NCBI GenBank assembly: GCA_903913215.1
Contig: CAIWKE010000008.1
Span: forward strand, 62,001-126,000
From: an uncultured Holophagaceae bacterium
GTDB lineage: Bacteria > Acidobacteriota > Holophagae > Holophagales > Holophagaceae
DNA: 64,000 nt
Direction of reading: 5' to 3'
Positions within the stretch are counted from its first letter, which is position 1, and each line of letters opens with the position of its first letter. A program made the position numbers and the translations under genes. A model generated the notes under the pieces. It was not told the DNA's origin. It saw nothing but the letters and a program-made list of their open reading frames with translations, and searched no databases. Below, one piece after another: positions 1-64,000 of the stretch.

Positions 1-362
1 GGCTCGAGATCCTCAAGGATCCTCTGATAGATCTCCTGAATTTGGACAAGAAGAACAATGACCTCCGCCTGTTCAGGCGCTCCGTAGACCATCTGTCGGA
101 GAAGCAGACTGAGGTTCGCCCCGACCTTATGCAGTTCTGACAGCACCTCACCGTCCATACGAGTGGGAGGAACAGCATCAATCGCCGCCCTGAGGATCGT
201 TGATATCTCACACCCCCGCTCTCTCGCCATGGATAGAAGGCAGCCTTTTTCTGGTCGTGACACGAGCATCACAACCCTCTCTGTACGCCGCTCCAGCGCA
301 GGCCGGATCCTTTTGTAGGTTGCGTCAGGCAGGAATTTGACGAGTGGATGGGGTGTCTCCAT
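1..362 (-). CDS. MobC-like plasmid mobilisation protein (partial)
   Basis: The frame is open from an ATG at 362 to the window edge, 120 codons without a stop. The start has a good Shine-Dalgarno, AGGAG, 7 nt upstream. The N-terminal half reads like a small DNA-binding domain (REVERG-type helix, then CEISTILRAAIDAV). The second half contains LSELHKVGANLSLLLRQ, which matches the conserved LxxIGNNLNQxxR-type helix of MobC/relaxosome accessory proteins. MobC proteins help a relaxase open oriT; the relaxase is expected just beyond the left edge in the same operon. The C-terminus is missing because of the window boundary. The family call rests on motif recognition and is fairly secure. Confidence 0.65.
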   Translation of the reverse strand, partial: METPHPLVKFLPDATYKRIRPALERRTERVVMLVSRPEKGCLLSMARERGCEISTILRAAIDAVPPTRMDGEVLSELHKVGANLSLLLRQMVYGAPEQAEVIVLLVQIQEIYQRILEDLE

Positions 363-809
363 TTGTCTGCTCCTGGAGTGATGTGGGATGAATGGATCAG
401 GGTTGAGAGGAAGTCCAGGGGCACGCCCCTGGCCAGTCGCGTCCAGGCACATCGAAGCGAGATCCGCAGGATCGACCTGAGATGTGCATGGATGCCCAGC
501 TGGCCAGCCTGTCGCTGAGCGTTATTTTGCCTTCGGCCATACCATCGGCAATCTGAGCTATCGCTTAAATGCACCCTTTAGCTTCGTTGACGTTAGGCTG
601 TTCATTGTTAAACGATAGCAAACAGGCATCATCGCAGATAAAGGTGGAACCAAAAGATGACCTTGCGATGTGTTTAGCTGTATCCATACTTTTTAGGCGT
701 TCACAAACGTCAATCGAAATTCATTTTTAGACTAAATTATAGAGCCATGCCAACATCCCTTTTCTCAACTTTCTTGAGTGATACTTTGCATCCACCATGA
801 GGAGGATGT
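363..809. other. Intergenic oriT-like region
   Basis: No convincing gene is present in this 447-bp gap upstream of the MobC-like gene. It holds a perfect 8-bp inverted repeat with a 2-nt loop at 415-432 (CCAGGGGC / GCCCCTGG). About 33 bp further on, on the minus strand, is ATCCTGC at 466-472, the core of RP4/IncP-type nic sites (ATCCTG|C). A hairpin plus nic-like core next to mobC is the usual oriT layout. The part from 600 to 780 is AT-rich and probably carries the promoter of the next plus-strand gene. Confidence 0.45.
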
Positions 810-1034
810 ATGCGCTTCAACCCCACTGCCGCATCGACGAAGATGACGGTCGTCCGTTTCCGCATCCCAGCAGGCCTTGAGGCGAAGTACCAGGCCGTTG
901 CTGAGCAGTCCGGTGTGGATATCCAGACCGTCTACCGCCAGGCGCTGGAATACGCAGCAACCGATGAACCGGCCCCAACGGTTCAGGCCGACCAACCAAG
1001 TCCGAAACGAGGAAGGAAGCCAACTGAAGCCTAG
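810..1034 (+). CDS. Small ribbon-helix-helix-like DNA-binding protein
   Basis: A 74-aa ORF starts at an ATG 7 nt after a strong GAGGAGG. Residues about 13-50 (VVRFRIPAGLEAKYQAVAEQ and on through VDIQTVYRQALEYA) form a short beta strand followed by two helices, the pattern of CopG/Arc-type ribbon-helix-helix proteins. The tail is Pro-rich and basic (PSPKRGRKP). It lies divergent from mobC, so it could regulate mobilisation or act as a relaxosome accessory protein. A clear intrinsic terminator follows 18 nt after the stop. The function is inferred only from size, fold pattern and position. Confidence 0.6.
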   Translation: MRFNPTAASTKMTVVRFRIPAGLEAKYQAVAEQSGVDIQTVYRQALEYAATDEPAPTVQADQPSPKRGRKPTEA

Positions 1035-1051
1035 CTGAGCACGGATTGTTC

Positions 1052-1092
1052 GCACCACCTGCCCGAATCATGGAACAGGTGGTGCTTTTTTG
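1052..1092 (+). terminator. Intrinsic terminator of the small DNA-binding gene
   Basis: Perfect 10-bp stem GCACCACCTG / CAGGTGGTGC (1052-1061 and 1076-1085) with a 14-nt loop, followed by six T residues. Confidence 0.85.
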
Positions 1093-1572
1093 TGCCAATT
1101 CATCGATGAGTCGCCCGTTGGGCTTCCATCGCTTCCCCGGCTGAAACAGAAGCCGGGGAAGGTCCTCGTCGCTGGGCGCGACTGCGGCGGAGGAGGCCTA
1201 ATCAAGAGTCGGAGTCAGCCAGTGACCCCATATCATCCAAGTTCATCAATGAGGGTTTCGATAAACGATGAAATTTCTACTGGTTCAATTGGTGCGTCCG
1301 ATAGTTAAATGGCCTGCCTGATGAATCGTTATAGGACGATCGAATAATGGTCGCTGTCCTCACCTGAAGTATTAACTGGAAACGCTCGGGCTCGTTTTCT
1401 CGAGGTTCACCGCGCTAAAAGCGACGAAAGGAGCCCGCGACTCGGTGGCATTCCAAGAATTTCAAGACATGAAGTTCTCATTCTTCATGGAATGGAATCC
1501 CCACTCTGAATGCCCGTGGCACAAAATTGCTTTCTTTGCTATTCATACCACTGAGCCTAGATCATTCACCAG
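1093..1572. other. Gene-free stretch with an 11-bp hairpin
   Basis: No ORF here has a ribosome binding site or protein-like composition. It contains a perfect 11-bp inverted repeat, CTTCCCCGGCT (1132-1142) and AGCCGGGGAAG (1151-1161), with an 8-nt loop. No T-run follows the hairpin, so a simple terminator role is unlikely. The rest is unremarkable and could be remnants of former cargo. Confidence 0.4.
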
Positions 1573-2193
1573 TCAGGGATGAACTAAGACTGTGGAGGCT
1601 TTTGCGAGTTCACCTAGGTAGGAGGTCAACCCTTCATGAATTGACGAGGCTGACGCGCTGCAAACAGGAGGAACGATGCAGTCTGTGGCCTTGTCCCGCC
1701 CCCTTGCTTGGTCGACACCGGTTGAAAGAGCGACGGGACCTCTCGATACAAGCACATGACGGATAAGATGCTCGCGGCAGAGTACCCTTCCTCTGAGCAT
1801 GGCCGCGATATCTGAAATGCCTGGATGAGCCAGTGCACGCAACGCCCTCTTATCACCAGTCAGGAGCAGACCCTCGCCCTTGGAGAGCCAGAAAGCCAAG
1901 GATGAAATCAGGATGATCTCACCACCATCCAATCCAGGCATTTCCTCAAGCCGACTCAGGACTGCCAAGTCAAGGCCCGGGGCAGGAGCAGTCAATTGGA
2001 GTCTTTGGGCAAGTTGTTCAGCTACTCTGGGGTTAGAGAAGAGCTTCGGATCACTTTTTTTTGTCCTAAATCGCAAGCTATCCAGAACGGTTATTGACTC
2101 CCAAGGAGCCTCCAGCATGTCGGGGATGAAATCCAGAAACCCCCAATGTGCTGCGTCCAGCAATATATCGTTGTCTGCAAACACCCTTCGCAT
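1573..2193 (-). CDS. PIN-domain protein, putative toxin nuclease
   Basis: 206 aa, last gene of the minus-strand operon XRE / ImmA-IrrE / PIN, starting 8 nt after the peptidase stop with a GAGG ribosome site. The N-terminus VFADNDILLD supplies acidic residues D7 and D9. GLDGGEIILI around 88-95 supplies D89 and E92, and LLLTGDKRALRAL around 109-121 supplies D114. This spacing of acidic residues is that of PIN-fold metal-dependent RNases. The C-terminal 80 residues are unassigned, so the protein is longer than a minimal PIN toxin (about 130-150 aa). COG2856 peptidases paired with PIN-like proteins have been predicted as toxin-antitoxin-like modules, so a toxin controlled by the upstream genes is a fair inference. 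Confidence 0.65.
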   Translation of the reverse strand: MRRVFADNDILLDAAHWGFLDFIPDMLEAPWESITVLDSLRFRTKKSDPKLFSNPRVAEQLAQRLQLTAPAPGLDLAVLSRLEEMPGLDGGEIILISSLAFWLSKGEGLLLTGDKRALRALAHPGISDIAAMLRGRVLCREHLIRHVLVSRGPVALSTGVDQARGRDKATDCIVPPVCSASASSIHEGLTSYLGELAKASTVLVHP

Positions 2194-2201
2194 GGGCAGC
2201 C

Positions 2202-3224
2202 TCAGCCCTCGGATACCAATCCGGTGATTTGCTCCAAATAGTCTCGGAGGTCATCGGAGATCGATTGCATGTCGATCTCTCGTGTCATCCGGTTCACTAG
2301 AGCCGGCTGAGCATCCAGATCGTCTGTAAGGAACTTCAATGCTGTTCGAGTTTCAGGCCATGCATGCGTCATGAATGCGTGGCGAAGGACGAGATGACCT
2401 GGTGCCGTGTTCAGAGCGGAGGCCAACTCACTTGCCCTGGCCGCAAGCTCGATTGCGGGCATTGCGTGGCCCCATTCGGCAATTTGTCGTTCGACTTCAT
2501 GCCCGCCTAGGAGTTCGAGAGCAAACTCGTTCGCGCTTCGTTCCTGTTGATCCATCTGGGACTGAGCATCAAATTCCGAAGTATCCGTCAACGAGCCTTC
2601 AATCAATGCTCCATTTTCAGGAATATGGCCAAGACATATGTGACCTAATTCATGGGCAAGGAGGAAGCTTAACCAAGCCTTTGAATTGGTGCGGAGAGCC
2701 AAGATAATTGCGGGTCGACTACCCACCTTGATCGCAGCGGCATCCATCTTCCGAATCCCCTTGGGGAGGTATGGAAGCGGAATCACAGGGATCCCCTTCA
2801 TCCATGCAAAATCAAGGATTGCATCAAAATCTATGCGCCGATTTTGCGTCTTCAGAAGCTCTGCTCTGACGGACTTCACACTAATCCGCCCAAGAGATCC
2901 TGCTACGGGTATTGAACCAAGAATCGCCTTTGCCAACCCTGAAGCAATCATCGCGGCAGGCCGAAGTTGATCTGGAGAGACCCTTGCTGTGTGTTTAAAC
3001 CTAGGTCGGGAGATGCTTTCGCAGGGTTGAACCCTTCCCTCGATTAATGCCTCTGCCTCAAGGCTAAGTCGGCGGCCGAGGAGAATGGCTGTTTCCCAGA
3101 GCCCTGAGTCCGTTGTGGCGACCTCTGGGTCCCACCAATCAGGCAGGATTGCCCTGACCTGACCTTTAGTTAGGCCGACCTCCTTGAGTCCCCGGTATAC
3201 ATCAGCGAGCGCGTGTGCGGTCAT
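2202..3224 (-). CDS. ImmA/IrrE family metallo-endopeptidase
   Basis: 340 aa. The zinc motif HELGH is at residues 191-195 inside FLLAHELGHICLGH, and NEFALELL near 232 supplies the likely third ligand, E233. This is the COG2856/ImmA-IrrE gluzincin signature. Family members cleave repressor-type proteins (ImmA on ImmR, IrrE on DdrO). The first 110 residues are an extra N-terminal region without a recognised domain. The ATG has AGGAG 6 nt upstream and overlaps the XRE gene by 23 nt, so the two are co-translated. The obvious substrate is the XRE protein encoded just upstream; that is inference. Confidence 0.85.
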   Translation of the reverse strand: MTAHALADVYRGLKEVGLTKGQVRAILPDWWDPEVATTDSGLWETAILLGRRLSLEAEALIEGRVQPCESISRPRFKHTARVSPDQLRPAAMIASGLAKAILGSIPVAGSLGRISVKSVRAELLKTQNRRIDFDAILDFAWMKGIPVIPLPYLPKGIRKMDAAAIKVGSRPAIILALRTNSKAWLSFLLAHELGHICLGHIPENGALIEGSLTDTSEFDAQSQMDQQERSANEFALELLGGHEVERQIAEWGHAMPAIELAARASELASALNTAPGHLVLRHAFMTHAWPETRTALKFLTDDLDAQPALVNRMTREIDMQSISDDLRDYLEQITGLVSEG

Positions 3225-3606
3225 GGTCAGCTCCTGAAGGTTGGGCGGAAGGATCGAGATTGCAGTTGCGAAGGAGTGGAGTTAGGGATTCTACGATCCG
3301 AGCAAGGATCAGCGCAGCTGCTGGATTGTCGCCAATGGCGTTGTGAAGCACATGGGAGAGTCGGCGCTCCTCCTGGCCTAGGGGAAGGACCAAGGCTGGA
3401 TCAATTTTTGCATATTTGCATAATTCAACGATGTTTTTTGAAATCCTTTTAATCTTACCTGAGAGGAAACGACTTATGGTGCTTTGCGGGACTCCAGATA
3501 TGCGTGAAACATCCAACTGACTGTGTTTATTTTTTTTCATTTTTCTCACGAAAGCCTGACGGATGCTCTCGATACGAGAATCTGTGATGTGTTTCCTATT
3601 TTGCAT
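3202..3606 (-). CDS. XRE-family helix-turn-helix regulator
   Basis: 134 aa from the ATG at 3606; a GTG 36 nt upstream is also in frame, but it would overlap the divergent gene. Residues about 28-50 (QLDVSRISGVPQSTISRFL) form a classic XRE helix-turn-helix, and the C-terminal half is helical and unassigned. It heads the operon with the ImmA/IrrE peptidase and the PIN protein and is divergent from the sce7726-family gene. The 29-nt divergent gap contains a small palindrome, TATG-t-CATA at 3619-3627, a plausible operator for control of both directions. By analogy to ImmR, it is probably a repressor removed by the peptidase. Confidence 0.8.
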   Translation of the reverse strand: MQNRKHITDSRIESIRQAFVRKMKKNKHSQLDVSRISGVPQSTISRFLSGKIKRISKNIVELCKYAKIDPALVLPLGQEERRLSHVLHNAIGDNPAAALILARIVESLTPLLRNCNLDPSAQPSGADHDRTRAR

Positions 3607-3618
3607 AGTTGGATATCT

Positions 3619-3627
3619 TATGTCATA
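3619..3627. promoter_or_regulatory. Candidate operator between divergent cargo genes
   Basis: TATG-t-CATA is a 9-bp palindrome centred in the 29-bp gap between the XRE gene start (3606) and the sce7726-family start (3636). Divergent genes sharing such a short gap, one of them encoding a helix-turn-helix protein, suggest autoregulation. The palindrome is short, so this is tentative. Confidence 0.3.
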
Positions 3628-3635
3628 CTTGCGGC

Positions 3636-4235
3636 ATGGCACAAGCCCCTACCCTCCTGAGCGAGTTGGCCATCCGAACGGCACTCGTGATGAATTTGCG
3701 TTCACGCTTACAGGGTGGAGAGGTTTTGGTCGAGGAGCTAGGGGTCGAACACGGGGCTGCTCGAATCGATGTAGCCCTAGTGTCGAATCACCTGATAGGT
3801 TTTGAGATCAAAAGTGATTTCGACAACCTGGATCGTCTCGCACGCCAGATGCATACCTACCACAGAATTTTCGACTCGCTCACGATTGTGACGACCATGG
3901 CCTACAGCGCACAAGTCGAGGCTTTGCTCCCTAGGTGGTGGGGAATATTTTTGGCCGCCCCGAGCGAGGATGGGGGGGTCGTCTTAACTGAAATACGACC
4001 CGCGATGATACACAATCGGCAGGATCCGGTGAGTTTGGCCGGATTGCTTTGGCGCGATGAGGCCTACGGATTTCTGGTTGCTGAAGGTGGAGCAGTAGTG
4101 AAGGCCAAGGCAGCCCGACACACGATTTATGAGGCTATTGCCAAGGCCATCCCCCTGGAGCGGATTCGAGCGGAAGTTACCGCGACCCTTCAATCGAGAA
4201 TGTCACTCCGTCCTCGATCACACATGGCCAGCTAG
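3636..4235 (+). CDS. sce7726-family protein, PD-(D/E)XK nuclease-like
   Basis: 199 aa from the ATG at 3636; a TTG at 3609 is possible but would cross the XRE start. The sequence matches the sce7726 family pattern. RIDVALVSNHLIGFEIKSDF gives D45, then E57-I-K59, followed by Q71 and Y75 in ARQMHTYH. D-x11-ExK is the arrangement of PD-(D/E)XK nucleases, so a DNase is a reasonable prediction. The gene converges on the beta-family gene and overlaps its tail by 18 nt. The family names sce7725 and sce7726 come from consecutive Sorangium loci, and sce7725 proteins resemble beta-family proteins, so this pair may be functionally linked. No Shine-Dalgarno is obvious. Confidence 0.7.
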   Translation: MAQAPTLLSELAIRTALVMNLRSRLQGGEVLVEELGVEHGAARIDVALVSNHLIGFEIKSDFDNLDRLARQMHTYHRIFDSLTIVTTMAYSAQVEALLPRWWGIFLAAPSEDGGVVLTEIRPAMIHNRQDPVSLAGLLWRDEAYGFLVAEGGAVVKAKAARHTIYEAIAKAIPLERIRAEVTATLQSRMSLRPRSHMAS

Positions 4236-5255
4236 CAACTGGCGGACGGTGTAGACAAGGTGGTGACTCGTTGCATCCCGCCTCCATGTCATCAGACTGC
4301 CTGGAGTGCTACCCGGCCTCGCGTGATAATCGTATCGACTGTCCCCGAAACTGAAGGTGTTTCCCACATAGTTTGCATGCCCAATCAGCAGCTTACACAG
4401 GCTGTTGTATTGCGCCATTCCACCGGCACCCTTTGTCTTGATGCCAGAGCCTCGTAGTAACCACCAATGGTTTTTCAGGGTGTAGCGGATGGCTGCAGCT
4501 GGATTCATTTCCCAGGGATTCAGATCTTCGAGCGGTTTTGGGCTAGTAACGGAATAGTCGCCAAAAGCTACCTCTGCGCAGCCCGGGTGAGTCCGAACCA
4601 GTTTCCAAACTTCCAATTCCTTTCTGAGCAGGTTGTTCGCCGCACCAACAGGGATACCAGCGAGTGAGTAAGGAAAGGAACCTCCCGCGACTGCGACTTG
4701 ATGCACAAGACCACTTGCATGAATGTCCCTCACGAAGGGGTGGGCCATGCCCGCGAGTGCCCTTAGGTCAATTTCACCAATTGAGCCAAGGTCAATCACC
4801 GCATACAGCAGAGTATGCCGACCGCAAGCTTTCCGTAGGGCCTGCAAGATCGAAAGGGCAGTGGGGAGGTTCATTTCATTCGGAAAGATCCGAAGCACGA
4901 ACCCTGGTTGCTTATTGAATACACTTAGTCCGGCGATCCCAAGCAGGGCATCAGCAGCCTGGACGACAGGCCATACCTGCAACCCCGTACTTTGAAATGA
5001 GACGGTGAGTTTTGCCAATTCCGCCAATGGCACAGGACCATCGTAGGCCGCCGAGAGATCGATACCGATTGGTGTAGTGGCGGCCTGAGCTTTTTCCAAA
5101 CTGGCCTTTAATTTAGGTTGGGCTGTTCCCGCCTCTAACAATTGCACCTCTGCTATTGGAAGTAAGTTTTGTCGATCTCCAGGAACCAGGTTTTTAACTG
5201 CGCCCTGCTCACCCATCTTCCAGCGGAGGATTGGGAAGTATGGAAAGGTAGTCAC
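4218..5255 (-). CDS. Beta-family protein (T4 beta-like)
   Basis: 345 aa from a GTG at 5255, chosen because AAGGAG lies 6 nt upstream; the frame is open to 5351 but those residues are poor. The N-terminus FPYFPILRWKMGEQGAV and the C-terminal block WWLLRGSGIKTKGAGGMAQY followed by NTFSFGDSRY are the hallmark ends of the beta-family (PF14350-type) proteins, predicted TIM-barrel-like and named after a phage T4 protein. The molecular function is unknown. It is found here next to the sce7726-family nuclease, inside an integrative element. Members are often seen in accessory regions, so an anti-phage or addiction role is possible but unproven. Confidence 0.7.
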   Translation of the reverse strand: MTTFPYFPILRWKMGEQGAVKNLVPGDRQNLLPIAEVQLLEAGTAQPKLKASLEKAQAATTPIGIDLSAAYDGPVPLAELAKLTVSFQSTGLQVWPVVQAADALLGIAGLSVFNKQPGFVLRIFPNEMNLPTALSILQALRKACGRHTLLYAVIDLGSIGEIDLRALAGMAHPFVRDIHASGLVHQVAVAGGSFPYSLAGIPVGAANNLLRKELEVWKLVRTHPGCAEVAFGDYSVTSPKPLEDLNPWEMNPAAAIRYTLKNHWWLLRGSGIKTKGAGGMAQYNSLCKLLIGHANYVGNTFSFGDSRYDYHARPGSTPGSLMTWRRDATSHHLVYTVRQLLAGHV

Positions 5256-5536
5256 GACTAGCTCCTTGTTATTGTATGGATCAGCTAAGGGAAACGAGAA
5301 AATGGCCTTCGAGTATTGAACATATACATAGGCCCATGAGCATAAATACAATTAAGGGTGAACGGTAGCAAAACGCACCCCCATCGGTAGTGGACCTCCT
5401 ATAACTTCTAGGCAATGCGAAGCCACAGGCCCTTCAACCACTTCGCTGAATATCACGGCTCAATTCCCGACGAGTTTCTTTTCATACGGTCGTAGGAATG
5501 CCAAATCTTAACCTTCGAGGACCCGAAGGACCTCGC
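5256..5536. other. Gene-free gap downstream of recombinase remnant
   Basis: 281 bp between the beta-family gene start and the recombinase remnant. No ORF has a ribosome site. The promoter of the beta-family gene presumably lies here, but I see no clear -35/-10 pair. Confidence 0.3.
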
Positions 5537-5665
5537 TCACGCAAGCCCAAGCTTTGGTTCCAGAACCTCCTGTGCTTCTCGCTTCGCAAGGAAGTTGGTT
5601 TCTAGGTAGAGCATCACCGTCGAGACGCTTTTCTGGCCCAGCATGTCTTAGATAGCTCGTTGGGT
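5537..5665 (-). pseudogene. Remnant of a tyrosine recombinase C-terminus
   Basis: On the minus strand, the frame ending with TGA at 5537-5539 reads DMLGQKSVSTVMLYLETN followed by FLAKREAQEVLEPKLGLA. This is the conserved C-terminal block of XerC/D-type recombinases (LGHxSVxTTxxY, with the catalytic Tyr). It is preceded in frame by TQRAI and a TAA stop at 5649-5651, and no complete gene extends upstream because the intact 560-aa integrase gene ends at 5675. It is therefore a decayed fragment of an older recombinase abutting the functional one. Confidence 0.7.
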
Positions 5666-5674
5666 TCATGTACT

Positions 5675-7357
5675 TCAATGCCGTCGGCCCGCACGCTTCT
5701 TTGCCCAATAACCCCGAGGCATCACTCTCAGGCCGCGCACCTTGCAATGTTTCTCCAGGGTCTTCGACTGGACCCCCAGTTCCATCGCTACGATGCTGAC
5801 TGGGCGCTCAAGAACCATCATCTGAAGTTCCTCATCGGGCGGGTACTGGATCTTGGTCATGCGCGCCTTGGGAATCCTTGGCTCAGCCGGAGCCTTCTCC
5901 TTGGGCTTCCGAACGCCACGAGGAGGCCAAGATCCGACCTGGATCACCACCTGAATCGGCACCGGAGGCAGCACGGTGGCCCGCACACCCCCTGAATAGA
6001 AGTCGGGGTCAATGGACACCCCAAGGTCTGTGGCGAAGTCCGACTCCGCTCGTGAGTTCACCTCGGCGACCTTCACCTTGACGGGCGCACTGTAGCGATC
6101 CAGGACTTCTGTGGTCTTGATGCCGATGACTGCGCCGATCATGGCGTTCTCTTCGGTTTCGGCCAGCTTCGCGGTCTTGCTGTGCCGCAGGTCGTGGGGC
6201 CTGATTCTCGGCTTGTCGATGGTGTTCCCGTAACGGTCGGTTTCCGGATAGTCAGCGTGCACCCCCGCCCGCTCTCGAATCTTGGACCAGGTGGCGTTCA
6301 AGGTGCTCAGCCCCATCGGGCGCATGGGGTCCCTGCCCGGAAACACATAGGGGGAATCAAGGATGCGTGGGATGGACTTCAAGATGCTGAAGGTCAGGGG
6401 ACCGATGGGAAGGTACTGGGGGTCCAGAGACGTTGCCGTTTTGGTCACCAGCTTCAAATACTTCCTGTCGAGTTCGACTTCGCTCCACTGAAGGGTGGTG
6501 AGCGAGTCCCGCCTGAGACTGGTGGCCAGGGAAAGCTGCACGGCCTTCAGGTAGATCACATTCGCGGAACCGTCCAACATCATTTCGTTGATGGTCTCAC
6601 CCACCTTGCGCCGGGCAGACTCATCGAGTGGGCGGTGGATCTTGTGATCACCGTTCACCACCACGTCACGGGTCGGGTTGGTGGAGACCCAATTCTTCTT
6701 CAGGGCATATTTGTAAAACGATTTCAGAGCCCGGAGCGCCCCATCTGCTGCGGTCTCAGCTGGACGGGGCTGCCGCTTGCTCTCCTTGTTGACCCCGCAG
6801 ACACCCTTGGTCGAAATATCTGTATGCCAGGATCGGATTGCCTCTGTGTCGACCTGCTTGAGCTTCTTCCCCATGAAGCGCGGCTTGATGTAGAGGTCCA
6901 ACTTCTCCCGGTAGCTGCGCAGCGTTCCCGGCTTCAGCGTAGAGACGAAGTCGTCCATCCACATCTCGGCGAGTTCCTCGAAGGGAAGCCGCTGAGCCTT
7001 TTCCTTGCTGAGGGCCTGCCTCGCGTTTGGATCCTTCCGGGCCATGCCGCGCAGGTCCTCGGCGATGGTGCGGGCCTCGGCCAGCGGGATGTCTTCCACC
7101 TTACCGAAGGTCTCCCATAGCTGCCTGGAGCCAGTCTTGCTCAGGAGGCGCACCTGCCAGGAGTGGCGACCCGATAGTTCTAGGCGAACGCTCAGGCCAA
7201 TCGTCCTGATGTCCGTCAGGCGAATCCGCTCCTCGACGGGGCCGAGGTTGTTCAGGAATCGCTGCGTCAGGTGGACGAACCTCGACCCGCGTTCATCCTC
7301 CTCCGCATCGATCGGGCGGAGTGCTTTCTTCAGCGTGGTCGACTTCAGCGATGGCAT
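5675..7357 (-). CDS. Tyrosine site-specific integrase of element A
   Basis: 560 aa. A SAM-like DNA-binding domain (about 125-215, with KPGTLRSYREKLDLYIKP) is followed by the catalytic domain with SLRRDSLTTLQW (first Arg), RIRPHDLRHSKTAKL (HxLRH) and a Tyr in VLDRYSAP. Beyond the usual integrase length there is a C-terminal extension of about 120 aa ending in a helix-turn-helix-like block (EELQMMVLERPVSIVAMELG, then RGYWAKK). The gene starts 177 bp from the tRNA-Ser fragment at the element end and points away from it, as expected for an integrase using that site. The N-terminal 110 residues may form the arm-binding domain. Confidence 0.9.
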   Translation of the reverse strand: MPSLKSTTLKKALRPIDAEEDERGSRFVHLTQRFLNNLGPVEERIRLTDIRTIGLSVRLELSGRHSWQVRLLSKTGSRQLWETFGKVEDIPLAEARTIAEDLRGMARKDPNARQALSKEKAQRLPFEELAEMWMDDFVSTLKPGTLRSYREKLDLYIKPRFMGKKLKQVDTEAIRSWHTDISTKGVCGVNKESKRQPRPAETAADGALRALKSFYKYALKKNWVSTNPTRDVVVNGDHKIHRPLDESARRKVGETINEMMLDGSANVIYLKAVQLSLATSLRRDSLTTLQWSEVELDRKYLKLVTKTATSLDPQYLPIGPLTFSILKSIPRILDSPYVFPGRDPMRPMGLSTLNATWSKIRERAGVHADYPETDRYGNTIDKPRIRPHDLRHSKTAKLAETEENAMIGAVIGIKTTEVLDRYSAPVKVKVAEVNSRAESDFATDLGVSIDPDFYSGGVRATVLPPVPIQVVIQVGSWPPRGVRKPKEKAPAEPRIPKARMTKIQYPPDEELQMMVLERPVSIVAMELGVQSKTLEKHCKVRGLRVMPRGYWAKKRAGRRH

Positions 7358-7409
7358 TCAGGAGCCCCAAAAAACGATTCGAACCTTGCACTCATTTTAG
7401 GGCATATTG

Positions 7410-7428
7410 GGGTCTCACTTGGGTCTCA
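7410..7428. repeat. GGGTCTCA direct repeat upstream of integrase A
   Basis: Two copies of GGGTCTCA, at 7410-7417 and 7421-7428, spaced 11 bp (one helical turn) in the AT-rich segment between the integrase start and the attachment site. This suits arm-type integrase or excisionase binding sites, but could also be promoter-proximal operators. Two GTTAAC sites occur further right, at about 7463 and 7495. Confidence 0.4.
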
Positions 7429-7534
7429 TTTGTATGCATTTCATCGACTTCAACCGAATGCGTTAACAGTTTATAATGCTGTTATTATTGCTAGTTAACT
7501 TCATTGAATTTCGTTAAATTTTATAAAATACACA

Positions 7535-7594
7535 ACTGGAAAGTGTGTGTAGGTCAAAAGCTTACCGAGGGTTCGAATCCCTCACTCTCCGCCA
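7535..7594 (+). other. attR of element A: 3' fragment of tRNA-Ser(GGA)
   Basis: The sequence runs from the anticodon loop (CTGGAAAG, anticodon GGA) through a long variable arm and the T-arm GGGTTCGAATCCC to CTCTCCGCCA. This is the 3' part of a class II tRNA-Ser. The 5' half is absent: upstream is AT-rich element DNA. It is therefore not a functional tRNA but the duplicated target segment left by integration into the anticodon-loop/3' region. The intact gene should sit at the other end of element A. Confidence 0.85.
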
Positions 7595-7604
7595 GGTATC
7601 AATG

Positions 7605-7636
7605 TAAGCCCCTGATTTATGGGGGCTTATTTTTTG
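7605..7636 (+). terminator. Intrinsic terminator after the tRNA-Ser end
   Basis: Stem TAAGCCCC / GGGGCTTA (7605-7612, 7622-7629) followed by a T-rich tract. It would terminate transcription of the restored tRNA gene. Confidence 0.75.
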
Positions 7637-7894
7637 TTATAACTCATACCCACATATAAACCCATGCTTTGAGGTTGGCTGGTGATTAATCCCCAGCTTG
7701 ACGACTCACACAGCCGTTCCAAAAGTCATCTTGAACACCATTCCTGCGCTGCGCAGGTGGTCTTAGCGGGCAGGTGAAAGTCCTGCCGGTTGAAGACAGG
7801 CCCCCAGGTTCACGCTTGACCTGGGGGCTGATCTTCTTCGGTCCTACGTGAACGGCCGCGTCGTAGATCGCCTCGGTGTCGCGGCGAGTGGGAT
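7637..7894. other. Gene-free stretch with hairpin
   Basis: No gene recognised. It contains a perfect 10-bp stem, GCCCCCAGGT (7800-7809) and ACCTGGGGGC (7819-7828), which lies just downstream of the minus-strand 53-aa gene and could end its transcript, although only a weak T-rich tail follows on that strand. Confidence 0.4.
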
Positions 7895-8056
7895 CTACTT
7901 CACCCAGTCCGGTATCTTGCCCTCCCGGCGCAGCTTGTCGTGCTTCTCGTCCGACGCCTTCAGAGCCTTGGCCGCTTCGCTCAGAGGCTTTTCGCCAGGC
8001 GCCCCAGTAGGCGTCGGCTGCGGTGTGGGTTCCGGGCTATCAGTGTCCTTGGTCAT
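7895..8056 (-). CDS. Small hydrophilic protein, 53 aa
   Basis: ATG at 8056 preceded by a GGGGGG tract 5-6 nt upstream; 53 codons to TAG. The N-terminal half is Pro/Thr-rich (SPEPTPQPTPTGAP) and the C-terminal half is a charged helix (LSEAAKALKASDEKHDKLRR) ending in GKIPDWVK. No family is recognised. It is the last minus-strand gene of element B. The ribosome site and the biased, protein-like composition support it; function unknown. Confidence 0.45.
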   Translation of the reverse strand: MTKDTDSPEPTPQPTPTGAPGEKPLSEAAKALKASDEKHDKLRREGKIPDWVK

Positions 8057-8168
8057 TGCCATCCCCCCGATGCTTGGCCTTGCTTCATTTTACTTCCTGG
8101 GTTCTCTGGCAGACACAAAACAAGGGCCGCCAAACGGCGGCCCGAAGTTTCAACAGGTCACCTTGCCT

Positions 8169-8390
8169 TCAGGCGATGACGGCATCCTCCTCTGAAAGGC
8201 CCAGCACCTGGCAGAGGTTCTCTGATGCCGCCTGGCAAGCCGTCAGCGCTTCGATTGCCAACCGCGCTTGTGGGCCGCCCAGTTTGGCGAGGTCCCGAAG
8301 TGCCAGTGCCATGCTTCCCGCCAGGTGGACGGACTGGTAAGCGCGATCAAGGGCAGCGCGAGCCTCGGGGGTAAGGGTGTTGATGGACAT
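8169..8390 (-). CDS. Small helical protein of element B, 73 aa
   Basis: The start was placed at the ATG at 8390 because GGAG lies upstream; the frame is open further upstream but without a ribosome site. The sequence is almost wholly helical and Ala/Leu-rich (LTPEARAALDRAYQSVHLAG, then ALALRDLAKLGGPQARLAIE, CQAASENLCQVLGLSEEDAV). It is unrecognised. It may be an element-maintenance or regulatory peptide; this is only position-based inference. Confidence 0.5.
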   Translation of the reverse strand: MSINTLTPEARAALDRAYQSVHLAGSMALALRDLAKLGGPQARLAIEALTACQAASENLCQVLGLSEEDAVIA

Positions 8391-8620
8391 GATGACTCCA
8401 GGTGTTGGCGGGCATAGCCCGCAGTTTCGGCTGGTGTTTGCCAAGTGGAGTGGTGGTGTGTTGCCAGATGCCAAGGTATGCCGTTGGCAGATCAGCGCAA
8501 ACACACGCAGAACCTGACGAACACCCCCCGGGGGTCAATGGCGGGGGGGATGGGATTAAGGGCAAGCACCCGGCAGTGCGAGCATGCCTGTCTCTATTAC
8601 GCGAGTTGTTCTGATGGTCC
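8391..8620. other. Intergenic region with short inverted repeats
   Basis: It holds GCGGGC-ata-GCCCGC (8408-8422), a TGCCA...TGGCA pair near 8464-8490, and a run of CCCCCC/GGGGG around 8525-8550. No coding region is seen. It might contain the promoter of the 73-aa gene; a replication origin for the RepA-type system is possible but there are no clear iterons. Confidence 0.3.
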
Positions 8621-9523
8621 TTAATCTATGCCAGACATACTTGTTCTTGCTGCGAACTCAAGTTCGAACTGTTGCGCCTGAATAAATCCGTAATGGGGCG
8701 CTGGGGGAAAGTAGGAAAGTTCGACCTGGACTTTTGGGGTTCTCCAGACGTGAACCTTTCGAACATAGCCCTTCCCTGAATCGTACTCATCGAGTTGAGT
8801 GCCAAACCTTTCTATTAAATCAGTGAGTGTCTTTCGGATAGTTGACTCACAGGCCGTAGCACCACAGGCATACGAATGGTCGTCGTCAGGTATTGGATTG
8901 TAAATACGGATATAATTAAGCTTTCCATTATTGTCGTATTTAAATGCGACAACTGTTGTTAGGTCTTTGAATGGGAACAAAGGCAGACCATCTGAATCAT
9001 TTCCTTTAAGAGCTGAGTCAAAAATGGTGCGCCGCATGATCTGGCCTTCAAGAAACTGGTTGGCCTTCTCCGACATTTGCTTGGCCTCGCTATAAATTGC
9101 ATCGGCTTGTGCGTGGGCACCCTTCATAAGGGCAGCACCATAGGCGGCCTTTTCATCCTCCGACTTCGCCGGATCAGCTTTTTCCTTTTCATACAGGTCT
9201 TTGGCCTGTTTCATGATGTCAGTAGCCTGTTGCCACCTAGAGTTTGCTATGTCCATCATTTCCTGTGGCGACCCGAGCATCCCATCTGCTTGAGTCAATC
9301 CCTTATTTGAGGTAGGTGCTAACGGAATAGACCCCCAGGTGAAGTTCTTGGTCCTGACCTGTGCCTTTACCTGAGATTTGGTCATCCCGAACTTGATCCC
9401 GTTCCAGCTGAACTCTTTCTGGGTCGGCCTGGACGCCGTTACTCCAGATTGAGCAGGACTAGTGACGCTGACCACCATCAAGCAGAACACTACGGCAACA
9501 AAATGGATCCAGTTTCTCGACAT
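8621..9523 (-). CDS. Secreted protein with BamE/OmlA-like motif
   Basis: 300 aa from the ATG at 9523 (GGAGG 8 nt upstream). The N-terminus is a signal peptide: basic SRN, then a hydrophobic core FVAVVFCLMVVSVTS and AQS as cleavage region. FSWNGIKFGMTKSQVKAQV, just after, matches the small beta-alpha motif F..I.xGMTxxqV typical of BamE/SmpA-like domains. A central region is a long charged helix (about 90-160). The C-terminal half is beta-rich with one Cys pair (YACGATACEST). GC is lower than in the chromosome. It is cargo of element B, in the same direction as the replication operon. The role is unknown. Confidence 0.65.
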   Translation of the reverse strand: MSRNWIHFVAVVFCLMVVSVTSPAQSGVTASRPTQKEFSWNGIKFGMTKSQVKAQVRTKNFTWGSIPLAPTSNKGLTQADGMLGSPQEMMDIANSRWQQATDIMKQAKDLYEKEKADPAKSEDEKAAYGAALMKGAHAQADAIYSEAKQMSEKANQFLEGQIMRRTIFDSALKGNDSDGLPLFPFKDLTTVVAFKYDNNGKLNYIRIYNPIPDDDHSYACGATACESTIRKTLTDLIERFGTQLDEYDSGKGYVRKVHVWRTPKVQVELSYFPPAPHYGFIQAQQFELEFAARTSMSGID

Positions 9524-9583
9524 AGAACAAACCTCCATCGGAAGAAATCCCTGGTGGTCACCCAGCCCCCGGGCCAGCCACCT

Positions 9584-9811
9584 TCAGTCGGTCAAGGAAG
9601 GTGATGTCTCCGTGTACGGTGGCGCCAGTCGCATCTCTCTGACCGCTTCCACCAGGTTCTTGCCGGAGATTGGAGCTGTCCCTGCCAGCATCATTCGATA
9701 CCGGGCGGGCCAGCGCTCCTGGATCACGCGGAGTTCCTCCGGTGTTGGTTGCCGGTCCAGGCCTGGAATCAATGGCACTTGGGGAGTTGAAGGGGGTGGG
9801 TTGGTGGTCAT
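9584..9811 (-). CDS. Small protein of element B, 75 aa
   Basis: ATG at 9811 with AAGGA 6 nt upstream. Pro-rich N-terminus, then a helical stretch LDRQPTPEELRVIQERWPAR and a second half ending ETSPSLTD. An overlapping frame (9558-9824) is repetitive and lacks a ribosome site, so this frame is preferred. No family recognised. It lies 25 nt after the cysteine-rich gene and is probably the fifth gene of the same transcript. Confidence 0.5.
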   Translation of the reverse strand: MTTNPPPSTPQVPLIPGLDRQPTPEELRVIQERWPARYRMMLAGTAPISGKNLVEAVREMRLAPPYTETSPSLTD

Positions 9812-9836
9812 AGTTATCCTTCACCGCACGCTCTGA

Positions 9837-10406
9837 TTATATCGCAGGATATGCCGCCATCTTTCCGGCTGTGTAGTAGATGCGCCGGATGTCCGAGGGG
9901 ATGTCCCGCCGGTATCCAGCAAGCCTGAAATACTCCTTGGACGTCACCCACCGGCCCCGCTCCACCTTCTGCGGGCCATGCTTAGGTGCCCGGGGCCTGA
10001 AGGCCAGAGCCTGCCGGACTGGGGTTAGCCCCTGCCGCCTGCGTTCAAGATAGGCCTGATATTTCCGCGTTCGGACTTCTCGGCAGGCCTGGCACAGCTT
10101 GGCCTTCCGGTTGGCGCATCGTTCCGAGTCCAGATCGTTCAGCTCCCCCAAACAGTCCCAACACCTGTCCTCGAACGATAACTCGGCCCTACGCCGCTGC
10201 TCGGCCTCACGGCGAACTCTAAGGCACCTGGAACACCTCTGCCGCCCCTGGGCTTTTGGACGCTTCTTACAGTCCAGGCAGCGGCCACCCGTGTTCAACG
10301 ATGACCACCTAGCGTGACGCCGCGAGAGTTCAACTAGACAGATAAGGCAATGGTAGAACTCATCCTCCATGACCTCCCTATGCCTACAACTAACGCAACG
10401 CTTCAT
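9837..10406 (-). CDS. Cysteine-rich multi-zinc-ribbon protein
   Basis: 189 aa with repeated CxxC pairs: CVSC (4-7), CLIC (about 20-23), CLDC (about 43-46), CSRC (about 58-61), CWDC (about 82-85) and CQAC (about 105-108), all in a very Arg-rich background. Pairs of CxxC suggest about three zinc ribbons, and the basic charge suggests nucleic-acid binding. The start ATG overlaps the stop of the upstream gene (ATGA), so translation is coupled to the RepA-type operon. The last 60 residues (RWVTSKEYFRLAGYRRDIPS) are Cys-free. No known family comes to mind; a replication or transcription factor of the element is plausible. Confidence 0.6.
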   Translation of the reverse strand: MKRCVSCRHREVMEDEFYHCLICLVELSRRHARWSSLNTGGRCLDCKKRPKAQGRQRCSRCLRVRREAEQRRRAELSFEDRCWDCLGELNDLDSERCANRKAKLCQACREVRTRKYQAYLERRRQGLTPVRQALAFRPRAPKHGPQKVERGRWVTSKEYFRLAGYRRDIPSDIRRIYYTAGKMAAYPAI

Positions 10407-10909
10407 ACGCCCCCCGGTGTGTTCTGGATCAGGTCCACGCGGCTGGTCGGGGCCAACCGCTTTTTGTGGGGTCTAGTGTTGGGCTCAACGGCAGTCAGGC
10501 TGGAAGGGGGCGGGAGAGAAGATGTGGGATCTTCAGGCCAGACTGCCTCGACACTCCCGCCCATGCCCACGGTCAGGGAGTAGAGGTGCCGAAGATCCTC
10601 CAGGCTCCAGGCGTGGCACTGAAGCATCGTCTGATCCTGGCGGGTGAATTGATCCCAGAGGTCTAGGCCCTCCCGGTAGCGGGCTAGGCCCTTCAGGTCC
10701 ACCTGGGGGTCAAGACGGAAGATGGTCGTCCGTTGCTCTGCCGTGAAGCCCAGCAGGGCGATCAGCTCTGGTTTCAGGTCACGGACTGTCGCCAACTCGG
10801 GCAGGTCTAGGGCCTCCTGAGGTGCCCAGTAGATCCGTCCCCTGTCCGTCCTCCAACGGACATACTCGCGGGCCAGTAAGAAGGACTGGGCGTCCATGGC
10901 CCGGCTCAC
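10403..10909 (-). CDS. Unknown protein of the element B replication operon
   Basis: 168 aa starting at a GTG that overlaps the RepA-type stop codon by 4 nt (GTGA), with GAGGGG upstream; a later ATG at 10897 is an alternative. The N-terminus, FLLAREYVRWRTDRGRIYWA through LATVRDLKPELIALLGF, reads as a compact helical domain. The ELxPELIALLG segment resembles small TubC-like or primase-associated domains, but I cannot assign it. Pro-rich C-terminus. The position between the RepA-type ATPase and the Cys-rich gene points to a replication accessory role. Confidence 0.5.
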   Translation of the reverse strand: MSRAMDAQSFLLAREYVRWRTDRGRIYWAPQEALDLPELATVRDLKPELIALLGFTAEQRTTIFRLDPQVDLKGLARYREGLDLWDQFTRQDQTMLQCHAWSLEDLRHLYSLTVGMGGSVEAVWPEDPTSSLPPPSSLTAVEPNTRPHKKRLAPTSRVDLIQNTPGGV

Positions 10910-12606
10910 AGGCACCCCTCGGGCTCGGCCATGGCGAGGGGCACCGGAGTTCCGGTTATCCGTGTTCCGTGTTCCGGTCCCCTAAGGGAACGGAACATGG
11001 AACAGGGGGGAAGGAGTGGTGGTGTTCCGTTTGTTCCGCCGTGTTCCGGTTGGGGCGGAACACCTTGAAACGTATGGGAATTGCCCGATTTTATGGACTC
11101 TGGCTTGTTCCGGTCGGAACAATTGAAGCCCAGTGTCTGCGCCTTGGCCCACCCGGTGTCCGTCAGGCTGATCTGGTCCACCCAGCCATTTTTCCTGAGG
11201 GCGGAGATGGCTTTGTCCCAGAGCCGAGATGGGGTCTTTCCATCCGGGAAGATGACGCGGGCCTCTTTCTCTTTGTCAAGCTTGGCAAGGCTCCCGCCAG
11301 CTTCCGCGACGGCTAGAAGCACCTTGTCCTCGCGGTTGAACTTGAGCATGGCTGATACACCCTGAATGGTAGCGATGGCCCGCTCGGAGTCGGGGTGGAG
11401 GCTTAGGAACCCGGCCCCAGGTTCACCTTCCTGTCGGCGCTCCAGCAAGATCGTCTCCCCCTTCTCGGTAGCGTTGGTCTTGGACAAGTGGAGGGCGACA
11501 TAGGCCCCACGAAGTGCCCGGTCTGCCTCCAGGCCAGCCGTCTGCGCCTCAGAGGGAGACAAGGCCGCCATCTGGAGAACGAACCGGGCGGCCCCCTCGA
11601 TGGCACTGGAACCTCGCAGCGCTTCAGGGTGGAGTCTCTGGAACAGTTTTCGATCACTGTTGGAGTCGTTGCCCTTGGTCAGGTGGTGAATAGCCAGCGG
11701 TGCCGCCCCGGTCTGCTGAGCAAGAGCAGACCACGCCTCGACAAAACCTCGGGTATCCCGGGCGGCGTTCTCATCGCCCAGGTTCAACCTGGCCAGGGTG
11801 TCCAGCACAATCAACCCGCATCCACCAGGAATCGCGTTGGCTATGGCAGCTAAGGCCTGCCACTGATCTTGGAGACTGAACACTTCGCCAGTGGCCCGGT
11901 CTGGGAAGACTGGGACCATCCGGCCCTTCAGGGCCTCCAGGTGGGCCGGGGTCCAGCGGGGGTCCTCGGCAAGCAGTTCGATGCCACGGTTCAACCTTCG
12001 GTGAAACTCCTCTTGATCATCCTCAAGGGTGACGAACAACACACCAGAAGACTGTCCCGGGGAGACCTGGAGGCCCAGCACCCCCAGCCCCGAGGCTAGG
12101 CCAAGGCCGATGGAGAGGGCCGTCATGCTCTTTCCGCAACCAGCCCGGCCAGCTAAGATCCCGGGAACACCGGCAGGGATGAGCCCCTCCACAAGCCAGC
12201 GGACGGGAGGTGGTGGCTCTGTCAGCATCCTGGCAACATCGCCAACTAGCCAGGGGCCTTGATCCCTGGCGGTCGGCGAGGAGGCGAGCGGAAGTTCAAC
12301 TCTTGTTGGCTTCAATGGCAGAGTGGGGTGGTCCGCTTGGTGATTCCTTTTGGCCCCTGCCACAACCATGGGGGTCACGGGGTCTTCGAGTTGCCAGAAT
12401 GGGCCAGAGTCATGTGATTTCCAAAGGGTAGCGTCCTTAACCACGCTGCCACGCCCGGTAACTTCAAATGTCAATTCCCGATGAGTGGCATTGCCAGACT
12501 CATCGTGGCAAACCCTTGCCTTTGATGGCTTGCCGAGGCCCGGCCATGCCTTTGGAAGTTCGGGACAGTTTTCAGGAAGTGGCATCACTAAAAATGGTTC
12601 ACCCAT
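10906..12606 (-). CDS. RepA-type AAA ATPase (replicative helicase-like)
   Basis: 566 aa from the ATG at 12606, which overlaps the upstream stop (ATGGGTGA) and has GGGGG before it; an upstream start at 12636 is less likely. The Walker A motif is GILAGRAGCGKSMTALSIGL and the Walker B is GLIVLDTLARLN, in a RecA-like AAA_25 domain (about 145-360). RGSSAIEGAARFVLQM is the conserved block found in RepA-like hexameric helicases of plasmids and prophages. The C-terminal 150 residues include a winged-helix-like segment (KTPSRLWDKAISALRKNGWV). It probably unwinds the element DNA during autonomous replication. Confidence 0.8.
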   Translation of the reverse strand: MGEPFLVMPLPENCPELPKAWPGLGKPSKARVCHDESGNATHRELTFEVTGRGSVVKDATLWKSHDSGPFWQLEDPVTPMVVAGAKRNHQADHPTLPLKPTRVELPLASSPTARDQGPWLVGDVARMLTEPPPPVRWLVEGLIPAGVPGILAGRAGCGKSMTALSIGLGLASGLGVLGLQVSPGQSSGVLFVTLEDDQEEFHRRLNRGIELLAEDPRWTPAHLEALKGRMVPVFPDRATGEVFSLQDQWQALAAIANAIPGGCGLIVLDTLARLNLGDENAARDTRGFVEAWSALAQQTGAAPLAIHHLTKGNDSNSDRKLFQRLHPEALRGSSAIEGAARFVLQMAALSPSEAQTAGLEADRALRGAYVALHLSKTNATEKGETILLERRQEGEPGAGFLSLHPDSERAIATIQGVSAMLKFNREDKVLLAVAEAGGSLAKLDKEKEARVIFPDGKTPSRLWDKAISALRKNGWVDQISLTDTGWAKAQTLGFNCSDRNKPESIKSGNSHTFQGVPPQPEHGGTNGTPPLLPPCSMFRSLRGPEHGTRITGTPVPLAMAEPEGCL

Positions 12607-12964
12607 GGCTGCCCCCGAGATAGCGGTTAAGCGCACGCTCCAGTGCCCGCTTAGCCCTTGCGAATTTATTGATTCCGCGAAGGTAGGCGTAGAGAGAAAT
12701 AGGGTCGAAACCGCAGTGGTGTTTCCGTTCTTCGGATGGGCCTTCGAATGCCTCGTCTTTCCATACCCAAGTGTCGATGTCGATGCTGAAGGAATCCACT
12801 GGGGCGCCCGGTATGGTCGGGTTCGTCATGATGTACTTCCTGCCAATAACCCGGCCTCCGGGAAAGAGCGTGTGTAGTAACTCAGCTCCGTCCTGGTCTA
12901 GCACCCTTCGGTTTAGGTCCTCCCACCCCAAAGGTGACCGCTCCGCGTTGAGGGTGCTGCCCAT
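12599..12964 (-). CDS. Small replication protein, primase-like
   Basis: 121 aa. ATG at 12964 shares one base with the preceding stop (TGATG) and has GAGG 7 nt upstream; a GTG three bases earlier is possible. Residues 85-110 (GFDPISLYAYLRGINKFARA) resemble segments of primase/helicase-associated proteins in P4-like elements. There is no Cys zinc finger. It sits between the AlpA-like gene and the RepA-type ATPase, both overlapping, so it is very likely part of the replication module. The assignment is positional rather than by a strong motif. Confidence 0.45.
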   Translation of the reverse strand: MGSTLNAERSPLGWEDLNRRVLDQDGAELLHTLFPGGRVIGRKYIMTNPTIPGAPVDSFSIDIDTWVWKDEAFEGPSEERKHHCGFDPISLYAYLRGINKFARAKRALERALNRYLGGSHG

Positions 12965-13170
12965 CACCGCGCCTCAAGCGACTTCAGCCAGGCCTCAACC
13001 TCGGCAGCAGGGATGAGGGTTCGGCGACCGCTCTTAACGGCGCGGAGTCGGCCAGTCTTCAACTCCTCAAAAACGCGGGTCCTGCCAAGCCCTGTGAGGG
13101 CAGTGAAATCTGCGATGGAGTAAGTCACGCGTGCTGTCGGGGCGATTGTGTGGACCACTTTGGGCTCCAT
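12964..13170 (-). CDS. AlpA/excisionase-type helix-turn-helix protein
   Basis: 68 aa. YSIADFTALTGLGRTRVFEE followed by LKTGRLRAVKSGRRTLIPAAEVEAWL is a textbook MerR-like winged HTH of the excisionase (HTH_17/AlpA) family. Such proteins direct excision or activate the integrase in P4-like islands. It begins the replication operon. The ATG at 13170 sits inside a 33-bp near-palindrome and has no ribosome site; a GTG at residue 5 has GGAG before it and might be the real start. Confidence 0.85.
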   Translation of the reverse strand: MEPKVVHTIAPTARVTYSIADFTALTGLGRTRVFEELKTGRLRAVKSGRRTLIPAAEVEAWLKSLEAR

Positions 13171-13200
13171 GAAGTGCGAGAACGCTCTCGCGGGTTCATG
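13168..13200. promoter_or_regulatory. Palindrome covering the AlpA-like start codon
   Basis: CATGAA-gt-GCGAGA-acgc-TCTCGC-ggg-TTCATG: two nested perfect arms of 6 bp each. In the minus-strand transcript the annotated AUG lies in the 3' arm of this hairpin. It could be an operator for an autoregulating HTH protein or an RNA structure hiding the start codon. Confidence 0.5.
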
Positions 13201-13445
13201 GACAACCTAGCCGATTTTCTGGGCGTCACAATATGGAATCAAATTTTATTTTGATTAGAGTTGTGCTTGGTTGTTCGCACCAGTTTTCAGATGTATTCCG
13301 ATGTTTTCGAATTCACCGAATTCATCTATTTACGACCTCGATTGCTTCCACCAGCAGTGGCAGGATTGCGCCTCAACCTTTAGGACTGTATTGCCATTCA
13401 CGCTAGCGCTCAATTCGTGGGGGGCGCCGTCGCCCGGATTCTGTC
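13201..13445. other. Intergenic region between integrase B and the replication operon
   Basis: 245 bp without a gene. The AT-rich part at 13230-13320 should contain the promoter of the AlpA-led operon; no consensus box is clear. The part near 13400-13445 is the downstream flank of the integrase. Confidence 0.35.
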
Positions 13446-14795
13446 CTAGCCCACATCCCCTCGGATCGGAATCACATTCGACTCTGGTTGTCCGCTTGGT
13501 CTGTTACAGAAAATCGCCCAAGACCCCATCAGGGCCTTCCTCTTAGCGAACTGCGTGCCGCGTGCATATGCGGCCTCAGCCTTGTCCTTCAGCTGGTGTG
13601 CGAGAGCGTTCTCGATGACTTCACGGGGAAAGCTAGAGCACTCCCCAGCCCAATCCCTGAAGGTGGATCGGAACCCATGGGGCACGACCCTGCGTCCGTC
13701 AGAATCGCACCAGCCCTCCCCACCGGCCTCCACCGACTTCTTGTGCAGGAGGATGACAGCCTTCAGCATCGCGCCATTGGACAAGCCCCTGCCCTTTTTC
13801 TGGCCCGGGAACAGAAACACCGACTTCTCCCGGCTGAACATGTCCTTGACGATCTCCAGAGCCCGAGGCGATAGGGGAATTGTGTGCTCCTTGGCCGCCT
13901 TCATCCGCTCCGCTGGAATGGTCCAGATGGCCTTATGAATATTGAATTCACTGCGCTCGGCAGCGACCACCTCCTCAGAACGGGCAGCCGTGAGGATGGT
14001 GAATTCCAAGGCCAGAGGTGCAATCCCAGCCTGCCCCCGCAGTGCCACCACGAAATCACCGACTCGCGCATAAGGGAGGGCGGGCTGGCTTTCAACCTTT
14101 GCCACCTTTGCCTTGGCCGCCAGCAACTTGTCTAGGTGGTTCGTCCACCTGGCGGGATTGTCGCCCGTGCGGTAGCCAGAAACCGTGGCCCACGCCAGCA
14201 CGGCTTCTATGCGCTGCCTGACCCTAGACGCCGTCTCGTTTTTGGTTGTCCAGATCGGGTCGAGAACCTTGCGGACCATTGGCAAATCAATCGCGGCCAC
14301 AGGCAAGGACCCTATGATCGGACTCACATATGTTGCGAGAGTGTTCTCCCACTGTTGGGCATGCTTCTCATTTTTCCACCCAGCTCTTTTATCCTTGATA
14401 TATGAAGCGGCGGCCTGGTCGAAGGTCTTGGCTTTGGCCGCTTCAATCTTCGCGGCGATGGACTTCTCAGCGCTGGCCGTTTTTGGGTCCAGGTTCTTGT
14501 CCAACATCTCGCGGAATTCCCCGGCCTTCTCCCTGGCCCGGGCAAGGCTTACATCCAACAGCGACCCGAGTCCCATCTCAACTGTCTTCCCAGTCAACCG
14601 ACTTCGATACCGGAAGCACCAGGACTTCGTGACGGTGTCGGAGAGCTTCGGCTTGCCCCCTATAGTCCTCGGCGAGGACAGGCGGGTGATCATCAGGTAG
14701 AGCCCCCCACCATCGATGAGATACCTGCGCCTCGCATTGTTGTCGAGACCAGAGGTGGCGACTTCCACGGCAGAAAGTTTGTTTCTCCTACCCAT
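13446..14795 (-). CDS. P4-type tyrosine integrase of element B
   Basis: 449 aa. The N-terminal DUF4102-type arm-binding domain (LSAVEVATSG, YLIDGGGLYLMIT, KSWCFRYR, EMGLGSLLDVSLARAREKA) is typical of P4-like integrases. The core-binding domain follows (about 120-215). Catalytic residues are in LTAARSEEVV (Arg), VPHGFRSTFRDW (HxxR) and DKAEAAYARG (Tyr). It lies 190 bp from the tRNA-Ser copy at 14987, the site it presumably uses. The N-terminus includes the first of three CTACCCAT repeats (read on plus strand) at its start codon. Confidence 0.92.
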   Translation of the reverse strand: MGRRNKLSAVEVATSGLDNNARRRYLIDGGGLYLMITRLSSPRTIGGKPKLSDTVTKSWCFRYRSRLTGKTVEMGLGSLLDVSLARAREKAGEFREMLDKNLDPKTASAEKSIAAKIEAAKAKTFDQAAASYIKDKRAGWKNEKHAQQWENTLATYVSPIIGSLPVAAIDLPMVRKVLDPIWTTKNETASRVRQRIEAVLAWATVSGYRTGDNPARWTNHLDKLLAAKAKVAKVESQPALPYARVGDFVVALRGQAGIAPLALEFTILTAARSEEVVAAERSEFNIHKAIWTIPAERMKAAKEHTIPLSPRALEIVKDMFSREKSVFLFPGQKKGRGLSNGAMLKAVILLHKKSVEAGGEGWCDSDGRRVVPHGFRSTFRDWAGECSSFPREVIENALAHQLKDKAEAAYARGTQFAKRKALMGSWAIFCNRPSGQPESNVIPIRGDVG

Positions 14796-14840
14796 ACAAC
14801 CTCACGAAGGTTCGAACCACCTACCCATGTCCCTACCCAT
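14788..14840. repeat. Triple CTACCCAT repeat at integrase B start
   Basis: CTACCCAT occurs at 14788-14795, 14821-14828 and 14833-14840. The first includes the integrase start codon. A perfect palindrome, GGTTCGAACC, lies between copies one and two near 14809-14818. The arrangement suits arm-type binding sites of the integrase, allowing it to repress its own gene. Confidence 0.45.
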
Positions 14841-14986
14841 ATATTACTTTCGGATGATACCGAACGCAAATGAATTCTGGATAGTTCATCGATGACGTCA
14901 AATCATTTTATTTGGCTATTTACACACTAAAAAGCCTGAACCTTAGCGAACCATTCCGAATCGTTATAAACCAAGGTTCCGGCGGA

Positions 14987-15001
14987 CTCACTCTCCGCCA
15001 G
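14987..15001 (+). other. attR of element B: tRNA-Ser 3' end repeat
   Basis: CTCACTCTCCGCCAG is identical to 7581-7595. Upstream bases (GGTTCCGGCGGA) do not continue the tRNA, so only the acceptor end is duplicated here. It is followed at once by a strong terminator, as for a genuine tRNA end. Confidence 0.7.
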
Positions 15002-15004
15002 AAG

Positions 15005-15027
15005 AAGCCGCCCAAGGGCGGCTTTTT
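15005..15027 (+). terminator. Intrinsic terminator after the element B attachment site
   Basis: AAGCCGCCC-AA-GGGCGGCTT followed by TTT. Probably the native terminator of the tRNA-Ser gene before integration. Confidence 0.85.
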
Positions 15028-15034
15028 CATTGGC

Positions 15035-15055
15035 GCGGAGAGTTAGGGATTCGAA
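15035..15055 (-). repeat. Inverted tRNA-Ser 3'-end scar
   Basis: The reverse complement reads TTCGAATCCCTAACTCTCCGC, 20 of 21 identical to the tRNA-Ser end at 7572-7592. It lacks the CCA and the rest of a tRNA. Possibly an attachment scar of another element in the opposite orientation. Confidence 0.5.
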
Positions 15056-15237
15056 GGAAGGGACGCCGCGCAGCGGTGGCCCTGGAGGGAATCCCGACCT
15101 TCAACCTGCGTCACCCCGAACGGAGCCCCGTGGCTGTCGGAGAGGGAGGATTTGCTGCGACCTGTGACCCGAAGCCAGCCTCCAGTCCCTATCTACACAC
15201 TGCTGACCCCAGGCTGGTGCGGTCTTGCGGCAGAAGC

Positions 15238-16497
15238 TCAGGCGTCCAGCTTCCGGGGAAATGCTGGGTGGTGCTCTCGGATGCAGTCGGGGCAGATGCC
15301 ATGGCTGAAGCGGGCATCGGAGTTGTCGGAGATGTACTTCTCCATCTGCTCCCAGGATTCCTGTTTGTTGTTGATCTTCTTGCAGTGCATGCAGATGGAG
15401 ATGATGCCCTCCAGGCGCTTTGTGCGCGCCAGGGTGGCCTCCAATTCCTCTTTCTGTTGAGCCAACAAGGCCCGGGCCGCTTCCCGTTGGCCGGCCTCCA
15501 GAGCCCTGCGGTGCCATCCGCGTTGGATCGCGATGGCGGCGATGATGGTCATGCCCAGAAAGGTCAGCACGAAGGCCGTCAGTTTCCAGGCTTCGAGGCG
15601 CCACTCCGAGAGGTAATCCCCGGTCGCGAGCCCCACGGTGATGAACAGCGGGCGAGGCAGGCCGAGCCGGCGCACCGAGATGGTCCGCTCCAGGCCATCG
15701 AGGGTGCTGAAGGTGGTGTAGGTGTGGGTGGCCAGGCCCCCCTCAAGGACCTGGCTCAGGTGGCTGGATGAGACTTTGCGCCCCACCCACGGGCCTGCGT
15801 CAGTGCCTGCAGGGTAGCGAGCGATCAGGGTCGCATCCGAGTCGACCAGGGCCATGGTGCCTCGCTGCCCAATGTCAAAGCTCGCGAAGCCCCTGGTGAG
15901 GTGCTCGATGGTGACGCCGGTGTAGACCAGTCCGGCGAAGCCTCCGCCCGGTCGGTTGATCCGGCGAGCCAAGACCACCATCCATTGCCCGGAGATCCCC
16001 CCGACCAGGGGCCTGGAAAGCACCAGTCCCGCGCCGGGGTCGCCCTGCAATTGGTGGAAGTAGTCCCGGTGGGCCAGGCTCGTGGTGGTGGCTGCCAGGG
16101 CCTGGGGGCCGTAGATGGCATTCCCACTGGCGTCCGTGGCGCGGAAGACCGCCAGCTCCGGCAAGCGGGCGTGCTCCCGGACGATGAAGCGGCTGAGGGC
16201 CGCCTGTTGGATCCCACCCGCAGCCAGTTCCCGCTCGGCCTCGTCCACCACGGCCAGCATGGCGATATCAACCTTGGCCACGATGCCAGTGATGTTCTCA
16301 TCCAGGATCTTCGCGAGGTTCTGCGAGGAATTGGTCGCCTGGTCGACCACGTGGATGCGGCTCCGGTGCAGGGAATACCAACAGATTGCCGCCACCAGGA
16401 CATTGAGGAGGACAACTCCCGCCACGAGCCGGGTTCGGAAGGCGGTGGCAGGGCTCGGTTGGGGGCTTTTCGATGGCTGGGCGTTCTGCGCGGGCAT
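15238..16497 (-). CDS. Cache-type membrane sensor with C-terminal Cys domain
   Basis: 419 aa from the ATG at 16497 (the frame stays open to 16647, without a better ribosome site). TM1 is LVAGVVLLNVLVAAICW, followed by an extracytoplasmic dCache-like region of about 240 aa, then TM2 LTAFVLTFLGMTIIAAIAI. A short coiled coil precedes the C-terminal block GIISICMHCKKINNKQESWE ... FSHGICPDC. That block, with C-x2-C and C-P-x-C, is also in the response regulator at 40500 and probably binds a metal. It has no kinase, GGDEF or MCP domain, so the Cys block is probably the output. It is downstream of the MCP gene. Confidence 0.75.
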   Translation of the reverse strand: MPAQNAQPSKSPQPSPATAFRTRLVAGVVLLNVLVAAICWYSLHRSRIHVVDQATNSSQNLAKILDENITGIVAKVDIAMLAVVDEAERELAAGGIQQAALSRFIVREHARLPELAVFRATDASGNAIYGPQALAATTTSLAHRDYFHQLQGDPGAGLVLSRPLVGGISGQWMVVLARRINRPGGGFAGLVYTGVTIEHLTRGFASFDIGQRGTMALVDSDATLIARYPAGTDAGPWVGRKVSSSHLSQVLEGGLATHTYTTFSTLDGLERTISVRRLGLPRPLFITVGLATGDYLSEWRLEAWKLTAFVLTFLGMTIIAAIAIQRGWHRRALEAGQREAARALLAQQKEELEATLARTKRLEGIISICMHCKKINNKQESWEQMEKYISDNSDARFSHGICPDCIREHHPAFPRKLDA

Positions 16498-16700
16498 CCG
16501 GGGCTCATGGATTGGGGGTCGTGGCGTCGGGGCAAGCCCTGCTTCCACAGCGATCTTTCGGGTATCGGTTCGTTGGGCTTTATTTAGCGCAGGCCTGGAG
16601 GAAGGATTCAAACCTTTGAGGCCTGGCGCGGACCTAGGAAGGCGCACCGGCGCGGCTGCGCTGAACGCAGCGGAACAGACCTTCTTATCCTGGCGTTTCC

Positions 16701-18257
16701 TCAGACCTTGAACCGAGCCACCAGGTCGTCCAGTTGGATCGCCAGGAGCCGGACTTCCTCGACTGTTCCTGTGGAGTCCCGGATGGTGGTGACCATCTGA
16801 TCCATGGCGGTGGCATTCTGCTCGGCGATCGCGCTCAGACTGCCCATATTGGTCACCACCGAGTGGCGCCCCTGATTCTGGGCTACGCTCTGGTTCTCGA
16901 CGGCGGCCAACCGCTCTGAGGAGGAGCTGATGGCGCTCTGGATGCTCTCAAGGGCCCCGCCGGCGCTGTTGACCATGCGCGTGCCATCGGTGATCGCCCG
17001 ATTGGAGGTCTGAATCAGGAGGGTGATCTCCTTGGCGGCCCTGGCACTGCGATCCGCCAGTTTGCGGACCTCCTCGGCCACCACGGCGAAGCCCCTGCCA
17101 TGTTCGCCAGCCTTGGCGGCCTCGATGGCGGCATTTAGCGATAGCAGGTTGGTCTGATTGGCGATCTCGGTGATGACCGTGAGGATGTTGCCGATCTGCT
17201 TGGAGTTCTGGGTGATGGCCTGCATGCCCGCGATGGCGCCGCCAATGGAGGACCCACCCGTGGCGGCGGCGTTCTGAGCCTCCCGGAAGAGCTGGAGGGT
17301 AGCGGCCACGTCGGCATTGACTTCCTGGGACCCCCGGGCAATCACCTGGATGGTACTGGTGCTCTCAGCCACGCTGGTCTTCTGGTGCTCGGCGGAGCGG
17401 GCCAGCCCCAGAGCTGCCTGGTGCATCTCACCCATGCCTGAGGACACCCGCTGGGAGCCCGTTGAGATGGTCTGGGAGATGCCAGAGACCTGCTTCACAA
17501 TGTGCTGAATGTTGTCCACGAAGTGGTTGAAGTGGCGGGCCATGCGGGCCAGTTCGTCCTCGCCGGTGGGATTGAGGCGGAGCGTCAGGTCGCCCTCCCC
17601 CTCAGCGATGTCCCGCATCCGCCCCTCGATCACTTCCAGCGGCTCAAGAATCCGCTGGGTCATGTACCGCATCCCCAGTGCTCCAGCCCCACCCACCAGC
17701 AGCCCCAGCAGGCCCAGGATCAGCATCTTCAGGTTGCGCTCTCGGCGGGCGGGTGAAGGGTCCAGGACAGCCACCACCGCCGCCACCTGGTTCCCGCCTT
17801 CCAGGTGGAAGACCTGGCCGATGGGCATGAGCCCCCCCACCTCGGGAATGGCCAGGAGACCATCGCTGGATGGGGCGGGAGGCAGGACGCTCACGATGGC
17901 GGACAGGTCCACGGCAGCCTCGTCGGGCTTGTGCGAGTAGGCGAACAGTTTCCAGGTCTTGGAGGGCTCGTCCCAGGTGCAGGCCAGGAAGCGCTGGATC
18001 GAGGCATCGTGGATGTTGTTCAGCTCCTTCTCGGTGTTCTGCACGTCGTTGTAGCCGAGCCAGGTCTTGATGGACTCCGCCATGGACGCCACGGACTTGG
18101 AGCCCGACTCCTTCAGGGAGGAAGACAGCATGTGGCCGATCAGCAGGCCCGCCGACAGGGTCATGGCCACTGACAGCACCAGCGCGAGCAGGAGTGAGCC
18201 ACCAAAGAATCGGCGGCGGAGGGACCAGTGGCGCCACATCAGGGTTACATTCTGCAT
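16701..18257 (-). CDS. Methyl-accepting chemotaxis protein
   Basis: 518 aa. TM1 about 19-41, periplasmic sensor about 42-177 (a single-Cache-sized loop), TM2 178-196, HAMP about 197-250, then the signalling domain. The highly conserved hairpin tip [20 protein letters not shown] is followed by [19 protein letters not shown], identical to the MCP consensus. There is no CheB/CheR-binding pentapeptide at the C-terminus (ends DLVARFKV). It is encoded 96 nt downstream of the CBS-PAS hybrid kinase and upstream of the Cache-Cys sensor. The ligand is unknown. Confidence 0.95.
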
Positions 18258-18353
18258 ACTGCTACATCGACCACTTGCCCGGGGCCGAGGTGCCCTTTGT
18301 GTAAACTTGGCGTAACCCTTTCTCGAAGGAACCCTCCTTCATGGAATGACCGG

Positions 18354-20429
<2,076 letters not shown>

Positions 20430-20465
20430 GACCCGAGGGCCCAGGCGTAACGCCTCGGTAACGAT

Positions 20466-21212
20466 TCAGGGTCGCCGCCAGCGTCGGACCTGGTCCACGA
20501 TCCAGGGGCCGTCATCCAAGGGCAGGTCGTGGCCCGCGAAGGGGTGCACCCCGCGGTGGCAGCGCCAGCGCCGGGCGATCTCGTGGGAGCAGTGGGGATC
20601 CACCAGCTGGTCCCCCGCCCCCACCAGCACCAGGGTCGGGACCGGTGCCTGCCAGGGGGCCACGTACCGAGCCGAGGCCAGCAGCTGACGGAGGGCGTTT
20701 GTCATGGCCACCGGATGACTGCGGCGCAGCTCGGCCCAGGCCTGGATCAACGGTGCATGGGCCTCGGGGGGCAGGCTGCTGGTGAGACGGAACACGAGCC
20801 GCTCCCGCTCCAGAGCCGTGGGGCTGAGAAGGATCCGGAGCAGGCTGGGCCAGGCCCTGGGCTGCAGGCGCTGCAGGAGGGGACTGAAGGCCCCGAAGCT
20901 GGTGTTGATGAGCACACAGGCATCGACCTCCTGGGGCCAGGCCTCGGCCCAGGCCGTGGCCACCATGCCCCCCAGAGAGAGGGCCAGCAGGTGGTAGGGG
21001 GGCTGGCGGCCCAGGCGGGCGGCCTCTGCATGGCAGTGGGCGGCCAGTTCCCGAACGGTCGTGGGACTAGGTTCGGCATGGCGGACCCCGTTCCCCGGCA
21101 GCTCCAGGGCCACCACCCGCATCTCTGGATAGGCGGCCTGCAGGAGCTTCGGGAAGTCCCCCCAGTGCTGAGCCTCCCGCGTCAGCCCGCGCAGCAGGAT
21201 CCAGGTGCTCAT
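20466..21212 (-). CDS. Alpha/beta hydrolase
   Basis: 248 aa. The ATG at 21212 overlaps the stop of the upstream peptidase (ATGA), with GGAGGGGG as ribosome site, so translation is coupled. HLLALSLGGMVA carries the nucleophile elbow (S in SLGG), VLVGAGDQLVDP the acid and FAGHDLPLDDG the His. ELPGNG near residue 45 is the usual oxyanion-strand region. The BioH/carboxylesterase-like fold is clear but the substrate is unknown. Its pairing with the M14-type peptidase suggests action on the same type of peptide or ester. Confidence 0.85.
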   Translation of the reverse strand: MSTWILLRGLTREAQHWGDFPKLLQAAYPEMRVVALELPGNGVRHAEPSPTTVRELAAHCHAEAARLGRQPPYHLLALSLGGMVATAWAEAWPQEVDACVLINTSFGAFSPLLQRLQPRAWPSLLRILLSPTALERERLVFRLTSSLPPEAHAPLIQAWAELRRSHPVAMTNALRQLLASARYVAPWQAPVPTLVLVGAGDQLVDPHCSHEIARRWRCHRGVHPFAGHDLPLDDGPWIVDQVRRWRRP

Positions 21213-22240
21213 GTGGCCCCCTCCAATGCCAGCTCGGGATACCACTGGGTCAGGGCCAGGCGCCGCTGTCCGTCCCGTTCCGGGCCCATGGGCAGCCAGC
21301 GCGCGTGGCTGCTGGCGGCCCGCACGAGGAACTCCAGCAGGGGCAGGTGCCGCCGCAGCACCCGCTGCTGACGGTGCTCGATGAGGGGGTTGAAGAGACC
21401 CAGGCGCGAGAAGAACTGGCGGGGGTTCTTCTTCACCCAGGTCCAGGAGCCCATTTCCAGGGTAAGGGGCAGGAACACTCGTTCAGCCGTTCCCTGCGAG
21501 CGCAGGTACAGGTGGTCCCAGAGGTCCCCGTGGGCAAGGTATTGGCCGCTCTGGGGCTCAAAGACGTAGCGGTAGTTGCACAGGGTCTCTTCCAGCAGGT
21601 CCTTGAGGGCATGGACCTCCGCCAGGTGTCCGAAGGGCCTGCGGGTGTGGGCGAAGGGGAACCAGATCCGATCATGGATACCAAAACCCGAATGGCAGTC
21701 CACCATCAGGCTGAAGCGGCGGGGTTCGAACTCCGTAGCCACCAGATCCGCGATGGCCCGGTTCTCCACTTCCATGGGCTGCCCTTCCCAACCGCGGAAC
21801 CAGGGCAGTTGGGGGCTGAGCCGCTGGCCGCCCACCAGCCAGGGCACCCGCTCCACGGAATCCACGGGCGCGTTGCGCATGAGGTCCACGCCGCTGGGAT
21901 TGGCCCGGGTGCCGCGCCATAGCCCGCCTGGGTTCACCAGGGGCACAAAGACCAAGCGCACGGCTTCCAGCTGGCGGTTCAAGGTGGTGTCCCACTTCAG
22001 GCGGGTGGCCAGATTGCGCAGGTAGGCCAGCACCACCTCGGCGCCGATGCGCTCCAGGCCATGAAAGCCACCGAAGAAGCCCACGGCGGGCAGGGCCGGA
22101 TCCGGGTTGCCGAGGGTCACCACCTGGACCGGCAGGGTCTGCCCCTGGCAAGTCACCTGACAGAGGGTCCGCGCTTCCAGCTGGGTTCCCCCGATGTCGA
22201 TGATCCTGTTCAACTCGTCGAGGTACGGCAGGGGCTCCAT
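21209..22240 (-). CDS. M14-type zinc carboxypeptidase
   Basis: 343 aa from the ATG at 22240 (a GTG at 22300 is in frame but spaced too close to its AGGA). Zinc ligands are visible as GFHGLERIG (HxxE) and DCHSGFG (second His); LTLEMGSWTW near the end supplies the catalytic Glu. NPSGVDLMRN is the substrate-binding Arg block. The composition is that of the succinylglutamate desuccinylase/aspartoacylase and carboxypeptidase group. No signal peptide, so cytosolic. It forms an operon with the alpha/beta hydrolase. Confidence 0.85.
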   Translation of the reverse strand: MEPLPYLDELNRIIDIGGTQLEARTLCQVTCQGQTLPVQVVTLGNPDPALPAVGFFGGFHGLERIGAEVVLAYLRNLATRLKWDTTLNRQLEAVRLVFVPLVNPGGLWRGTRANPSGVDLMRNAPVDSVERVPWLVGGQRLSPQLPWFRGWEGQPMEVENRAIADLVATEFEPRRFSLMVDCHSGFGIHDRIWFPFAHTRRPFGHLAEVHALKDLLEETLCNYRYVFEPQSGQYLAHGDLWDHLYLRSQGTAERVFLPLTLEMGSWTWVKKNPRQFFSRLGLFNPLIEHRQQRVLRRHLPLLEFLVRAASSHARWLPMGPERDGQRRLALTQWYPELALEGAT

Positions 22241-22426
22241 GAGCCGATTATGCAGAGCCTGCGCACAGGTATGGGGGATCGACGTGGCCTTCGTGTCCAC
22301 ATTCCTGAGAAGTTGGCGGCCCGTTACGGACTTGTCACAGCCGCGACACGCCGGGCGCCGGCCCGGGCCCTACTGTGGCTCTCATCCCCCCGGATGCATC
22401 CCTGCGTCCCCATCGCCGGAGGCCCT

Positions 22427-22558
22427 ATGCGCACGCATTCCGCACGCCCCCTGTTCCTTTCCGGCGCGGCCATCGGCGGGGCCATCCTCTGGGGCTGCGC
22501 GGAATTCATCGCCCTCCAGTGGTGCCGACTCTGCGAGCGGCTCCACGCGCGCTCATGA
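22427..22558 (+). CDS. Small single-pass membrane protein, 43 aa
   Basis: ATG at 22427 with GGAGG 5 nt upstream. The sequence has a basic start (RTHSARP), a hydrophobic segment LFLSGAAIGGAILWGCAEF and then IALQWCRLCERLHARS. The pattern LWGxxEFxALQxxRL recurs in short, unannotated membrane proteins of other Gram-negatives, as far as I recall. It stands between divergent M14 peptidase and convergent iron-sulfur genes. No function known. Confidence 0.5.
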   Translation: MRTHSARPLFLSGAAIGGAILWGCAEFIALQWCRLCERLHARS

Positions 22559-22620
22559 CCGGCTCCAGGCGCTGAACCGTACCGGGCAGCGTTACGAGAT
22601 TGGGCTCCTCCGCTCACGTC

Positions 22621-23904
22621 TCAGTGCCCCGCCAGCAGCCGGTCCAGGTAGCGGGACTTGAGCTGCTCCGAGGCCAGGACCTGCTTGAGGGGAGGCAGCT
22701 TCAGGACGGCGCCCAGGATGGCGGCGGCGGCCCGGTGGCCATGGGTGGACTGGCCGTCCACCAGCAGCTCCGCCAGCTTGCCCCGCTCAAGGGCCATGAC
22801 CACCGTGCGGTGGACGGTGTTGACGGGTGTCAGCACCCGTGAGGGACGGGGCTTCATGCGGATGGCCTCCTTGGCACAGACCCGCACGCACACGCCGCAG
22901 CCCAGGCAGCGGTCTTCATTCAGCTGGGCGGTGCGCGCCACGCGGCGCTGAGGGTCATGGGCGCTCACGAGCCCCAGGGCCTCCACCGGACAGGCGTCCA
23001 GGCACTTGCCGCAGCCGTTGCAGCGGTCACTGTCCACCTCGGGCAGGTAGTTGGTGGTGTGCACGGGCTTCATGAAGGCGAAGCGCCGCGCCGCGATCAG
23101 GGCCTCGCAGCAGCACCCGCAGCAGTTGCAGATGAAGCTCACCTGCTCCCGGACATTCTCACCGAACTGCACCAGCCCCCGCTCCCGAGCCTGGGCCAGC
23201 AGGTCCAGACACTCCGGAGCGTCCACCCGCCGGGCCACCTGGTGCCGCGTGAGGGAGTCAGCACAGCTGCCGAAGGTCATGCAGATGTCCTTGGGGGCGT
23301 CGCAGGCCCGGTCCTTGCGGGCCATCTTGTGGCGGCAGTAGCAGGTGCTGATGCCGATGGCCTTGGCGGAGCGCACCACCTCACTGGCCCGCTCGTAGTC
23401 CAGGACCACCAGGGCGTCCCTGGCTGGCAGGGCCGTCTCGTCCACAAAGACACGCCCCAGCTGGGTCTGCCCCGTGGTGAAGAGCTCCCGGCAGAAGTCC
23501 TCCTCGACGTTGATGTAGTCGTAATAGAGCTCCGCCAGGGCCTGCTGATCCGCATCGCCCCGCACCCGCATCATCGAGAACTCGAAGAAGCCCGCCATGG
23601 GGGGCGGCAACACGTAGCGGGTCTCATCACCGTCCGGGTAGTCCAGCAGCATGGCCCGGTCCGCGAGGGCGTCCAGCACCTGGCGGGCCCGCGCCTCGGG
23701 CAGGCCCCAGACCGCCGCGGCTCGGCGGGCGGTGAAGGGCCGGATCGGCACCTGGGCCAGCAGCCCGGCCTCCTCCTCGCTCACCAGGAGCCGGAGGATC
23801 TGGAACAGGCGCTCCGAAGGCGGCGCCCCCTGTGGCGAGCGGTTGAGCCGCTCCACCAGTCGGTCGTAGGTGCCCTGGCCGGGGCCTAGCATCACTTTGC
23901 CCAT
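22621..23904 (-). CDS. 4Fe-4S cluster protein with N-terminal helical domain
   Basis: 427 aa. Two typical ferredoxin motifs, CNGCGKCLDACP and CLGCGVCVRVCA, are at about 305 and 345. Before them are further Cys groups: STCYCRHK, DICMTFGSCAD and FICNCCGCCCEA, the last a rare run of closely packed cysteines. The N-terminal 130 residues are winged-helix-like (RRAAAVWGLPEARARQVLD). The protein lacks membrane segments. Such proteins are found in anaerobes next to redox enzymes, but here no oxidoreductase partner is encoded. It may transfer electrons or sense redox state. It is divergent from the universal stress protein gene. Confidence 0.8.
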   Translation of the reverse strand: MGKVMLGPGQGTYDRLVERLNRSPQGAPPSERLFQILRLLVSEEEAGLLAQVPIRPFTARRAAAVWGLPEARARQVLDALADRAMLLDYPDGDETRYVLPPPMAGFFEFSMMRVRGDADQQALAELYYDYINVEEDFCRELFTTGQTQLGRVFVDETALPARDALVVLDYERASEVVRSAKAIGISTCYCRHKMARKDRACDAPKDICMTFGSCADSLTRHQVARRVDAPECLDLLAQARERGLVQFGENVREQVSFICNCCGCCCEALIAARRFAFMKPVHTTNYLPEVDSDRCNGCGKCLDACPVEALGLVSAHDPQRRVARTAQLNEDRCLGCGVCVRVCAKEAIRMKPRPSRVLTPVNTVHRTVVMALERGKLAELLVDGQSTHGHRAAAAILGAVLKLPPLKQVLASEQLKSRYLDRLLAGH

Positions 23905-24025
23905 GGGGATCCTCGTTTGTTGGTGCCAGAGGAAGGAAATTGGAAGGAATCGACAAAAGCATTGGGCCGGGGGATGGAAGCGTCAAGCCATTGGACCTAC
24001 ATTGAGGACGGAAGCGAGGTGTCCC

Positions 24026-24448
24026 ATGTTCAAGCGGGTCATTGTCGCCATCGACTTCTCGGAGAACAGCCGGCGCGCCCTGGACCGGGCGGCTGGCTGG
24101 GCCCGCCAGCTCAAGGTGCCCCTCACGGTCATCCATGTCGTCGAGGGGCCCAGCCTGACGGCCTACTCGGCCTACGCCCCCATGGGCGACCCGTCCTGGT
24201 TCGTGGATGCCCAACCCAACGCGAGCCTGATCATGGACACCTGGCTCGCACCCTATCCGGAGGCCAGGGGCATCCTCCTCGCCGGATCTCCCGCCGAGCA
24301 GATCATCGGCGCGGCGGACCCCGAGACCCTGCTCGTCATCGGCCAGGTGGGGCACAGCGTCCTGGAGCACCTGCTGTCCGGGTCCACGGCCACCAAGCTG
24401 GTCCGCCACGCCCCCTGCGATGTCCTCGTGGTGCGCAACGGGAGCTAG
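24026..24448 (+). CDS. Universal stress protein (UspA family)
   Basis: 140 aa from the ATG at 24026; upstream in-frame codons are not protein-like. The UspA fold is evident: FKRVIVAIDFSENSRRALDR at the N-terminus and the ATP-binding signature GQVGHSVLEHLLSGSTA (G-x2-G-x9-G-S) before HAPCDVLVV. It therefore probably binds ATP. It is divergent from the iron-sulfur protein, so both may be part of a stress or redox response. Its tail overlaps the convergent PAP2 gene by 4 nt. Confidence 0.92.
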   Translation: MFKRVIVAIDFSENSRRALDRAAGWARQLKVPLTVIHVVEGPSLTAYSAYAPMGDPSWFVDAQPNASLIMDTWLAPYPEARGILLAGSPAEQIIGAADPETLLVIGQVGHSVLEHLLSGSTATKLVRHAPCDVLVVRNGS

Positions 24449-25293
24449 CTGTCAGGCAGCCGCCCCATAAGCCGCGAGGCGTGGGGCGCCAGCAGCCACG
24501 TGAGCGGAACCAGGACCGCGCCGGCCAGGACGTCCACCACATAGTGGGCAGAGATGTAGACCGCAGCGAAGATGATGGCCAGCGCCCAGAGGGCCAGGAG
24601 CGGCACCAGCCGCGGGAACGGCCGGGCGGCCAGCACCACCGCCAGCAGCGAGAGCTGGGTGTGGCCGCTGGGGAAGGCGTCGAGGGTGGTGCGCTCCGCG
24701 TGGTGGAGGAAGGCCCGGACCCCTGCGGCCAGGGGCCCGCCCCCCAGCTGGGTGGCTTCCAGAACCTGGGGGATCCGCGGCCCTTCCGCCGGGCACAGAA
24801 AGTAGCCCAGGAAGGATAGGTAGAAGCCCAGCAGCAGGGTGAACGCCATCGGCTCGAACCGGGCGGCGTCGAGGCGAACCCTCGCCAGGATGGCCACCGT
24901 CAGGGGCAGGAAGTAGAAGCTGGCGTAGGCCAGGTAGACCAGATCCGTGAAGGCGGAGGGACGGCCGAAGGCGCCGCGCCAGCGGAGTGCGAGGTCGCCC
25001 AGCCAGCGTGCGTCCGCTTGGGCCAGGAGGGCATCAAAGCGCAGGGGATTCACGGCGGCGACCAGGGGCTGCAGCAGCAGGAAGGTTCCCAGCACCGCGA
25101 CCACTGGCGCGAAGTCCCGGAGCACACCGAGTGCCCCCTTCCCGGGAGCCCCGGTCAGGAGCGCCTGCGCGAGAAGCATGCTGGCCAGCGTGAGGGCGGA
25201 CGGACCCCAGCCCCCGGGCCGCGCCAGGCAGTCCAGGCAAAGCAGGATTGCGAGGACCGTGAGGGTCAGCCGCTCCGAGGGTCGGGGGCTCAT
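24445..25293 (-). CDS. PAP2-superfamily membrane phosphatase/transferase
   Basis: 282 aa; ATG at 25293 overlaps the upstream stop (ATGA). Five or six membrane segments. The PAP2 motifs DAFPSGHTQ and YISAHYVVDVLAG are present with both His residues; CPAEGPR replaces the usual KxxxxxxRP block, as in AUR1-like PAP2 proteins. The substrate is probably a lipid phosphate or a phosphoinositol-type headgroup. Encoded in operon with an E2-type acyltransferase-like protein. Confidence 0.85.
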   Translation of the reverse strand: MSPRPSERLTLTVLAILLCLDCLARPGGWGPSALTLASMLLAQALLTGAPGKGALGVLRDFAPVVAVLGTFLLLQPLVAAVNPLRFDALLAQADARWLGDLALRWRGAFGRPSAFTDLVYLAYASFYFLPLTVAILARVRLDAARFEPMAFTLLLGFYLSFLGYFLCPAEGPRIPQVLEATQLGGGPLAAGVRAFLHHAERTTLDAFPSGHTQLSLLAVVLAARPFPRLVPLLALWALAIIFAAVYISAHYVVDVLAGAVLVPLTWLLAPHASRLMGRLPDS

Positions 25294-26156
25294 GTCCAGG
25301 GCTGTCCCATCCAAGTCGGCGAACCCTCCGGGGGGCCGAGCCACCGGGCCGGATCCTCGGTGATCTTCCGGATGATGTCCAGGCCCCCGGCACAGGAGAA
25401 GGCGTCGTCAATGCGTTCATCGAAGGTCCAGCGCACCGAGAGACCGGGTGCCACCACCACCCCATCCAGCTCCGTGAAAGCCGTCGGTCGCGGCTCTGAA
25501 ACGGCGCCGAATACAGAGGTGGTGCCGTACTCGTACAGGTGGTGATAGACATCGGAAATGCCGACGGAGCCCAGGTTGGCCAGGAACACCGTGGTGTACA
25601 TGGGGTCATTGCGGATCATGAACTCGGGGTAGAGATTCCAGTTGTCCAGGCAGCGGGCCAAGCCCACCAGGGCGCGGATGAGGAAGCCCGGCAGGCGCAT
25701 GATCAGGTTCACCTCCTGGTCCACGGAACGCTGGGTGGTCCGGGCCTCGTCCACGAGGGCGCCCAGCCGGGTGGACCACTCGGCGAAGGCTTCCCCCCGG
25801 GGGGCCAGGACCTTCACCGTGGCGCCCGCAGCCTCCTCCCGGAAGGCCGTCTTCACCACAAAGGCCAGGGACACCTCCCGACGCTGGTAGTGGTGGCCAC
25901 CGGAGACGAAGCGATTCAACCGGGGGCGCTCCTGCATGCAGATGGCCGTCGCGTAGGCGATCAGGTGGAACATGGTCGCCCGGCCCGGGTGGGCCTGGTT
26001 GTAGGCCTTCAGCCACACCCGGGAGGCGGCGATCCGGAAGACGGTCTCCTGGTAGACGCAGGCCTCATTCCGTCCCCGCATGAGGTAGGGCATGAGCTGC
26101 CTCACCGGAGCTTCGCCGCGCACCAGGTCGCCGTCGGACCTTCTGAACATTGGCAT
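25290..26156 (-). CDS. 2-oxoacid dehydrogenase E2/CAT-type acyltransferase-like protein
   Basis: 288 aa. The fold resembles the catalytic domain of 2-oxoacid dehydrogenase E2 and chloramphenicol acetyltransferase: LIAYATAICMQERPRLNRFV near 70-90, FLANLGSVGISDVYHHLYEY and FGAVSEPR. There is no lipoyl or peripheral-binding domain. The catalytic HxxxDG is replaced by ERIDDAF, so acyl transfer as in E2 is doubtful. Located upstream of the PAP2 gene with overlapping stop/start; a role in lipid or cell envelope modification is possible. Function not established. Confidence 0.75.
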   Translation of the reverse strand: MPMFRRSDGDLVRGEAPVRQLMPYLMRGRNEACVYQETVFRIAASRVWLKAYNQAHPGRATMFHLIAYATAICMQERPRLNRFVSGGHHYQRREVSLAFVVKTAFREEAAGATVKVLAPRGEAFAEWSTRLGALVDEARTTQRSVDQEVNLIMRLPGFLIRALVGLARCLDNWNLYPEFMIRNDPMYTTVFLANLGSVGISDVYHHLYEYGTTSVFGAVSEPRPTAFTELDGVVVAPGLSVRWTFDERIDDAFSCAGGLDIIRKITEDPARWLGPPEGSPTWMGQPWT

Positions 26157-26217
26157 GCCCCAAGGTCCGGACTGGAGGAGCCGTTGTCAAGATGCCGTTA
26201 TTTCACTATTTTGGTCA

Positions 26218-26246
26218 TTGACAACACCGCCATCCAGAATTATCCA
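26218..26246 (+). promoter_or_regulatory. Sigma70-type promoter of the outer membrane protein gene
   Basis: TTGACA (26218-26223), a 17-bp spacer and TATCCA (26241-26246), 25 bp before the ATG at 26271. It is in a divergent gap between the E2-like gene and the beta-barrel gene. Confidence 0.55.
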
Positions 26247-26270
26247 TGGGGGATTCCTGCGAGGTGCTCC

Positions 26271-26993
26271 ATGAGGCTTGGCCTCGGCTTTCTCATGTTT
26301 GTCTGCCTGATCTCCGCCTCTGCCCAGGACTCCCCCGGCCCCTGGTCCACCACGCTGTATCTCCAGCAGAGCTGGCCGAAGCAGACCGAGACCAACCGGC
26401 AGATCAAGCAGGACATCAACGGGGCCTTCGGCACCCACTTCCAGACCTGGGATGACGTGGCCAACCTGAACGTGGGCGTGCTGGCCTTCCGGGATCTCAC
26501 GCCGCAGTGGAAGGTGGGGCTGGAGTTCGACTATTCCTCGGGCCGGATCCACGGCACGGAGACCGTGGCCACGATGGCGGGCCCCGCCAGCATGAGCTTC
26601 GAGCAGAAGTACAGCACCTATGCCGACCTGCTCGCCCTGGTCCACTACCGTCCCCTGGGTCCCGAGGGCCAATGGGTGCCCTTCCTTTCGGCGGGCGCAG
26701 GTCTGGCCTACGACAAGGATAGAACTCTGCTCACCCTGCGGAATTTCCTGCTCGATGAGCGCCTCCAGGTGGACAACAGCGGCTGGTTCCCCATCCTCAC
26801 CGTGGGAGCCGGCGCGGACCTCTACCTGACGAAGGCGCGAACCTGGTACGTCGAAGTCGGCCTGAGCTACTCGTGGGCCCGCCTCAAGCACCGCGTCAAC
26901 GCCAGTGGCAGCCTGGCGTCCAGTCCCACCGTGACCGCCGACACCGACTCCACGGGCCCCAACCTCTGGGTGGGCTACGGCCGCAGGTTCTGA
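26271..26993 (+). CDS. Outer-membrane beta-barrel protein
   Basis: 240 aa from the ATG at 26271; the long frame upstream is a shadow of the E2-like gene. Signal peptide RLGLGFLMFVCLISASAQ with cleavage near AQD. The rest alternates hydrophobic and polar residues in paired strands (WKVGLEFDYSSG, PFLSAGAGLAYD, WYVEVGLSYSWARL) and ends in GYGRRF with terminal Phe, the BAM signal. The size suits an 8-strand OmpW/OmpA-type barrel. Substrate unknown. Confidence 0.8.
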   Translation: MRLGLGFLMFVCLISASAQDSPGPWSTTLYLQQSWPKQTETNRQIKQDINGAFGTHFQTWDDVANLNVGVLAFRDLTPQWKVGLEFDYSSGRIHGTETVATMAGPASMSFEQKYSTYADLLALVHYRPLGPEGQWVPFLSAGAGLAYDKDRTLLTLRNFLLDERLQVDNSGWFPILTVGAGADLYLTKARTWYVEVGLSYSWARLKHRVNASGSLASSPTVTADTDSTGPNLWVGYGRRF

Positions 26994-27012
26994 AACCTCG
27001 AGCCCGCCATGT

Positions 27013-27390
27013 TCAGGCGCTGAAGGGTACCAGCCTGCGCTGCCAGAACTGAATCGCCTGCTCTGACGGCAGGGCTGAGGCCCAGAAACCGTCCTTGCTG
27101 CGCTTGGCCACCCAGCTGTGGATCTCGTCCGGGCCTCCGGTCTCCACGGACAGGACGAGGTGCACGGGCTGGCGGCCCCGGGCAAAGCGCAGGAGGGTGG
27201 CCTTGAAGGCCCAGTCTTCATGGGTCTTCAGACCCCAGATCACGCGGGGGTTCTTGTCATGGCGAAGGAGGGTGATCTCCAGACGGAGGTGCTCCCCCAC
27301 GAAGATGAGCAGGTGAGCGGATTCCTGGACATGGTGCTCCACGTCCTCCAGGAAGGCCTCGAAGGATTCAAGGGTCGAGGTGGGCTCCAT
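27013..27390 (-). CDS. Unknown 125-aa protein downstream of RMD1-family gene
   Basis: Start set at the ATG at 27390 (a TTG at 27513 overlaps the upstream gene). Sequence LESFEAFLEDVEHHVQESAH is a charged helix, then LLIFVGEHLRLEITLLRHDK and on is beta-rich, and it ends RRLVPFSA. No family recognised. It may be co-transcribed with the STAS-like and RMD1-family genes on the same strand. It ends 19 nt from the convergent beta-barrel gene. Confidence 0.5.
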   Translation of the reverse strand: MEPTSTLESFEAFLEDVEHHVQESAHLLIFVGEHLRLEITLLRHDKNPRVIWGLKTHEDWAFKATLLRFARGRQPVHLVLSVETGGPDEIHSWVAKRSKDGFWASALPSEQAIQFWQRRLVPFSA

Positions 27391-27502
27391 TGCCTGTAAC
27401 TGGGACACAGCGGGCTCCGTGGGACAGAACCTTTCGGCCTCGGGATTCCATAAGGAAGGGGGCACAGAACCCTTGAGGACAACGGAATCTCGGACAGATA
27501 GT

Positions 27503-28399
27503 TTACCGTGCAATCGGGAAAAGGAATCGGAACAGATCTTTGCCCACGGACAGAAAAATTTCGACCACGATCAAAAGGATGATGGCCCACTCCAGACGCT
27601 GGTTCTTGCGCGTCTCCAGGAGGCCCAGGAAGGTCGCCCCGGCATCCTGGAGATAGGCAAGTTTTTCTTTAATGGCCCCCAGCCTTTCGTCCAGATCGAA
27701 CTGGCCATAGAGTGCGCTGTCGAGGTGGGCCAGGGATTCGCTCTCCCAGGTTTCGGGAGGATCGTCGAAGAGGGTCAGGTTTTCCAACACCGCAGCGCGC
27801 ACTTCCATGGCGAAGCCGACGATCCGGAGCACCTCCCGGTGCGGAGGCAGCAGCTTGCCCTGATGGCTGAGGGCCCCCACCACGGGCTGGAACCGCGCCA
27901 TGGCCCGGCTCACAGCCACCTCGAAATGATCCAGCGCCACGCTCTGGGCCAGGGTCAAGCTCACGATGCGCAGCTTGTCCAGGGTCAACTCCCGGAGCTG
28001 AACCTCGCTGAAGCCCACGACATCCTCCGCCGCCCCGACCCTCACCACCAGAAAGTCCCGGGCCTGCTCCTCCAGGCGGCTGAGCCCGGGCAGGGACTTC
28101 AGCTCCTCATGGATCTGGCGGATCAAGGCTTCGGGACAGTCCCAGAACACGACTCCTCCAAAGCGGGAGAGGAAGACGAAGCTACCCTTCTGAGGCTCGA
28201 GGACCAGGGGATTGGTGCCCAGGATCCGGTGATGGGGATGGACGGCGCAAAAGGCCTTCAGGTCAATCTGGCCATCGAAATAATCCGCCTGGAGAGAGAA
28301 GGCCCGGTGCTCCCCTGGAGGAGCAAGACTGTGGAAAGGCGTTTCCCTGATCATCGGGGTCCCGGGCGAAGGTGCTGATTCCTTCGACTCATCCATCAT
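27503..28399 (-). CDS. RMD1/YagE-family protein (DUF155)
   Basis: 298 aa; the ATG at 28399 overlaps the upstream stop by 4 nt (ATGA). KGSFVFLSRFGGVVFWD, LDSALYGQFDLDERLGAIKE and the C-terminal membrane anchor LEWAIILLIVVEIFL are the known ends of the COG1723 (RMD1/YagE) family, which includes the yeast mitochondrial Rmd1/Rmd8 proteins. The bacterial role is unknown. A single membrane anchor puts the soluble part in the cytosol. It shares an operon with a STAS-like protein. Confidence 0.75.
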   Translation of the reverse strand: MMDESKESAPSPGTPMIRETPFHSLAPPGEHRAFSLQADYFDGQIDLKAFCAVHPHHRILGTNPLVLEPQKGSFVFLSRFGGVVFWDCPEALIRQIHEELKSLPGLSRLEEQARDFLVVRVGAAEDVVGFSEVQLRELTLDKLRIVSLTLAQSVALDHFEVAVSRAMARFQPVVGALSHQGKLLPPHREVLRIVGFAMEVRAAVLENLTLFDDPPETWESESLAHLDSALYGQFDLDERLGAIKEKLAYLQDAGATFLGLLETRKNQRLEWAIILLIVVEIFLSVGKDLFRFLFPIAR

Positions 28400-28836
28400 C
28401 CCATGGGAAGGCATCCAGCGGCGGTCCGCGGGTCAGGCCTCACGGCCCATCCAGGCTGACTGGCCTTTTCCTGCCCCATCCAGGCCATGGCGCCATCGAA
28501 GGAACTGACGATTCTCACTTCGATTTGACGGCCTTCAGCATTGGTCTGGGAAAAGCCTGAAATTTCGAAATCGAGGTTATCAGAACGGATGATCGCCGCC
28601 TTCACGACGGCCCTGTCCAGGGACACCCTTCGCCTGACGGCGGAGGCCATCAAGGCATGCTCATTGACCTCGAAGGAATCCACGCCCTGCAAATCGATGA
28701 TCCGGTTCGGGGATTCTGAAGCCTGCCCCACTCTCCGGGCCCATTCCTCCGCAAGGGCCGCGAGGTCTTGGCTGGTTACGTTACCCAGCAACCTGATGTA
28801 GGAAAGCTCTTTGGCTTCGATCAGTTGAAAAGGCAT
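28396..28836 (-). CDS. STAS/SpoIIAA-like protein
   Basis: 146 aa from the ATG at 28836 (AGAGG upstream). The repeats FQLIEAKELSYIRLLGNVTS, RIIDLQGVDSFEV and VVKAAIIRSDNLDFEISGFS are the strand/helix order of SpoIIAA/STAS-like proteins of the PF11964 type, which bind lipids or other small ligands. The serine of the anti-sigma antagonist site (DxSxxxx) is replaced by VDSFEV, which still contains a Ser. It is coupled to the RMD1-family gene. Function unknown. Confidence 0.55.
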   Translation of the reverse strand: MPFQLIEAKELSYIRLLGNVTSQDLAALAEEWARRVGQASESPNRIIDLQGVDSFEVNEHALMASAVRRRVSLDRAVVKAAIIRSDNLDFEISGFSQTNAEGRQIEVRIVSSFDGAMAWMGQEKASQPGWAVRPDPRTAAGCLPMG

Positions 28837-29114
28837 TGGGGCATCCTCTGGTTTGAAGTCTGCTATTCCCACTGGGCATGGGGGTTCTATGGGACGTCCT
28901 GGAGCTGGCGCCTATGAGGATCGCCGTCCCCGGTGACAGATCGGAGTGCTCCACTCCAACTGTCTGTAACAAATGAATGAGCCCAGCGCGGTGAAGGGAT
29001 CCAAATTTCAGGAAAGGTTACGCGGATTTCATCATGGAGACACCTGGCCAGGCGATTCTTGGATCCAGTAAGAGCGGCCGATCCAGGGGGGTAGGCTGAA
29101 TGGGAAAGCTAGAC
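28837..29114. other. Intergenic region before PlsC-like gene
   Basis: About 280 bp without a convincing gene. It holds the divergent promoters of the STAS-like gene and of a short plus-strand transcript that ends in the hairpin at 29115. That short transcript could be a regulatory RNA, but it matches no riboswitch I know. Confidence 0.35.
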
Positions 29115-29140
29115 AACGGGGCCAGGGGGCCCCGTTTTTA
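29115..29140 (+). terminator. Intrinsic terminator just upstream of the PlsC-like gene
   Basis: AACGGGGCC-agg-GGCCCCGTT followed by TTT. It stops plus-strand transcription 28 bp before the next gene. As there is no plus-strand gene upstream, it implies either a short RNA or an attenuator. Confidence 0.75.
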
Positions 29141-29167
29141 TTGGGAATGACCTTGTCTTCAGGCGGG

Positions 29168-29974
29168 ATGACCAAGATGGCGATATCGGCAACCGATGCG
29201 CTTGCGCGAACCAGCCCTTCCAGGCCTGGAGCGGGCGGACCCATCCAGGCTCTGGTGGGCCTCGCGCAGGTGTTCGCCTCCATCGTCCGGTACCACCGGC
29301 TGGCCGCCCGCTGCGAAGCCTCTCATGGAGGCCAGTTGCCCAGGGAGGACCTGCTGGGGTTCCTCAGCGCCTGGGCCAACGAGGCCCTGCCGCTACTGAA
29401 CCTGGAGGTGGAGCGAGTGGGTTCCATCGCGCCCTTGAATGAGCCCTGCTTATTCGTGGGCAATCACATGACCTACCTGGATATCCCTGTGCTGATGAGC
29501 CAGGTGCCGGTCGTCTTCCTCGGGAAGGCCGAAATTCTCAAATGGCCCATTCTTGGTTCCGCGGGCCGACGGGCGGGCATGGTCTTCGTGAAGCGCGAAT
29601 CGGATGGCTCCCGGCGCGAGGCTACCAGGGCCATCCTCGAATGCTTGAAGACCCGGGGCATGAGCCTCGGCATCTTCCCGGCGGGCACGACCACCCTGGA
29701 TGAGGGACGCCCCTGGCGCCCCGGCGCTTTCCGAATCGCGAAGGCAGGGAACGTGCCTGTCCAGCCCTTCCGCCTGTCCTATGAACCCAGGGACATGGCC
29801 GCCTTCGTGGGCCAGGACGCCCTGCTGCCCCACCTCTTCCGCCTGCTTCGATCTGGCTCCATCGCCACCCGGATCGAGTTCGGTGAGCCCAGGCTGGTGG
29901 GGGACCCTCACGCGGAGGCACAGGCCTGCTGGGCCTGGAGCCGAGAGGCCGATTTCCACCGACCCCGCGGCTAA
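29168..29974 (+). CDS. 1-acyl-sn-glycerol-3-phosphate acyltransferase (PlsC family)
   Basis: 268 aa from the ATG at 29168 (AGGCGGG upstream; ATG at 29147 and TTG at 29141 are alternatives). FVGNHMTYLD is the NHx4D catalytic motif, VFVKRE the second block, and LGIFPAGTTTLDEGRPWRPG the third block, with GTTT where the EGT consensus is common. It acylates lysophosphatidate to phosphatidate at the inner membrane. Downstream end lies 10 nt from the convergent phosphoesterase gene. Confidence 0.9.
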   Translation: MTKMAISATDALARTSPSRPGAGGPIQALVGLAQVFASIVRYHRLAARCEASHGGQLPREDLLGFLSAWANEALPLLNLEVERVGSIAPLNEPCLFVGNHMTYLDIPVLMSQVPVVFLGKAEILKWPILGSAGRRAGMVFVKRESDGSRREATRAILECLKTRGMSLGIFPAGTTTLDEGRPWRPGAFRIAKAGNVPVQPFRLSYEPRDMAAFVGQDALLPHLFRLLRSGSIATRIEFGEPRLVGDPHAEAQACWAWSREADFHRPRG

Positions 29975-29984
29975 GACCGCAGAG

Positions 29985-31094
29985 CTACTTGGGAATTTCG
30001 AAGGACTCCAAAATCCGGGTTGGCCCCAGCCGCTCATCGAAGCCGAAGACCTGGACGGAAACCCCGCCATCCTCGCGCACACTTACGGAAGCCCAGGCGT
30101 ACATGCGGTCCAAGGGGCTGCCGGTCTGCCCGGGCTTGAAGCCGAAGGGCGAGCCACCCGAGCCCACAATGACCTGCCAGGCCTTGCCCCCTTCGGCGAG
30201 CCGCGGCTGGGAGGCATGGTAGACATGCTGGTGGCCGCAGAAATAGGTCGCACTGTAGGCCTCGACCAGATCCCAGAAGGCGTCCCGCTCGTCCCTGCGC
30301 CCCTCCAGGCCCCCCTCCTTGGGCACCTTCTTCCCCTGGGGCACGTAGGTGAAAGGCATCTTGTGGCCGAACACAAAGAAGCGCCTGCACCCGCGCGCCT
30401 TCGCCGCAGCCAGGTCCGCCTGCAGCCAGGCGAGGGGGACTGAGCCATCCCGTCCCACCGGGTCCGTGTTGATCACCGCCAGATGGATGGGCCCCACATC
30501 AAAGGAATAGCTGAGCTGCTCCTGGTTGGTGCTGATGCCATCGGAGCCGGGGAGGGGCCGGTTCTCCACCCGCCAGGCGGTGACTTCCGAGCCCGTGAGC
30601 CGCTTCCAGAGTGCCGTGTTCAGGATCAGATCCCCCATGTTCCGGCGCCAGGCCCCTTCGTGGGTTTCCTCGGCCAGCTTGGTGCTGCGGCCATCCGGTC
30701 CGGCCGTGGGAACCTGCACTTCGTGGTTGCCGGGCACTGGCAGGACATAGGTCCCCCCTGCCAGCAGGCCCGTGACCATGCCCCTCCAGAAGGCGTACTG
30801 CCGGTCGAGGACGGCCAGGTCGGTCGTGTAGCCGTAGATCATGTCCCCGTTGAAGACCAGGGCCTGGGGGTGCTGCCGCCCGATCTCGTTGAACATGCGC
30901 GCCGCCACGGCCGCGTTCTGCACCCAGAGTTCATCCTGGGCCGAATTCCCCGCGGCACCCGGCTCCCCACGGCTGTCCCCCACCGTGGCAAAGGTGAAGA
31001 TGACCGGCGACCGGGCAGGCGGCCCGGCCTGGCCATGAAGGCCGGAAGAGCCCATGAGCAGCAAGATCGTGAAGAAGTGAAAGCCCAGACGCAT
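29985..31094 (-). CDS. Secreted calcineurin-like metallophosphoesterase
   Basis: 369 aa; ATG at 31094 with AGGA upstream. Signal peptide RLGFHFFTILLLMGSSGLHG. The metal ligands of the family are present in order: TVGDSRGEPG, VFNGDMIYG, PVPGNHE, VFGHKMP and CGHQHVYH. It resembles purple-acid-phosphatase/calcineurin-type enzymes and should act in the periplasm. It is the downstream gene to the TonB receptor, separated by a terminator. It might release phosphate from a compound taken up through that receptor; this is inference. Confidence 0.9.
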   Translation of the reverse strand: MRLGFHFFTILLLMGSSGLHGQAGPPARSPVIFTFATVGDSRGEPGAAGNSAQDELWVQNAAVAARMFNEIGRQHPQALVFNGDMIYGYTTDLAVLDRQYAFWRGMVTGLLAGGTYVLPVPGNHEVQVPTAGPDGRSTKLAEETHEGAWRRNMGDLILNTALWKRLTGSEVTAWRVENRPLPGSDGISTNQEQLSYSFDVGPIHLAVINTDPVGRDGSVPLAWLQADLAAAKARGCRRFFVFGHKMPFTYVPQGKKVPKEGGLEGRRDERDAFWDLVEAYSATYFCGHQHVYHASQPRLAEGGKAWQVIVGSGGSPFGFKPGQTGSPLDRMYAWASVSVREDGGVSVQVFGFDERLGPTRILESFEIPK

Positions 31095-31122
31095 GGCGAG
31101 TTCCTGTGGGAGCGTGAGTGCG

Positions 31123-31160
31123 GAAAAACCCGCCGGAGCCCCGGAAGGCACCGGCGGGTT
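31123..31160 (-). terminator. Intrinsic terminator between TonB receptor and phosphoesterase
   Basis: Perfect 10-bp stem AACCCGCCGG / CCGGCGGGTT read on the minus strand, with a TTTTT run. It ends or attenuates the TonB-receptor transcript 30 nt before the phosphoesterase start. Confidence 0.85.
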
Positions 31161-31175
31161 CAGCCTAGGTAATCG

Positions 31176-33563
31176 CTAGAAATCGAAGCCGACGGAGAAG
31201 GAAACGCTGCGGGCGGGCAGCAGGGTCAGGATGTCGCCCGGGGCGGCCACCGATGTGGTCTTGCTGGCAGGCGTCACGGCCACGAGGCTGTGCTTGTCGC
31301 TGAGGTTGGTGACCGAGATTTTGAAGCGGGTCTGCTTCATCCAGCTCGTGAGGTACTTCGCCGTGTAGTTGACGAAGAGGTTGGGGATGACGAAGGGATC
31401 GATGGCAATGGCCTCGTGCACGGCGCCGTTATCGTTGAACATCTTGCCGACCCGCTTGCCGAGCAGCCCCACGCTCCAGGCCCCCTGCTGGTAGTAAAGG
31501 CCCAGGGACTCGGTGTCCCGGGGGGCGTTCTGGACCCAAAGGCCGGTGCTCGAGTACTTGGCGCTGCCGAAGGTGGCGTTGCCATACAGGTTGAAGCCGC
31601 CGCCCAGGACGAAGTTGCCCTCGGCTTCAAGGCCCTGGGTTACCGAGGAGCCATTGGAATAGTAGGTCGTGAGGCCCGTGACCGGATCGGGGCCCGGAGT
31701 TGAATAGGCGTTGTCGAAGCTGATGTGGTAGGCGTCTGCGGACAGGGTCATCACGTCAGAGGTGTAGACCGTGCCGACCTGGACGGTCTTGTTCTTGACG
31801 GAACTGGGCAGCACGCTGACATTGGCATTCTTCACATCGAACACGCTGGAGGGGGGGATCTCATCGCCGGTGGCGTACTGGGCGTAGATGGACCAGTTCT
31901 TCTTCAGCAGGTAGTGGACGTCCAGCGACGGCAGCACCGTCGTGTAGGTGGCCGAGTGTTTGACATAGGGGGCGCCGCCCAGGTTGCCCACGGTCTTGCC
32001 GTTGTCCGCGAACTGGGTGAGGTCCTGCTTGTAGGAGGAGTATTTCACGCCCGGAGTGACCTTCAGATCGTTCGTGGCGTTGAACTCGTATTCCACGAAG
32101 GGCTGGAGGGTGGTGGTCTTGAAGGACTCGCTGAAGTTCGGGAGCACAGCGTCGACCCAGGTGCGGGGGTCCGTGGGGATCTGATAACGATTGGTGTTGG
32201 CGATCTCAGACCAGAGGCCGGTGCGCAGGGTGCCCGTGGCGGATTCCTGGCTCAGGCGGAAGATGTTGCCAGTGGTGCGGTAGCTGTTCAGCTTGTCCGT
32301 GCCGCTGGTGGCGGAGATGGGGGCCACGGTGTAGCCCTGCATGTTCTTGTAGTGGTAGGAGTAGAGCTTGTCATCCAGCTTCCAGCCGCCGCCCAGATTG
32401 GAGTTGAGGCCCAGGTAGGTGAAGTCCGAGATGACGTGGTAGATGTTGTAGGCCTGGTAGTTCAGCTGCTTCGGATCGGTATCCTGCAGCAAGTAGTTGT
32501 CGCCGAACTGGGCGATCTGGGCCCGGGTCGCACCTTTGACGTTGGGTGTGTGCGCCCGGACGTCGAGGTAGTCCGTGAAGGCCGTCAGCTGGGTGTTGTC
32601 CGTGAGGGCGTATTGGTACTTGAGGGACATCGCATCCCGGTGCTGGGTGTTGAGGGTCTGGTAGCCGTCCGATTTCATCTCGTGGGCGTTAACCACCAGG
32701 TTCGACTTGCCGACATTGCCGGAGGCGTATTCCAGCCCGTAGATGGAGGTGTTCCAGGAACCTGCCGAAGCCTCAGCACTGATGCGCTGCTCGGGTTCGA
32801 GCACGCGGGAGAGCAGGTTGATGGAGCCACCGTAGTTGGTGGGTCCGAGGGTAGCGGCAGAACCGGGGCTGCGGTCCACGTTGGCGCCGCCCAGGAACAT
32901 GCCCGGGAAAAAGGCCCAGGAATGGTGGGTCGGGCTGTTGGTGTCCTGGAAGGGGATGCCATCGAAGGTCATCGTGTAGTCGCCATCCGAGAAGCCCCGG
33001 AAGAAGGTCTTCGTGTCGCCCAGGCCAGGGCCGTTGGGGCTGTAGCTGAACATGCCCGGGGCCATCTGGACCACCTGGGTGTAGTCGACCACGGGGGCCG
33101 TGAACTGGCGGACGAACTCGTCGCGTATGTCCGACTGGGCCGAGCGGGCCGTGAGCGAACCCTGGGATGGCGCGGTGCGGGTGGCCACAGTGTCTTCATT
33201 GGCGACCACGCTGATCACGGCGCTGGCATTGTCCTGGTCCAGTTTGAGGTTGGACTGGACCGACTGGCCTGCTACCACGTTCACCCGGGCTCCATTGAGT
33301 GGCTTCATGCCCACGGCGGAAACCGACAGCTCGTACTCACCCGGCGGCAGTTCCGAGAAACGGTACTCCCCGCCCTTGCTCGTTTCCAGGCGGCGGCTGA
33401 GCCCCGTCTCCCGATTGCGTAACTCCACCGTGGCAGCGGCAAGAGGCCGCCGGCCCGACGTACGGACAACGCCGTGGATGGACCCCGCCGGGCTCTGGGC
33501 CTGGGCGATGGTGGTGCAGGCGATCACGGTCAGCAAGGCTGGACGCCAGCTACGGATGGGCAT
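31176..33563 (-). CDS. TonB-dependent receptor with CarboxypepD_reg-like domain
   Basis: 795 aa; ATG at 33563 with GGAG upstream (the longer frame up to 33782 has no ribosome site). Signal peptide (ALLTVIACTTIAQAQ), then a CarboxypepD_reg-like domain with SIHGVVRTSGRRPLAAATVE and GEYRFSELPPGEYELSV. The plug domain follows (VDYTQVVQMAPGMFSYSP, then FDGIPFQDTNSPTHH). The barrel ends in VSFSVGFDF with terminal Phe. Members import siderophores, sugars or phosphate esters. No TonB box is clear. The neighbourhood of phosphatases suggests a phosphorylated substrate, or is chance. Confidence 0.92.
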   Translation of the reverse strand: MPIRSWRPALLTVIACTTIAQAQSPAGSIHGVVRTSGRRPLAAATVELRNRETGLSRRLETSKGGEYRFSELPPGEYELSVSAVGMKPLNGARVNVVAGQSVQSNLKLDQDNASAVISVVANEDTVATRTAPSQGSLTARSAQSDIRDEFVRQFTAPVVDYTQVVQMAPGMFSYSPNGPGLGDTKTFFRGFSDGDYTMTFDGIPFQDTNSPTHHSWAFFPGMFLGGANVDRSPGSAATLGPTNYGGSINLLSRVLEPEQRISAEASAGSWNTSIYGLEYASGNVGKSNLVVNAHEMKSDGYQTLNTQHRDAMSLKYQYALTDNTQLTAFTDYLDVRAHTPNVKGATRAQIAQFGDNYLLQDTDPKQLNYQAYNIYHVISDFTYLGLNSNLGGGWKLDDKLYSYHYKNMQGYTVAPISATSGTDKLNSYRTTGNIFRLSQESATGTLRTGLWSEIANTNRYQIPTDPRTWVDAVLPNFSESFKTTTLQPFVEYEFNATNDLKVTPGVKYSSYKQDLTQFADNGKTVGNLGGAPYVKHSATYTTVLPSLDVHYLLKKNWSIYAQYATGDEIPPSSVFDVKNANVSVLPSSVKNKTVQVGTVYTSDVMTLSADAYHISFDNAYSTPGPDPVTGLTTYYSNGSSVTQGLEAEGNFVLGGGFNLYGNATFGSAKYSSTGLWVQNAPRDTESLGLYYQQGAWSVGLLGKRVGKMFNDNGAVHEAIAIDPFVIPNLFVNYTAKYLTSWMKQTRFKISVTNLSDKHSLVAVTPASKTTSVAAPGDILTLLPARSVSFSVGFDF

Positions 33564-33788
33564 GAAGGACTCCAGGGCGCAGGGCCTCTGTTCGATTGGC
33601 GGCGGAGGAACGGGAACCAACGAGGTCGTAAACGGTGCAGTGCCAGCCGCCTGTCCCAGGTTCTCCGCGACGGCTGTGCGAGAGGGTCTGCAGACACGGT
33701 CCCACCCGAATGGAACGGCGCTGTGAACGCGCCGAAGCCTGGGCGATACAAAGTCGTACTTTGTGTCCAGACAGGGGACCATCCGCCG

Positions 33789-33806
33789 CCGATGAACACC
33801 GATGAA
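33789..33806. repeat. CCGATGAACA-type short repeat
   Basis: CCGATGAACACCGATGAA, one and a half units of the 10-nt repeat that is also found at 61726-61746 and inverted at 61886-61900. See the findings on intergenic repeats. Confidence 0.55.
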
Positions 33807-33812
33807 GCAGGA

Positions 33813-34502
33813 CTAGCGCTTCGGCGTCCATTCCGCCTGCCGCACCGCCTCCACCAACCGCCGATTCCCGGCTTCCGCCAACCACGCCTGAGCCAGCCGC
33901 GCTCCCAGCTTCTGCCCCGCCTCGATGTCCGTGGGATAGTGGACCCCGCCGATCACGCGGTTCACCCCCACCTGCCGCCCCTGGGCCAGCAGAGCCTCAC
34001 GTCGTTCTGGCCTCAGCTCCGCCAGGATCATGGCGATGGCGAGGCCGCGAGTGGCGTGGCCGCTGGGATAGGAAGGATTGGTCTCGCGCTCGATGGCCGG
34101 CTGCACTTGGAGAGCCGCCACGTAGGGTCTGGGCCGCGCAAACATCAGTTTCAGGCCATCACTCTGCGCCTTGATGTGCTTGGCCACCTGCAAAAAAAGA
34201 TTGGCGGTTTCTGGAAACCGAGATGCCTCCAGGTGAACGCCCATGGCCTCAGAGTAGGCGCTCAGTTCCAGCTTGACCTCAGACTTGGCCCGCTGGATGT
34301 CGGCCTCCGTGCGGATGCGCTGCTCCCAGAGGACGACTGCCAGATCGGCCTTGCCAGCGTCGGATTCCACGCTGGGAAAGGGACCGATGAAGGCCGCCAA
34401 CTCCTGGAGTTGGGGCGCTGCCTGCACCGGGGCCGCCACGGCCGGGGCCTGGGCGACGCCCGGCAGAGACAGCAGCCAGAAGCAAAGCAGAAGCGGGCGC
34501 AT
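33813..34502 (-). CDS. Class A non-specific acid phosphatase (PAP2)
   Basis: 229 aa. Signal peptide RPLLLCFWLLSLPGVAQ. Motifs of the class A acid phosphatases are visible in order: KLMFARPRPYV, NPSYPSGHATRG and GVNRVIGGVHYPTDIEAG (the usual S of SRxxxGxHxxxD is N here). It should hydrolyse phosphate monoesters in the periplasm. It is upstream of and in the same direction as the TonB receptor. Confidence 0.9.
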   Translation of the reverse strand: MRPLLLCFWLLSLPGVAQAPAVAAPVQAAPQLQELAAFIGPFPSVESDAGKADLAVVLWEQRIRTEADIQRAKSEVKLELSAYSEAMGVHLEASRFPETANLFLQVAKHIKAQSDGLKLMFARPRPYVAALQVQPAIERETNPSYPSGHATRGLAIAMILAELRPERREALLAQGRQVGVNRVIGGVHYPTDIEAGQKLGARLAQAWLAEAGNRRLVEAVRQAEWTPKR

Positions 34503-34763
34503 GGGGACTCCACGAAGGTCCGACCAGTGTGCCGAATTGGCCCTGCCGCTTCGGTGAACACGCTGTAAACAGATCGCTCCATGGCCGCAGCCCTTCGACT
34601 GTTCCCGCCTGCGAACTTCGAAGTAGCAGCGAGTTCACCCCAGGTCGGTCGGCCTGCGTTTAGTCTTCTGGTTGGGAAGTTGCGGGGGAAGAAGCTGCGG
34701 GGGGCGGGGGCCCCCCGCAGCCACGTGATGGACGACTCATCGAGCTTGCGACCAAGGTGGCAC
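34503..34763. other. Divergent intergenic region with hairpin
   Basis: The gap between the acid phosphatase and the hemolysin III gene. It contains a GC hairpin, GCTGCGGGGGG and CCCCCCGCAGC at about 34693-34722, with a short loop and no T-run. Divergent promoters are expected here. Confidence 0.4.
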
Positions 34764-35378
34764 ATGAACCACGGGGAGCGATTCAACTGCTTCAGCCACC
34801 TGCTGGGCCTCGGCCTGGCCCTCATCGGCCTGGGCCTGCTGATCAGCCGGGGCCTGCATGCGGGAGCACCACTCCAGCTCCTCAGTTTCTCCGTTTTCGG
34901 GGTCTCCATGGTCCTGCTCTACGGCGCCTCGACGCTGTACCACAGCCGCTGCGGCCCGACCAAAGAGCGCTGGGCCAAGGTTGATCACTGTGCCATCTAC
35001 CTGCTCATCGCCGGAACCTACACCCCCTTCGCCCTTGTGACCCTCCATGGTCTGCGCGGGTGGACCCTCTTCGGCGTGGTGTGGTCACTGGCTGCGCTGG
35101 GCATCCTTCATGAGGTCAAAAAGCCGCATGGAGCAGAGCCCTCCGCCCTGCTCTATGTGCTCATGGGGTGGTGCGGCGTCGTAGCCTGCGTGCCCTTGGT
35201 CCAGGGTCTCAATGAGCACGGCTGGATCTGGCTCCTGGTGGGCTGTCTGAGCTACTCCGTGGGGGTCGCCTTCTATGCCCTTGGGCGCCGGTTGCCGCAT
35301 GCCCACGGAATCTGGCACCTGTTTGTGCTAGGAGGCACTGCGAGTCATTTTTTCACCGTGCTCAAGTTTGTCTTCTGA
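34764..35378 (+). CDS. Hemolysin III family (PAQR-like) membrane protein
   Basis: 204 aa; ATG at 34764 with AAGGTGG upstream. Seven predicted membrane segments. The starts of the family are clear: ERFNCFSHLLGLGLALIGLG, then VLLYGASTLYH, LDHCAIYLLIAGTYTPF (DHxxIYxLIAGTYTP) and GIWHLFVLGGTASHFF. The conserved His and Asp residues of the PAQR hydrolase site are present. The bacterial function is uncertain, possibly membrane fluidity or ceramidase-type activity. Confidence 0.9.
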   Translation: MNHGERFNCFSHLLGLGLALIGLGLLISRGLHAGAPLQLLSFSVFGVSMVLLYGASTLYHSRCGPTKERWAKVDHCAIYLLIAGTYTPFALVTLHGLRGWTLFGVVWSLAALGILHEVKKPHGAEPSALLYVLMGWCGVVACVPLVQGLNEHGWIWLLVGCLSYSVGVAFYALGRRLPHAHGIWHLFVLGGTASHFFTVLKFVF

Positions 35379-35608
35379 CTCCGCCGCTGGATTCACAGAG
35401 ACTTCAAGGCCCGAATTCTCACCTACTGCCTGCCATGGAAAACCGGTTCGGGGCAGGGCAGCCTGTGGCTCACCTCTAAGCAATAGAGCGTATGGAAGCA
35501 GGCTCCGCCAATGCCCTAGGCTGTGAAGACACCATAGGCAATGCATGGTGGACCCGGATTCCCTTGACCCACCACCTACTGAAGGCCCACGAGGCCCTGG
35601 AGCACTCA

Positions 35609-36016
35609 ATGAAGATCTCTCGCACCCTGTTGATTGCAGCCCTGCTGCTGGGCGCAGCCCTGCCCACCTGGGCCGGCGAGTTCACCGTGATCAAGGAAGA
35701 GATCAAGACCGCCCGGCAGGCCCTGGTGTCCATGGTGCTCTACCGGGAGAAGCGTGGCCCCGAGCAGCAGAAGCTGGTCAAGGACACAGCGGACCTGGTG
35801 AGCGAGCACCTCCGCAAGGTCAGCGCTCCGGCCAAGAAGGCCGCCGAGGTCAAGGAACTGAAGGAGACCTGGGCCGCCTTCAAGAAGACCCGCGAGGAGG
35901 AGTTGGTCCCGGCGATCATGAGAAATGACCGGGCCCGGTACGAAAAGGTGGCTGGGGGCATCCAAAAAGAGCGCCTGGACCGGATGTACGCCCTGATCGA
36001 CTCCATCGAGGGTTGA
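35609..36016 (+). CDS. Secreted small helical protein
   Basis: 135 aa; signal peptide [21 protein letters not shown], then about 110 residues of amphipathic helices with many Lys/Glu ([40 protein letters not shown]). This is the pattern of periplasmic four-helix bundle sensors or cytochrome-b562-like folds, but there is no haem-binding CxxCH. Directly upstream of the CHASE hybrid kinase, so it may be a ligand-binding partner. No family recognised. Confidence 0.55.
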
Positions 36017-36122
36017 TCAAGCCATACCACTGCCCCCTTCCAGGCAGCGGCAACGGCTGCCTGACCAGATGATCGGACCGATAAGCCTACATGGGCCTTC
36101 ATCGGAGCACAGGGGGAGGGTG

Positions 36123-39100
36123 ATGAAAGGCGACAAGGCAGCATCCCCCAGGTCCTGGTTGCCCTGGGTGGGCTTGGCCCTTTCCATCACCATGGCCCTG
36201 AGCACCTGGGTACTCGTGTGGCGGGCGGAATCGAACCGCATCCACGACCGCTTCCTCGTGGAGACGGAACTGCTGCGGGAGCGCATCGCCAACCGCATGG
36301 CCACTCATGAGCAGATGCTGCGTGGCGCCGCAGAATTTGCGTCCGAGCGCCCCAGCATCCCCACCCGCCAGGAGTGGCATCAGTACGTGGCGGCCCTGGA
36401 GCTGAACCGCCTCAATCCAGGCGTCCAGGGCATCGCCTTCGTGGAGTGGATCCCTGAGGGAGCCCTGGATGCCCACGTGCGTCGCCTCCGCGCCGAGGGC
36501 TTCCCCGACTACCAGGTCCAGCCCGGCGGCCCCCTGCCCCGGGTCGGCGGCGTCAGCTCGATCATCTACCTGGAGCCCATGGATGCCCGGAACCGGCGGG
36601 CCTTCTCCCGGGACATGCTCGCCGATGCCACCCGCAGGGTGGCCATGCTCCGCGCCCGGGACACAGGCCAAGTGGCCATGACGGGGCGGCTCACGCTCTA
36701 CCAGGAGGACGGCTCCGCAGTCCAGGCAGGGACGCTCCTGTTGGCACCGGTCTACCGTCGGGGCCTGCCCCTGGACACAGTCCCTCAGCGGCAGGCGGCC
36801 CTGCTGGGCTGGACGGCCAGCGTCTTCCGGATGAAGAACCTGCTGGAAGGCATCCTGGGGAATTCCGCGCTTGGTGTGCAGTTGGAGTTGTTCGACGGGG
36901 CCTCCGAGGACGAACGCGACCTCCTCTATGCCCGGAGCCCCAGCAAATCCGAGCTCCCCAGCGGGGATCGGCTCCTGGAACAATTCCAGGTCGCGGACCG
37001 GACCTGGACCCTCCGCAGTTCACCTGGCGCGGCCTTCAGCGCCCCCTTGGGCGGCGGGGGCCACGTGCTGGTGCTTGGCGTGGGCCTGCTCTCCAGCATC
37101 GTGATCTTCTGGCTGCTCCGGTCTCTGGCCCTGGCCGAGCAGCTCGCCCTGGGGGTGGCCGACGAGCGCCTGGAGAAGCTCCAGCTGCTGCTGGATGCCA
37201 AGGAGGAGACCGAGCAGGCGCAGCAGGCGGTGGAGCAGCAGTTGGCCCATGCCCTCGCCGCCACGGGCGAAGGCATCTGGGACTGGGACGTCACCACTGG
37301 GCGCGTGAAGCACAATGCCCGCTGGTGCCAGCTCCTGGGGTTGGACGAGAACTTCATCGAGCATCCTGTGGAGATATTTGTCTCTCTGCTGCTAGAGGAG
37401 GACCGGGCCGAGGCAATGGGCTGCGTGCAGGCCTGCCTGGAGGACCGCGCGCCTTACCTCCACCGGCACCGGATGCACCACGCCAATGGCGGCATCATCT
37501 GGATCCTGGATCGAGGCCGCGTGGTGACCCGGGACGCGAGTGGCCGACCTCTGCGCATGGTGGGCAGCACCGCGGACATCACTCAGCTGGTGGAGGCGGA
37601 GGCGGTCCAGCGGGCTGCGGAGGCCCAGCTGCGCATCGCCCTGGAGGAGTCCGAGCGCCTCAACCAGCGCCTGGTGGAGGAGACCGAACGCGCCAATCAG
37701 ATGGCCCTGCAGGCCAAGGCGGCCAGCGTCACCAAATCGGAGTTCCTGGCCAACATGAGTCACGAGATCCGGACCCCCATGAACGGGGTCATCGGCATGG
37801 TCGGGCTGCTCCTCCAGACGTCCCTGGATGAGCGTCAGCGCCACTACGCCGAGTCGGCCAGGCTCAGCGGGGATTACCTGCTGGCCCTCATCAATGACAT
37901 CCTCGACCTCTCCAAGGTGGAAGCCGGCAAGCTGGAGCTGGTGGAGGAAGCCTTCGACCTCGGCCTTCTCCTGAAGGAGCTGGCCCTGAGCGTAGAACCT
38001 CAGGCCCGGGTGAAAGGTCTGACCTTCACCGAGGCCATGGCCGCGGACACGCCCCGCCATTTCCATGGTGACGCCGGGCGCCTGCGGCAGGTGCTGCTCA
38101 ACCTGCTCGGCAACGCCCTGAAGTTCACCCCCAGGGGCCGCGTGGCGTTGCAGACGGAGCCACTGTGGGTCTCTGAACAAGAGGTCCTGCTCAAATTCAC
38201 CGTGCAGGACACGGGCATCGGCATCCCCGCCGCCAAGCTGGGCTCCCTATTCCAGAGCTTCACCCAGGTGGATGCCTCCACCACCCGCAAGTTCGGCGGC
38301 ACTGGCCTGGGCCTCGCCATCTGCAAGCAGCTGGCGGCCCTGCTCGGGGGCGAGATCGGCGTCCGCAGTGACGAGGAGCGGGGCTCGGAGTTTTGGTTCA
38401 CGGCCCGCTTCAAGCGCTCGGACGGCCTCCTGCCGGCCCGGCGGCCCATGGTCTCCCAGCACTTCGGAGACCGCCGCCTGGGTCCGGCCCGCCTCCTGCT
38501 CGTGGAAGACAACCAAGTGAACCAGGACCTGGCCCTGGCCATTTTGCGCCAGTGGGGACTCACGGTGGCGGTGGCGGCGGACGGCATGGAGGCCCTCCAG
38601 GCCCTGCGCGAGACTCCCTTCGACCTCGTCCTGATGGATATCCAGATGCCCAAGCTGGATGGGCTCGAGGCCACCGTCCTGCTGCGCAATCCGCTGTCTG
38701 GTGTGCTGGATTCCCGGATCCCGGTCGTGGCCATGACTGCCCACGCCATGCCCGGGGATCGCCAACTCTGCCTGGATGCGGGCATGGACGAGTACCTCAC
38801 CAAGCCCCTGGAGCCCGGAATCCTACTGGCGGTCCTGGAACGTTTCCTGGGCCAGTCCACGCAGGCACCGCCTGCGCCCGACCCCAGTCGGCCGACCTAC
38901 GATAGTCCCGCAGAACGGGCTGCGGTCTTCGATCAGGCGGGCCTCCTGCGGCGCCTCATGGGCAACCGCAAGGCCGCCGCGAGCATCGTGCAGGGCTACG
39001 TCGAGGACTGCCCGCAGCACCTCGCCCGCTACCAGGCGGCCCTGGATTCCGGCGATCTGTCCACAGCCGCGACGGAACTCCACCTCATCAAGGGTTCCTC

Positions 39101-39251
39101 GGCCACGGTGGGTGCCGAAGGCGTCCGGCGCGCAGCCCAAGCCCTGGAGCAGAATTTCAAGACCGGTGACCTTGAAGGCGTGCGGGCCAAGGCCCGGACT
39201 CTGATCGCGGCCTTTGCACATTTCCAGGAGGTGGCCCTTGACGGTGCCTGA
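36123..39251 (+). CDS. CHASE-domain hybrid histidine kinase with HPt
   Basis: 1042 aa; ATG at 36123 with GGGAGG upstream. TM1 about 15-31, a CHASE domain (about 70-250; [35 protein letters not shown]), TM2 with [16 protein letters not shown] (about 322-340), a PAS domain (about 390-500), HisKA with [15 protein letters not shown], HATPase with [16 protein letters not shown] and GTGLGLAI, a REC domain with VEDNQVNQ and LMDIQMPK, and a C-terminal HPt domain with [16 protein letters not shown]. It is thus a complete phosphorelay in one chain and passes phosphate to the regulators encoded next. Confidence 0.95.
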
Positions 39252-40503
39252 AGACGATCCCATCCGGGCCCTCCGGGTCATGGTGGTGGATGATGACGCG
39301 GTCTTCCGCCGCTACCTGGAAGCCCAGCTGACCATGCTGGGCTGCCAGTTCCTGCCCGTGGAGAGCGGAGACCTGGCCTGGGCCCAGATGCAGACCGCTG
39401 CACCGGACCTGGTCCTTACGGATGTCTTCATGCCCGGCATGAGCGGCCTGGACCTCTGCCGCCGCATCAAATCCTCCTCCACCCTCCGGAACATCCCCGT
39501 GATCCTGCTGACCATGTTGGGCACCAAGGTGAAGGACGAGGGCTATCAGGCCGGCGCGGACGACTTCTTGAACAAGCCCCCCCATCTGTTGGAACTCCGC
39601 ACTCGCATCCGCAACCTCCTGCTCCTGAGGAGTCTGCAGACCCAACCACAGGCCGAGGCGGAACCTGCCTTCGACGTTCCCCTGGAGGATGGTTCTCCGG
39701 CGCGGATCCTGCTCCTGGAATCTCACGGCATCCTGCGCGAGCACGCCCGGGCCATCCTGGCCGAGGAAGGCTGGGAGGTGGAGGGCCTGGATACCCAGGA
39801 CCGCCTGCTGGAGCACCTGCGCAGCCAGCGCCCGGACCTCCTGATCATCGACCAGGACCTGCTGGAGGGCCCCGGCAGCGCCCTGGTCTCCCGCCTCCGG
39901 AGCCAGGCCCTAACTCAGGATCTGAGCATCCTCCTGATGTGCGAAGCCGGCGCCCTGGAACTGCAGACCGGCGGCTGGCAGAGCGAGGCTGACGAGCACC
40001 TAGTCAAACCCTTTGAGACCTCGGAACTGAAGGTCCGGGTGCGCTCCCTGCTGAAGCAGGCCGAGCTGCGGCGCCGAAAGGAGGCCCAGGCCGGGAATAC
40101 AGAGCCCGGTTCCCTCCGGGATCCCCAGAGTGGGGCCTTTTCGCAGGCCTACCTCTTCGCGTGCCTGGAGCACCTCAACGCCTTCGCGGCCCTCCAGGGC
40201 ACCCCCATGGGCCTGCTGGGCGTCCGGACGGCCGCCCAACTCGGCGGGACCAGCCACCAGGTCGCCACCCTGCTTGCGAGCCAGCTGAAACCCCATGAGA
40301 TCCTCTGCAGTGTGGGCCCGGGGATCTTCGTGGCCATCCTGCCCGGGGCGGATGACGCCGACCTCAGCACCCGGGTGAGCGCCCTCAGCCCCAGTTTGCC
40401 AGGCAGTCATTTCGTCACGGTTTCTGGCACTGGGCTCACTGCCAAGGCGCTCCTGAAGCGCGCCTGGGATCAATTGAAGGACCGGGGAAGGACAGGCCCA
40501 TGA
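39238..40503 (+). CDS. Double-REC regulator with decayed GGDEF domain
   Basis: 421 aa from a TTG at 39238 (AGGAGG 6 nt upstream), overlapping the kinase by 14 nt. REC1 (about 10-130): [31 protein letters not shown]2 (about 155-275) is divergent: [29 protein letters not shown], with DQD in place of the standard acceptor region. The C-terminus has the layout of a GGDEF domain ([20 protein letters not shown] ... [10 protein letters not shown]) but the GGDEF box is VGPGIF, so it is inactive. It resembles PleD architecture, reduced to a receiver platform. Confidence 0.8.
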
Positions 40504-41138
40504 AGATCCTCATTGCCGATGATGACCGGGCCTCCCGGAAAGCCCTGGGTGCCATCCTAGAGATGTTCGGCTTCGAGGTGGTGGAGGCCGAGGATGGCAG
40601 CCGGGCCCTGGCCTTGCTCCTGGAAGCGGGTGCGCCGCAGATGGCCATCCTGGACTGGATGATGCCAGGCCTCAGCGGGCCGGAGGTCTGCGAACAGATT
40701 CGGGCGCTGCCCACGGAGCGCCCACCCTACCTGATCATGCTCACCATGCGGGACACCAAGGAAGATCTGGTGGCGGCCCTGGGCGCAGGAGCCGATGACT
40801 ACCTCGCCAAGCCCTGTGAGCCCACGGAACTCCAGGCCCGGGTCGGGGTGGGCCAGCGCCTGCTCAGCCTTCAAGGTTCCCTGGCGGACCACGTGGACCA
40901 GCTCCAGCCGGCCCTGGACCAGGTCAGAACCCTCCGGGGCATCCTGCCCATCTGCTCCTACTGCAAGAAGATCCGCAACGATCAGCGGTACTGGGAGCAG
41001 CTGGAGCACTACATCTCCGAAAACACCGGGGCCACCTTCTCTCACGGCATTTGCCCCGACTGCCGCGAGCGCCACGTGCTCCCGGAGCTGGAGGCCATGC
41101 GCAAATCCCGCAATGTGAGGATCGAGCCGCTCTCCTGA
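40500..41138 (+). CDS. Response regulator with C-terminal Cys-rich output domain
   Basis: 212 aa; ATG overlaps the stop of the previous gene (ATGA). The REC domain has IADDDRAS, AILDWMMPGLSGPE (phospho-Asp near 53) and LAKPCEPTE. After a linker helix comes ILPICSYCKKIRNDQRYWEQ and FSHGICPDC, the same block as in the Cache sensor at 15238. The block has two CxxC-like pairs and conserved Trp and His. It replaces a DNA-binding or enzymatic output, so it is probably a protein-protein or metal-responsive domain. It completes a three-gene phosphorelay operon. Confidence 0.85.
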   Translation: MKILIADDDRASRKALGAILEMFGFEVVEAEDGSRALALLLEAGAPQMAILDWMMPGLSGPEVCEQIRALPTERPPYLIMLTMRDTKEDLVAALGAGADDYLAKPCEPTELQARVGVGQRLLSLQGSLADHVDQLQPALDQVRTLRGILPICSYCKKIRNDQRYWEQLEHYISENTGATFSHGICPDCRERHVLPELEAMRKSRNVRIEPLS

Positions 41139-41177
41139 GCCTCCTGTGCCACCCTGGTCAGGCAGAGTGGAGTCGAT

Positions 41178-41846
41178 ATGCCGGTCCTGGTGCCCTTCCT
41201 GAAGTCCGTGGTGCTCATCCCCCTGACCCTGCTGCCCATCATCAATCCGCTGAGCGGTATGCCGATCTTCACGGCGCAGGCGGGCCACAATCCGGTGGTG
41301 GTGAAGAAGATGGCCCGCCAGATCGCCACCAACTGCTGGTTCATCCTCGTGGCCTCCATCCTGGTGGGGCATTTCGTGCTGGATTTCTTCGGCATCTCCC
41401 TGCCCATCGTCCGCATCGCCGGCGGCATCCTGGTGGCGGTTTCGGGCTGGCGCATGCTGAACAACTCGGACATCGATGCGACGCTGCAGGCCGTGGCGAA
41501 GGAGACCTCCGACCTGCCTGACGTCGAGATCGCCCGACGGAGCTTCTTCCCCATCACCTTCCCCCTCACGACCGGACCCGGCACCATCGCCACCGCCATC
41601 GCCCTGGGCGCCCATGGTCCCAAGACCCCGCTCCGCTACCTCCTGGGGGTCGCGGACGCGGTCCTGGGCGCCGCCATCACAGCCCTGGTCATCTACCTCT
41701 GCTACCGCCACGCCCCAGCCATGCTCGCCAAGCTGGGGGAGATCGGGAGCATGGTCATGATGCGGCTCTTCGCCTTCATCCTGCTCTGCATCGGCATCGA
41801 GATCATCTGGACCGGCTGGGCCAGCCTTAACCAGATCGCCTTCTGA
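41178..41846 (+). CDS. MarC-family integral membrane protein
   Basis: 222 aa with six predicted membrane segments. LLPIINPLSGMPIFTAQAG at the N-terminus and FFPITFPLTTGPGTIATAIA in the middle are the two NP/GPG repeats that define MarC proteins. Role not established; once linked to multiple antibiotic resistance in E. coli, later disputed. It starts 39 nt after the Cys-type regulator and may be transcribed with it. Confidence 0.93.
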   Translation: MPVLVPFLKSVVLIPLTLLPIINPLSGMPIFTAQAGHNPVVVKKMARQIATNCWFILVASILVGHFVLDFFGISLPIVRIAGGILVAVSGWRMLNNSDIDATLQAVAKETSDLPDVEIARRSFFPITFPLTTGPGTIATAIALGAHGPKTPLRYLLGVADAVLGAAITALVIYLCYRHAPAMLAKLGEIGSMVMMRLFAFILLCIGIEIIWTGWASLNQIAF

Positions 41847-41880
41847 GGGGCGGGACCTGAAGATCGGCTATGCTGGCGGC

Positions 41881-43164
41881 ATGAATCAGACACTCTCCAT
41901 CGACGGGGCTCGGCTGTATCGGACGCTGGACGCACTCGGTGCGATCGGCGGCTTCGAGGATCCCCACTCGGGGCTGCGGGGGGTATGCCGGCTCGCGCTC
42001 ACGGCCGCCGATGGCGCCGGCCGCCGCCATGTGGTGGAGCTCATGCGGGCTGCCGGGCTCGAGGTGCGCATCGACCAGATCGGCAATGTGTTCGGCCGCC
42101 GCGCGGGTCAGAACGACCGGCTTCGGCCCGTGATGATGGGCTCCCACATCGACTCCGTGGCCACCGCCGGCCGCTTCGATGGCTGCCTGGGCGTGCTCGG
42201 CGGCCTGGAAGTCATACGCACCCTGAATGACGCGGGCCGTTCGACCCTGCGCCCCCTGGTCGTAGCCTTCTTCACGGACGAAGAAGGCGCCCGCTTCGGC
42301 ACGGACATGCTGGGCAGCGCCGTGGCCACGGGGCGGATCCCCCTCAAAGACGCCCACGCGCTCCGGGACCGCCAGGACCTGTCGGTGCGCGATGAGCTGG
42401 CTGCCATCGGCTTCCTCGGTACGGACGAGCCCCGCCTGGAAGCCCCCTATGCCTACCTCGAATGCCACATCGAGCAGGGGCCCGTACTGCGGACCGCCGG
42501 TGTCGACATCGGCGTCGTGACGGGCGTCCAGGGCATCTGCTGGCACGAACTCAGCATCGTCGGCCGCTCGGCCCATGCGGGCACCACGCCCATGTCCCTA
42601 CGGGCGGATGCAGGCGTCGCCGCGGCCCGCATCAACTTGGCCCTCCGCGAGATGGTGGCCTCCGGCCGCTTCGGGCCCGAATTCCGCGCCACCATGGGTG
42701 TCATTGCCCCCTACCCCGGCCTCGTCAACGTGGTCCCCGGCCAGGTCACGGCCACAGTGGACCTGCGCGACCCGGACACGGCCCTGCTCGATGCCGCCGA
42801 AGCCGCCATCATCGCCTTCTACGCTGAGGCCGCGCGCCTGGAGGGCGTGACCATCCAGCATCGGCGCAGCGCCCGCACGCCCTATGTCGCCTTCGATGCG
42901 GACATCCAGCGCCGGGTGGCCGAGGCGGCGGACGCCCGAGGGTTCTCCCGGGCCGCCATCGTGTCCGGCGCGGGCCACGACGCCCAGGAACTGAGCCGCC
43001 TCTGCCCGGCCGGCATGGTCTTCGTCCCCGGGGAGTTCGACGGAATCAGCCACAACCCCCGCGAACTATCGACGGAGCGCCAGTGCGCCGATGGTGTGAA
43101 TGTCCTCCTCGACGTGGCCTGTGCCCTCGCCGAGCAGGCCGCCACCCTTGAGGAGCTGTCATGA
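41881..43164 (+). CDS. M20-family amidohydrolase (allantoate/N-carbamoyl-amino-acid type)
   Basis: 427 aa. The dinuclear metal site is visible in [27 protein letters not shown] and [10 protein letters not shown], and [14 protein letters not shown] is the lid-domain block of the Hyu/AllC subfamily. The C-terminal [20 protein letters not shown] carries the last His. Enzymes in this subfamily cleave N-carbamoyl groups (allantoate, N-carbamoyl-L-amino acids, beta-ureidopropionate). The stop overlaps the start of the nitrilase gene (ATGA). With the nitrilase it may degrade a pyrimidine or hydantoin breakdown product. Confidence 0.9.
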
Positions 43165-44138
43165 GTGCCAACCCCATCCGTGTGGCCATGACCCAGACCG
43201 TGAACGTCTACGGCGCCATGCCCACCCGGGTCGAAGACCTGGCCCAGCTCGCCCCCCACCTGGAGGACGTGCGGCGCGCCAATGTCGATCACCATCTGGA
43301 ACTGATGGCGGCCGCTGCCAGCGTAGGTGTTCGGGCTATCGGACTCGGCGAGCTCTTCACGGGCCCCTATTTCGCCCTCCATGACGATCCCATGTGGACC
43401 GGCCTCGCTGAGGACGCCTGGGACGGCCCCACGGTCAGGGCGCTTCGCGCTGCCGCGAAGCAGCACGCCATGGTCGTGGTCGCCCCCATCTACGAGCTGG
43501 ACTCCCTGTCCGGCCGCCGCTTCAACACCGCTGTCGTCATCGACGCCGACGGCACGGTGCTGGGCTCCTACCGCAAGACCCACATCCCCCACGGGACCAA
43601 CGAGCAGGGCAGCTTCTACGAGCAGCTCTACTACGACCGCAGCGACGGCAAGAACCGGGTCAGCGGCTCCGACGTGGCCACCAACCCCTTCTTCCCGGTG
43701 CTCACCACCGCCATCGGCCGCATCGGCGTGGCCATCTGCTACGACCGCCACTTCGACGGCGTGATGCTCTCGCTGGCCCTCGAAGGCGCCGAGCTGGTGT
43801 TCTGCCCAGCCGTGACCTTCGGCTCCAAGAGCCAGCGCATGTGGCCCCTGGAGTTCGCTGTGGATGCGGCCCGCCACAACCTCTTCATCGGCGGCAGCAA
43901 CCGCAAGGGCATCGAATCCCCCTGGAACCAGCCCTTCTTCGGCGACAGCCACTTCGTGGGGCCCAATGGTCCCGCCGAGGACCAGTCCACCCATCCCAAC
44001 CTGATCATCTCCGACTTGGATTTCGGCGAGCTCTCCGCGCCGGATCCCTCCGGCTGGGACTTCCCCCGGGACATCCGCCACGAGATCTACTCCCACCACG
44101 GGCGGCGCTTCGGCGTGGATTCCGGGAATCGGCGGTAA
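43161..44138 (+). CDS. Carbon-nitrogen hydrolase (nitrilase superfamily)
   Basis: 325 aa. The catalytic triad is in [12 protein letters not shown] (Glu), [10 protein letters not shown] (Lys) and [10 protein letters not shown] (Cys). The surrounding sequence, [17 protein letters not shown] and the long [12 protein letters not shown]-like region, resembles beta-ureidopropionase or N-carbamoylputrescine amidase more than true nitrilases. Translationally coupled to the M20 amidohydrolase. The pair suggests use of a ureido or amide compound as nitrogen source; the APC permease converging on it may be the importer. Confidence 0.9.
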
Positions 44139-44213
44139 TGGGAAGAAAGAACGACTCTCGCAGAGGGCGCGGAGGGGACTGAGGGCGCAGAGAATAACGT
44201 CCTCTCGGTGAGC
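44139..44213. repeat. GAGGGCGCAGAG-type intergenic repeat
   Basis: Between the nitrilase and the convergent permease, GCAGAGGGCGCGGAG near 44160 is echoed by GAGGGCGCAGAG near 44181. This is a low-complexity direct repeat, similar to sequence near 56110-56135. It probably serves as a transcript end. Confidence 0.4.
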
Positions 44214-45620
44214 TCAGCGAGTGTGTTTGTTCTTCTCCACCAGGGCATACAGCGGCAGGCCCAGCAGCACCAGCACCAGACCGGGCCAGGTGTAGCTGGG
44301 GCGGTAGACCAGCAGGCCCCCGAGGATGGCGCAGCAGCCCAGGATGTAGAGGGCGGGCGTGACCGGGTGGCCCCAGGTGCGGTAGGGGCGGGGATGGTCC
44401 GGGCACTTGCGACGCAAGATGAACACGCCCGCCACGGTCAGCACGAAGAAGAGCAGTTCCGCGAAGATGATGAAGTCCAGCAGCTGATCGTAGGTGCCCG
44501 AGAGGGCCAGGCAGCCGGTCCAGAGGGCCTGGATCATCAGGGCCACGGCGGGCACACCCCGGCTGTCCAGGCGCTCGGCGGCGCGGAAGAAGAGCCCGTC
44601 GGCCGCCATGGCCTGGTAGATGCGGGGTGAGGAGAGAATGGCGCCGTTCATGTAACCAATCATCGAGACCAGGATGGCCCCGGCCATGAGGCCACCCGCC
44701 CGGGAACCCAGCAGGACCCGCAGGGTCTCCGTGGCCACCCGGCCCGCCGGCGCCGTGGCGATGCCCGTGGGGCCTAGCACCCGGAGGTATGCCACGTTGG
44801 CCAGCAGGTAGAGGCCCACCACCAGACCCACCCCGAGGCTGAGGCTCAGCGGCAGGGTGCGGCCCGGATCCCGCACCTCGCCACCGATGTAGGGCAGGTA
44901 GTTCCACCCATTCGTCGCAAAGAGGCTGCCCACCTGGGCCACCAGGAAGGCGCCCAGGAGCGGCAGACCGGGCCCGCCACCCAGGTAGGGGCCGGACGCG
45001 ACCGCATGGGGTGGCGTCATGGTGAGGCCCAGCACGATGAGGCCCGCCAGGGCCGCCACCTTGGCCAGGGTCACGGCGCTCTGCACGCGCGAGCCCAGCC
45101 GGATGCCCTGGAGGTTCACCCAGGTGAGCAGGGCCGCCAGCAGCAGGCCCGCGGCCCGGGCCGAGGTGAGGCCCAGGGCCCAGGGGCCGAGGGTGAAGGC
45201 GCCCAGGTGCATCTCCGCGATGCGCAGGGGCGGCAGGAGCCAGTGGCTGTCGCTGAAGCCGGGCACCAGGGTGCCCAGCACGTTGCCGAAGGCGCTGGCC
45301 ACGGCGGCGATGGAGCCGCACTCGATGATGGCGAAGGTGGTCCAGCCGAAGAGGAAGGCCACCCGCCTCCCGTAGGCTTCTTTCAGATAAACATAGGGCC
45401 CGCCCGCCTGGGGATACATGGCCGCCAGCTCCCCAAAGGCCAGCACGCCGACGAGGGTGAGGAGGCCGGTGAAGGCCCAGGTGAGGAGGAGGAAGGCGCC
45501 GCTGTGGCCGGTGCGGACGATCTCCGACGGGACCACGAAAATGCCGCTGCCGATCATGCAGCCCGCGATGAGCATGGTGGCGGAGAAGAGTCCCACCTCC
45601 CGTCGGTAGCCCGTGCTCAT
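44214..45620 (-). CDS. APC-family amino acid permease
   Basis: 468 aa; ATG at 45620 (the frame extends to 45689 but the family starts here). Twelve predicted membrane segments. MLIAGCMIGSGIFVVPSEIV is the TM1 substrate-binding signature of the APC family, and AFGELAAMYPQAGGPYVYLKEA matches TM3. It should carry amino acids or related ureides. It converges on the M20 amidohydrolase/nitrilase pair. Confidence 0.92.
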   Translation of the reverse strand: MSTGYRREVGLFSATMLIAGCMIGSGIFVVPSEIVRTGHSGAFLLLTWAFTGLLTLVGVLAFGELAAMYPQAGGPYVYLKEAYGRRVAFLFGWTTFAIIECGSIAAVASAFGNVLGTLVPGFSDSHWLLPPLRIAEMHLGAFTLGPWALGLTSARAAGLLLAALLTWVNLQGIRLGSRVQSAVTLAKVAALAGLIVLGLTMTPPHAVASGPYLGGGPGLPLLGAFLVAQVGSLFATNGWNYLPYIGGEVRDPGRTLPLSLSLGVGLVVGLYLLANVAYLRVLGPTGIATAPAGRVATETLRVLLGSRAGGLMAGAILVSMIGYMNGAILSSPRIYQAMAADGLFFRAAERLDSRGVPAVALMIQALWTGCLALSGTYDQLLDFIIFAELLFFVLTVAGVFILRRKCPDHPRPYRTWGHPVTPALYILGCCAILGGLLVYRPSYTWPGLVLVLLGLPLYALVEKNKHTR

Positions 45621-45756
45621 GGTCTGTGTCCTCCGGCAGGGCTCGTGAATGCTGGCTCCAGCATCCGGTTGGCCCGCGCCCCCCGTCAAGCCCCGGGCCC
45701 CACGCGCTTGCTTTCTGCGCGGCTTGGTGGCCTACTCGCCCATCAAGGAGTGGTGC

Positions 45757-46362
45757 ATGCGGAGTTTTCGTTGGTTGTCCCTGGCCCTCGGCGCCTTCCT
45801 CTACGTCAGCCTGAGTGCTGCCGAGCCGGCGGTGTGCGTGAAGCCCGCACCTGGTGGCACCTGGGTGCTGGAGGTCCGCGGCCAGAGCTTCCCCTGCGCC
45901 GTGGGCCGCAGCGGCGTGGCCCAGCCGGGGGCGAAGCGCGAAGGCGACGGCATGACCCCTTCCGGCGACTACGCCTTCCGGGAGCTGCTGTTCCGGGCCG
46001 ACAAGATCGATGCCCAGCGCCTGCCCGCAGCCTGGAAGCCCCGGCCCCTGGTACCCACGGACGGCTGGTGCGATGACGCCCGGGATCCGCAGTACAACAC
46101 GCGGGTGAGCCTGCCCTACGCCCCCAGCCACGAGGAGCTGTGGCGCCTGGACGACCTCTACGACCTCATCGTGCCCATCGGCTATAACGACGACCCCGTG
46201 GTGCCGGGTCGGGGCAGCGCCATCTTCTTCCACGTGGCCAGCCCGGATTATGGCCCCACCGCCGGCTGCGTGGCCGTCTCCAAGGCCCACTACCTGCAGA
46301 TCCTGGCCCTGGTGAAGCCCGGAGACATCATTCGCATCGAGGCCGCCAAACCCGCAAAGTAG
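45757..46362 (+). CDS. Secreted L,D-transpeptidase-like (YkuD) protein
   Basis: 201 aa; ATG at 45757 with AAGGAG upstream. Signal peptide RSFRWLSLALGAFLYVSLSA. The catalytic block AIFFHVASPDYGPTAGCVAV corresponds to the HxxxxxxxxxTxGC motif (catalytic Cys) of the YkuD domain. Residues about 60-75 (CAVGRSGVAQPGAKREGDGM) are the usual N-terminal strand pattern. Likely crosslinks or modifies peptidoglycan in the periplasm. Confidence 0.85.
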   Translation: MRSFRWLSLALGAFLYVSLSAAEPAVCVKPAPGGTWVLEVRGQSFPCAVGRSGVAQPGAKREGDGMTPSGDYAFRELLFRADKIDAQRLPAAWKPRPLVPTDGWCDDARDPQYNTRVSLPYAPSHEELWRLDDLYDLIVPIGYNDDPVVPGRGSAIFFHVASPDYGPTAGCVAVSKAHYLQILALVKPGDIIRIEAAKPAK

Positions 46363-46464
46363 GTTCCACCCCTGAATCCCTGAAGGCAGGAACCCATGGA
46401 CAAGCCCGCACCAGGAGCGCAGGCTCGACCTGCACCACTGGTTCGGTGCTTGTGAGGTGGCCCC

Positions 46465-46647
46465 GTGTCGGGCGTGATGAATGAAGAGGCCGTCCTGCGG
46501 GACTTGGCCGAGCTGTATCCCACCCTGCAGGACCTGCGCCTGGCGAACCCTCCCGGCGCCGAAGGCTTCCTCAAGTGCACCCAGAAGCAGTCCGAGAAGT
46601 GGCCCGTGGCCTCGCTCATCGACGGCTACCTCGATTCCCTTCCATAG
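46465..46647 (+). CDS. Small 60-aa protein, unknown
   Basis: Starts at GTG (46465) with AGGTGG 5 nt before; an internal ATG at 46477 is an alternative. The sequence NEEAVLRDLAELYPTLQDLR and on reads as an amphipathic helix pair. The composition is protein-like. No family. It precedes the next gene by 28 nt, so they may be co-transcribed. Confidence 0.5.
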   Translation: MSGVMNEEAVLRDLAELYPTLQDLRLANPPGAEGFLKCTQKQSEKWPVASLIDGYLDSLP

Positions 46648-46675
46648 GAGCGCACGCTCGCGCACCGGAGGCGCC

Positions 46676-47131
46676 ATGCCCAAGCTCGTCCTCCTCCTTG
46701 CCGCTCTGTCCCTGGTGGCTGGAGACTCCAAGCAGCCGCAGAAGCCAGCGAAGCCTGCCGAGGTGCTTTGGACCTACGAGACACCCCGGGGCTTCCAGCT
46801 CCTGGAGCCCAGCTACCGCTACCCGACCCAGGTCAAGGAAGCTCTCCTCCGCTACGTGCAGCCCGTGCCCGCCCTGTCCCGGGAATACCACCAGGTCTTC
46901 CGCGACAAACACAAACTGGCCACCTGGCTCAAGGGCGTCCTCGCGGGTGAGCGCGTCCGGCGCGCCCAGGCTGCCAAAGCCCAGCCCACGGTGCTGTCTT
47001 CGGATCCTTCAAAAATGGCTGTAGGAAATGCCACGATCACCAGCACGGCCAAGCTCCCACCCCGGCAGGCCGGAGATCAGGACACCATCGACCGCTACCT
47101 GGATGTGCTGAAGGTCTGGGACCCGGACTGA
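46676..47131 (+). CDS. Unknown secreted 151-aa protein
   Basis: ATG at 46676 with GGAGG upstream. Signal-like N-terminus KLVLLLAALSLVAGDSK, followed by a Pro/Lys stretch (QPQKPAKPAEVLWTYETPRG). The middle and C-terminal parts are helical (YPTQVKEALLRYVQPVPALS ... DTIDRYLDVLKVWDPD). No recognised family. It converges on the hybrid kinase and ends 3 nt before the end of that gene. Confidence 0.5.
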   Translation: MPKLVLLLAALSLVAGDSKQPQKPAKPAEVLWTYETPRGFQLLEPSYRYPTQVKEALLRYVQPVPALSREYHQVFRDKHKLATWLKGVLAGERVRRAQAAKAQPTVLSSDPSKMAVGNATITSTAKLPPRQAGDQDTIDRYLDVLKVWDPD

Positions 47132-47134
47132 CCT

Positions 47135-50011
47135 TCAGCGCGCCTGCGCGATGCCCTGAAGGTACACCTCGATCTCGTCAAGGCTGAAGGGCTTGGGCAG
47201 CAGGGTGACGCCTTGGTGGTCCTGGATGAGGTCCAAGGCGCTCTGGTCGGCGCGGCCCGTGGCCAGCAAGATGGGGAGGTCTGGGCAGAGGGCGCGGAGG
47301 CGCGGCAGGGTGCCGCCGCCGCCCAGGCCCGGCATGTTCATGTCGAGGATCACCACATCAGGCCGAGCGCCCTCCTGCAGCTGGGCGAGGGCCGCTTCCC
47401 CGCTGGTGACAGTGGTGACACGGTGGCCCAGGACCTCCAACAGCATCTCCGTGGCGGCCAGCACCAGGTCGTCGTCGTCCACCAGGAGCACGTGCAGCGG
47501 CCCGGCCACCGAATCCCGCGCCTGACTGGGCGACTCCGCCTCGGTGCGGCGGGCCTCGGAGCTTGGGAAGCGCAGGCTCACAGTGGTACCGTGGCCTGGC
47601 TCACTCTGGATATCCATCTGGCCTTGGTGGGCCTTCACCGTGTTGTAGACCATGGAGAGCCCCAGTCCCGTCCCCTTGCCGATCTCCTTGGTGGTGAAGA
47701 AGGGATCGATGGCCCGCGCCAGCACCGCGCTGGACATGCCGCAACCAGTGTCCTCCAGCCGGACCTCCACCTGTCCCCCGTCCAGGTTGCGGGTCCGCAG
47801 GCTGAGGGTGCCCTTCCCATCCATGGCGTCCACGGCGTTTACGCAGAGATTCATGAAGGCGTGGGTGAGGGCGCTGAGGTCCCCCCGGATGTTGTGGAGA
47901 TCGGGCGCGAGGTCCATGTCGAGCCGCACCTGTGCCAGGGTGGTGCGTTCAAGAAGCCGCACCTCGCCCAGCAGTACCTCGTTGAGGTTCACGTCCCCTT
48001 CCTCACCGGGGCTCTGGCGGGCGAAATTCAGCAGGTTCTTGACCATGCTGCCGCCTCGGGTCGCTGCGGACCGGATGATCTCGAAGGCCTGGTAGGTGGT
48101 CGAGCCCGGTTCGTGGCGCATCTGCTGCGCCGAGGCCAGGCCCAGGATAGCCGCCAGAACATTGTTCATATCGTGGGCCACGCCGCCCGCCAGGCTGCCC
48201 AGGCTCTCCATTTTCTGGGCCTGCTGAAACTGGGCCTCCAGGTGCTTGCGCTCGGTGATGTCCGTGATAAATCCTGTCCAGAGGGTGGAACCGTCGGGCT
48301 CTCGCTCGGGCAGCGCGTCGCCATAGAGGTGGCGAACGGTACCGTCCTCGAACTTCACCCGGTACTCCTGCTTCCAGGGCGTAAGCGTCTCTGCCGAAGC
48401 CAGGATGGAGGCCATGATGGCGGCGTGATCCTCCGGGTGGTGCACCCCGTTCAGTGCGGCCGCAGTCTCGCGCACCGCCTCCGGGCTGATGCGGTAGATG
48501 TCCCGGATGGCCTCGCTGGCATAGGGGAGGTGCGCGGTGCCGTCGGGGCGGAGTCGGTACTGATAGACCATGCCGGGCACCCGGTCAGCGATCTTCTGCA
48601 GCCGCTCCAGGGTGGCCTTCAGTGAGGCCTGGGCCATGTGGGCTTCCGAGATGTCCTCTACCAGGGAGAGTTGCCGCCGGGGCATGCCGGGCATGAGGAC
48701 CATGGTCAACCGCACCCAGACCACACGGCCCGAACGGGCGATGTATCGCTTCTCCTTCCGCACCTCCGGGGCCAGCCCCTGGGCCAGGTCACGGACGGAT
48801 TTCCAGTCGCTCTCCAGATGGTCGGGATGCGTGAACTCCTGGAAGCTGCGCGTGACCAGCTCCGCCGGGGGGCAATCCAGGATCTCGCCCATGCGTGGAT
48901 TCACGGCCAGGAAACGACCCGATTCGGAGTCCACGATGGCCATGCCCATGGGCGCCTTGTCGAAGAGCAGGCGGAACTCGGCCTCGCTTTCCCAAAGGGC
49001 CTGGGCCTTGAGCTTCCGTTCCGTGATGTCCCGCATGAAGTTGAAGCTATGGGGTCGGCCCTGGAACTGGATCACCTCGCTGGAGACCTCGAAATCCCGG
49101 ATGGCCCCTGAGGCCATGCGAAAGCGGGTCTCGAAGTGGCGGAGGCTGCCGTTTCGGGCGAGCTGGTTCACGAAGTGCTGGCGATCCCCGGAGTCCACCC
49201 AGACCCCCAGGTCCGTGGCGGTGCGGCCCAGAACCTGCTCCCGGCGCAGCCCCATGAGGTCCAGGAAGACCTGATTCACCTCGACATAGGTGCCGTCCTC
49301 CATGGAGGCGATGGAGATAGCATCCGGGCAGGCCTTGAAGATCTTGGAAAAGAGCTCCTCATTGAGCTTGAGGGTGGCCTCAGACTCCCGGTTTCGGGCA
49401 TCCAGCTCCAGGTGATCCAGGGCGAAGGTGAGGTCCCCGGCAGCCTCCTCCAGCAGGCCTAATTCTTCAATTCCAAAGAAGTCCATTTCGCGGGCATAGA
49501 CCATGAGGGCACCCACCACCGCACCACCGGTGCGGATGGGGAAGGCGGCCGAGGCTGCCAGCCCCGCGCGGGCCGCCTTCTCGTGCCAAGGGGAGGACTC
49601 AAGGGAGCTCAGGAAATCGTTGATGACCACGGAACGCCCCGTGCGGATGGCTGTGCCGGTGCCTCCCCGCCCCAGAGGAGTGTCATCGCTGCGCACCCTC
49701 AGGCCCTCAAGGTAGCCATTCTCGTCCCCGAACTGGCTGAGGATGGCCACCTCGTGGTTGATGGGATCGTTCCAGCCCACCCAGGCCAGGCTGAACTTGC
49801 CGTAGGTCACCATGACTTCGCAGATCTTGTCCAGCAGGGCCTTCCGTTCTGGCGTCCAGACAATGGCCTGGTTCACCTGGCTCAGGCAGGCGTAAAGCCG
49901 GGTGAACCGCTCCAGGCGGGCGGCCTGATCCTTGCCAACGGGCGGTCCAGGTGCAGATTCAGGACAGCTCCTGTCGGCACCGGGTGGAAGGGACGAGCCT
50001 TCATTGCCCAT
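47135..50011 (-). CDS. GAF-multi-PAS hybrid histidine kinase
   Basis: 958 aa, soluble. A GAF domain (about 40-190; GRGGTGTAIRTGRSVVIND) is followed by three PAS domains (about 210-330, 340-460, 470-600), each ending near a DITERK-type linker. The HisKA has GGVAHDMNNVLAAILG with the phospho-His; HATPase has NLCVNAVDAM, DTGCGM and GTGLGLSMV. The C-terminal REC has LLVDDDDLVL, VILDMNMPGLG and LPKPFSLDE. No membrane segment. The GAF-PAS stack suggests internal redox or ligand sensing. The neighbour is bacteriohemerythrin, an O2/Fe-binding protein. Confidence 0.92.
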   Translation of the reverse strand: MGNEGSSLPPGADRSCPESAPGPPVGKDQAARLERFTRLYACLSQVNQAIVWTPERKALLDKICEVMVTYGKFSLAWVGWNDPINHEVAILSQFGDENGYLEGLRVRSDDTPLGRGGTGTAIRTGRSVVINDFLSSLESSPWHEKAARAGLAASAAFPIRTGGAVVGALMVYAREMDFFGIEELGLLEEAAGDLTFALDHLELDARNRESEATLKLNEELFSKIFKACPDAISIASMEDGTYVEVNQVFLDLMGLRREQVLGRTATDLGVWVDSGDRQHFVNQLARNGSLRHFETRFRMASGAIRDFEVSSEVIQFQGRPHSFNFMRDITERKLKAQALWESEAEFRLLFDKAPMGMAIVDSESGRFLAVNPRMGEILDCPPAELVTRSFQEFTHPDHLESDWKSVRDLAQGLAPEVRKEKRYIARSGRVVWVRLTMVLMPGMPRRQLSLVEDISEAHMAQASLKATLERLQKIADRVPGMVYQYRLRPDGTAHLPYASEAIRDIYRISPEAVRETAAALNGVHHPEDHAAIMASILASAETLTPWKQEYRVKFEDGTVRHLYGDALPEREPDGSTLWTGFITDITERKHLEAQFQQAQKMESLGSLAGGVAHDMNNVLAAILGLASAQQMRHEPGSTTYQAFEIIRSAATRGGSMVKNLLNFARQSPGEEGDVNLNEVLLGEVRLLERTTLAQVRLDMDLAPDLHNIRGDLSALTHAFMNLCVNAVDAMDGKGTLSLRTRNLDGGQVEVRLEDTGCGMSSAVLARAIDPFFTTKEIGKGTGLGLSMVYNTVKAHQGQMDIQSEPGHGTTVSLRFPSSEARRTEAESPSQARDSVAGPLHVLLVDDDDLVLAATEMLLEVLGHRVTTVTSGEAALAQLQEGARPDVVILDMNMPGLGGGGTLPRLRALCPDLPILLATGRADQSALDLIQDHQGVTLLPKPFSLDEIEVYLQGIAQAR

Positions 50012-50112
50012 GGGAAAACACCTGCGTTGACTGGTTCATCAGAAAGGGAAGCCTGGTGCAATGTCTCTACATTGTCCCAGAAGCTCCCCATGCTGAATAC
50101 AGCAAGCAGGGT

Positions 50113-50526
50113 TCAGCTCGCGGTTTCCTCCGCCAGAGCCCGGGAATGCTCGGCCAGGGCCAGGTCTGAGCCATCCACGTGGTACTGCAGCCAATCCGCC
50201 ATGAGTACCGTGACCTTCATGGTCAGGTCCACCCCAACCTCGAACTGGTGCACCAGGTCCAGCACCTGGACCTTCATGGCCTCGTGCTCGAGTCGGTGAG
50301 TCTCCAGGCCTGGATAGCCGTGGTCGCGCATCCAGTCTTCTTCAGTCTGGAGGTGCCCCATGGTGTAGTTCACGAGGAAATCCAGCACCGAGCGGACCTC
50401 AGGTCTGGGGTCGCCGCGACGGAAGGCCGCGATGAGGTCGTTCATGGTGTCGAACAGCAGCCGATGTTCCTGGTCGATCTCAGGAATGCCTGTCTCGTAG
50501 CGGGAGGACCAGTGGATGGTGGGCAT
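50113..50526 (-). CDS. Bacteriohemerythrin
   Basis: 137 aa; ATG at 50526 with AAGGAG upstream. Iron ligands of the hemerythrin fold are visible: DQEHRLLF, then YTMGHLQTEEDWMRDHGYPG, LETHRLEHEAMK and LQYHVDGSD. Binds O2 at a diiron site in the cytosol; roles in chemotaxis or respiratory oxygen handling are known for the family. It is upstream of the GAF-PAS kinase on the same strand. Confidence 0.93.
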   Translation of the reverse strand: MPTIHWSSRYETGIPEIDQEHRLLFDTMNDLIAAFRRGDPRPEVRSVLDFLVNYTMGHLQTEEDWMRDHGYPGLETHRLEHEAMKVQVLDLVHQFEVGVDLTMKVTVLMADWLQYHVDGSDLALAEHSRALAEETAS

Positions 50527-50685
50527 GGGGACTCCTTCAGGAATGCCCCCGCACAGTGGATGAAACCGGGGACCTGAATAACGCATCGGCCCTGGGGCGG
50601 AGTGGCAACATAGGGCTTATTGCTTACCCGGTTCAGTTGCCTGGATGTTCTTTCTCCCTGATCCTGAAACAGGAAGGAAGCAGCC

Positions 50686-53600
50686 TTGGCGGAACGCACT
50701 GAGCACATGATCCTCGTCCGCGGGGCCGAGGCCCACAACCTGCAGGGCTTTGACGTCGAGATCCCCCGGCGCAGCCTCACGGTCATCACGGGCGTCTCCG
50801 GCTCGGGCAAGTCCTCCCTGGCCTTCGACACCCTGTTCCGCGAGGGCCAGCGCCGCTTCCTGGAGACCCTGCCCGCCTTCGCGCGGCACTTCGTGGGCGG
50901 TCTGGGGCGCCCAGCAGCCAGGAGCATCGAGGGCCTGGGCCCCGCCGTAGCCCTGGGCCAGCGCAGCAGCCAGGCCAATCCCCGCTCCACCGTGGGCACG
51001 CTCACGGAAGGCTGGGACCTGCTGCGCCTGCTCTTCGCGCGGCTGGGCACGGGCCCCGGGGGCGTGCAGCCCAGTCGCGGCCTGTTCTCCTTCAATGGCG
51101 CGGAAGGCGCCTGCCCCCGCTGCCAGGGCCTGGGCGTCGAGGACTGCCTGGACCTTGACCTGCTGGTCGCGGATCCCGCCAAGAGCCTGCGGGCGGGTGC
51201 CCTGCACGTGAGCACGCCCAACGGCTACCTCATGTATTCACAAGTGACCCTGGCGGTGCTGGACGAGGTGCTCCACGCCCACGGTGGCTCCGTGGATATC
51301 CCGTGGCAGGAGCTCTCGGACGAGGTGCGCCGCGTCGTGCTATACGGCTCCGAGCGCCTGAAAGTGCCCTACGGCAAGCACCCTCTGGAGTCGCGCCTCA
51401 AGTGGACGGGCATCACGGCCCGCCCGCGCCAGGACGGCTTCTACCGGGGCCTGGTGCCGGTCATGGAGGAGATCCTCCGGGGCAAGCGCAACGACTCCAT
51501 CCTGCGCTTCGTGCAAACCGGCCCCTGCTCCGCCTGCGGGGGAGCGCGCCTGCGGCCCGAGGCTCTGGCCGTGACCTGGCGTGGGCGGCGCATCGTGGAC
51601 TTGGCGGCCCTCAGCGTCGGCGAACTCCGCGAGGCCCTGCTGGCCCCGGATGCGGCTGTTGTCAGCGCTGCCGCCGAAGCCGCCGTGCTGGCACCCATTC
51701 GAGACGAGCTCCTGGCCCGCTGCAATCTGATGCTGGAGCTGGGCCTGGGCTACCTGAGCCTGGATCGCCCCGCGCCCAGTCTTTCGCGCGGCGAGGCCCA
51801 GCGCCTGCGCCTGCTCGGTCTGGCCCTGGGCGAGCTGCGGGGCCTCCTCCTGGTGCTGGACGAGCCCACGGCGGGGCTGCATCCCAGCGAAGTGGGCCCC
51901 CTCATCCGCGTGCTCCAGCGCCTGCGCGACCAGGGCCAGACCGTGGTGGTGGTGGAGCACGAGGCCCGCCTGGTCCGCGCCGCGGACTGGCTCATCGACC
52001 TGGGCCCCGGCCCAGGGCCCGCCGGGGGGCAGTTGCTGTGGAGCGGGCCCCCTTCTGATCTGTTGGGCCTGCCCCTGGGGGCCGATGCCACACCCACACA
52101 GCTTTGGTTGGCGGGCACACAGGCCAAGCCAACTCCCGCGCCCCGGCTGGAGCGGGGCACCATAGGCTTCCAGGGCCTCCATCGCCACAACCTCCAGCAC
52201 CTGGACGTGGAACTCGCCCTTGGCGCCCTCAACGTCGTGACGGGCCGCTCGGGCTCGGGCAAGACCTCCCTGCTGGACGAGGTGGTGGCCTGCTGCCGAG
52301 CCCAGGCAGACTCCCCCTTCCACCGCATCGTCACCGTGGACGCCGAGCCCATCGGGCGCACGCCCCGCTCCAACGCCGCCACCTACACCGGCGCCTTCGA
52401 CCTTATCCGCGACCTCTTCGCCGCCTCGCCGGAAGCCAAGGCCCGGGGCTTCGGCAAGGGCCACTTCACCTTCAACACCGCCGGCGGTCGCTGCGAGGCT
52501 TGCGAAGGCGCGGGCGTGGTCGAGGTGGGCATGCGCCACCTGGGCAGCGTCGACCTGATATGCGAGACCTGCGCCGGACGGCGCTTCCATCCCGAGGTGC
52601 TGGCGGTCCAGCTGCGGGGCCGCAGCGTGGCGGACCTGCTGGAGGGCAGCATCGCCGAGGCCGCCGAGTTCTTCGCGGGAAACCCGCGCCTGCGGCGCAT
52701 CCTGACAGCCCTGCTGGATGTGGGCCTGGGCTACCTGCCCTTGGGCCAGCCCGCCACCACGCTGTCGGGCGGCGAGGCCCAGCGGGTGAAGCTGGCCACG
52801 GAGCTGGCCAAGACCGGCAGCGGCCCCGCGCTCATCGCGCTGGACGAGCCCAGCACTGGCCTCCACGCCGCAGATGTGGACGTGCTGCTGGGCGCCTGGG
52901 ATCGCCTGCTCGACGCAGGCCACACACTGCTGGTGGCGGACCACGACCTTCAAATCATCCGCCACGCGGACCTCGTGCTGGACCTGGGCCCCGGCGGCGG
53001 CCCCGAAGGTGGGCGTTTGGTCGCCGCTGGCAGTCCCCAGAACATCGCCGCCTGCGCCGCCTCCGCCACGGGTGTGGCCCTGCGCGAGGGCCCGAGCCCA
53101 CTGCCACCGAGTCGAGTCGTAGCAACCGCTCCGACCATCGAACTTGAGGGCGTGCGCACCCACAACCTGCGCGCCATCGACGTGCGCCTGCCCGCCACGG
53201 GGCTCACGGTGGTCACGGGGCCCTCGGGCTCGGGCAAGTCCTCCCTGGTCTTCGACACCCTCCTGGCCGAGGCGCAGGCCCGCTTTGCGGATCTCGTCTC
53301 CCCTTGGGCCCGGCGCCTGCTGCCCAAGGGCGGCGGCGCGGACTTCGACGCGGCCCGGGGCCTGCAGGCCACCCTGGCCCTGCCCCAGCGGGCGGGACGC
53401 CGGAACCCCCGGGCCAGTGTGGGCAGCGCCACGGAGCTCGACGCACTGCTGCGCCTTCTGTATGCGCGAGCCGGGGAGCGCCCCGTTGCCACCCCGGCGC
53501 AACCCGAACTCTGGGCCGCGGACTTCTCAGTGCACTCGGAGCGCGGGGCCTGCCCTGCCTGCAAGGGCCTGGGCTTCCTCCAGCGCTGCGATCCCGAGCG

Positions 53601-55569
53601 CCTGGTGAGCCATCCTGAGAAGGCCCTCGCGGGTGGCGCCATGGACGGCAGTCGCTTCGGCGCCTACCTGGGCGAGGCTCACGGTCAATTCGTGGCCACC
53701 CTGCGCCAGGCCGCTGCCACAGCGGGTCTGAATCTGGGGCGGCCCTGGCGCGACCTGGGCCCCGCTGAGCGGGACCTGGCCATGCGCGGCAGCGGCGAGG
53801 TCATTCATGAAGTGGCCTGGGCCTACCAGCGCGGCAAGGCAGAGGGCGTCCACCACCTGGCCACACCCTGGGTGGGTTTCGCCACCCTGGTGGAGCGCGA
53901 GTACGAGCGCGTGCACGCCGACGCAAAAGGCGAGGAGCTGGAAGCCCTCCTGGTGGACCTTCCCTGCCCCGCCTGCGCGGGCGAGGGCCTGCGTGACCTG
54001 CCCCGCTCCGTGAGCTTCGGCGGCCTCCGCCTGCCGGAACTGCGGGCCCTCCCGGTGGGAGCCGCCCTGGCCTGGTGCGCGGGACTGGAGCAGACCCTCT
54101 CCGCACGCCTGCTCCAACTCACTGCGGGGCTGCGCCAGGACCTTCTGCTGCGCCTGCGGGCCCTGGAGGAGGCGGGCCTGAGCTACCTAGCCATCCAACG
54201 CGAACTGGCCAGCCTCTCGGGCGGCGAAGCCCAGCGGGTGCGCCTGGCGGCGGCCCTCGGGGGTGGCCTTGTGGGCGTCACCTACGTGCTGGACGAGCCC
54301 AGCCGGGGCCTCCACCCCCGCGATGTCGCGCGCCTGGGGGGCGTGCTGCGCCGCCTCGCGGAGCAGAGCGCCGTGGTGATTGTGGAGCATGAGGCCGCCC
54401 TCATCGCCGCCGCCGATCAGGTGCTGGAACTGGGCCCCGGCGCCGGTCCCGAGGGGGGCCGCCTGCTCGCCATGGGCAGTCCCGCCGACCTGACAGCGCA
54501 GTCTGAGTCCCGCGTGGGTGCCCTGCTGCGCCGCCCCCGTCGGGTTTCAACGATGCAAGCCCACTGCGTGGGTGGGTTGGATGTGCGCGTCCGGGGGGCC
54601 CACCTCCACAACCTGAACCAGTTCGATGTCGCGTTCCCCATCGGCGCCCTGGTGACCGTCACGGGTGTCTCCGGCAGTGGCAAGTCCAGCCTCGTGCTGG
54701 AGGTGCTGGCACCCTCCCTGCGGAACCACCTGCAGGGCCGAGTCCCCGTGGGCTGCGCGGGGCTGGAGCTGGCTGCGGGCATCGAGTTCACGCAAGTCCT
54801 CAGCGCCGATCAGGCGGCCCTGGGCACGGCCTGGAATAGCAGTGTCCTCAGCCTCACGGGGCTCGGCGACTCCCTGCGCAAGCGCTTCGCCGCCACCCCT
54901 CAAGCCAAGGCCCTGAAGCTCCGCGCCACCGCCTTCAGCACCGCCACGTCCGGAGGCCGTTGCGAGGCCTGTGAGGGGCGCGGTTTGCGCGTGGTGGCCA
55001 TGGACCTCCTGCCGGACGTCACGGTGGGCTGCGAGACCTGCGGCGGTCGGCGCTTCCGCCCGGAGGTGCTGGGGTGCCTGCTGGACGGCCGCAGCATCGC
55101 GGACCTGCTGGAAGCCAGCGTGGCGGAGTTGGCCGGGGTCTTCGCGGCGGACCGAACCCTCGCGAAGCCCCTGGGCGCCCTGATGGACGTGGGCCTGGGC
55201 TACCTGCGCCTGGGCCAGGAGGGCGCCAACCTCTCCGAAGGTGAGCTGCAACGCCTGCGCCTGGCGGACCTGCTGGCCGATCCCCTGGCAGGCCGCGCCG
55301 CCATCCTGCTTGACGAGCCCACCCGGGGTCTGGGCTTCGAGGACTTGGACCGCCTCGCCGCCCAGCTCCACCGCCTCGCCCAGGCCGGGCATCTCGTCGT
55401 CGCCGTCACCCACGACCTGGATCTCATCCAAGCCAGCGACTGGATCATCGATCTCGGGCCAGAAGGTGGAGAGGCGGGCGGGTGGATTGTGGTCGAAGGA
55501 ACGCCAGAGACCGTGCGGGCCTGCGCCGTGTCGTACACAGGGCAGGCCCTGGCGCAGTTAGGGGAATGA
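50686..55569 (+). CDS. uvrA: Four-ATPase double UvrA-like protein
   Basis: 1627 aa (TTG start with GGAAGG upstream; ATG at residue 8 is an alternative), twice the length of a class II UvrA. Four Walker A motifs, near residues 36, 518, 845 and 1326: GVSGSGKSS, GRSGSGKTS, GPSGSGKSS, GVSGSGKSS. Zinc modules CPRCQGLG/CSACGG, CEACEGAG/CETCAG, CPACKGLG/CPACAG and CEACEGRG/CETCGG. ABC signatures: LSRGEAQ, LSGGEAQ, LSGGEAQ, LSEGELQ; the first and last are altered. The UvrB-binding insertion that normally follows the first nucleotide-binding region is absent in both halves. Likely a specialised DNA-damage or resistance ATPase rather than the core repair subunit. Confidence 0.88.
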   Translation: MAERTEHMILVRGAEAHNLQGFDVEIPRRSLTVITGVSGSGKSSLAFDTLFREGQRRFLETLPAFARHFVGGLGRPAARSIEGLGPAVALGQRSSQANPRSTVGTLTEGWDLLRLLFARLGTGPGGVQPSRGLFSFNGAEGACPRCQGLGVEDCLDLDLLVADPAKSLRAGALHVSTPNGYLMYSQVTLAVLDEVLHAHGGSVDIPWQELSDEVRRVVLYGSERLKVPYGKHPLESRLKWTGITARPRQDGFYRGLVPVMEEILRGKRNDSILRFVQTGPCSACGGARLRPEALAVTWRGRRIVDLAALSVGELREALLAPDAAVVSAAAEAAVLAPIRDELLARCNLMLELGLGYLSLDRPAPSLSRGEAQRLRLLGLALGELRGLLLVLDEPTAGLHPSEVGPLIRVLQRLRDQGQTVVVVEHEARLVRAADWLIDLGPGPGPAGGQLLWSGPPSDLLGLPLGADATPTQLWLAGTQAKPTPAPRLERGTIGFQGLHRHNLQHLDVELALGALNVVTGRSGSGKTSLLDEVVACCRAQADSPFHRIVTVDAEPIGRTPRSNAATYTGAFDLIRDLFAASPEAKARGFGKGHFTFNTAGGRCEACEGAGVVEVGMRHLGSVDLICETCAGRRFHPEVLAVQLRGRSVADLLEGSIAEAAEFFAGNPRLRRILTALLDVGLGYLPLGQPATTLSGGEAQRVKLATELAKTGSGPALIALDEPSTGLHAADVDVLLGAWDRLLDAGHTLLVADHDLQIIRHADLVLDLGPGGGPEGGRLVAAGSPQNIAACAASATGVALREGPSPLPPSRVVATAPTIELEGVRTHNLRAIDVRLPATGLTVVTGPSGSGKSSLVFDTLLAEAQARFADLVSPWARRLLPKGGGADFDAARGLQATLALPQRAGRRNPRASVGSATELDALLRLLYARAGERPVATPAQPELWAADFSVHSERGACPACKGLGFLQRCDPERLVSHPEKALAGGAMDGSRFGAYLGEAHGQFVATLRQAAATAGLNLGRPWRDLGPAERDLAMRGSGEVIHEVAWAYQRGKAEGVHHLATPWVGFATLVEREYERVHADAKGEELEALLVDLPCPACAGEGLRDLPRSVSFGGLRLPELRALPVGAALAWCAGLEQTLSARLLQLTAGLRQDLLLRLRALEEAGLSYLAIQRELASLSGGEAQRVRLAAALGGGLVGVTYVLDEPSRGLHPRDVARLGGVLRRLAEQSAVVIVEHEAALIAAADQVLELGPGAGPEGGRLLAMGSPADLTAQSESRVGALLRRPRRVSTMQAHCVGGLDVRVRGAHLHNLNQFDVAFPIGALVTVTGVSGSGKSSLVLEVLAPSLRNHLQGRVPVGCAGLELAAGIEFTQVLSADQAALGTAWNSSVLSLTGLGDSLRKRFAATPQAKALKLRATAFSTATSGGRCEACEGRGLRVVAMDLLPDVTVGCETCGGRRFRPEVLGCLLDGRSIADLLEASVAELAGVFAADRTLAKPLGALMDVGLGYLRLGQEGANLSEGELQRLRLADLLADPLAGRAAILLDEPTRGLGFEDLDRLAAQLHRLAQAGHLVVAVTHDLDLIQASDWIIDLGPEGGEAGGWIVVEGTPETVRACAVSYTGQALAQLGE

Positions 55570-56163
55570 CAAGAAAAGCGAATTCGCTGAGAGCGCGGAC
55601 TGTTGAAGAGGCCGGACTGATGGACTGGCGTGCTCCGGGAAACGCAGAGGCTCAGGCCGATGTCGGCCCCTTGGGCACTGCCCAGGCCAGGCGAAGCTGC
55701 TTGTGAGTGGCGGCGCACTCCCTGAGGTAGAGGTTGATCAAGGACTGGTAAGGGATGGCCGTGTCCTATGACAGGGCTTTGAAGGAGTCGAGAGAAGGTT
55801 CAGAGACCACAGAAGCCACAACTTCCCCTAAACAATCGTGTGATTTCGAGATCGAGTCGAGCCCCCGTCATTGCTTCATGCTGAGAATTCACCTCAAAGA
55901 AATAATAAGTAGCCACAAAGAACACAAAGGGCACAAAGAAGAGATTGCATCTGAGAGGCCTCGCCAGCTGTGGCGTGCAGACACCCTTCTTTCCTTTGTG
56001 TTCTTTGTGGCCAATAGCCTTTTTTTTATACCCCATGCGGCCAATCCGCCAACCTTTCGCGCCCTTTCGCGCCTTTCGCGGTTCCCCTTTTGTGGTGAAC
56101 TCGGCTTTCTCTGCGACCCTCCGCCCGCCGCCTGACCCTCAGCGTTTGCGGTTCGACAAAAGC
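55570..56163. repeat. Intergenic region with 18-bp inverted repeat
   Basis: No gene. CCACAAAGAACACAAAGG (55913-55930) and CCTTTGTGTTCTTTGTGG (55993-56010) are a perfect 18-bp inverted pair around a 62-nt spacer, followed by a run of T. Near 56050-56080 the sequence CTTTCGCGCC recurs in tandem (CCTTTCGCGCCCTTTCGCGCCTTTCGCGG). Both are short intergenic repeat families; they may terminate transcription from both sides. Confidence 0.65.
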
Positions 56164-58764
56164 TCACTCCCCGCGCAGCACATCCATTGGCTTCACGTTC
56201 AGCACGCGCAAACTCCCAGCGACGCCCACGATCAGGGTCAGCCCTGCGGCGGCGGCCATGAGGAGGAGGCCGAGGCCGAGGCCGGGGTGGCTTGGCAGCT
56301 CCAGGACGCGGCGGGTGTAGAGTCCGGCGAGGCCCCAGGCCAGGCTGGTGGCCAGCAGGGCGGCGCTGCCGCCCAGGAGCAGGAACTCCCAGATCAGGCT
56401 GCGCAGGAGGGTGCCGTGAGCGGCGCCGATGGTGCGCAGCAGGGCCAGGTCCCGCTGGCGGCCCAGGCGCCCGGCGATGAGGCTGGCGGTGAGCACCAGC
56501 AGGGCCGAGGCCAGCATGAGAGCCGCCAGGGCGCGGGTGATGAGGGCGATGAGGTCCAGCACACGGCCTACCTTGGCCACCACCTCGCTCACATCCACCA
56601 CCGTGATGTTGGGGAAGTCCCGGGCCATGGCCACCTGGAGCCGCGCCTTGGCAGCGGGTTCCGCCTCCACGGCCAGGAGGTGCACGGCGGGGGCGCCCTT
56701 CAGCAGGGAGGGATGCAGCACGATGAAGAAGTTGGGTTGGAAGCTCTGCCACATGACCTTGCGCAGGCTCGTCACCCTGCCCCGCACCTCGTTGCCCGAC
56801 ACGTCGAAGCTGAGGGTGTCGCCGAGCTTGGCGCCGATGGAATCGGCAAAGCCCTGCTCCAGCGAGATCTCGTCCGCCGCCGCCAGGTCCGGCGCCCAGA
56901 AGTGCCCGGCCACCACGGCCTCGGAGGCACCGGGGCGCTCGCGCCAGGTGAGGTTCTGCTCGCGGTTGCGGAAGCCCTCGCCCCGTTGCTCGCCGGGATC
57001 CTCGTCCCTGCCGCGGGCTTGAGTTGGCGCGACCCCCTGCGCCTCACGCACGGGCTTGCCGCCGATGGCGCTGAGCCGCGCCCGCACGATGGGCGCCGCC
57101 ATGGGCTCGCGGCCCGTCTCCAGGCGCAGCCGCGCCGCCACGGCCTCAGCCTGGGCGGACTGCACATCCAGGAAGAAGAGGTTGGGACGATTGCCCTGCC
57201 CCTGCTGGGAGGCGATGGGCGCAACGATGTCATCCTTGATGAACTGCGTGGCCGTGGTGAGGAAGACCGCCAGCCCCATGACCGCCATCATGAGGGCCGT
57301 GAGGCCGGGCCGCGCACCCAGCTGCCCGCAGGCCAGGCGGAGCGAGAGCGGGAGCGAGCGGGCGCGGCGTCGGTAGAGGAAGATCAGCAGCCGTGCGGCG
57401 CCGTAGAGCACCAGGAAGAGCAGGCCCATGCCCAGGGCCGTGCCCGCACCCACGGCGAGGCTGGGCGCGTTGCGGAGGATGAGCAGCAGCGCCAGCAGCA
57501 GCGCCAGGCCTGCACAGGTGCGGCCCAGCCAGCGGCGGCCACCCGCGGGCTCTGCGCCCTCTCGTAAAAGGGTGAGGGGCTTCACATCCCCCAGGCGCAC
57601 CAGGGGTGGCAGGGTCAGCAGGGCGATCATGGCCACGGCCAACAGGGTTTCCAGAAACGGTGGCGGGGCCGGGGCACCCTGACGGATGGCCGCAGGCAGC
57701 AGGTCCCCCAGCCAGTGGGGGATGAGGGCCGAGATCGCATAGCCTGCTGCCAGGCCCAGCGCCAGCGCGAGGCCCAGCAGGAGCAGGGTCAGCAGCCCGT
57801 ATATGCGGGCCGGGGCCAGGGGCTCGGCCCCCAGGCAGCGCAGGATGGCCGCATCTCGGGAGCGGGCCTCCAGGAAGGCCGTTAGGATGGCCCAGGCCCC
57901 CAGCAGGGCCAGCAGCAGGGTCATCAGGCCCAGCTGCTGCACGAAGCGGTTCAGGTTGCGGATGGGCCGAGCTAGGGCCGTGGCGGCCTCTTCGTGGCCT
58001 TGCAAGCGCAACCGCTTCGGGCTGCCGGGCAGCAGGTCCGTCAGCTCCTTCCGCACGCGATTGGCATCCGCGCCGGGCACCAGGGTCAGGAGCAGGCGCC
58101 CCGTGAAGCGGGACCGGGGCGTGATCAGGCCCAGGCGCCCCGCAACGGCGCGATCCATCAAGACGCGGGGGCCCAGCGTGAAGGCGCTGGCCTGGCGGCT
58201 TTCGTCCAGCGCGATGACGCCACCCAGGGGCAGCACACCCTCGCCGATGGCCAGGGCCGAGTGGGTGGCCGGACTGGCTGGGGCCTGGATGCGCAGGGCC
58301 CAGGACTCAGCCAGGCCCCGCTCCACGAAGACCGAACCGGAGCCGCCCACCCGCGCGGCGATAGGCGCGCCATTGGCTTGCATGTCCAGGCGGCCCACCA
58401 ATGGGTAGGCGCCATCCACCGCCCGCACCTCCACCAGGCGGCTCTGACTGCCTTCGCCGGTTCCCGTGTGGGCCATGCTCACTAGGTCGTAGACCAGGCT
58501 GTGGGCCTGAATGCCCGGCAGGGTCGCGGCGCGGCGAAGGATGTCCTCCGGGAACTCGCCGCTGCCGCTCAGGGCGAAATCCGCCCCCAGCAGGGAGCGT
58601 GATTCAGCACGGATGCCGCTCAAGACCCGGGCGCTGAAGCCGTAGGTGGCGAAGAAGGCTGCGAAGCCCACAGCGAGGCAGAGGGCGATGACGAGCAGGC
58701 GCCCCTTCTGGCGCAGCCCCTCCCGCCAGGCCATGCGGAGGGCGAAGCTGCCGGACCCGCTCAC
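56164..58764 (-). CDS. FtsX-type ABC transporter permease (LolC/E-like)
   Basis: 866 aa; GTG at 58764 with GGAG upstream. TM1 LLVIALCLAVGFAAFFATYG, a long periplasmic part, then TMs near 255-365, and a repeat of the FtsX permease domain at the C-terminus (LALLRTIGAAHGTLLRSLIW). Ten or so membrane segments and two FtsX domains match the YbbP/DUF214-type macrolide/lipid export permeases. The cognate ATPase is the upstream LolD-like gene. The pair exports a lipoprotein, lipid or peptide. Confidence 0.9.
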   Translation of the reverse strand: MSGSGSFALRMAWREGLRQKGRLLVIALCLAVGFAAFFATYGFSARVLSGIRAESRSLLGADFALSGSGEFPEDILRRAATLPGIQAHSLVYDLVSMAHTGTGEGSQSRLVEVRAVDGAYPLVGRLDMQANGAPIAARVGGSGSVFVERGLAESWALRIQAPASPATHSALAIGEGVLPLGGVIALDESRQASAFTLGPRVLMDRAVAGRLGLITPRSRFTGRLLLTLVPGADANRVRKELTDLLPGSPKRLRLQGHEEAATALARPIRNLNRFVQQLGLMTLLLALLGAWAILTAFLEARSRDAAILRCLGAEPLAPARIYGLLTLLLLGLALALGLAAGYAISALIPHWLGDLLPAAIRQGAPAPPPFLETLLAVAMIALLTLPPLVRLGDVKPLTLLREGAEPAGGRRWLGRTCAGLALLLALLLILRNAPSLAVGAGTALGMGLLFLVLYGAARLLIFLYRRRARSLPLSLRLACGQLGARPGLTALMMAVMGLAVFLTTATQFIKDDIVAPIASQQGQGNRPNLFFLDVQSAQAEAVAARLRLETGREPMAAPIVRARLSAIGGKPVREAQGVAPTQARGRDEDPGEQRGEGFRNREQNLTWRERPGASEAVVAGHFWAPDLAAADEISLEQGFADSIGAKLGDTLSFDVSGNEVRGRVTSLRKVMWQSFQPNFFIVLHPSLLKGAPAVHLLAVEAEPAAKARLQVAMARDFPNITVVDVSEVVAKVGRVLDLIALITRALAALMLASALLVLTASLIAGRLGRQRDLALLRTIGAAHGTLLRSLIWEFLLLGGSAALLATSLAWGLAGLYTRRVLELPSHPGLGLGLLLMAAAAGLTLIVGVAGSLRVLNVKPMDVLRGE

Positions 58765-58785
58765 GCCCTTACTCCCGCCAACTTG

Positions 58786-58914
58786 TTTTCAAGATTAAAA
58801 AAGATCCACCACGAAGACGCTAAGACCACGAAGGGGCACGAAGAAAGGAACACTGAATCAGGTCTTGCTTCGTGGTCTTCTCGTCTTCGTGGTTTAAGCG
58901 TTTTCAGGATTAAA
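58786..58914. repeat. Intergenic repeat element flanked by short direct repeats
   Basis: TTTTCAAGATTAAA (58786-58799) and TTTTCAGGATTAAA (58901-58914) flank arms 58809-58833 and 58868-58892, a 25-bp inverted repeat with 23 matches (CCACGAAGACG..AAGACCACGAAG). Tandem CTTGGTGTC units follow at 58961-58978. It separates the permease from its ATPase. It probably forms a hairpin and could be a mobile miniature element. Confidence 0.65.
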
Positions 58915-59020
58915 TCCAACCAAGAGGCAATGATGCTTGGGCCGAAAAACCCTGGCTTTTCTTGGTGTCCTTGGTGTCTTGGTGGTGGATTTATTGAACC
59001 AGCTTGAGGGCGCATCCGGT

Positions 59021-59689
59021 TCATAGGCCCGCCACGACGCGCCCCCGCTCCAGGGCGATGTGCAGGTCCATGCGGGCGGCCAGGTGGGCGTCGTGGGTCA
59101 CCAGCACGAGGGTGGCACCCAGGTCCTGCTGCAGCTCCAGCAGCAGTCCGAAAACGCGGTCCGCGTTCACGGGATCCAGGGAGCCTGTGGGCTCGTCGCA
59201 AAGCAGGATGGGCGGCCGCGCCACGATGGCCCGGGCCAGCGCCACCCGCTGGCACTCGCCGCCGCTGAGCTGGGCGGGCAGGTGCTCGGCCCGCTCGGCC
59301 AGTCCCACCCGGGCCAGGGCTTCCAGGGCCCGTGCCTCAGGCTGCGCCAGGCCTGCGATCTCCGCGGCGATGACCACGTTCTGCAGGGCCGAGAAGTGGG
59401 CCAGCAGGTGGTAGGCCTGGAACACGAAGCCCAGGTTCTTGGCCCGAAAACGCGACAGCGCCAGCTCGCTGAGCCCCGTGATCACCTGCCCGTTCACCAC
59501 CACTTCGCCCGAGCTGGGCTGATCCAGCCCCGCCACCAGCCCCAGCAGCGTGCTCTTGCCACTGCCGCTGGGCCCCTGGATCGCCACCGAAGCTCCGGCA
59601 GGGATCTCCAGGCTGACCTCCTGGAGCACGCGCAGCGGTTCACCGGAGGGGGACAGGAAAGTCTTCGAGACAGAACGGATTGAGATCAT
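59021..59689 (-). CDS. LolD-like ABC transporter ATPase
   Basis: 222 aa. Walker A is GPSGSGKSTLLGLVAG, the ABC signature LSGGECQRVALARAI, and Walker B ILLCDEPTGSLDP; the H-loop is LVTHDAHLA. All the LolD/MacB subfamily features are present. The gene is followed by a 256-bp repeat-containing gap and then its permease. It powers export from the inner membrane. Confidence 0.93.
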   Translation of the reverse strand: MISIRSVSKTFLSPSGEPLRVLQEVSLEIPAGASVAIQGPSGSGKSTLLGLVAGLDQPSSGEVVVNGQVITGLSELALSRFRAKNLGFVFQAYHLLAHFSALQNVVIAAEIAGLAQPEARALEALARVGLAERAEHLPAQLSGGECQRVALARAIVARPPILLCDEPTGSLDPVNADRVFGLLLELQQDLGATLVLVTHDAHLAARMDLHIALERGRVVAGL

Positions 59690-59994
59690 GCGGGCCCTCG
59701 GCTCCAGTTTGGGGGCGGTCCAGGGAATACCACATCATTTCTGCTGGCAGGGGTGCCGAGCGGGTTCACCACGCCGGGAAAAGGAATTTGGACACAAAGG
59801 GCTCAGCTTCCCCTGCTATCGATAGGTCCACTGCCCCCCCGATCCCTGCCAACGCAGGCACAGTGCCCCGCCTGGGATGGCCAACGTCCGAGGCGGTCTG
59901 CCAAGCCTGGCTTATTAAAAAATCGGCGCAAAGCCGATCTATTGTCTAGACATTCTAGCCTGACGCCAACATCCTAGCCCCGGAGGTTGACGTC
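59690..59994. promoter_or_regulatory. Divergent intergenic region with minus-strand terminator
   Basis: It holds TATCGATA near 59816, a hairpin ATCGGC-gcaaa-GCCGAT preceded by AAAAAA at about 59918-59940 (read on the minus strand it is a terminator with a T-run), and CTAGA-cat-TCTAG near 59946. No gene lies on the minus strand immediately to the right, so the terminator is orphaned. The last palindrome may be an operator for the SsuA-like gene. Confidence 0.4.
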
Positions 59995-60951
59995 ATGACC
60001 AGGACTAGACGTTGGACCATCGGCCTTTACGCATTACTCGGCCTAGTGTTGTTTTCAGGCACCCTCAGCGCAGCCGTCGGGCAGGATCAGGTGGTGCGTA
60101 TGGGCCACCAGAGGGTTGGCGCGTTCGCACTCATGAAAGCTCGCGCCAGCCTGGAGGACCGCCTGAAGCCGCTCGGTTTTACGGTGAGCTGGAAGGAGTT
60201 TGCGAGCGGGCCGCAGTTGCTTGAAGGTCTCAAGGCTGGCGTCGTAGATTTCGGCCATGGTGGTGAAGCGCCGCCCATTTTTGCGCAGGCTTCGGGCGCG
60301 CAGTTTTTCTACATTGGTCACGAGCCGCAGGCGCCGAAGGGAGAGGCCATTCTGGTACCGAAGGACAGCCCGATCAAGGCGATCGCTGACCTGAAGGGGA
60401 AGAAGATCGCGCTGAACAAGGGTTCGAATGTGCATTACCTCCTCGTGTGCGCGCTTAACAAGGCAGGCCTTAAATACACCGATGTTGAGGTCGTTTACCT
60501 GCCGCCAGCCGACGGACGCGCGGCTTTTGAGAAGGGCGCCGTCGATGCATGGGTGATCTGGGAACCGTACCGCACCGCCGCCGAGCTGGCCTTGGGAGCG
60601 CGCACCCTCGCAGATGGCAGTGGCCTGGTTTCCAACCACGAGTTCTTCTTTGTGACCAAGGCCTTCGCCGAGGCTCATCCGCAGGTGATTGATGTGGTGC
60701 TCGGTGCGGCCCGTGAAGCCTATGCCGAGGCTGCGAAGGACCTCCCGGGCACCGCCAAGACGTTCAGCCTTGCGGCTGGCTTTCCCCTGCCGGTGATGGA
60801 GGTTGCCCTTACCCACAGAGGCTTCGGGGTGGAGCCCATGAGCAGTGGCGTCATTGCCGAACAGCAGAAGATCGCTGACGCCTTCAAGATCCTTGGGCTT
60901 ATCCCAGCCGCGATCAAGGTTGCCGATGCCGTGCGCAACCCGCAGCCCTGA
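59995..60951 (+). CDS. SsuA-like aliphatic sulfonate-binding protein
   Basis: 318 aa with a signal peptide (RRWTIGLYALLGLVLFSGTL SAA). Periplasmic binding protein of the SsuA/TauA type: VRMGHQRVGAFALMKARASL, VDFGHGGEAPPIFAQASGAQ, LKGKKIALNKGSNVHYLL and WVIWEPYRTAAEL. Normally encoded with SsuB ATPase and SsuC permease; neither is near. It may work with a transporter elsewhere. Codon use appears less GC-biased than the neighbours in places, which could mean recent acquisition. Confidence 0.88.
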   Translation: MTRTRRWTIGLYALLGLVLFSGTLSAAVGQDQVVRMGHQRVGAFALMKARASLEDRLKPLGFTVSWKEFASGPQLLEGLKAGVVDFGHGGEAPPIFAQASGAQFFYIGHEPQAPKGEAILVPKDSPIKAIADLKGKKIALNKGSNVHYLLVCALNKAGLKYTDVEVVYLPPADGRAAFEKGAVDAWVIWEPYRTAAELALGARTLADGSGLVSNHEFFFVTKAFAEAHPQVIDVVLGAAREAYAEAAKDLPGTAKTFSLAAGFPLPVMEVALTHRGFGVEPMSSGVIAEQQKIADAFKILGLIPAAIKVADAVRNPQP

Positions 60952-61008
60952 CCCAGATTCCTAGCCCACGCCAGGTTTCCTGCTCCACTCCCATGCGATC
61001 CTGAAGGC

Positions 61009-61692
61009 ATGAGATGGACCCATCGTTCCGCCGTGGCGCTCGCGGCTTTCCTGGCCCTGAGCTCCGCCTGCGATCGCCAGGCACGGCCTGCGGTTGCCCC
61101 AACGATCGCACCCGCACCGGGACAACAGCTCACTCAGGGCACCCTGGTCTTCCTGGGGGACAGCCTCACGGCGGGCCTGGGGCTGGCCCAGGAAGAGGCC
61201 TTCCCGGCCCTCATCGAAGCCCGGCTCAAGGCGGCTGGGCGGCCCTGGAAGGTGGTCAACGCGGGCATCAGCGGCGACACCACGGCGGGCGGCGCGGCCC
61301 GGCTGGACTGGGTCTACCGGCAGAAGGTGGACGTGCTCTTCGTCTGCCTGGGCGCCAATGACGGCCTGCGGGGCCTGCCGGTGGCGGAGACCGAGCGGAA
61401 CCTCCGCCTCATTCTCGAGCGTGCAAAAAAGGAGGGAACGCGGGTGCTGCTGGCTGGCATCCAACTCCCAGAGAACTACGGCCCCGCCTACCGCACCGCC
61501 TTCGCCCGGATCTACCCGCGCCTCGCCCAGGAGTACCACGTCCCCCTGCTGCCCTTCCTCCTCGATGGCGTTGCCATGGACCCGCGCCTCAACCAGGCCG
61601 ATGGCATCCACCCCAATGCCGAAGGCGCCCGCCGCGTGGCCGACCACGTTTGGACCGCCCTGCAGCCCGTGTTGCAGCCAGTCTCCCGTTGA
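61009..61692 (+). CDS. GDSL-type esterase/lysophospholipase lipoprotein (TesA-like)
   Basis: 227 aa. The lipobox is near LALSSACD, so it is probably a lipoprotein. LVFLGDSLTAGLGL (block I, Ser), NAGISGDTTAGG (block II), VCLGANDGLRGLP (block III) and DGIHPNAEGARR (block V, Asp and His) are all SGNH hydrolase signatures. TesA-like arylesterase or lysophospholipase activity at the cell envelope is expected. Confidence 0.93.
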   Translation: MRWTHRSAVALAAFLALSSACDRQARPAVAPTIAPAPGQQLTQGTLVFLGDSLTAGLGLAQEEAFPALIEARLKAAGRPWKVVNAGISGDTTAGGAARLDWVYRQKVDVLFVCLGANDGLRGLPVAETERNLRLILERAKKEGTRVLLAGIQLPENYGPAYRTAFARIYPRLAQEYHVPLLPFLLDGVAMDPRLNQADGIHPNAEGARRVADHVWTALQPVLQPVSR

Positions 61693-61713
61693 AGCCACCT
61701 CCGCCTTTTTTGT

Positions 61714-61900
61714 ATCAGCTTTTAATCGGTGTTCATCGGTGTTCATCGGCGGTTGAACTGCTTATGCCTTTCCCACGTTTTACGGTGGTCTCAGGCCAAG
61801 GGAATCAACCACCACTTCCCAGGACAGACTCAGCATCCAGCCAGCCCTGTTTGCTAAAGAACGAGGAACCACCGATAAAAGCTGATGAACACCGATGAAG
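61714..61900. repeat. Inverted intergenic repeat pair
   Basis: TCGGTGTTCA tandem copies (61726-61745), preceded by ATCAGCTTTTAATCGGT at 61714, face an inverted copy ACCGATAAAAGCTGAT at 61871-61886 followed by TGAACACCGA at 61886-61895. The arms differ by one inserted base. The pair encloses the gap between the esterase and the ABC exporter. The same unit is at 33789. Confidence 0.6.
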
Positions 61901-61948
61901 ATAAAAAAATGACAAGACCTGAGCCCCCAACTGAAACCAAGGTGATGA

Positions 61949-63784
61949 ATGACCGAATCCCAGTCCCAACCCAAGCCTGATCCCAAGTTCAAGCCCAAGG
62001 TCGACACGGCCCGGGCCTGGCGGGAGGCGCGGTCGCTGCTGCTGGAGCACCGGCGCTCCCTGGCCCTGGGCCTCTTCCTCATGCTCATCAGCCGCCTGGC
62101 GGGCCTGGTGCTGCCCGCCAGCACCAAGTTCCTCATCGATGAGGTCATCGGCAGGCACAACGGCCACCTGCTGCTGCCCCTGGCCCTGGGGGCCGGGGCC
62201 GCCACCCTACTGCAGGCCGTCACCAGCTACGCCAACTCCCAGGTGGTGAGCGTGGCGGCCCAGCGGGCCATCATGACCATGCGCCAGCGGGTGCAGGACC
62301 ATATCCTGCGCCTGCCCATCGGTTACTTCGACAGCACCAAGAGTGGTGTGGTCATCGCCCGGGTCATGAACGATGCTGAGGGGGTCCGCAACCTGGTGGG
62401 CACGGGCATCATCCAGCTGGTGGGCGGCGTGCTCACGGCGGGCATCTCCCTGGGTGTGCTGTTCTGGCTGAACTGGAAGCTGACCCTGGCCACCATTGTA
62501 TTCCTGGGCATCTTCGGCGGGGCCATGGCCCTGGCCTTCCGCAAGCTGCGCCCCCTCTTCCGCAAGCGCAGCGAGATCACCGCCGACATCACCGGGCGCC
62601 TCACAGAGTCTGTGGGCGGCATCCGCATCCTCAAGGTCTACGTGGCCGAGGACCGGGAGCGCAAGATCTTCGCCGAGGGCACGGAGCGGCTGTTCAAGAA
62701 CATCGCCGGGACGCTCACGGGCACCAGCGCCATCACCGCCTTCGGCACCGCCATCGTGGGCGCTCTGGGCGTGCTCATCATGATCATCGGGGGCCGCGCC
62801 ATCCTCTCTGGGGCCATGACCCTGGGCGACCTGATCATGTACACCTTCTTCGTGGGCCTCATGGCCGCGCCTGTGGTGCAGATCGCCAACATCGGCACCC
62901 AGGTGAGCGAGGCCTTCGCGGGCCTGGACCGCGTCCGCGAGATCCTGGACATGCCCACCGAGGACCAGGAGGACGCCCGCCGCGAGCCCCTACCCACGCT
63001 GGAGGGCTCCGTGTCCTTCCGGGACGTGCACTTCGCCTACGAGGCGGACAGCCCGGTCCTGCAAGGCGTCTCCTTCGAAGTGCCCGCCGGGAGCACCGTG
63101 GCCCTGGTGGGCTCCAGTGGCTCCGGCAAGAGCACCATCATCTCCCTGGTGATGGCCTTCAACCATCCGCAGCGGGGCGAGATCCTCGTGGACGGCAAGA
63201 ACGTCGAGAGCCTGCGCCTGCGGGAATACCGGGCCAAGCTGGGCGTGGTGATGCAGGACAACTTCCTCTTCGACGGCACCGTGGCGGACAACATCGGCTT
63301 CGCCAAGCCCGGCGCCACCCGCGACGAGGTGGAAGCCGTGGGCCGCATCGCCCACGTGCACGAGTTCGTGGACCGCTTCGAGTTGGGCTATGACACCGTG
63401 GTGGGCGAGCGGGGCGTGAAGCTCTCCGGGGGCCAGCGCCAGCGGGTGGCCATTGCCCGCGCCATCCTGGCGGATCCCCGCATCCTCCTGCTGGACGAAG
63501 CCACCTCCAGCCTGGACAGCGAGAGCGAGGCCCTCATCCGCGACGGCCTCCACAAGCTGCGGGCGGGCCGCACCACCTTCGTCATTGCCCACCGCCTCAG
63601 CACCATCGAAAGCGCCGACCAGATCCTGGTGGTGGAGCACGGCGAAATCGTCGAGCGGGGCACCCACCGGGAACTGCTGGCCCTCCAGGGCCGCTACAAG
63701 CAGCTCCACGATCGGCAGCAGGGCGTGGAGCAGGACCAGTTCATCAACCCCGGCGAGGACTTCACGGCACCCATGGGGGGGTAG
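61949..63784 (+). CDS. ABC exporter, fused membrane-ATPase (MsbA-like)
   Basis: 611 aa. A six-TM transmembrane domain (about 45-330; LFLMLISRLAGLVLPASTKF and LNWKLTLATIVFLGIF) is followed by the nucleotide-binding domain with GSSGSGKSTIISLV (Walker A), LSGGQRQRVAIARAI (signature), ILLLDEATSSLDSE (Walker B) and VIAHRLSTIESAD (H-loop). It is a homodimeric type IV exporter for a lipid or drug. LPIGYFDSTKSGVVIARVMN and ADITGRLTESVGGIRILKVY are conserved transmembrane-domain blocks. Confidence 0.95.
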   Translation: MTESQSQPKPDPKFKPKVDTARAWREARSLLLEHRRSLALGLFLMLISRLAGLVLPASTKFLIDEVIGRHNGHLLLPLALGAGAATLLQAVTSYANSQVVSVAAQRAIMTMRQRVQDHILRLPIGYFDSTKSGVVIARVMNDAEGVRNLVGTGIIQLVGGVLTAGISLGVLFWLNWKLTLATIVFLGIFGGAMALAFRKLRPLFRKRSEITADITGRLTESVGGIRILKVYVAEDRERKIFAEGTERLFKNIAGTLTGTSAITAFGTAIVGALGVLIMIIGGRAILSGAMTLGDLIMYTFFVGLMAAPVVQIANIGTQVSEAFAGLDRVREILDMPTEDQEDARREPLPTLEGSVSFRDVHFAYEADSPVLQGVSFEVPAGSTVALVGSSGSGKSTIISLVMAFNHPQRGEILVDGKNVESLRLREYRAKLGVVMQDNFLFDGTVADNIGFAKPGATRDEVEAVGRIAHVHEFVDRFELGYDTVVGERGVKLSGGQRQRVAIARAILADPRILLLDEATSSLDSESEALIRDGLHKLRAGRTTFVIAHRLSTIESADQILVVEHGEIVERGTHRELLALQGRYKQLHDRQQGVEQDQFINPGEDFTAPMGG

Positions 63785-64000
63785 ATCCCTGCCGATGGTT
63801 CGCGAGGCAAAGGTGCGGGGAGGCCCTGGAAGCCTTTTCTTTCGGGCATGGCGACTTTGCGTGAAAGCTCTTCCCCCCAGCACCACCGCCCCCGCCTCAG
63901 GCAGGACACCACTTAGTGGCATGGCTCCATCTTTCGGTGGGCACAGACCTAGATCTATCGGTGTAACTATATTGTTCTTCAGTATCTTGCGTAGATGTGA
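63785..64000. other. End of window, no gene recognised
   Basis: 216 bp after the exporter. It turns AT-rich at the far right (about 63930-64000), which may be the promoter region of the next gene. No terminator is clear. Confidence 0.3.

Follow-up and report, generated by a model that had tools for sequence, protein, structure and literature searches.

Among described output domains, the archaeal HalOD2 and TackOD1 and the bacterial GGDEF domain come closest to the one reported here. HalOD2 stands at the C-terminus of response regulators, carries two CxxC motifs, is predicted to be a zinc finger and has no assigned function (PMC5847659). TackOD1 (Pfam PF18551; PMC5847659) is likewise rich in cysteine, attached to receiver (REC) domains and without an assigned function. 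In diguanylate cyclases such as DgcR and WspR, a terminal GGDEF domain follows REC or PAS domains on a coiled coil whose length is stepped by seven residues, and in the REC-GGDEF enzymes this discretised spacing is counted from the KP motif and the coiled coil shifts register upon activation (PMC8041772). Here, a domain of about 45 amino acids with a core of 37 and four cysteines is described from a window of 64 kb, by which the whole stretch of DNA analysed is meant, in the genome of an uncultured Holophagaceae bacterium. It is a genuine and widespread output domain without a name in the libraries searched.

Two proteins of the window, a membrane sensor with a Cache-like ectodomain and a response regulator, were proposed in the initial annotation to end in one shared Cys-rich domain. 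This was borne out, as the two copies were 63% identical over 48 amino acids (E 3e-18), far above chance. The ORF of the Cache sensor (15238-16647, minus strand) ends in ...RTKRLEGIISICMHCKKINNKQESWEQMEKYISDNSDARFSHGICPDCIREHHPAFPRKLDA, and near the C-terminus of the response regulator are found ...QVRTLRGILPICSYCKKIRNDQRYWEQLEHYISENTGATFSHGICPDCRERHVLPEL... and QVRTLRGILPICSYCKKIRNDQRYWEQLEHYISENTGATFSHGICPDC. Both copies read C-x2-C-KKI-x6-W-E-x4-Y-I. In the motif string first given, the spacing before YI is to be corrected from x2 to x4. The start of the Cache sensor was placed at the ATG at 16497, the frame being open upstream to a GTG at 16647. Neither protein had been thought to carry a further output, and Pfam agreed: only a dCache_1-like region was seen in the sensor (E 2.8e-9, under the gathering score) and only Response_reg in the regulator, whose REC domain has both the phospho-Asp 52 and Lys 104. 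The coordinates are collected in Table 1.

Table 1. Features of the window that bear on the four-Cys domain.
Feature	Position	Strand	Basis or remark
Membrane sensor: TM1, Cache-like periplasmic domain, TM2, coiled coil, four-Cys domain	15241..16497	-	TM from sequence hydrophobicity
Four-Cys core C-x2-C-x29-C-x2-C of the Cache sensor, aa 419-455 of the 469-aa ORF	15283..15393	-	Family profile match
Predicted signalling coiled coil before the Cache sensor domain, approximate limits	15394..15500	-	Family heptad pattern; helix 2-25 of the regulator-copy model
Hybrid histidine kinase CHASE-PAS-HisKA-HATPase-REC-Hpt	36069..39251	+	Upstream of the response regulator; apparent common operon, gene overlap
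REC-REC protein with apparently degenerate GGDEF-like tail	39214..40503	+	4-base overlap with the response regulator start
Response regulator: REC, coiled coil, four-Cys domain	40500..41138	+	Response_reg E 7.7e-27
Coiled-coil linker from REC to the domain, response regulator	40845..40952	+	Model; heptad analysis
Response regulator, four-Cys core (aa 152-188)	40953..41063	+	First Cys 48 residues past the REC Lys, a step of the heptad ladder

Next to the Cache gene, a tyrosine-type phage integrase gene lies beside an AAA_25 (RepA-like) ORF at 10906-14795, possibly an integrated element; no tRNA gene was found in the 64-kb window. An MCP gene also adjoins the Cache gene, and this pairing was absent in both of the two relatives in which it was looked for.

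The domain had been proposed as a novel output or docking module, and no known family was found for it in the library searches. Of 36 copies scanned against Pfam (2025 copy) and 84 against NCBIfam (release 20.0), none scored above a curated cut-off; the best Pfam match had E 4e-4, with matches scattered over families and no significant recurrence, and the best NCBIfam match had E 0.004. PHROGs and PADLOC gave no significant match for single copies or for alignments. With single copies and alignments, only weak, scattered zinc-finger-like matches were obtained from the four libraries, and membership of a known family was rejected. No solved structure was related by sequence, the best match (E 0.018) covering 25 residues without the second CxxC. 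The motif string SHGICP did not occur in the literature searched, in which the archaeal census was the only source found for a described zinc output domain, an earlier mention in response-regulator census reviews being possible.

A profile search of genomes for the block and its partner domains, suggested as a check in the initial annotation, revealed widespread relatives. When each species was represented by one genome, at least 254 were detected, and the record titles of the best 80 of these named Holophagaceae, Desulfobulbaceae, Desulfobacteraceae, Geomonas, Nitrospirae, Verrucomicrobia, Spirochaetes, Calditrichaeota, Cloacimonadota, Chlorobiaceae, Cyanobacteria, Myxococcota and others. The domain was present in 74 of 199 genomes of the host's own phylum, in 54 of 118 from the phylum of Desulfosarcina and Geomonas, in 29 of 120 from that of a Spirochaetes MAG and in 40 of 115 from that of a Verrucomicrobia MAG, the names other than the host's being record titles of the genomes at the centre of each search. 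Across these four phyla, 24-46% of the genomes contained relatives, with at most 22 per genome; Desulfosarcina widdelii had 22 copies and Desulfopila aestuarii 19. The host genome contained 11 copies by profile, of which 10 were intact and one had an in-frame stop. The plasmids searched gave one weak match and the phages none, and the domain is therefore not a feature of mobile elements.

Some single copies deserve mention. One copy in the host genome (L011, G000:C13:131034-131171) is degraded, scores weakly and has an in-frame TAG; it is a decaying paralogue. Three domain genes lie inside 10 kb at L043:1-9948, interspersed with genes for a CheB-CheR-PAS protein and a PAS histidine kinase, and at L118 two neighbouring genes each encode the domain, one of them with a tail of 62 amino acids behind it. 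A Calditrichaeota genome holds a standalone copy of 61 amino acids (L162:1492-1674) that has neither a sensor nor a long coiled coil.

The four cysteines were kept in 264 of 265 unique proteins, the sole exception being a masked sequence, and in an alignment of 84 diverse copies they were the only invariant columns, with L, P, K, R, W, E, Y, H and P near-invariant. The conservation of the cysteines, on which the proposal of a shared domain depended, was thus confirmed. The spacing was C-x2-C-x29-C-x2-C in 251 of the 264 copies and 28 to 37 residues in the remainder. Besides the cysteines, the polar residues K, R, E and H were 94-99% conserved, and the His preceding the third Cys reached 99%. 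An AlphaFold model of the regulator copy as a monomer had a mean pLDDT of 91.8 with a deeper alignment and of 71 with a shallow one. In the model, a long helix is followed by the first CxxC in a loop (knuckle), a short hairpin, a helix (WxQxExYI) and the CPDC that opens the last helix. Because of this order of knuckle, beta hairpin and second CxxC at a helix start, together with the positions of the cysteines, the fold is predicted to be treble-clef-like with one four-Cys site, and not to hold the two separate CxxC pairs first envisaged. The domain probably binds zinc at this site. A fold search (Foldseek, VIA-align) gave no significant solved match, one chain reaching Z 3.2 with an rmsd of 10.9 over 72 aligned residues for what is a very small query domain.

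Four-Cys fingers are frequently nucleic-acid binders, the authors of HalOD2 propose DNA or RNA binding for its CxxC pair (PMC5847659), a basic KKIR follows the first CxxC and the 61-aa standalone copy has a weak match to an HNH profile (E 0.009), all of which would suit transcription regulators, some of them membrane-anchored, that bind DNA or RNA through the domain. Against this stand the transmembrane segments predicted in 120 of 265 hosts and a model without an HTH-like pair of helices, and we regard nucleic-acid binding as decidedly unlikely. The near-invariant H, E, K, R and Y of the core could likewise serve catalysis or the binding of a ligand, which would make the domain a tiny enzyme or a ligand-binding terminus; this appears very improbable in a core of 37 amino acids that leaves little room, with four of its residues on the metal, and no enzyme family was related above cut-off.

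The place of the domain in its hosts was nearly constant, 263 of 265 proteins ending within 39 residues past it and the other two within 64. At one of these two longer-tailed hosts (L287:1309-2844) the tail of 64 amino acids may form a small winged-helix-like segment. Searches by regular expressions for HisKA, HATPase, GGDEF and EAL motifs found none in the 265 hosts, many of those outside the window having been read to about 500 amino acids upstream of the domain, so that an N-terminal catalytic domain could escape in the longest. By class, 74 hosts carried a REC domain, 120 others were predicted membrane proteins and 71 were soluble without REC. The initial view of an output module of two-component signalling therefore stands as to output position and is too narrow as to hosts. 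The N-terminal partners seen by Pfam were REC, PAS, GAF, dCache, CHASE, the periplasmic binding domains SBP_bac_3, NMT1 and Phosphonate-bd, PocR and TPR, with REC in 32 of the 90 proteins of the partner scan. Among Cache ectodomains of the window's genus, 28-51% identical to that of the window, one set was joined to the four-Cys domain, six to HK-REC (L227-L232) and one to GGDEF (L233), and different outputs are thus exchanged behind one sensor type. Since the domain is terminal, is not accompanied by other output motifs and is exchanged with kinase and GGDEF ends, it fills the output slot of these proteins, a role that is well supported by the sequence comparisons. CxxC pairs are able to act as redox switches and REC-associated domains can be inputs (PMC5847659), and the domain might on these grounds be an input that senses metal or redox state and adjusts the protein from the C-terminal side. 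This is very unlikely, as the domain is always terminal with complete sensors at the other side, nothing would be left as output, and its exchange with kinase and GGDEF ends speaks for the output role.

Upstream of the domain, linker lengths followed steps of seven, as expected for an output behind a signalling coiled coil. Counted from the REC Lys, the first Cys mostly followed at 34, 41, 48 or 55 residues (48 in the response regulator of the window), with 34 of 38 proteins non-redundant at 60% in one phase modulo seven; counted from the PAS DIT motif, it mostly followed at 14, 21, 28, 35 or 42, with 33 of 41 in one phase; these counts are not independent by descent, and 6 of 10 distinct REC linker lengths were in phase. 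The ladder was present behind two unrelated input types and agrees with the discretised spacing published for REC-GGDEF enzymes (PMC8041772), and the hydrophobic positions ahead of the domain had a period peak of 3.5. The phospho-Asp was present in 74 of 74 REC hosts and the Lys in 73.

A finger that always lies behind a coiled coil, ends the protein and has no partner gene alongside might be just the zinc-stabilised cap or dimerisation end of that coil, with the real output lying in whether the protein is dimerised or in a surface of REC or PAS. We consider this unlikely. The Cache and other membrane-anchored hosts have only coil and finger in the cytoplasm, and the 94-99% conservation of K, R, E and H exceeds the needs of a cap. 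The same applies to conservation relative to REC: in REC hosts the domain without its cysteines had a mean identity of 55% versus 36% for REC and was the better conserved of the two in 95% of pairs. Conservation above that of REC fits one constant partner or ligand, and docking on a shared partner is our best guess for the effect of the domain.

The hybrid kinase of the window is likely to be the phosphodonor of the response regulator. In the REC-REC protein between them, the C-terminus reads as a degenerate GGDEF domain, with GPGIF replacing GGDEF, and Pfam detects the receivers only. Same-strand kinase genes were found near hosts at 12 of 67 loci versus 18 of 412 control genes, and of the 53 co-directional genes lying upstream, 9 contained Hpt. 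The recurring neighbours were kinase, REC, Hpt and PAS genes, with S41 peptidases in 4 of 53. As no non-signalling neighbour recurred widely among the loci examined, the effector is probably encoded elsewhere.

A working model can be depicted as follows: a stimulus would be received by the N-terminal part, Cache, PAS or binding-protein domains taking up a ligand and REC being phosphorylated; in the window, the probable kinase is the adjacent hybrid with its Hpt. The stimulus would alter a parallel signalling coiled coil, the change in the coil would turn or free the paired zinc fingers, and these would dock on a conserved partner in the cytoplasm whose gene lies elsewhere. We infer that the metal is zinc, that the proteins are dimers, the direction of the switch and that docking is its effect. 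As a whole, a zinc-binding, treble-clef-like output module at the C-terminus of dimeric sensors and receivers, driven by the coiled coil and docking in this manner, is a fairly probable reading. More speculatively, and with rather low probability, the several sensors and phospho-receivers of one cell, up to some twenty, may converge through the domain as a shared transmitter onto one hub protein, as chemoreceptors do on CheA, and would then make up a bacterial signalling system so far unrecognised.

Many sensors and response regulators are annotated without an output. For a large set of these, in Acidobacteriota, sulfate and iron reducers, Spirochaetota and Verrucomicrobiota, a shared output end that has no name yet would provide the explanation, and a single profile would allow hundreds of proteins to be re-annotated. 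The idea of an output domain was largely supported.

In comparison with known systems, the four-Cys domain shares with treble-clef fingers, of which the zinc-binding domain of ClpX is an example, a CxxC knuckle, a hairpin and a CPxC at a helix start, as far as the model goes. It differs from them in having one more helix (WxQxExYI) ahead of the second CxxC, and no sequence relation was found above cut-offs. TackOD1 is far larger, with about 200 amino acids and five CxxC plus one HxxC that together hold 11 conserved Cys, against about 45 amino acids and four Cys here. The GGDEF diguanylate cyclases have the terminal place, the stepped coiled coil and common sensor partners; the four-Cys domain, in contrast, has no GGDEF motif (0 of 265 hosts), no catalytic domain and an unrelated sequence. 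In HalOD2 the CxxC motifs are 20-25 residues apart, compared with 29 here, and its N-terminal half resembles HalX (PMC5847659), whereas a coiled coil stands in that place here; HalX was not among the 25 commonest Pfam matches of the hosts. HalOD2 is known from only a few halobacteria with no membrane sensors reported, while the four-Cys domain occurs in several phyla and in membrane sensors too. Judged against its published description, HalOD2 is thus resembled in idea, with a different spacing and setting.
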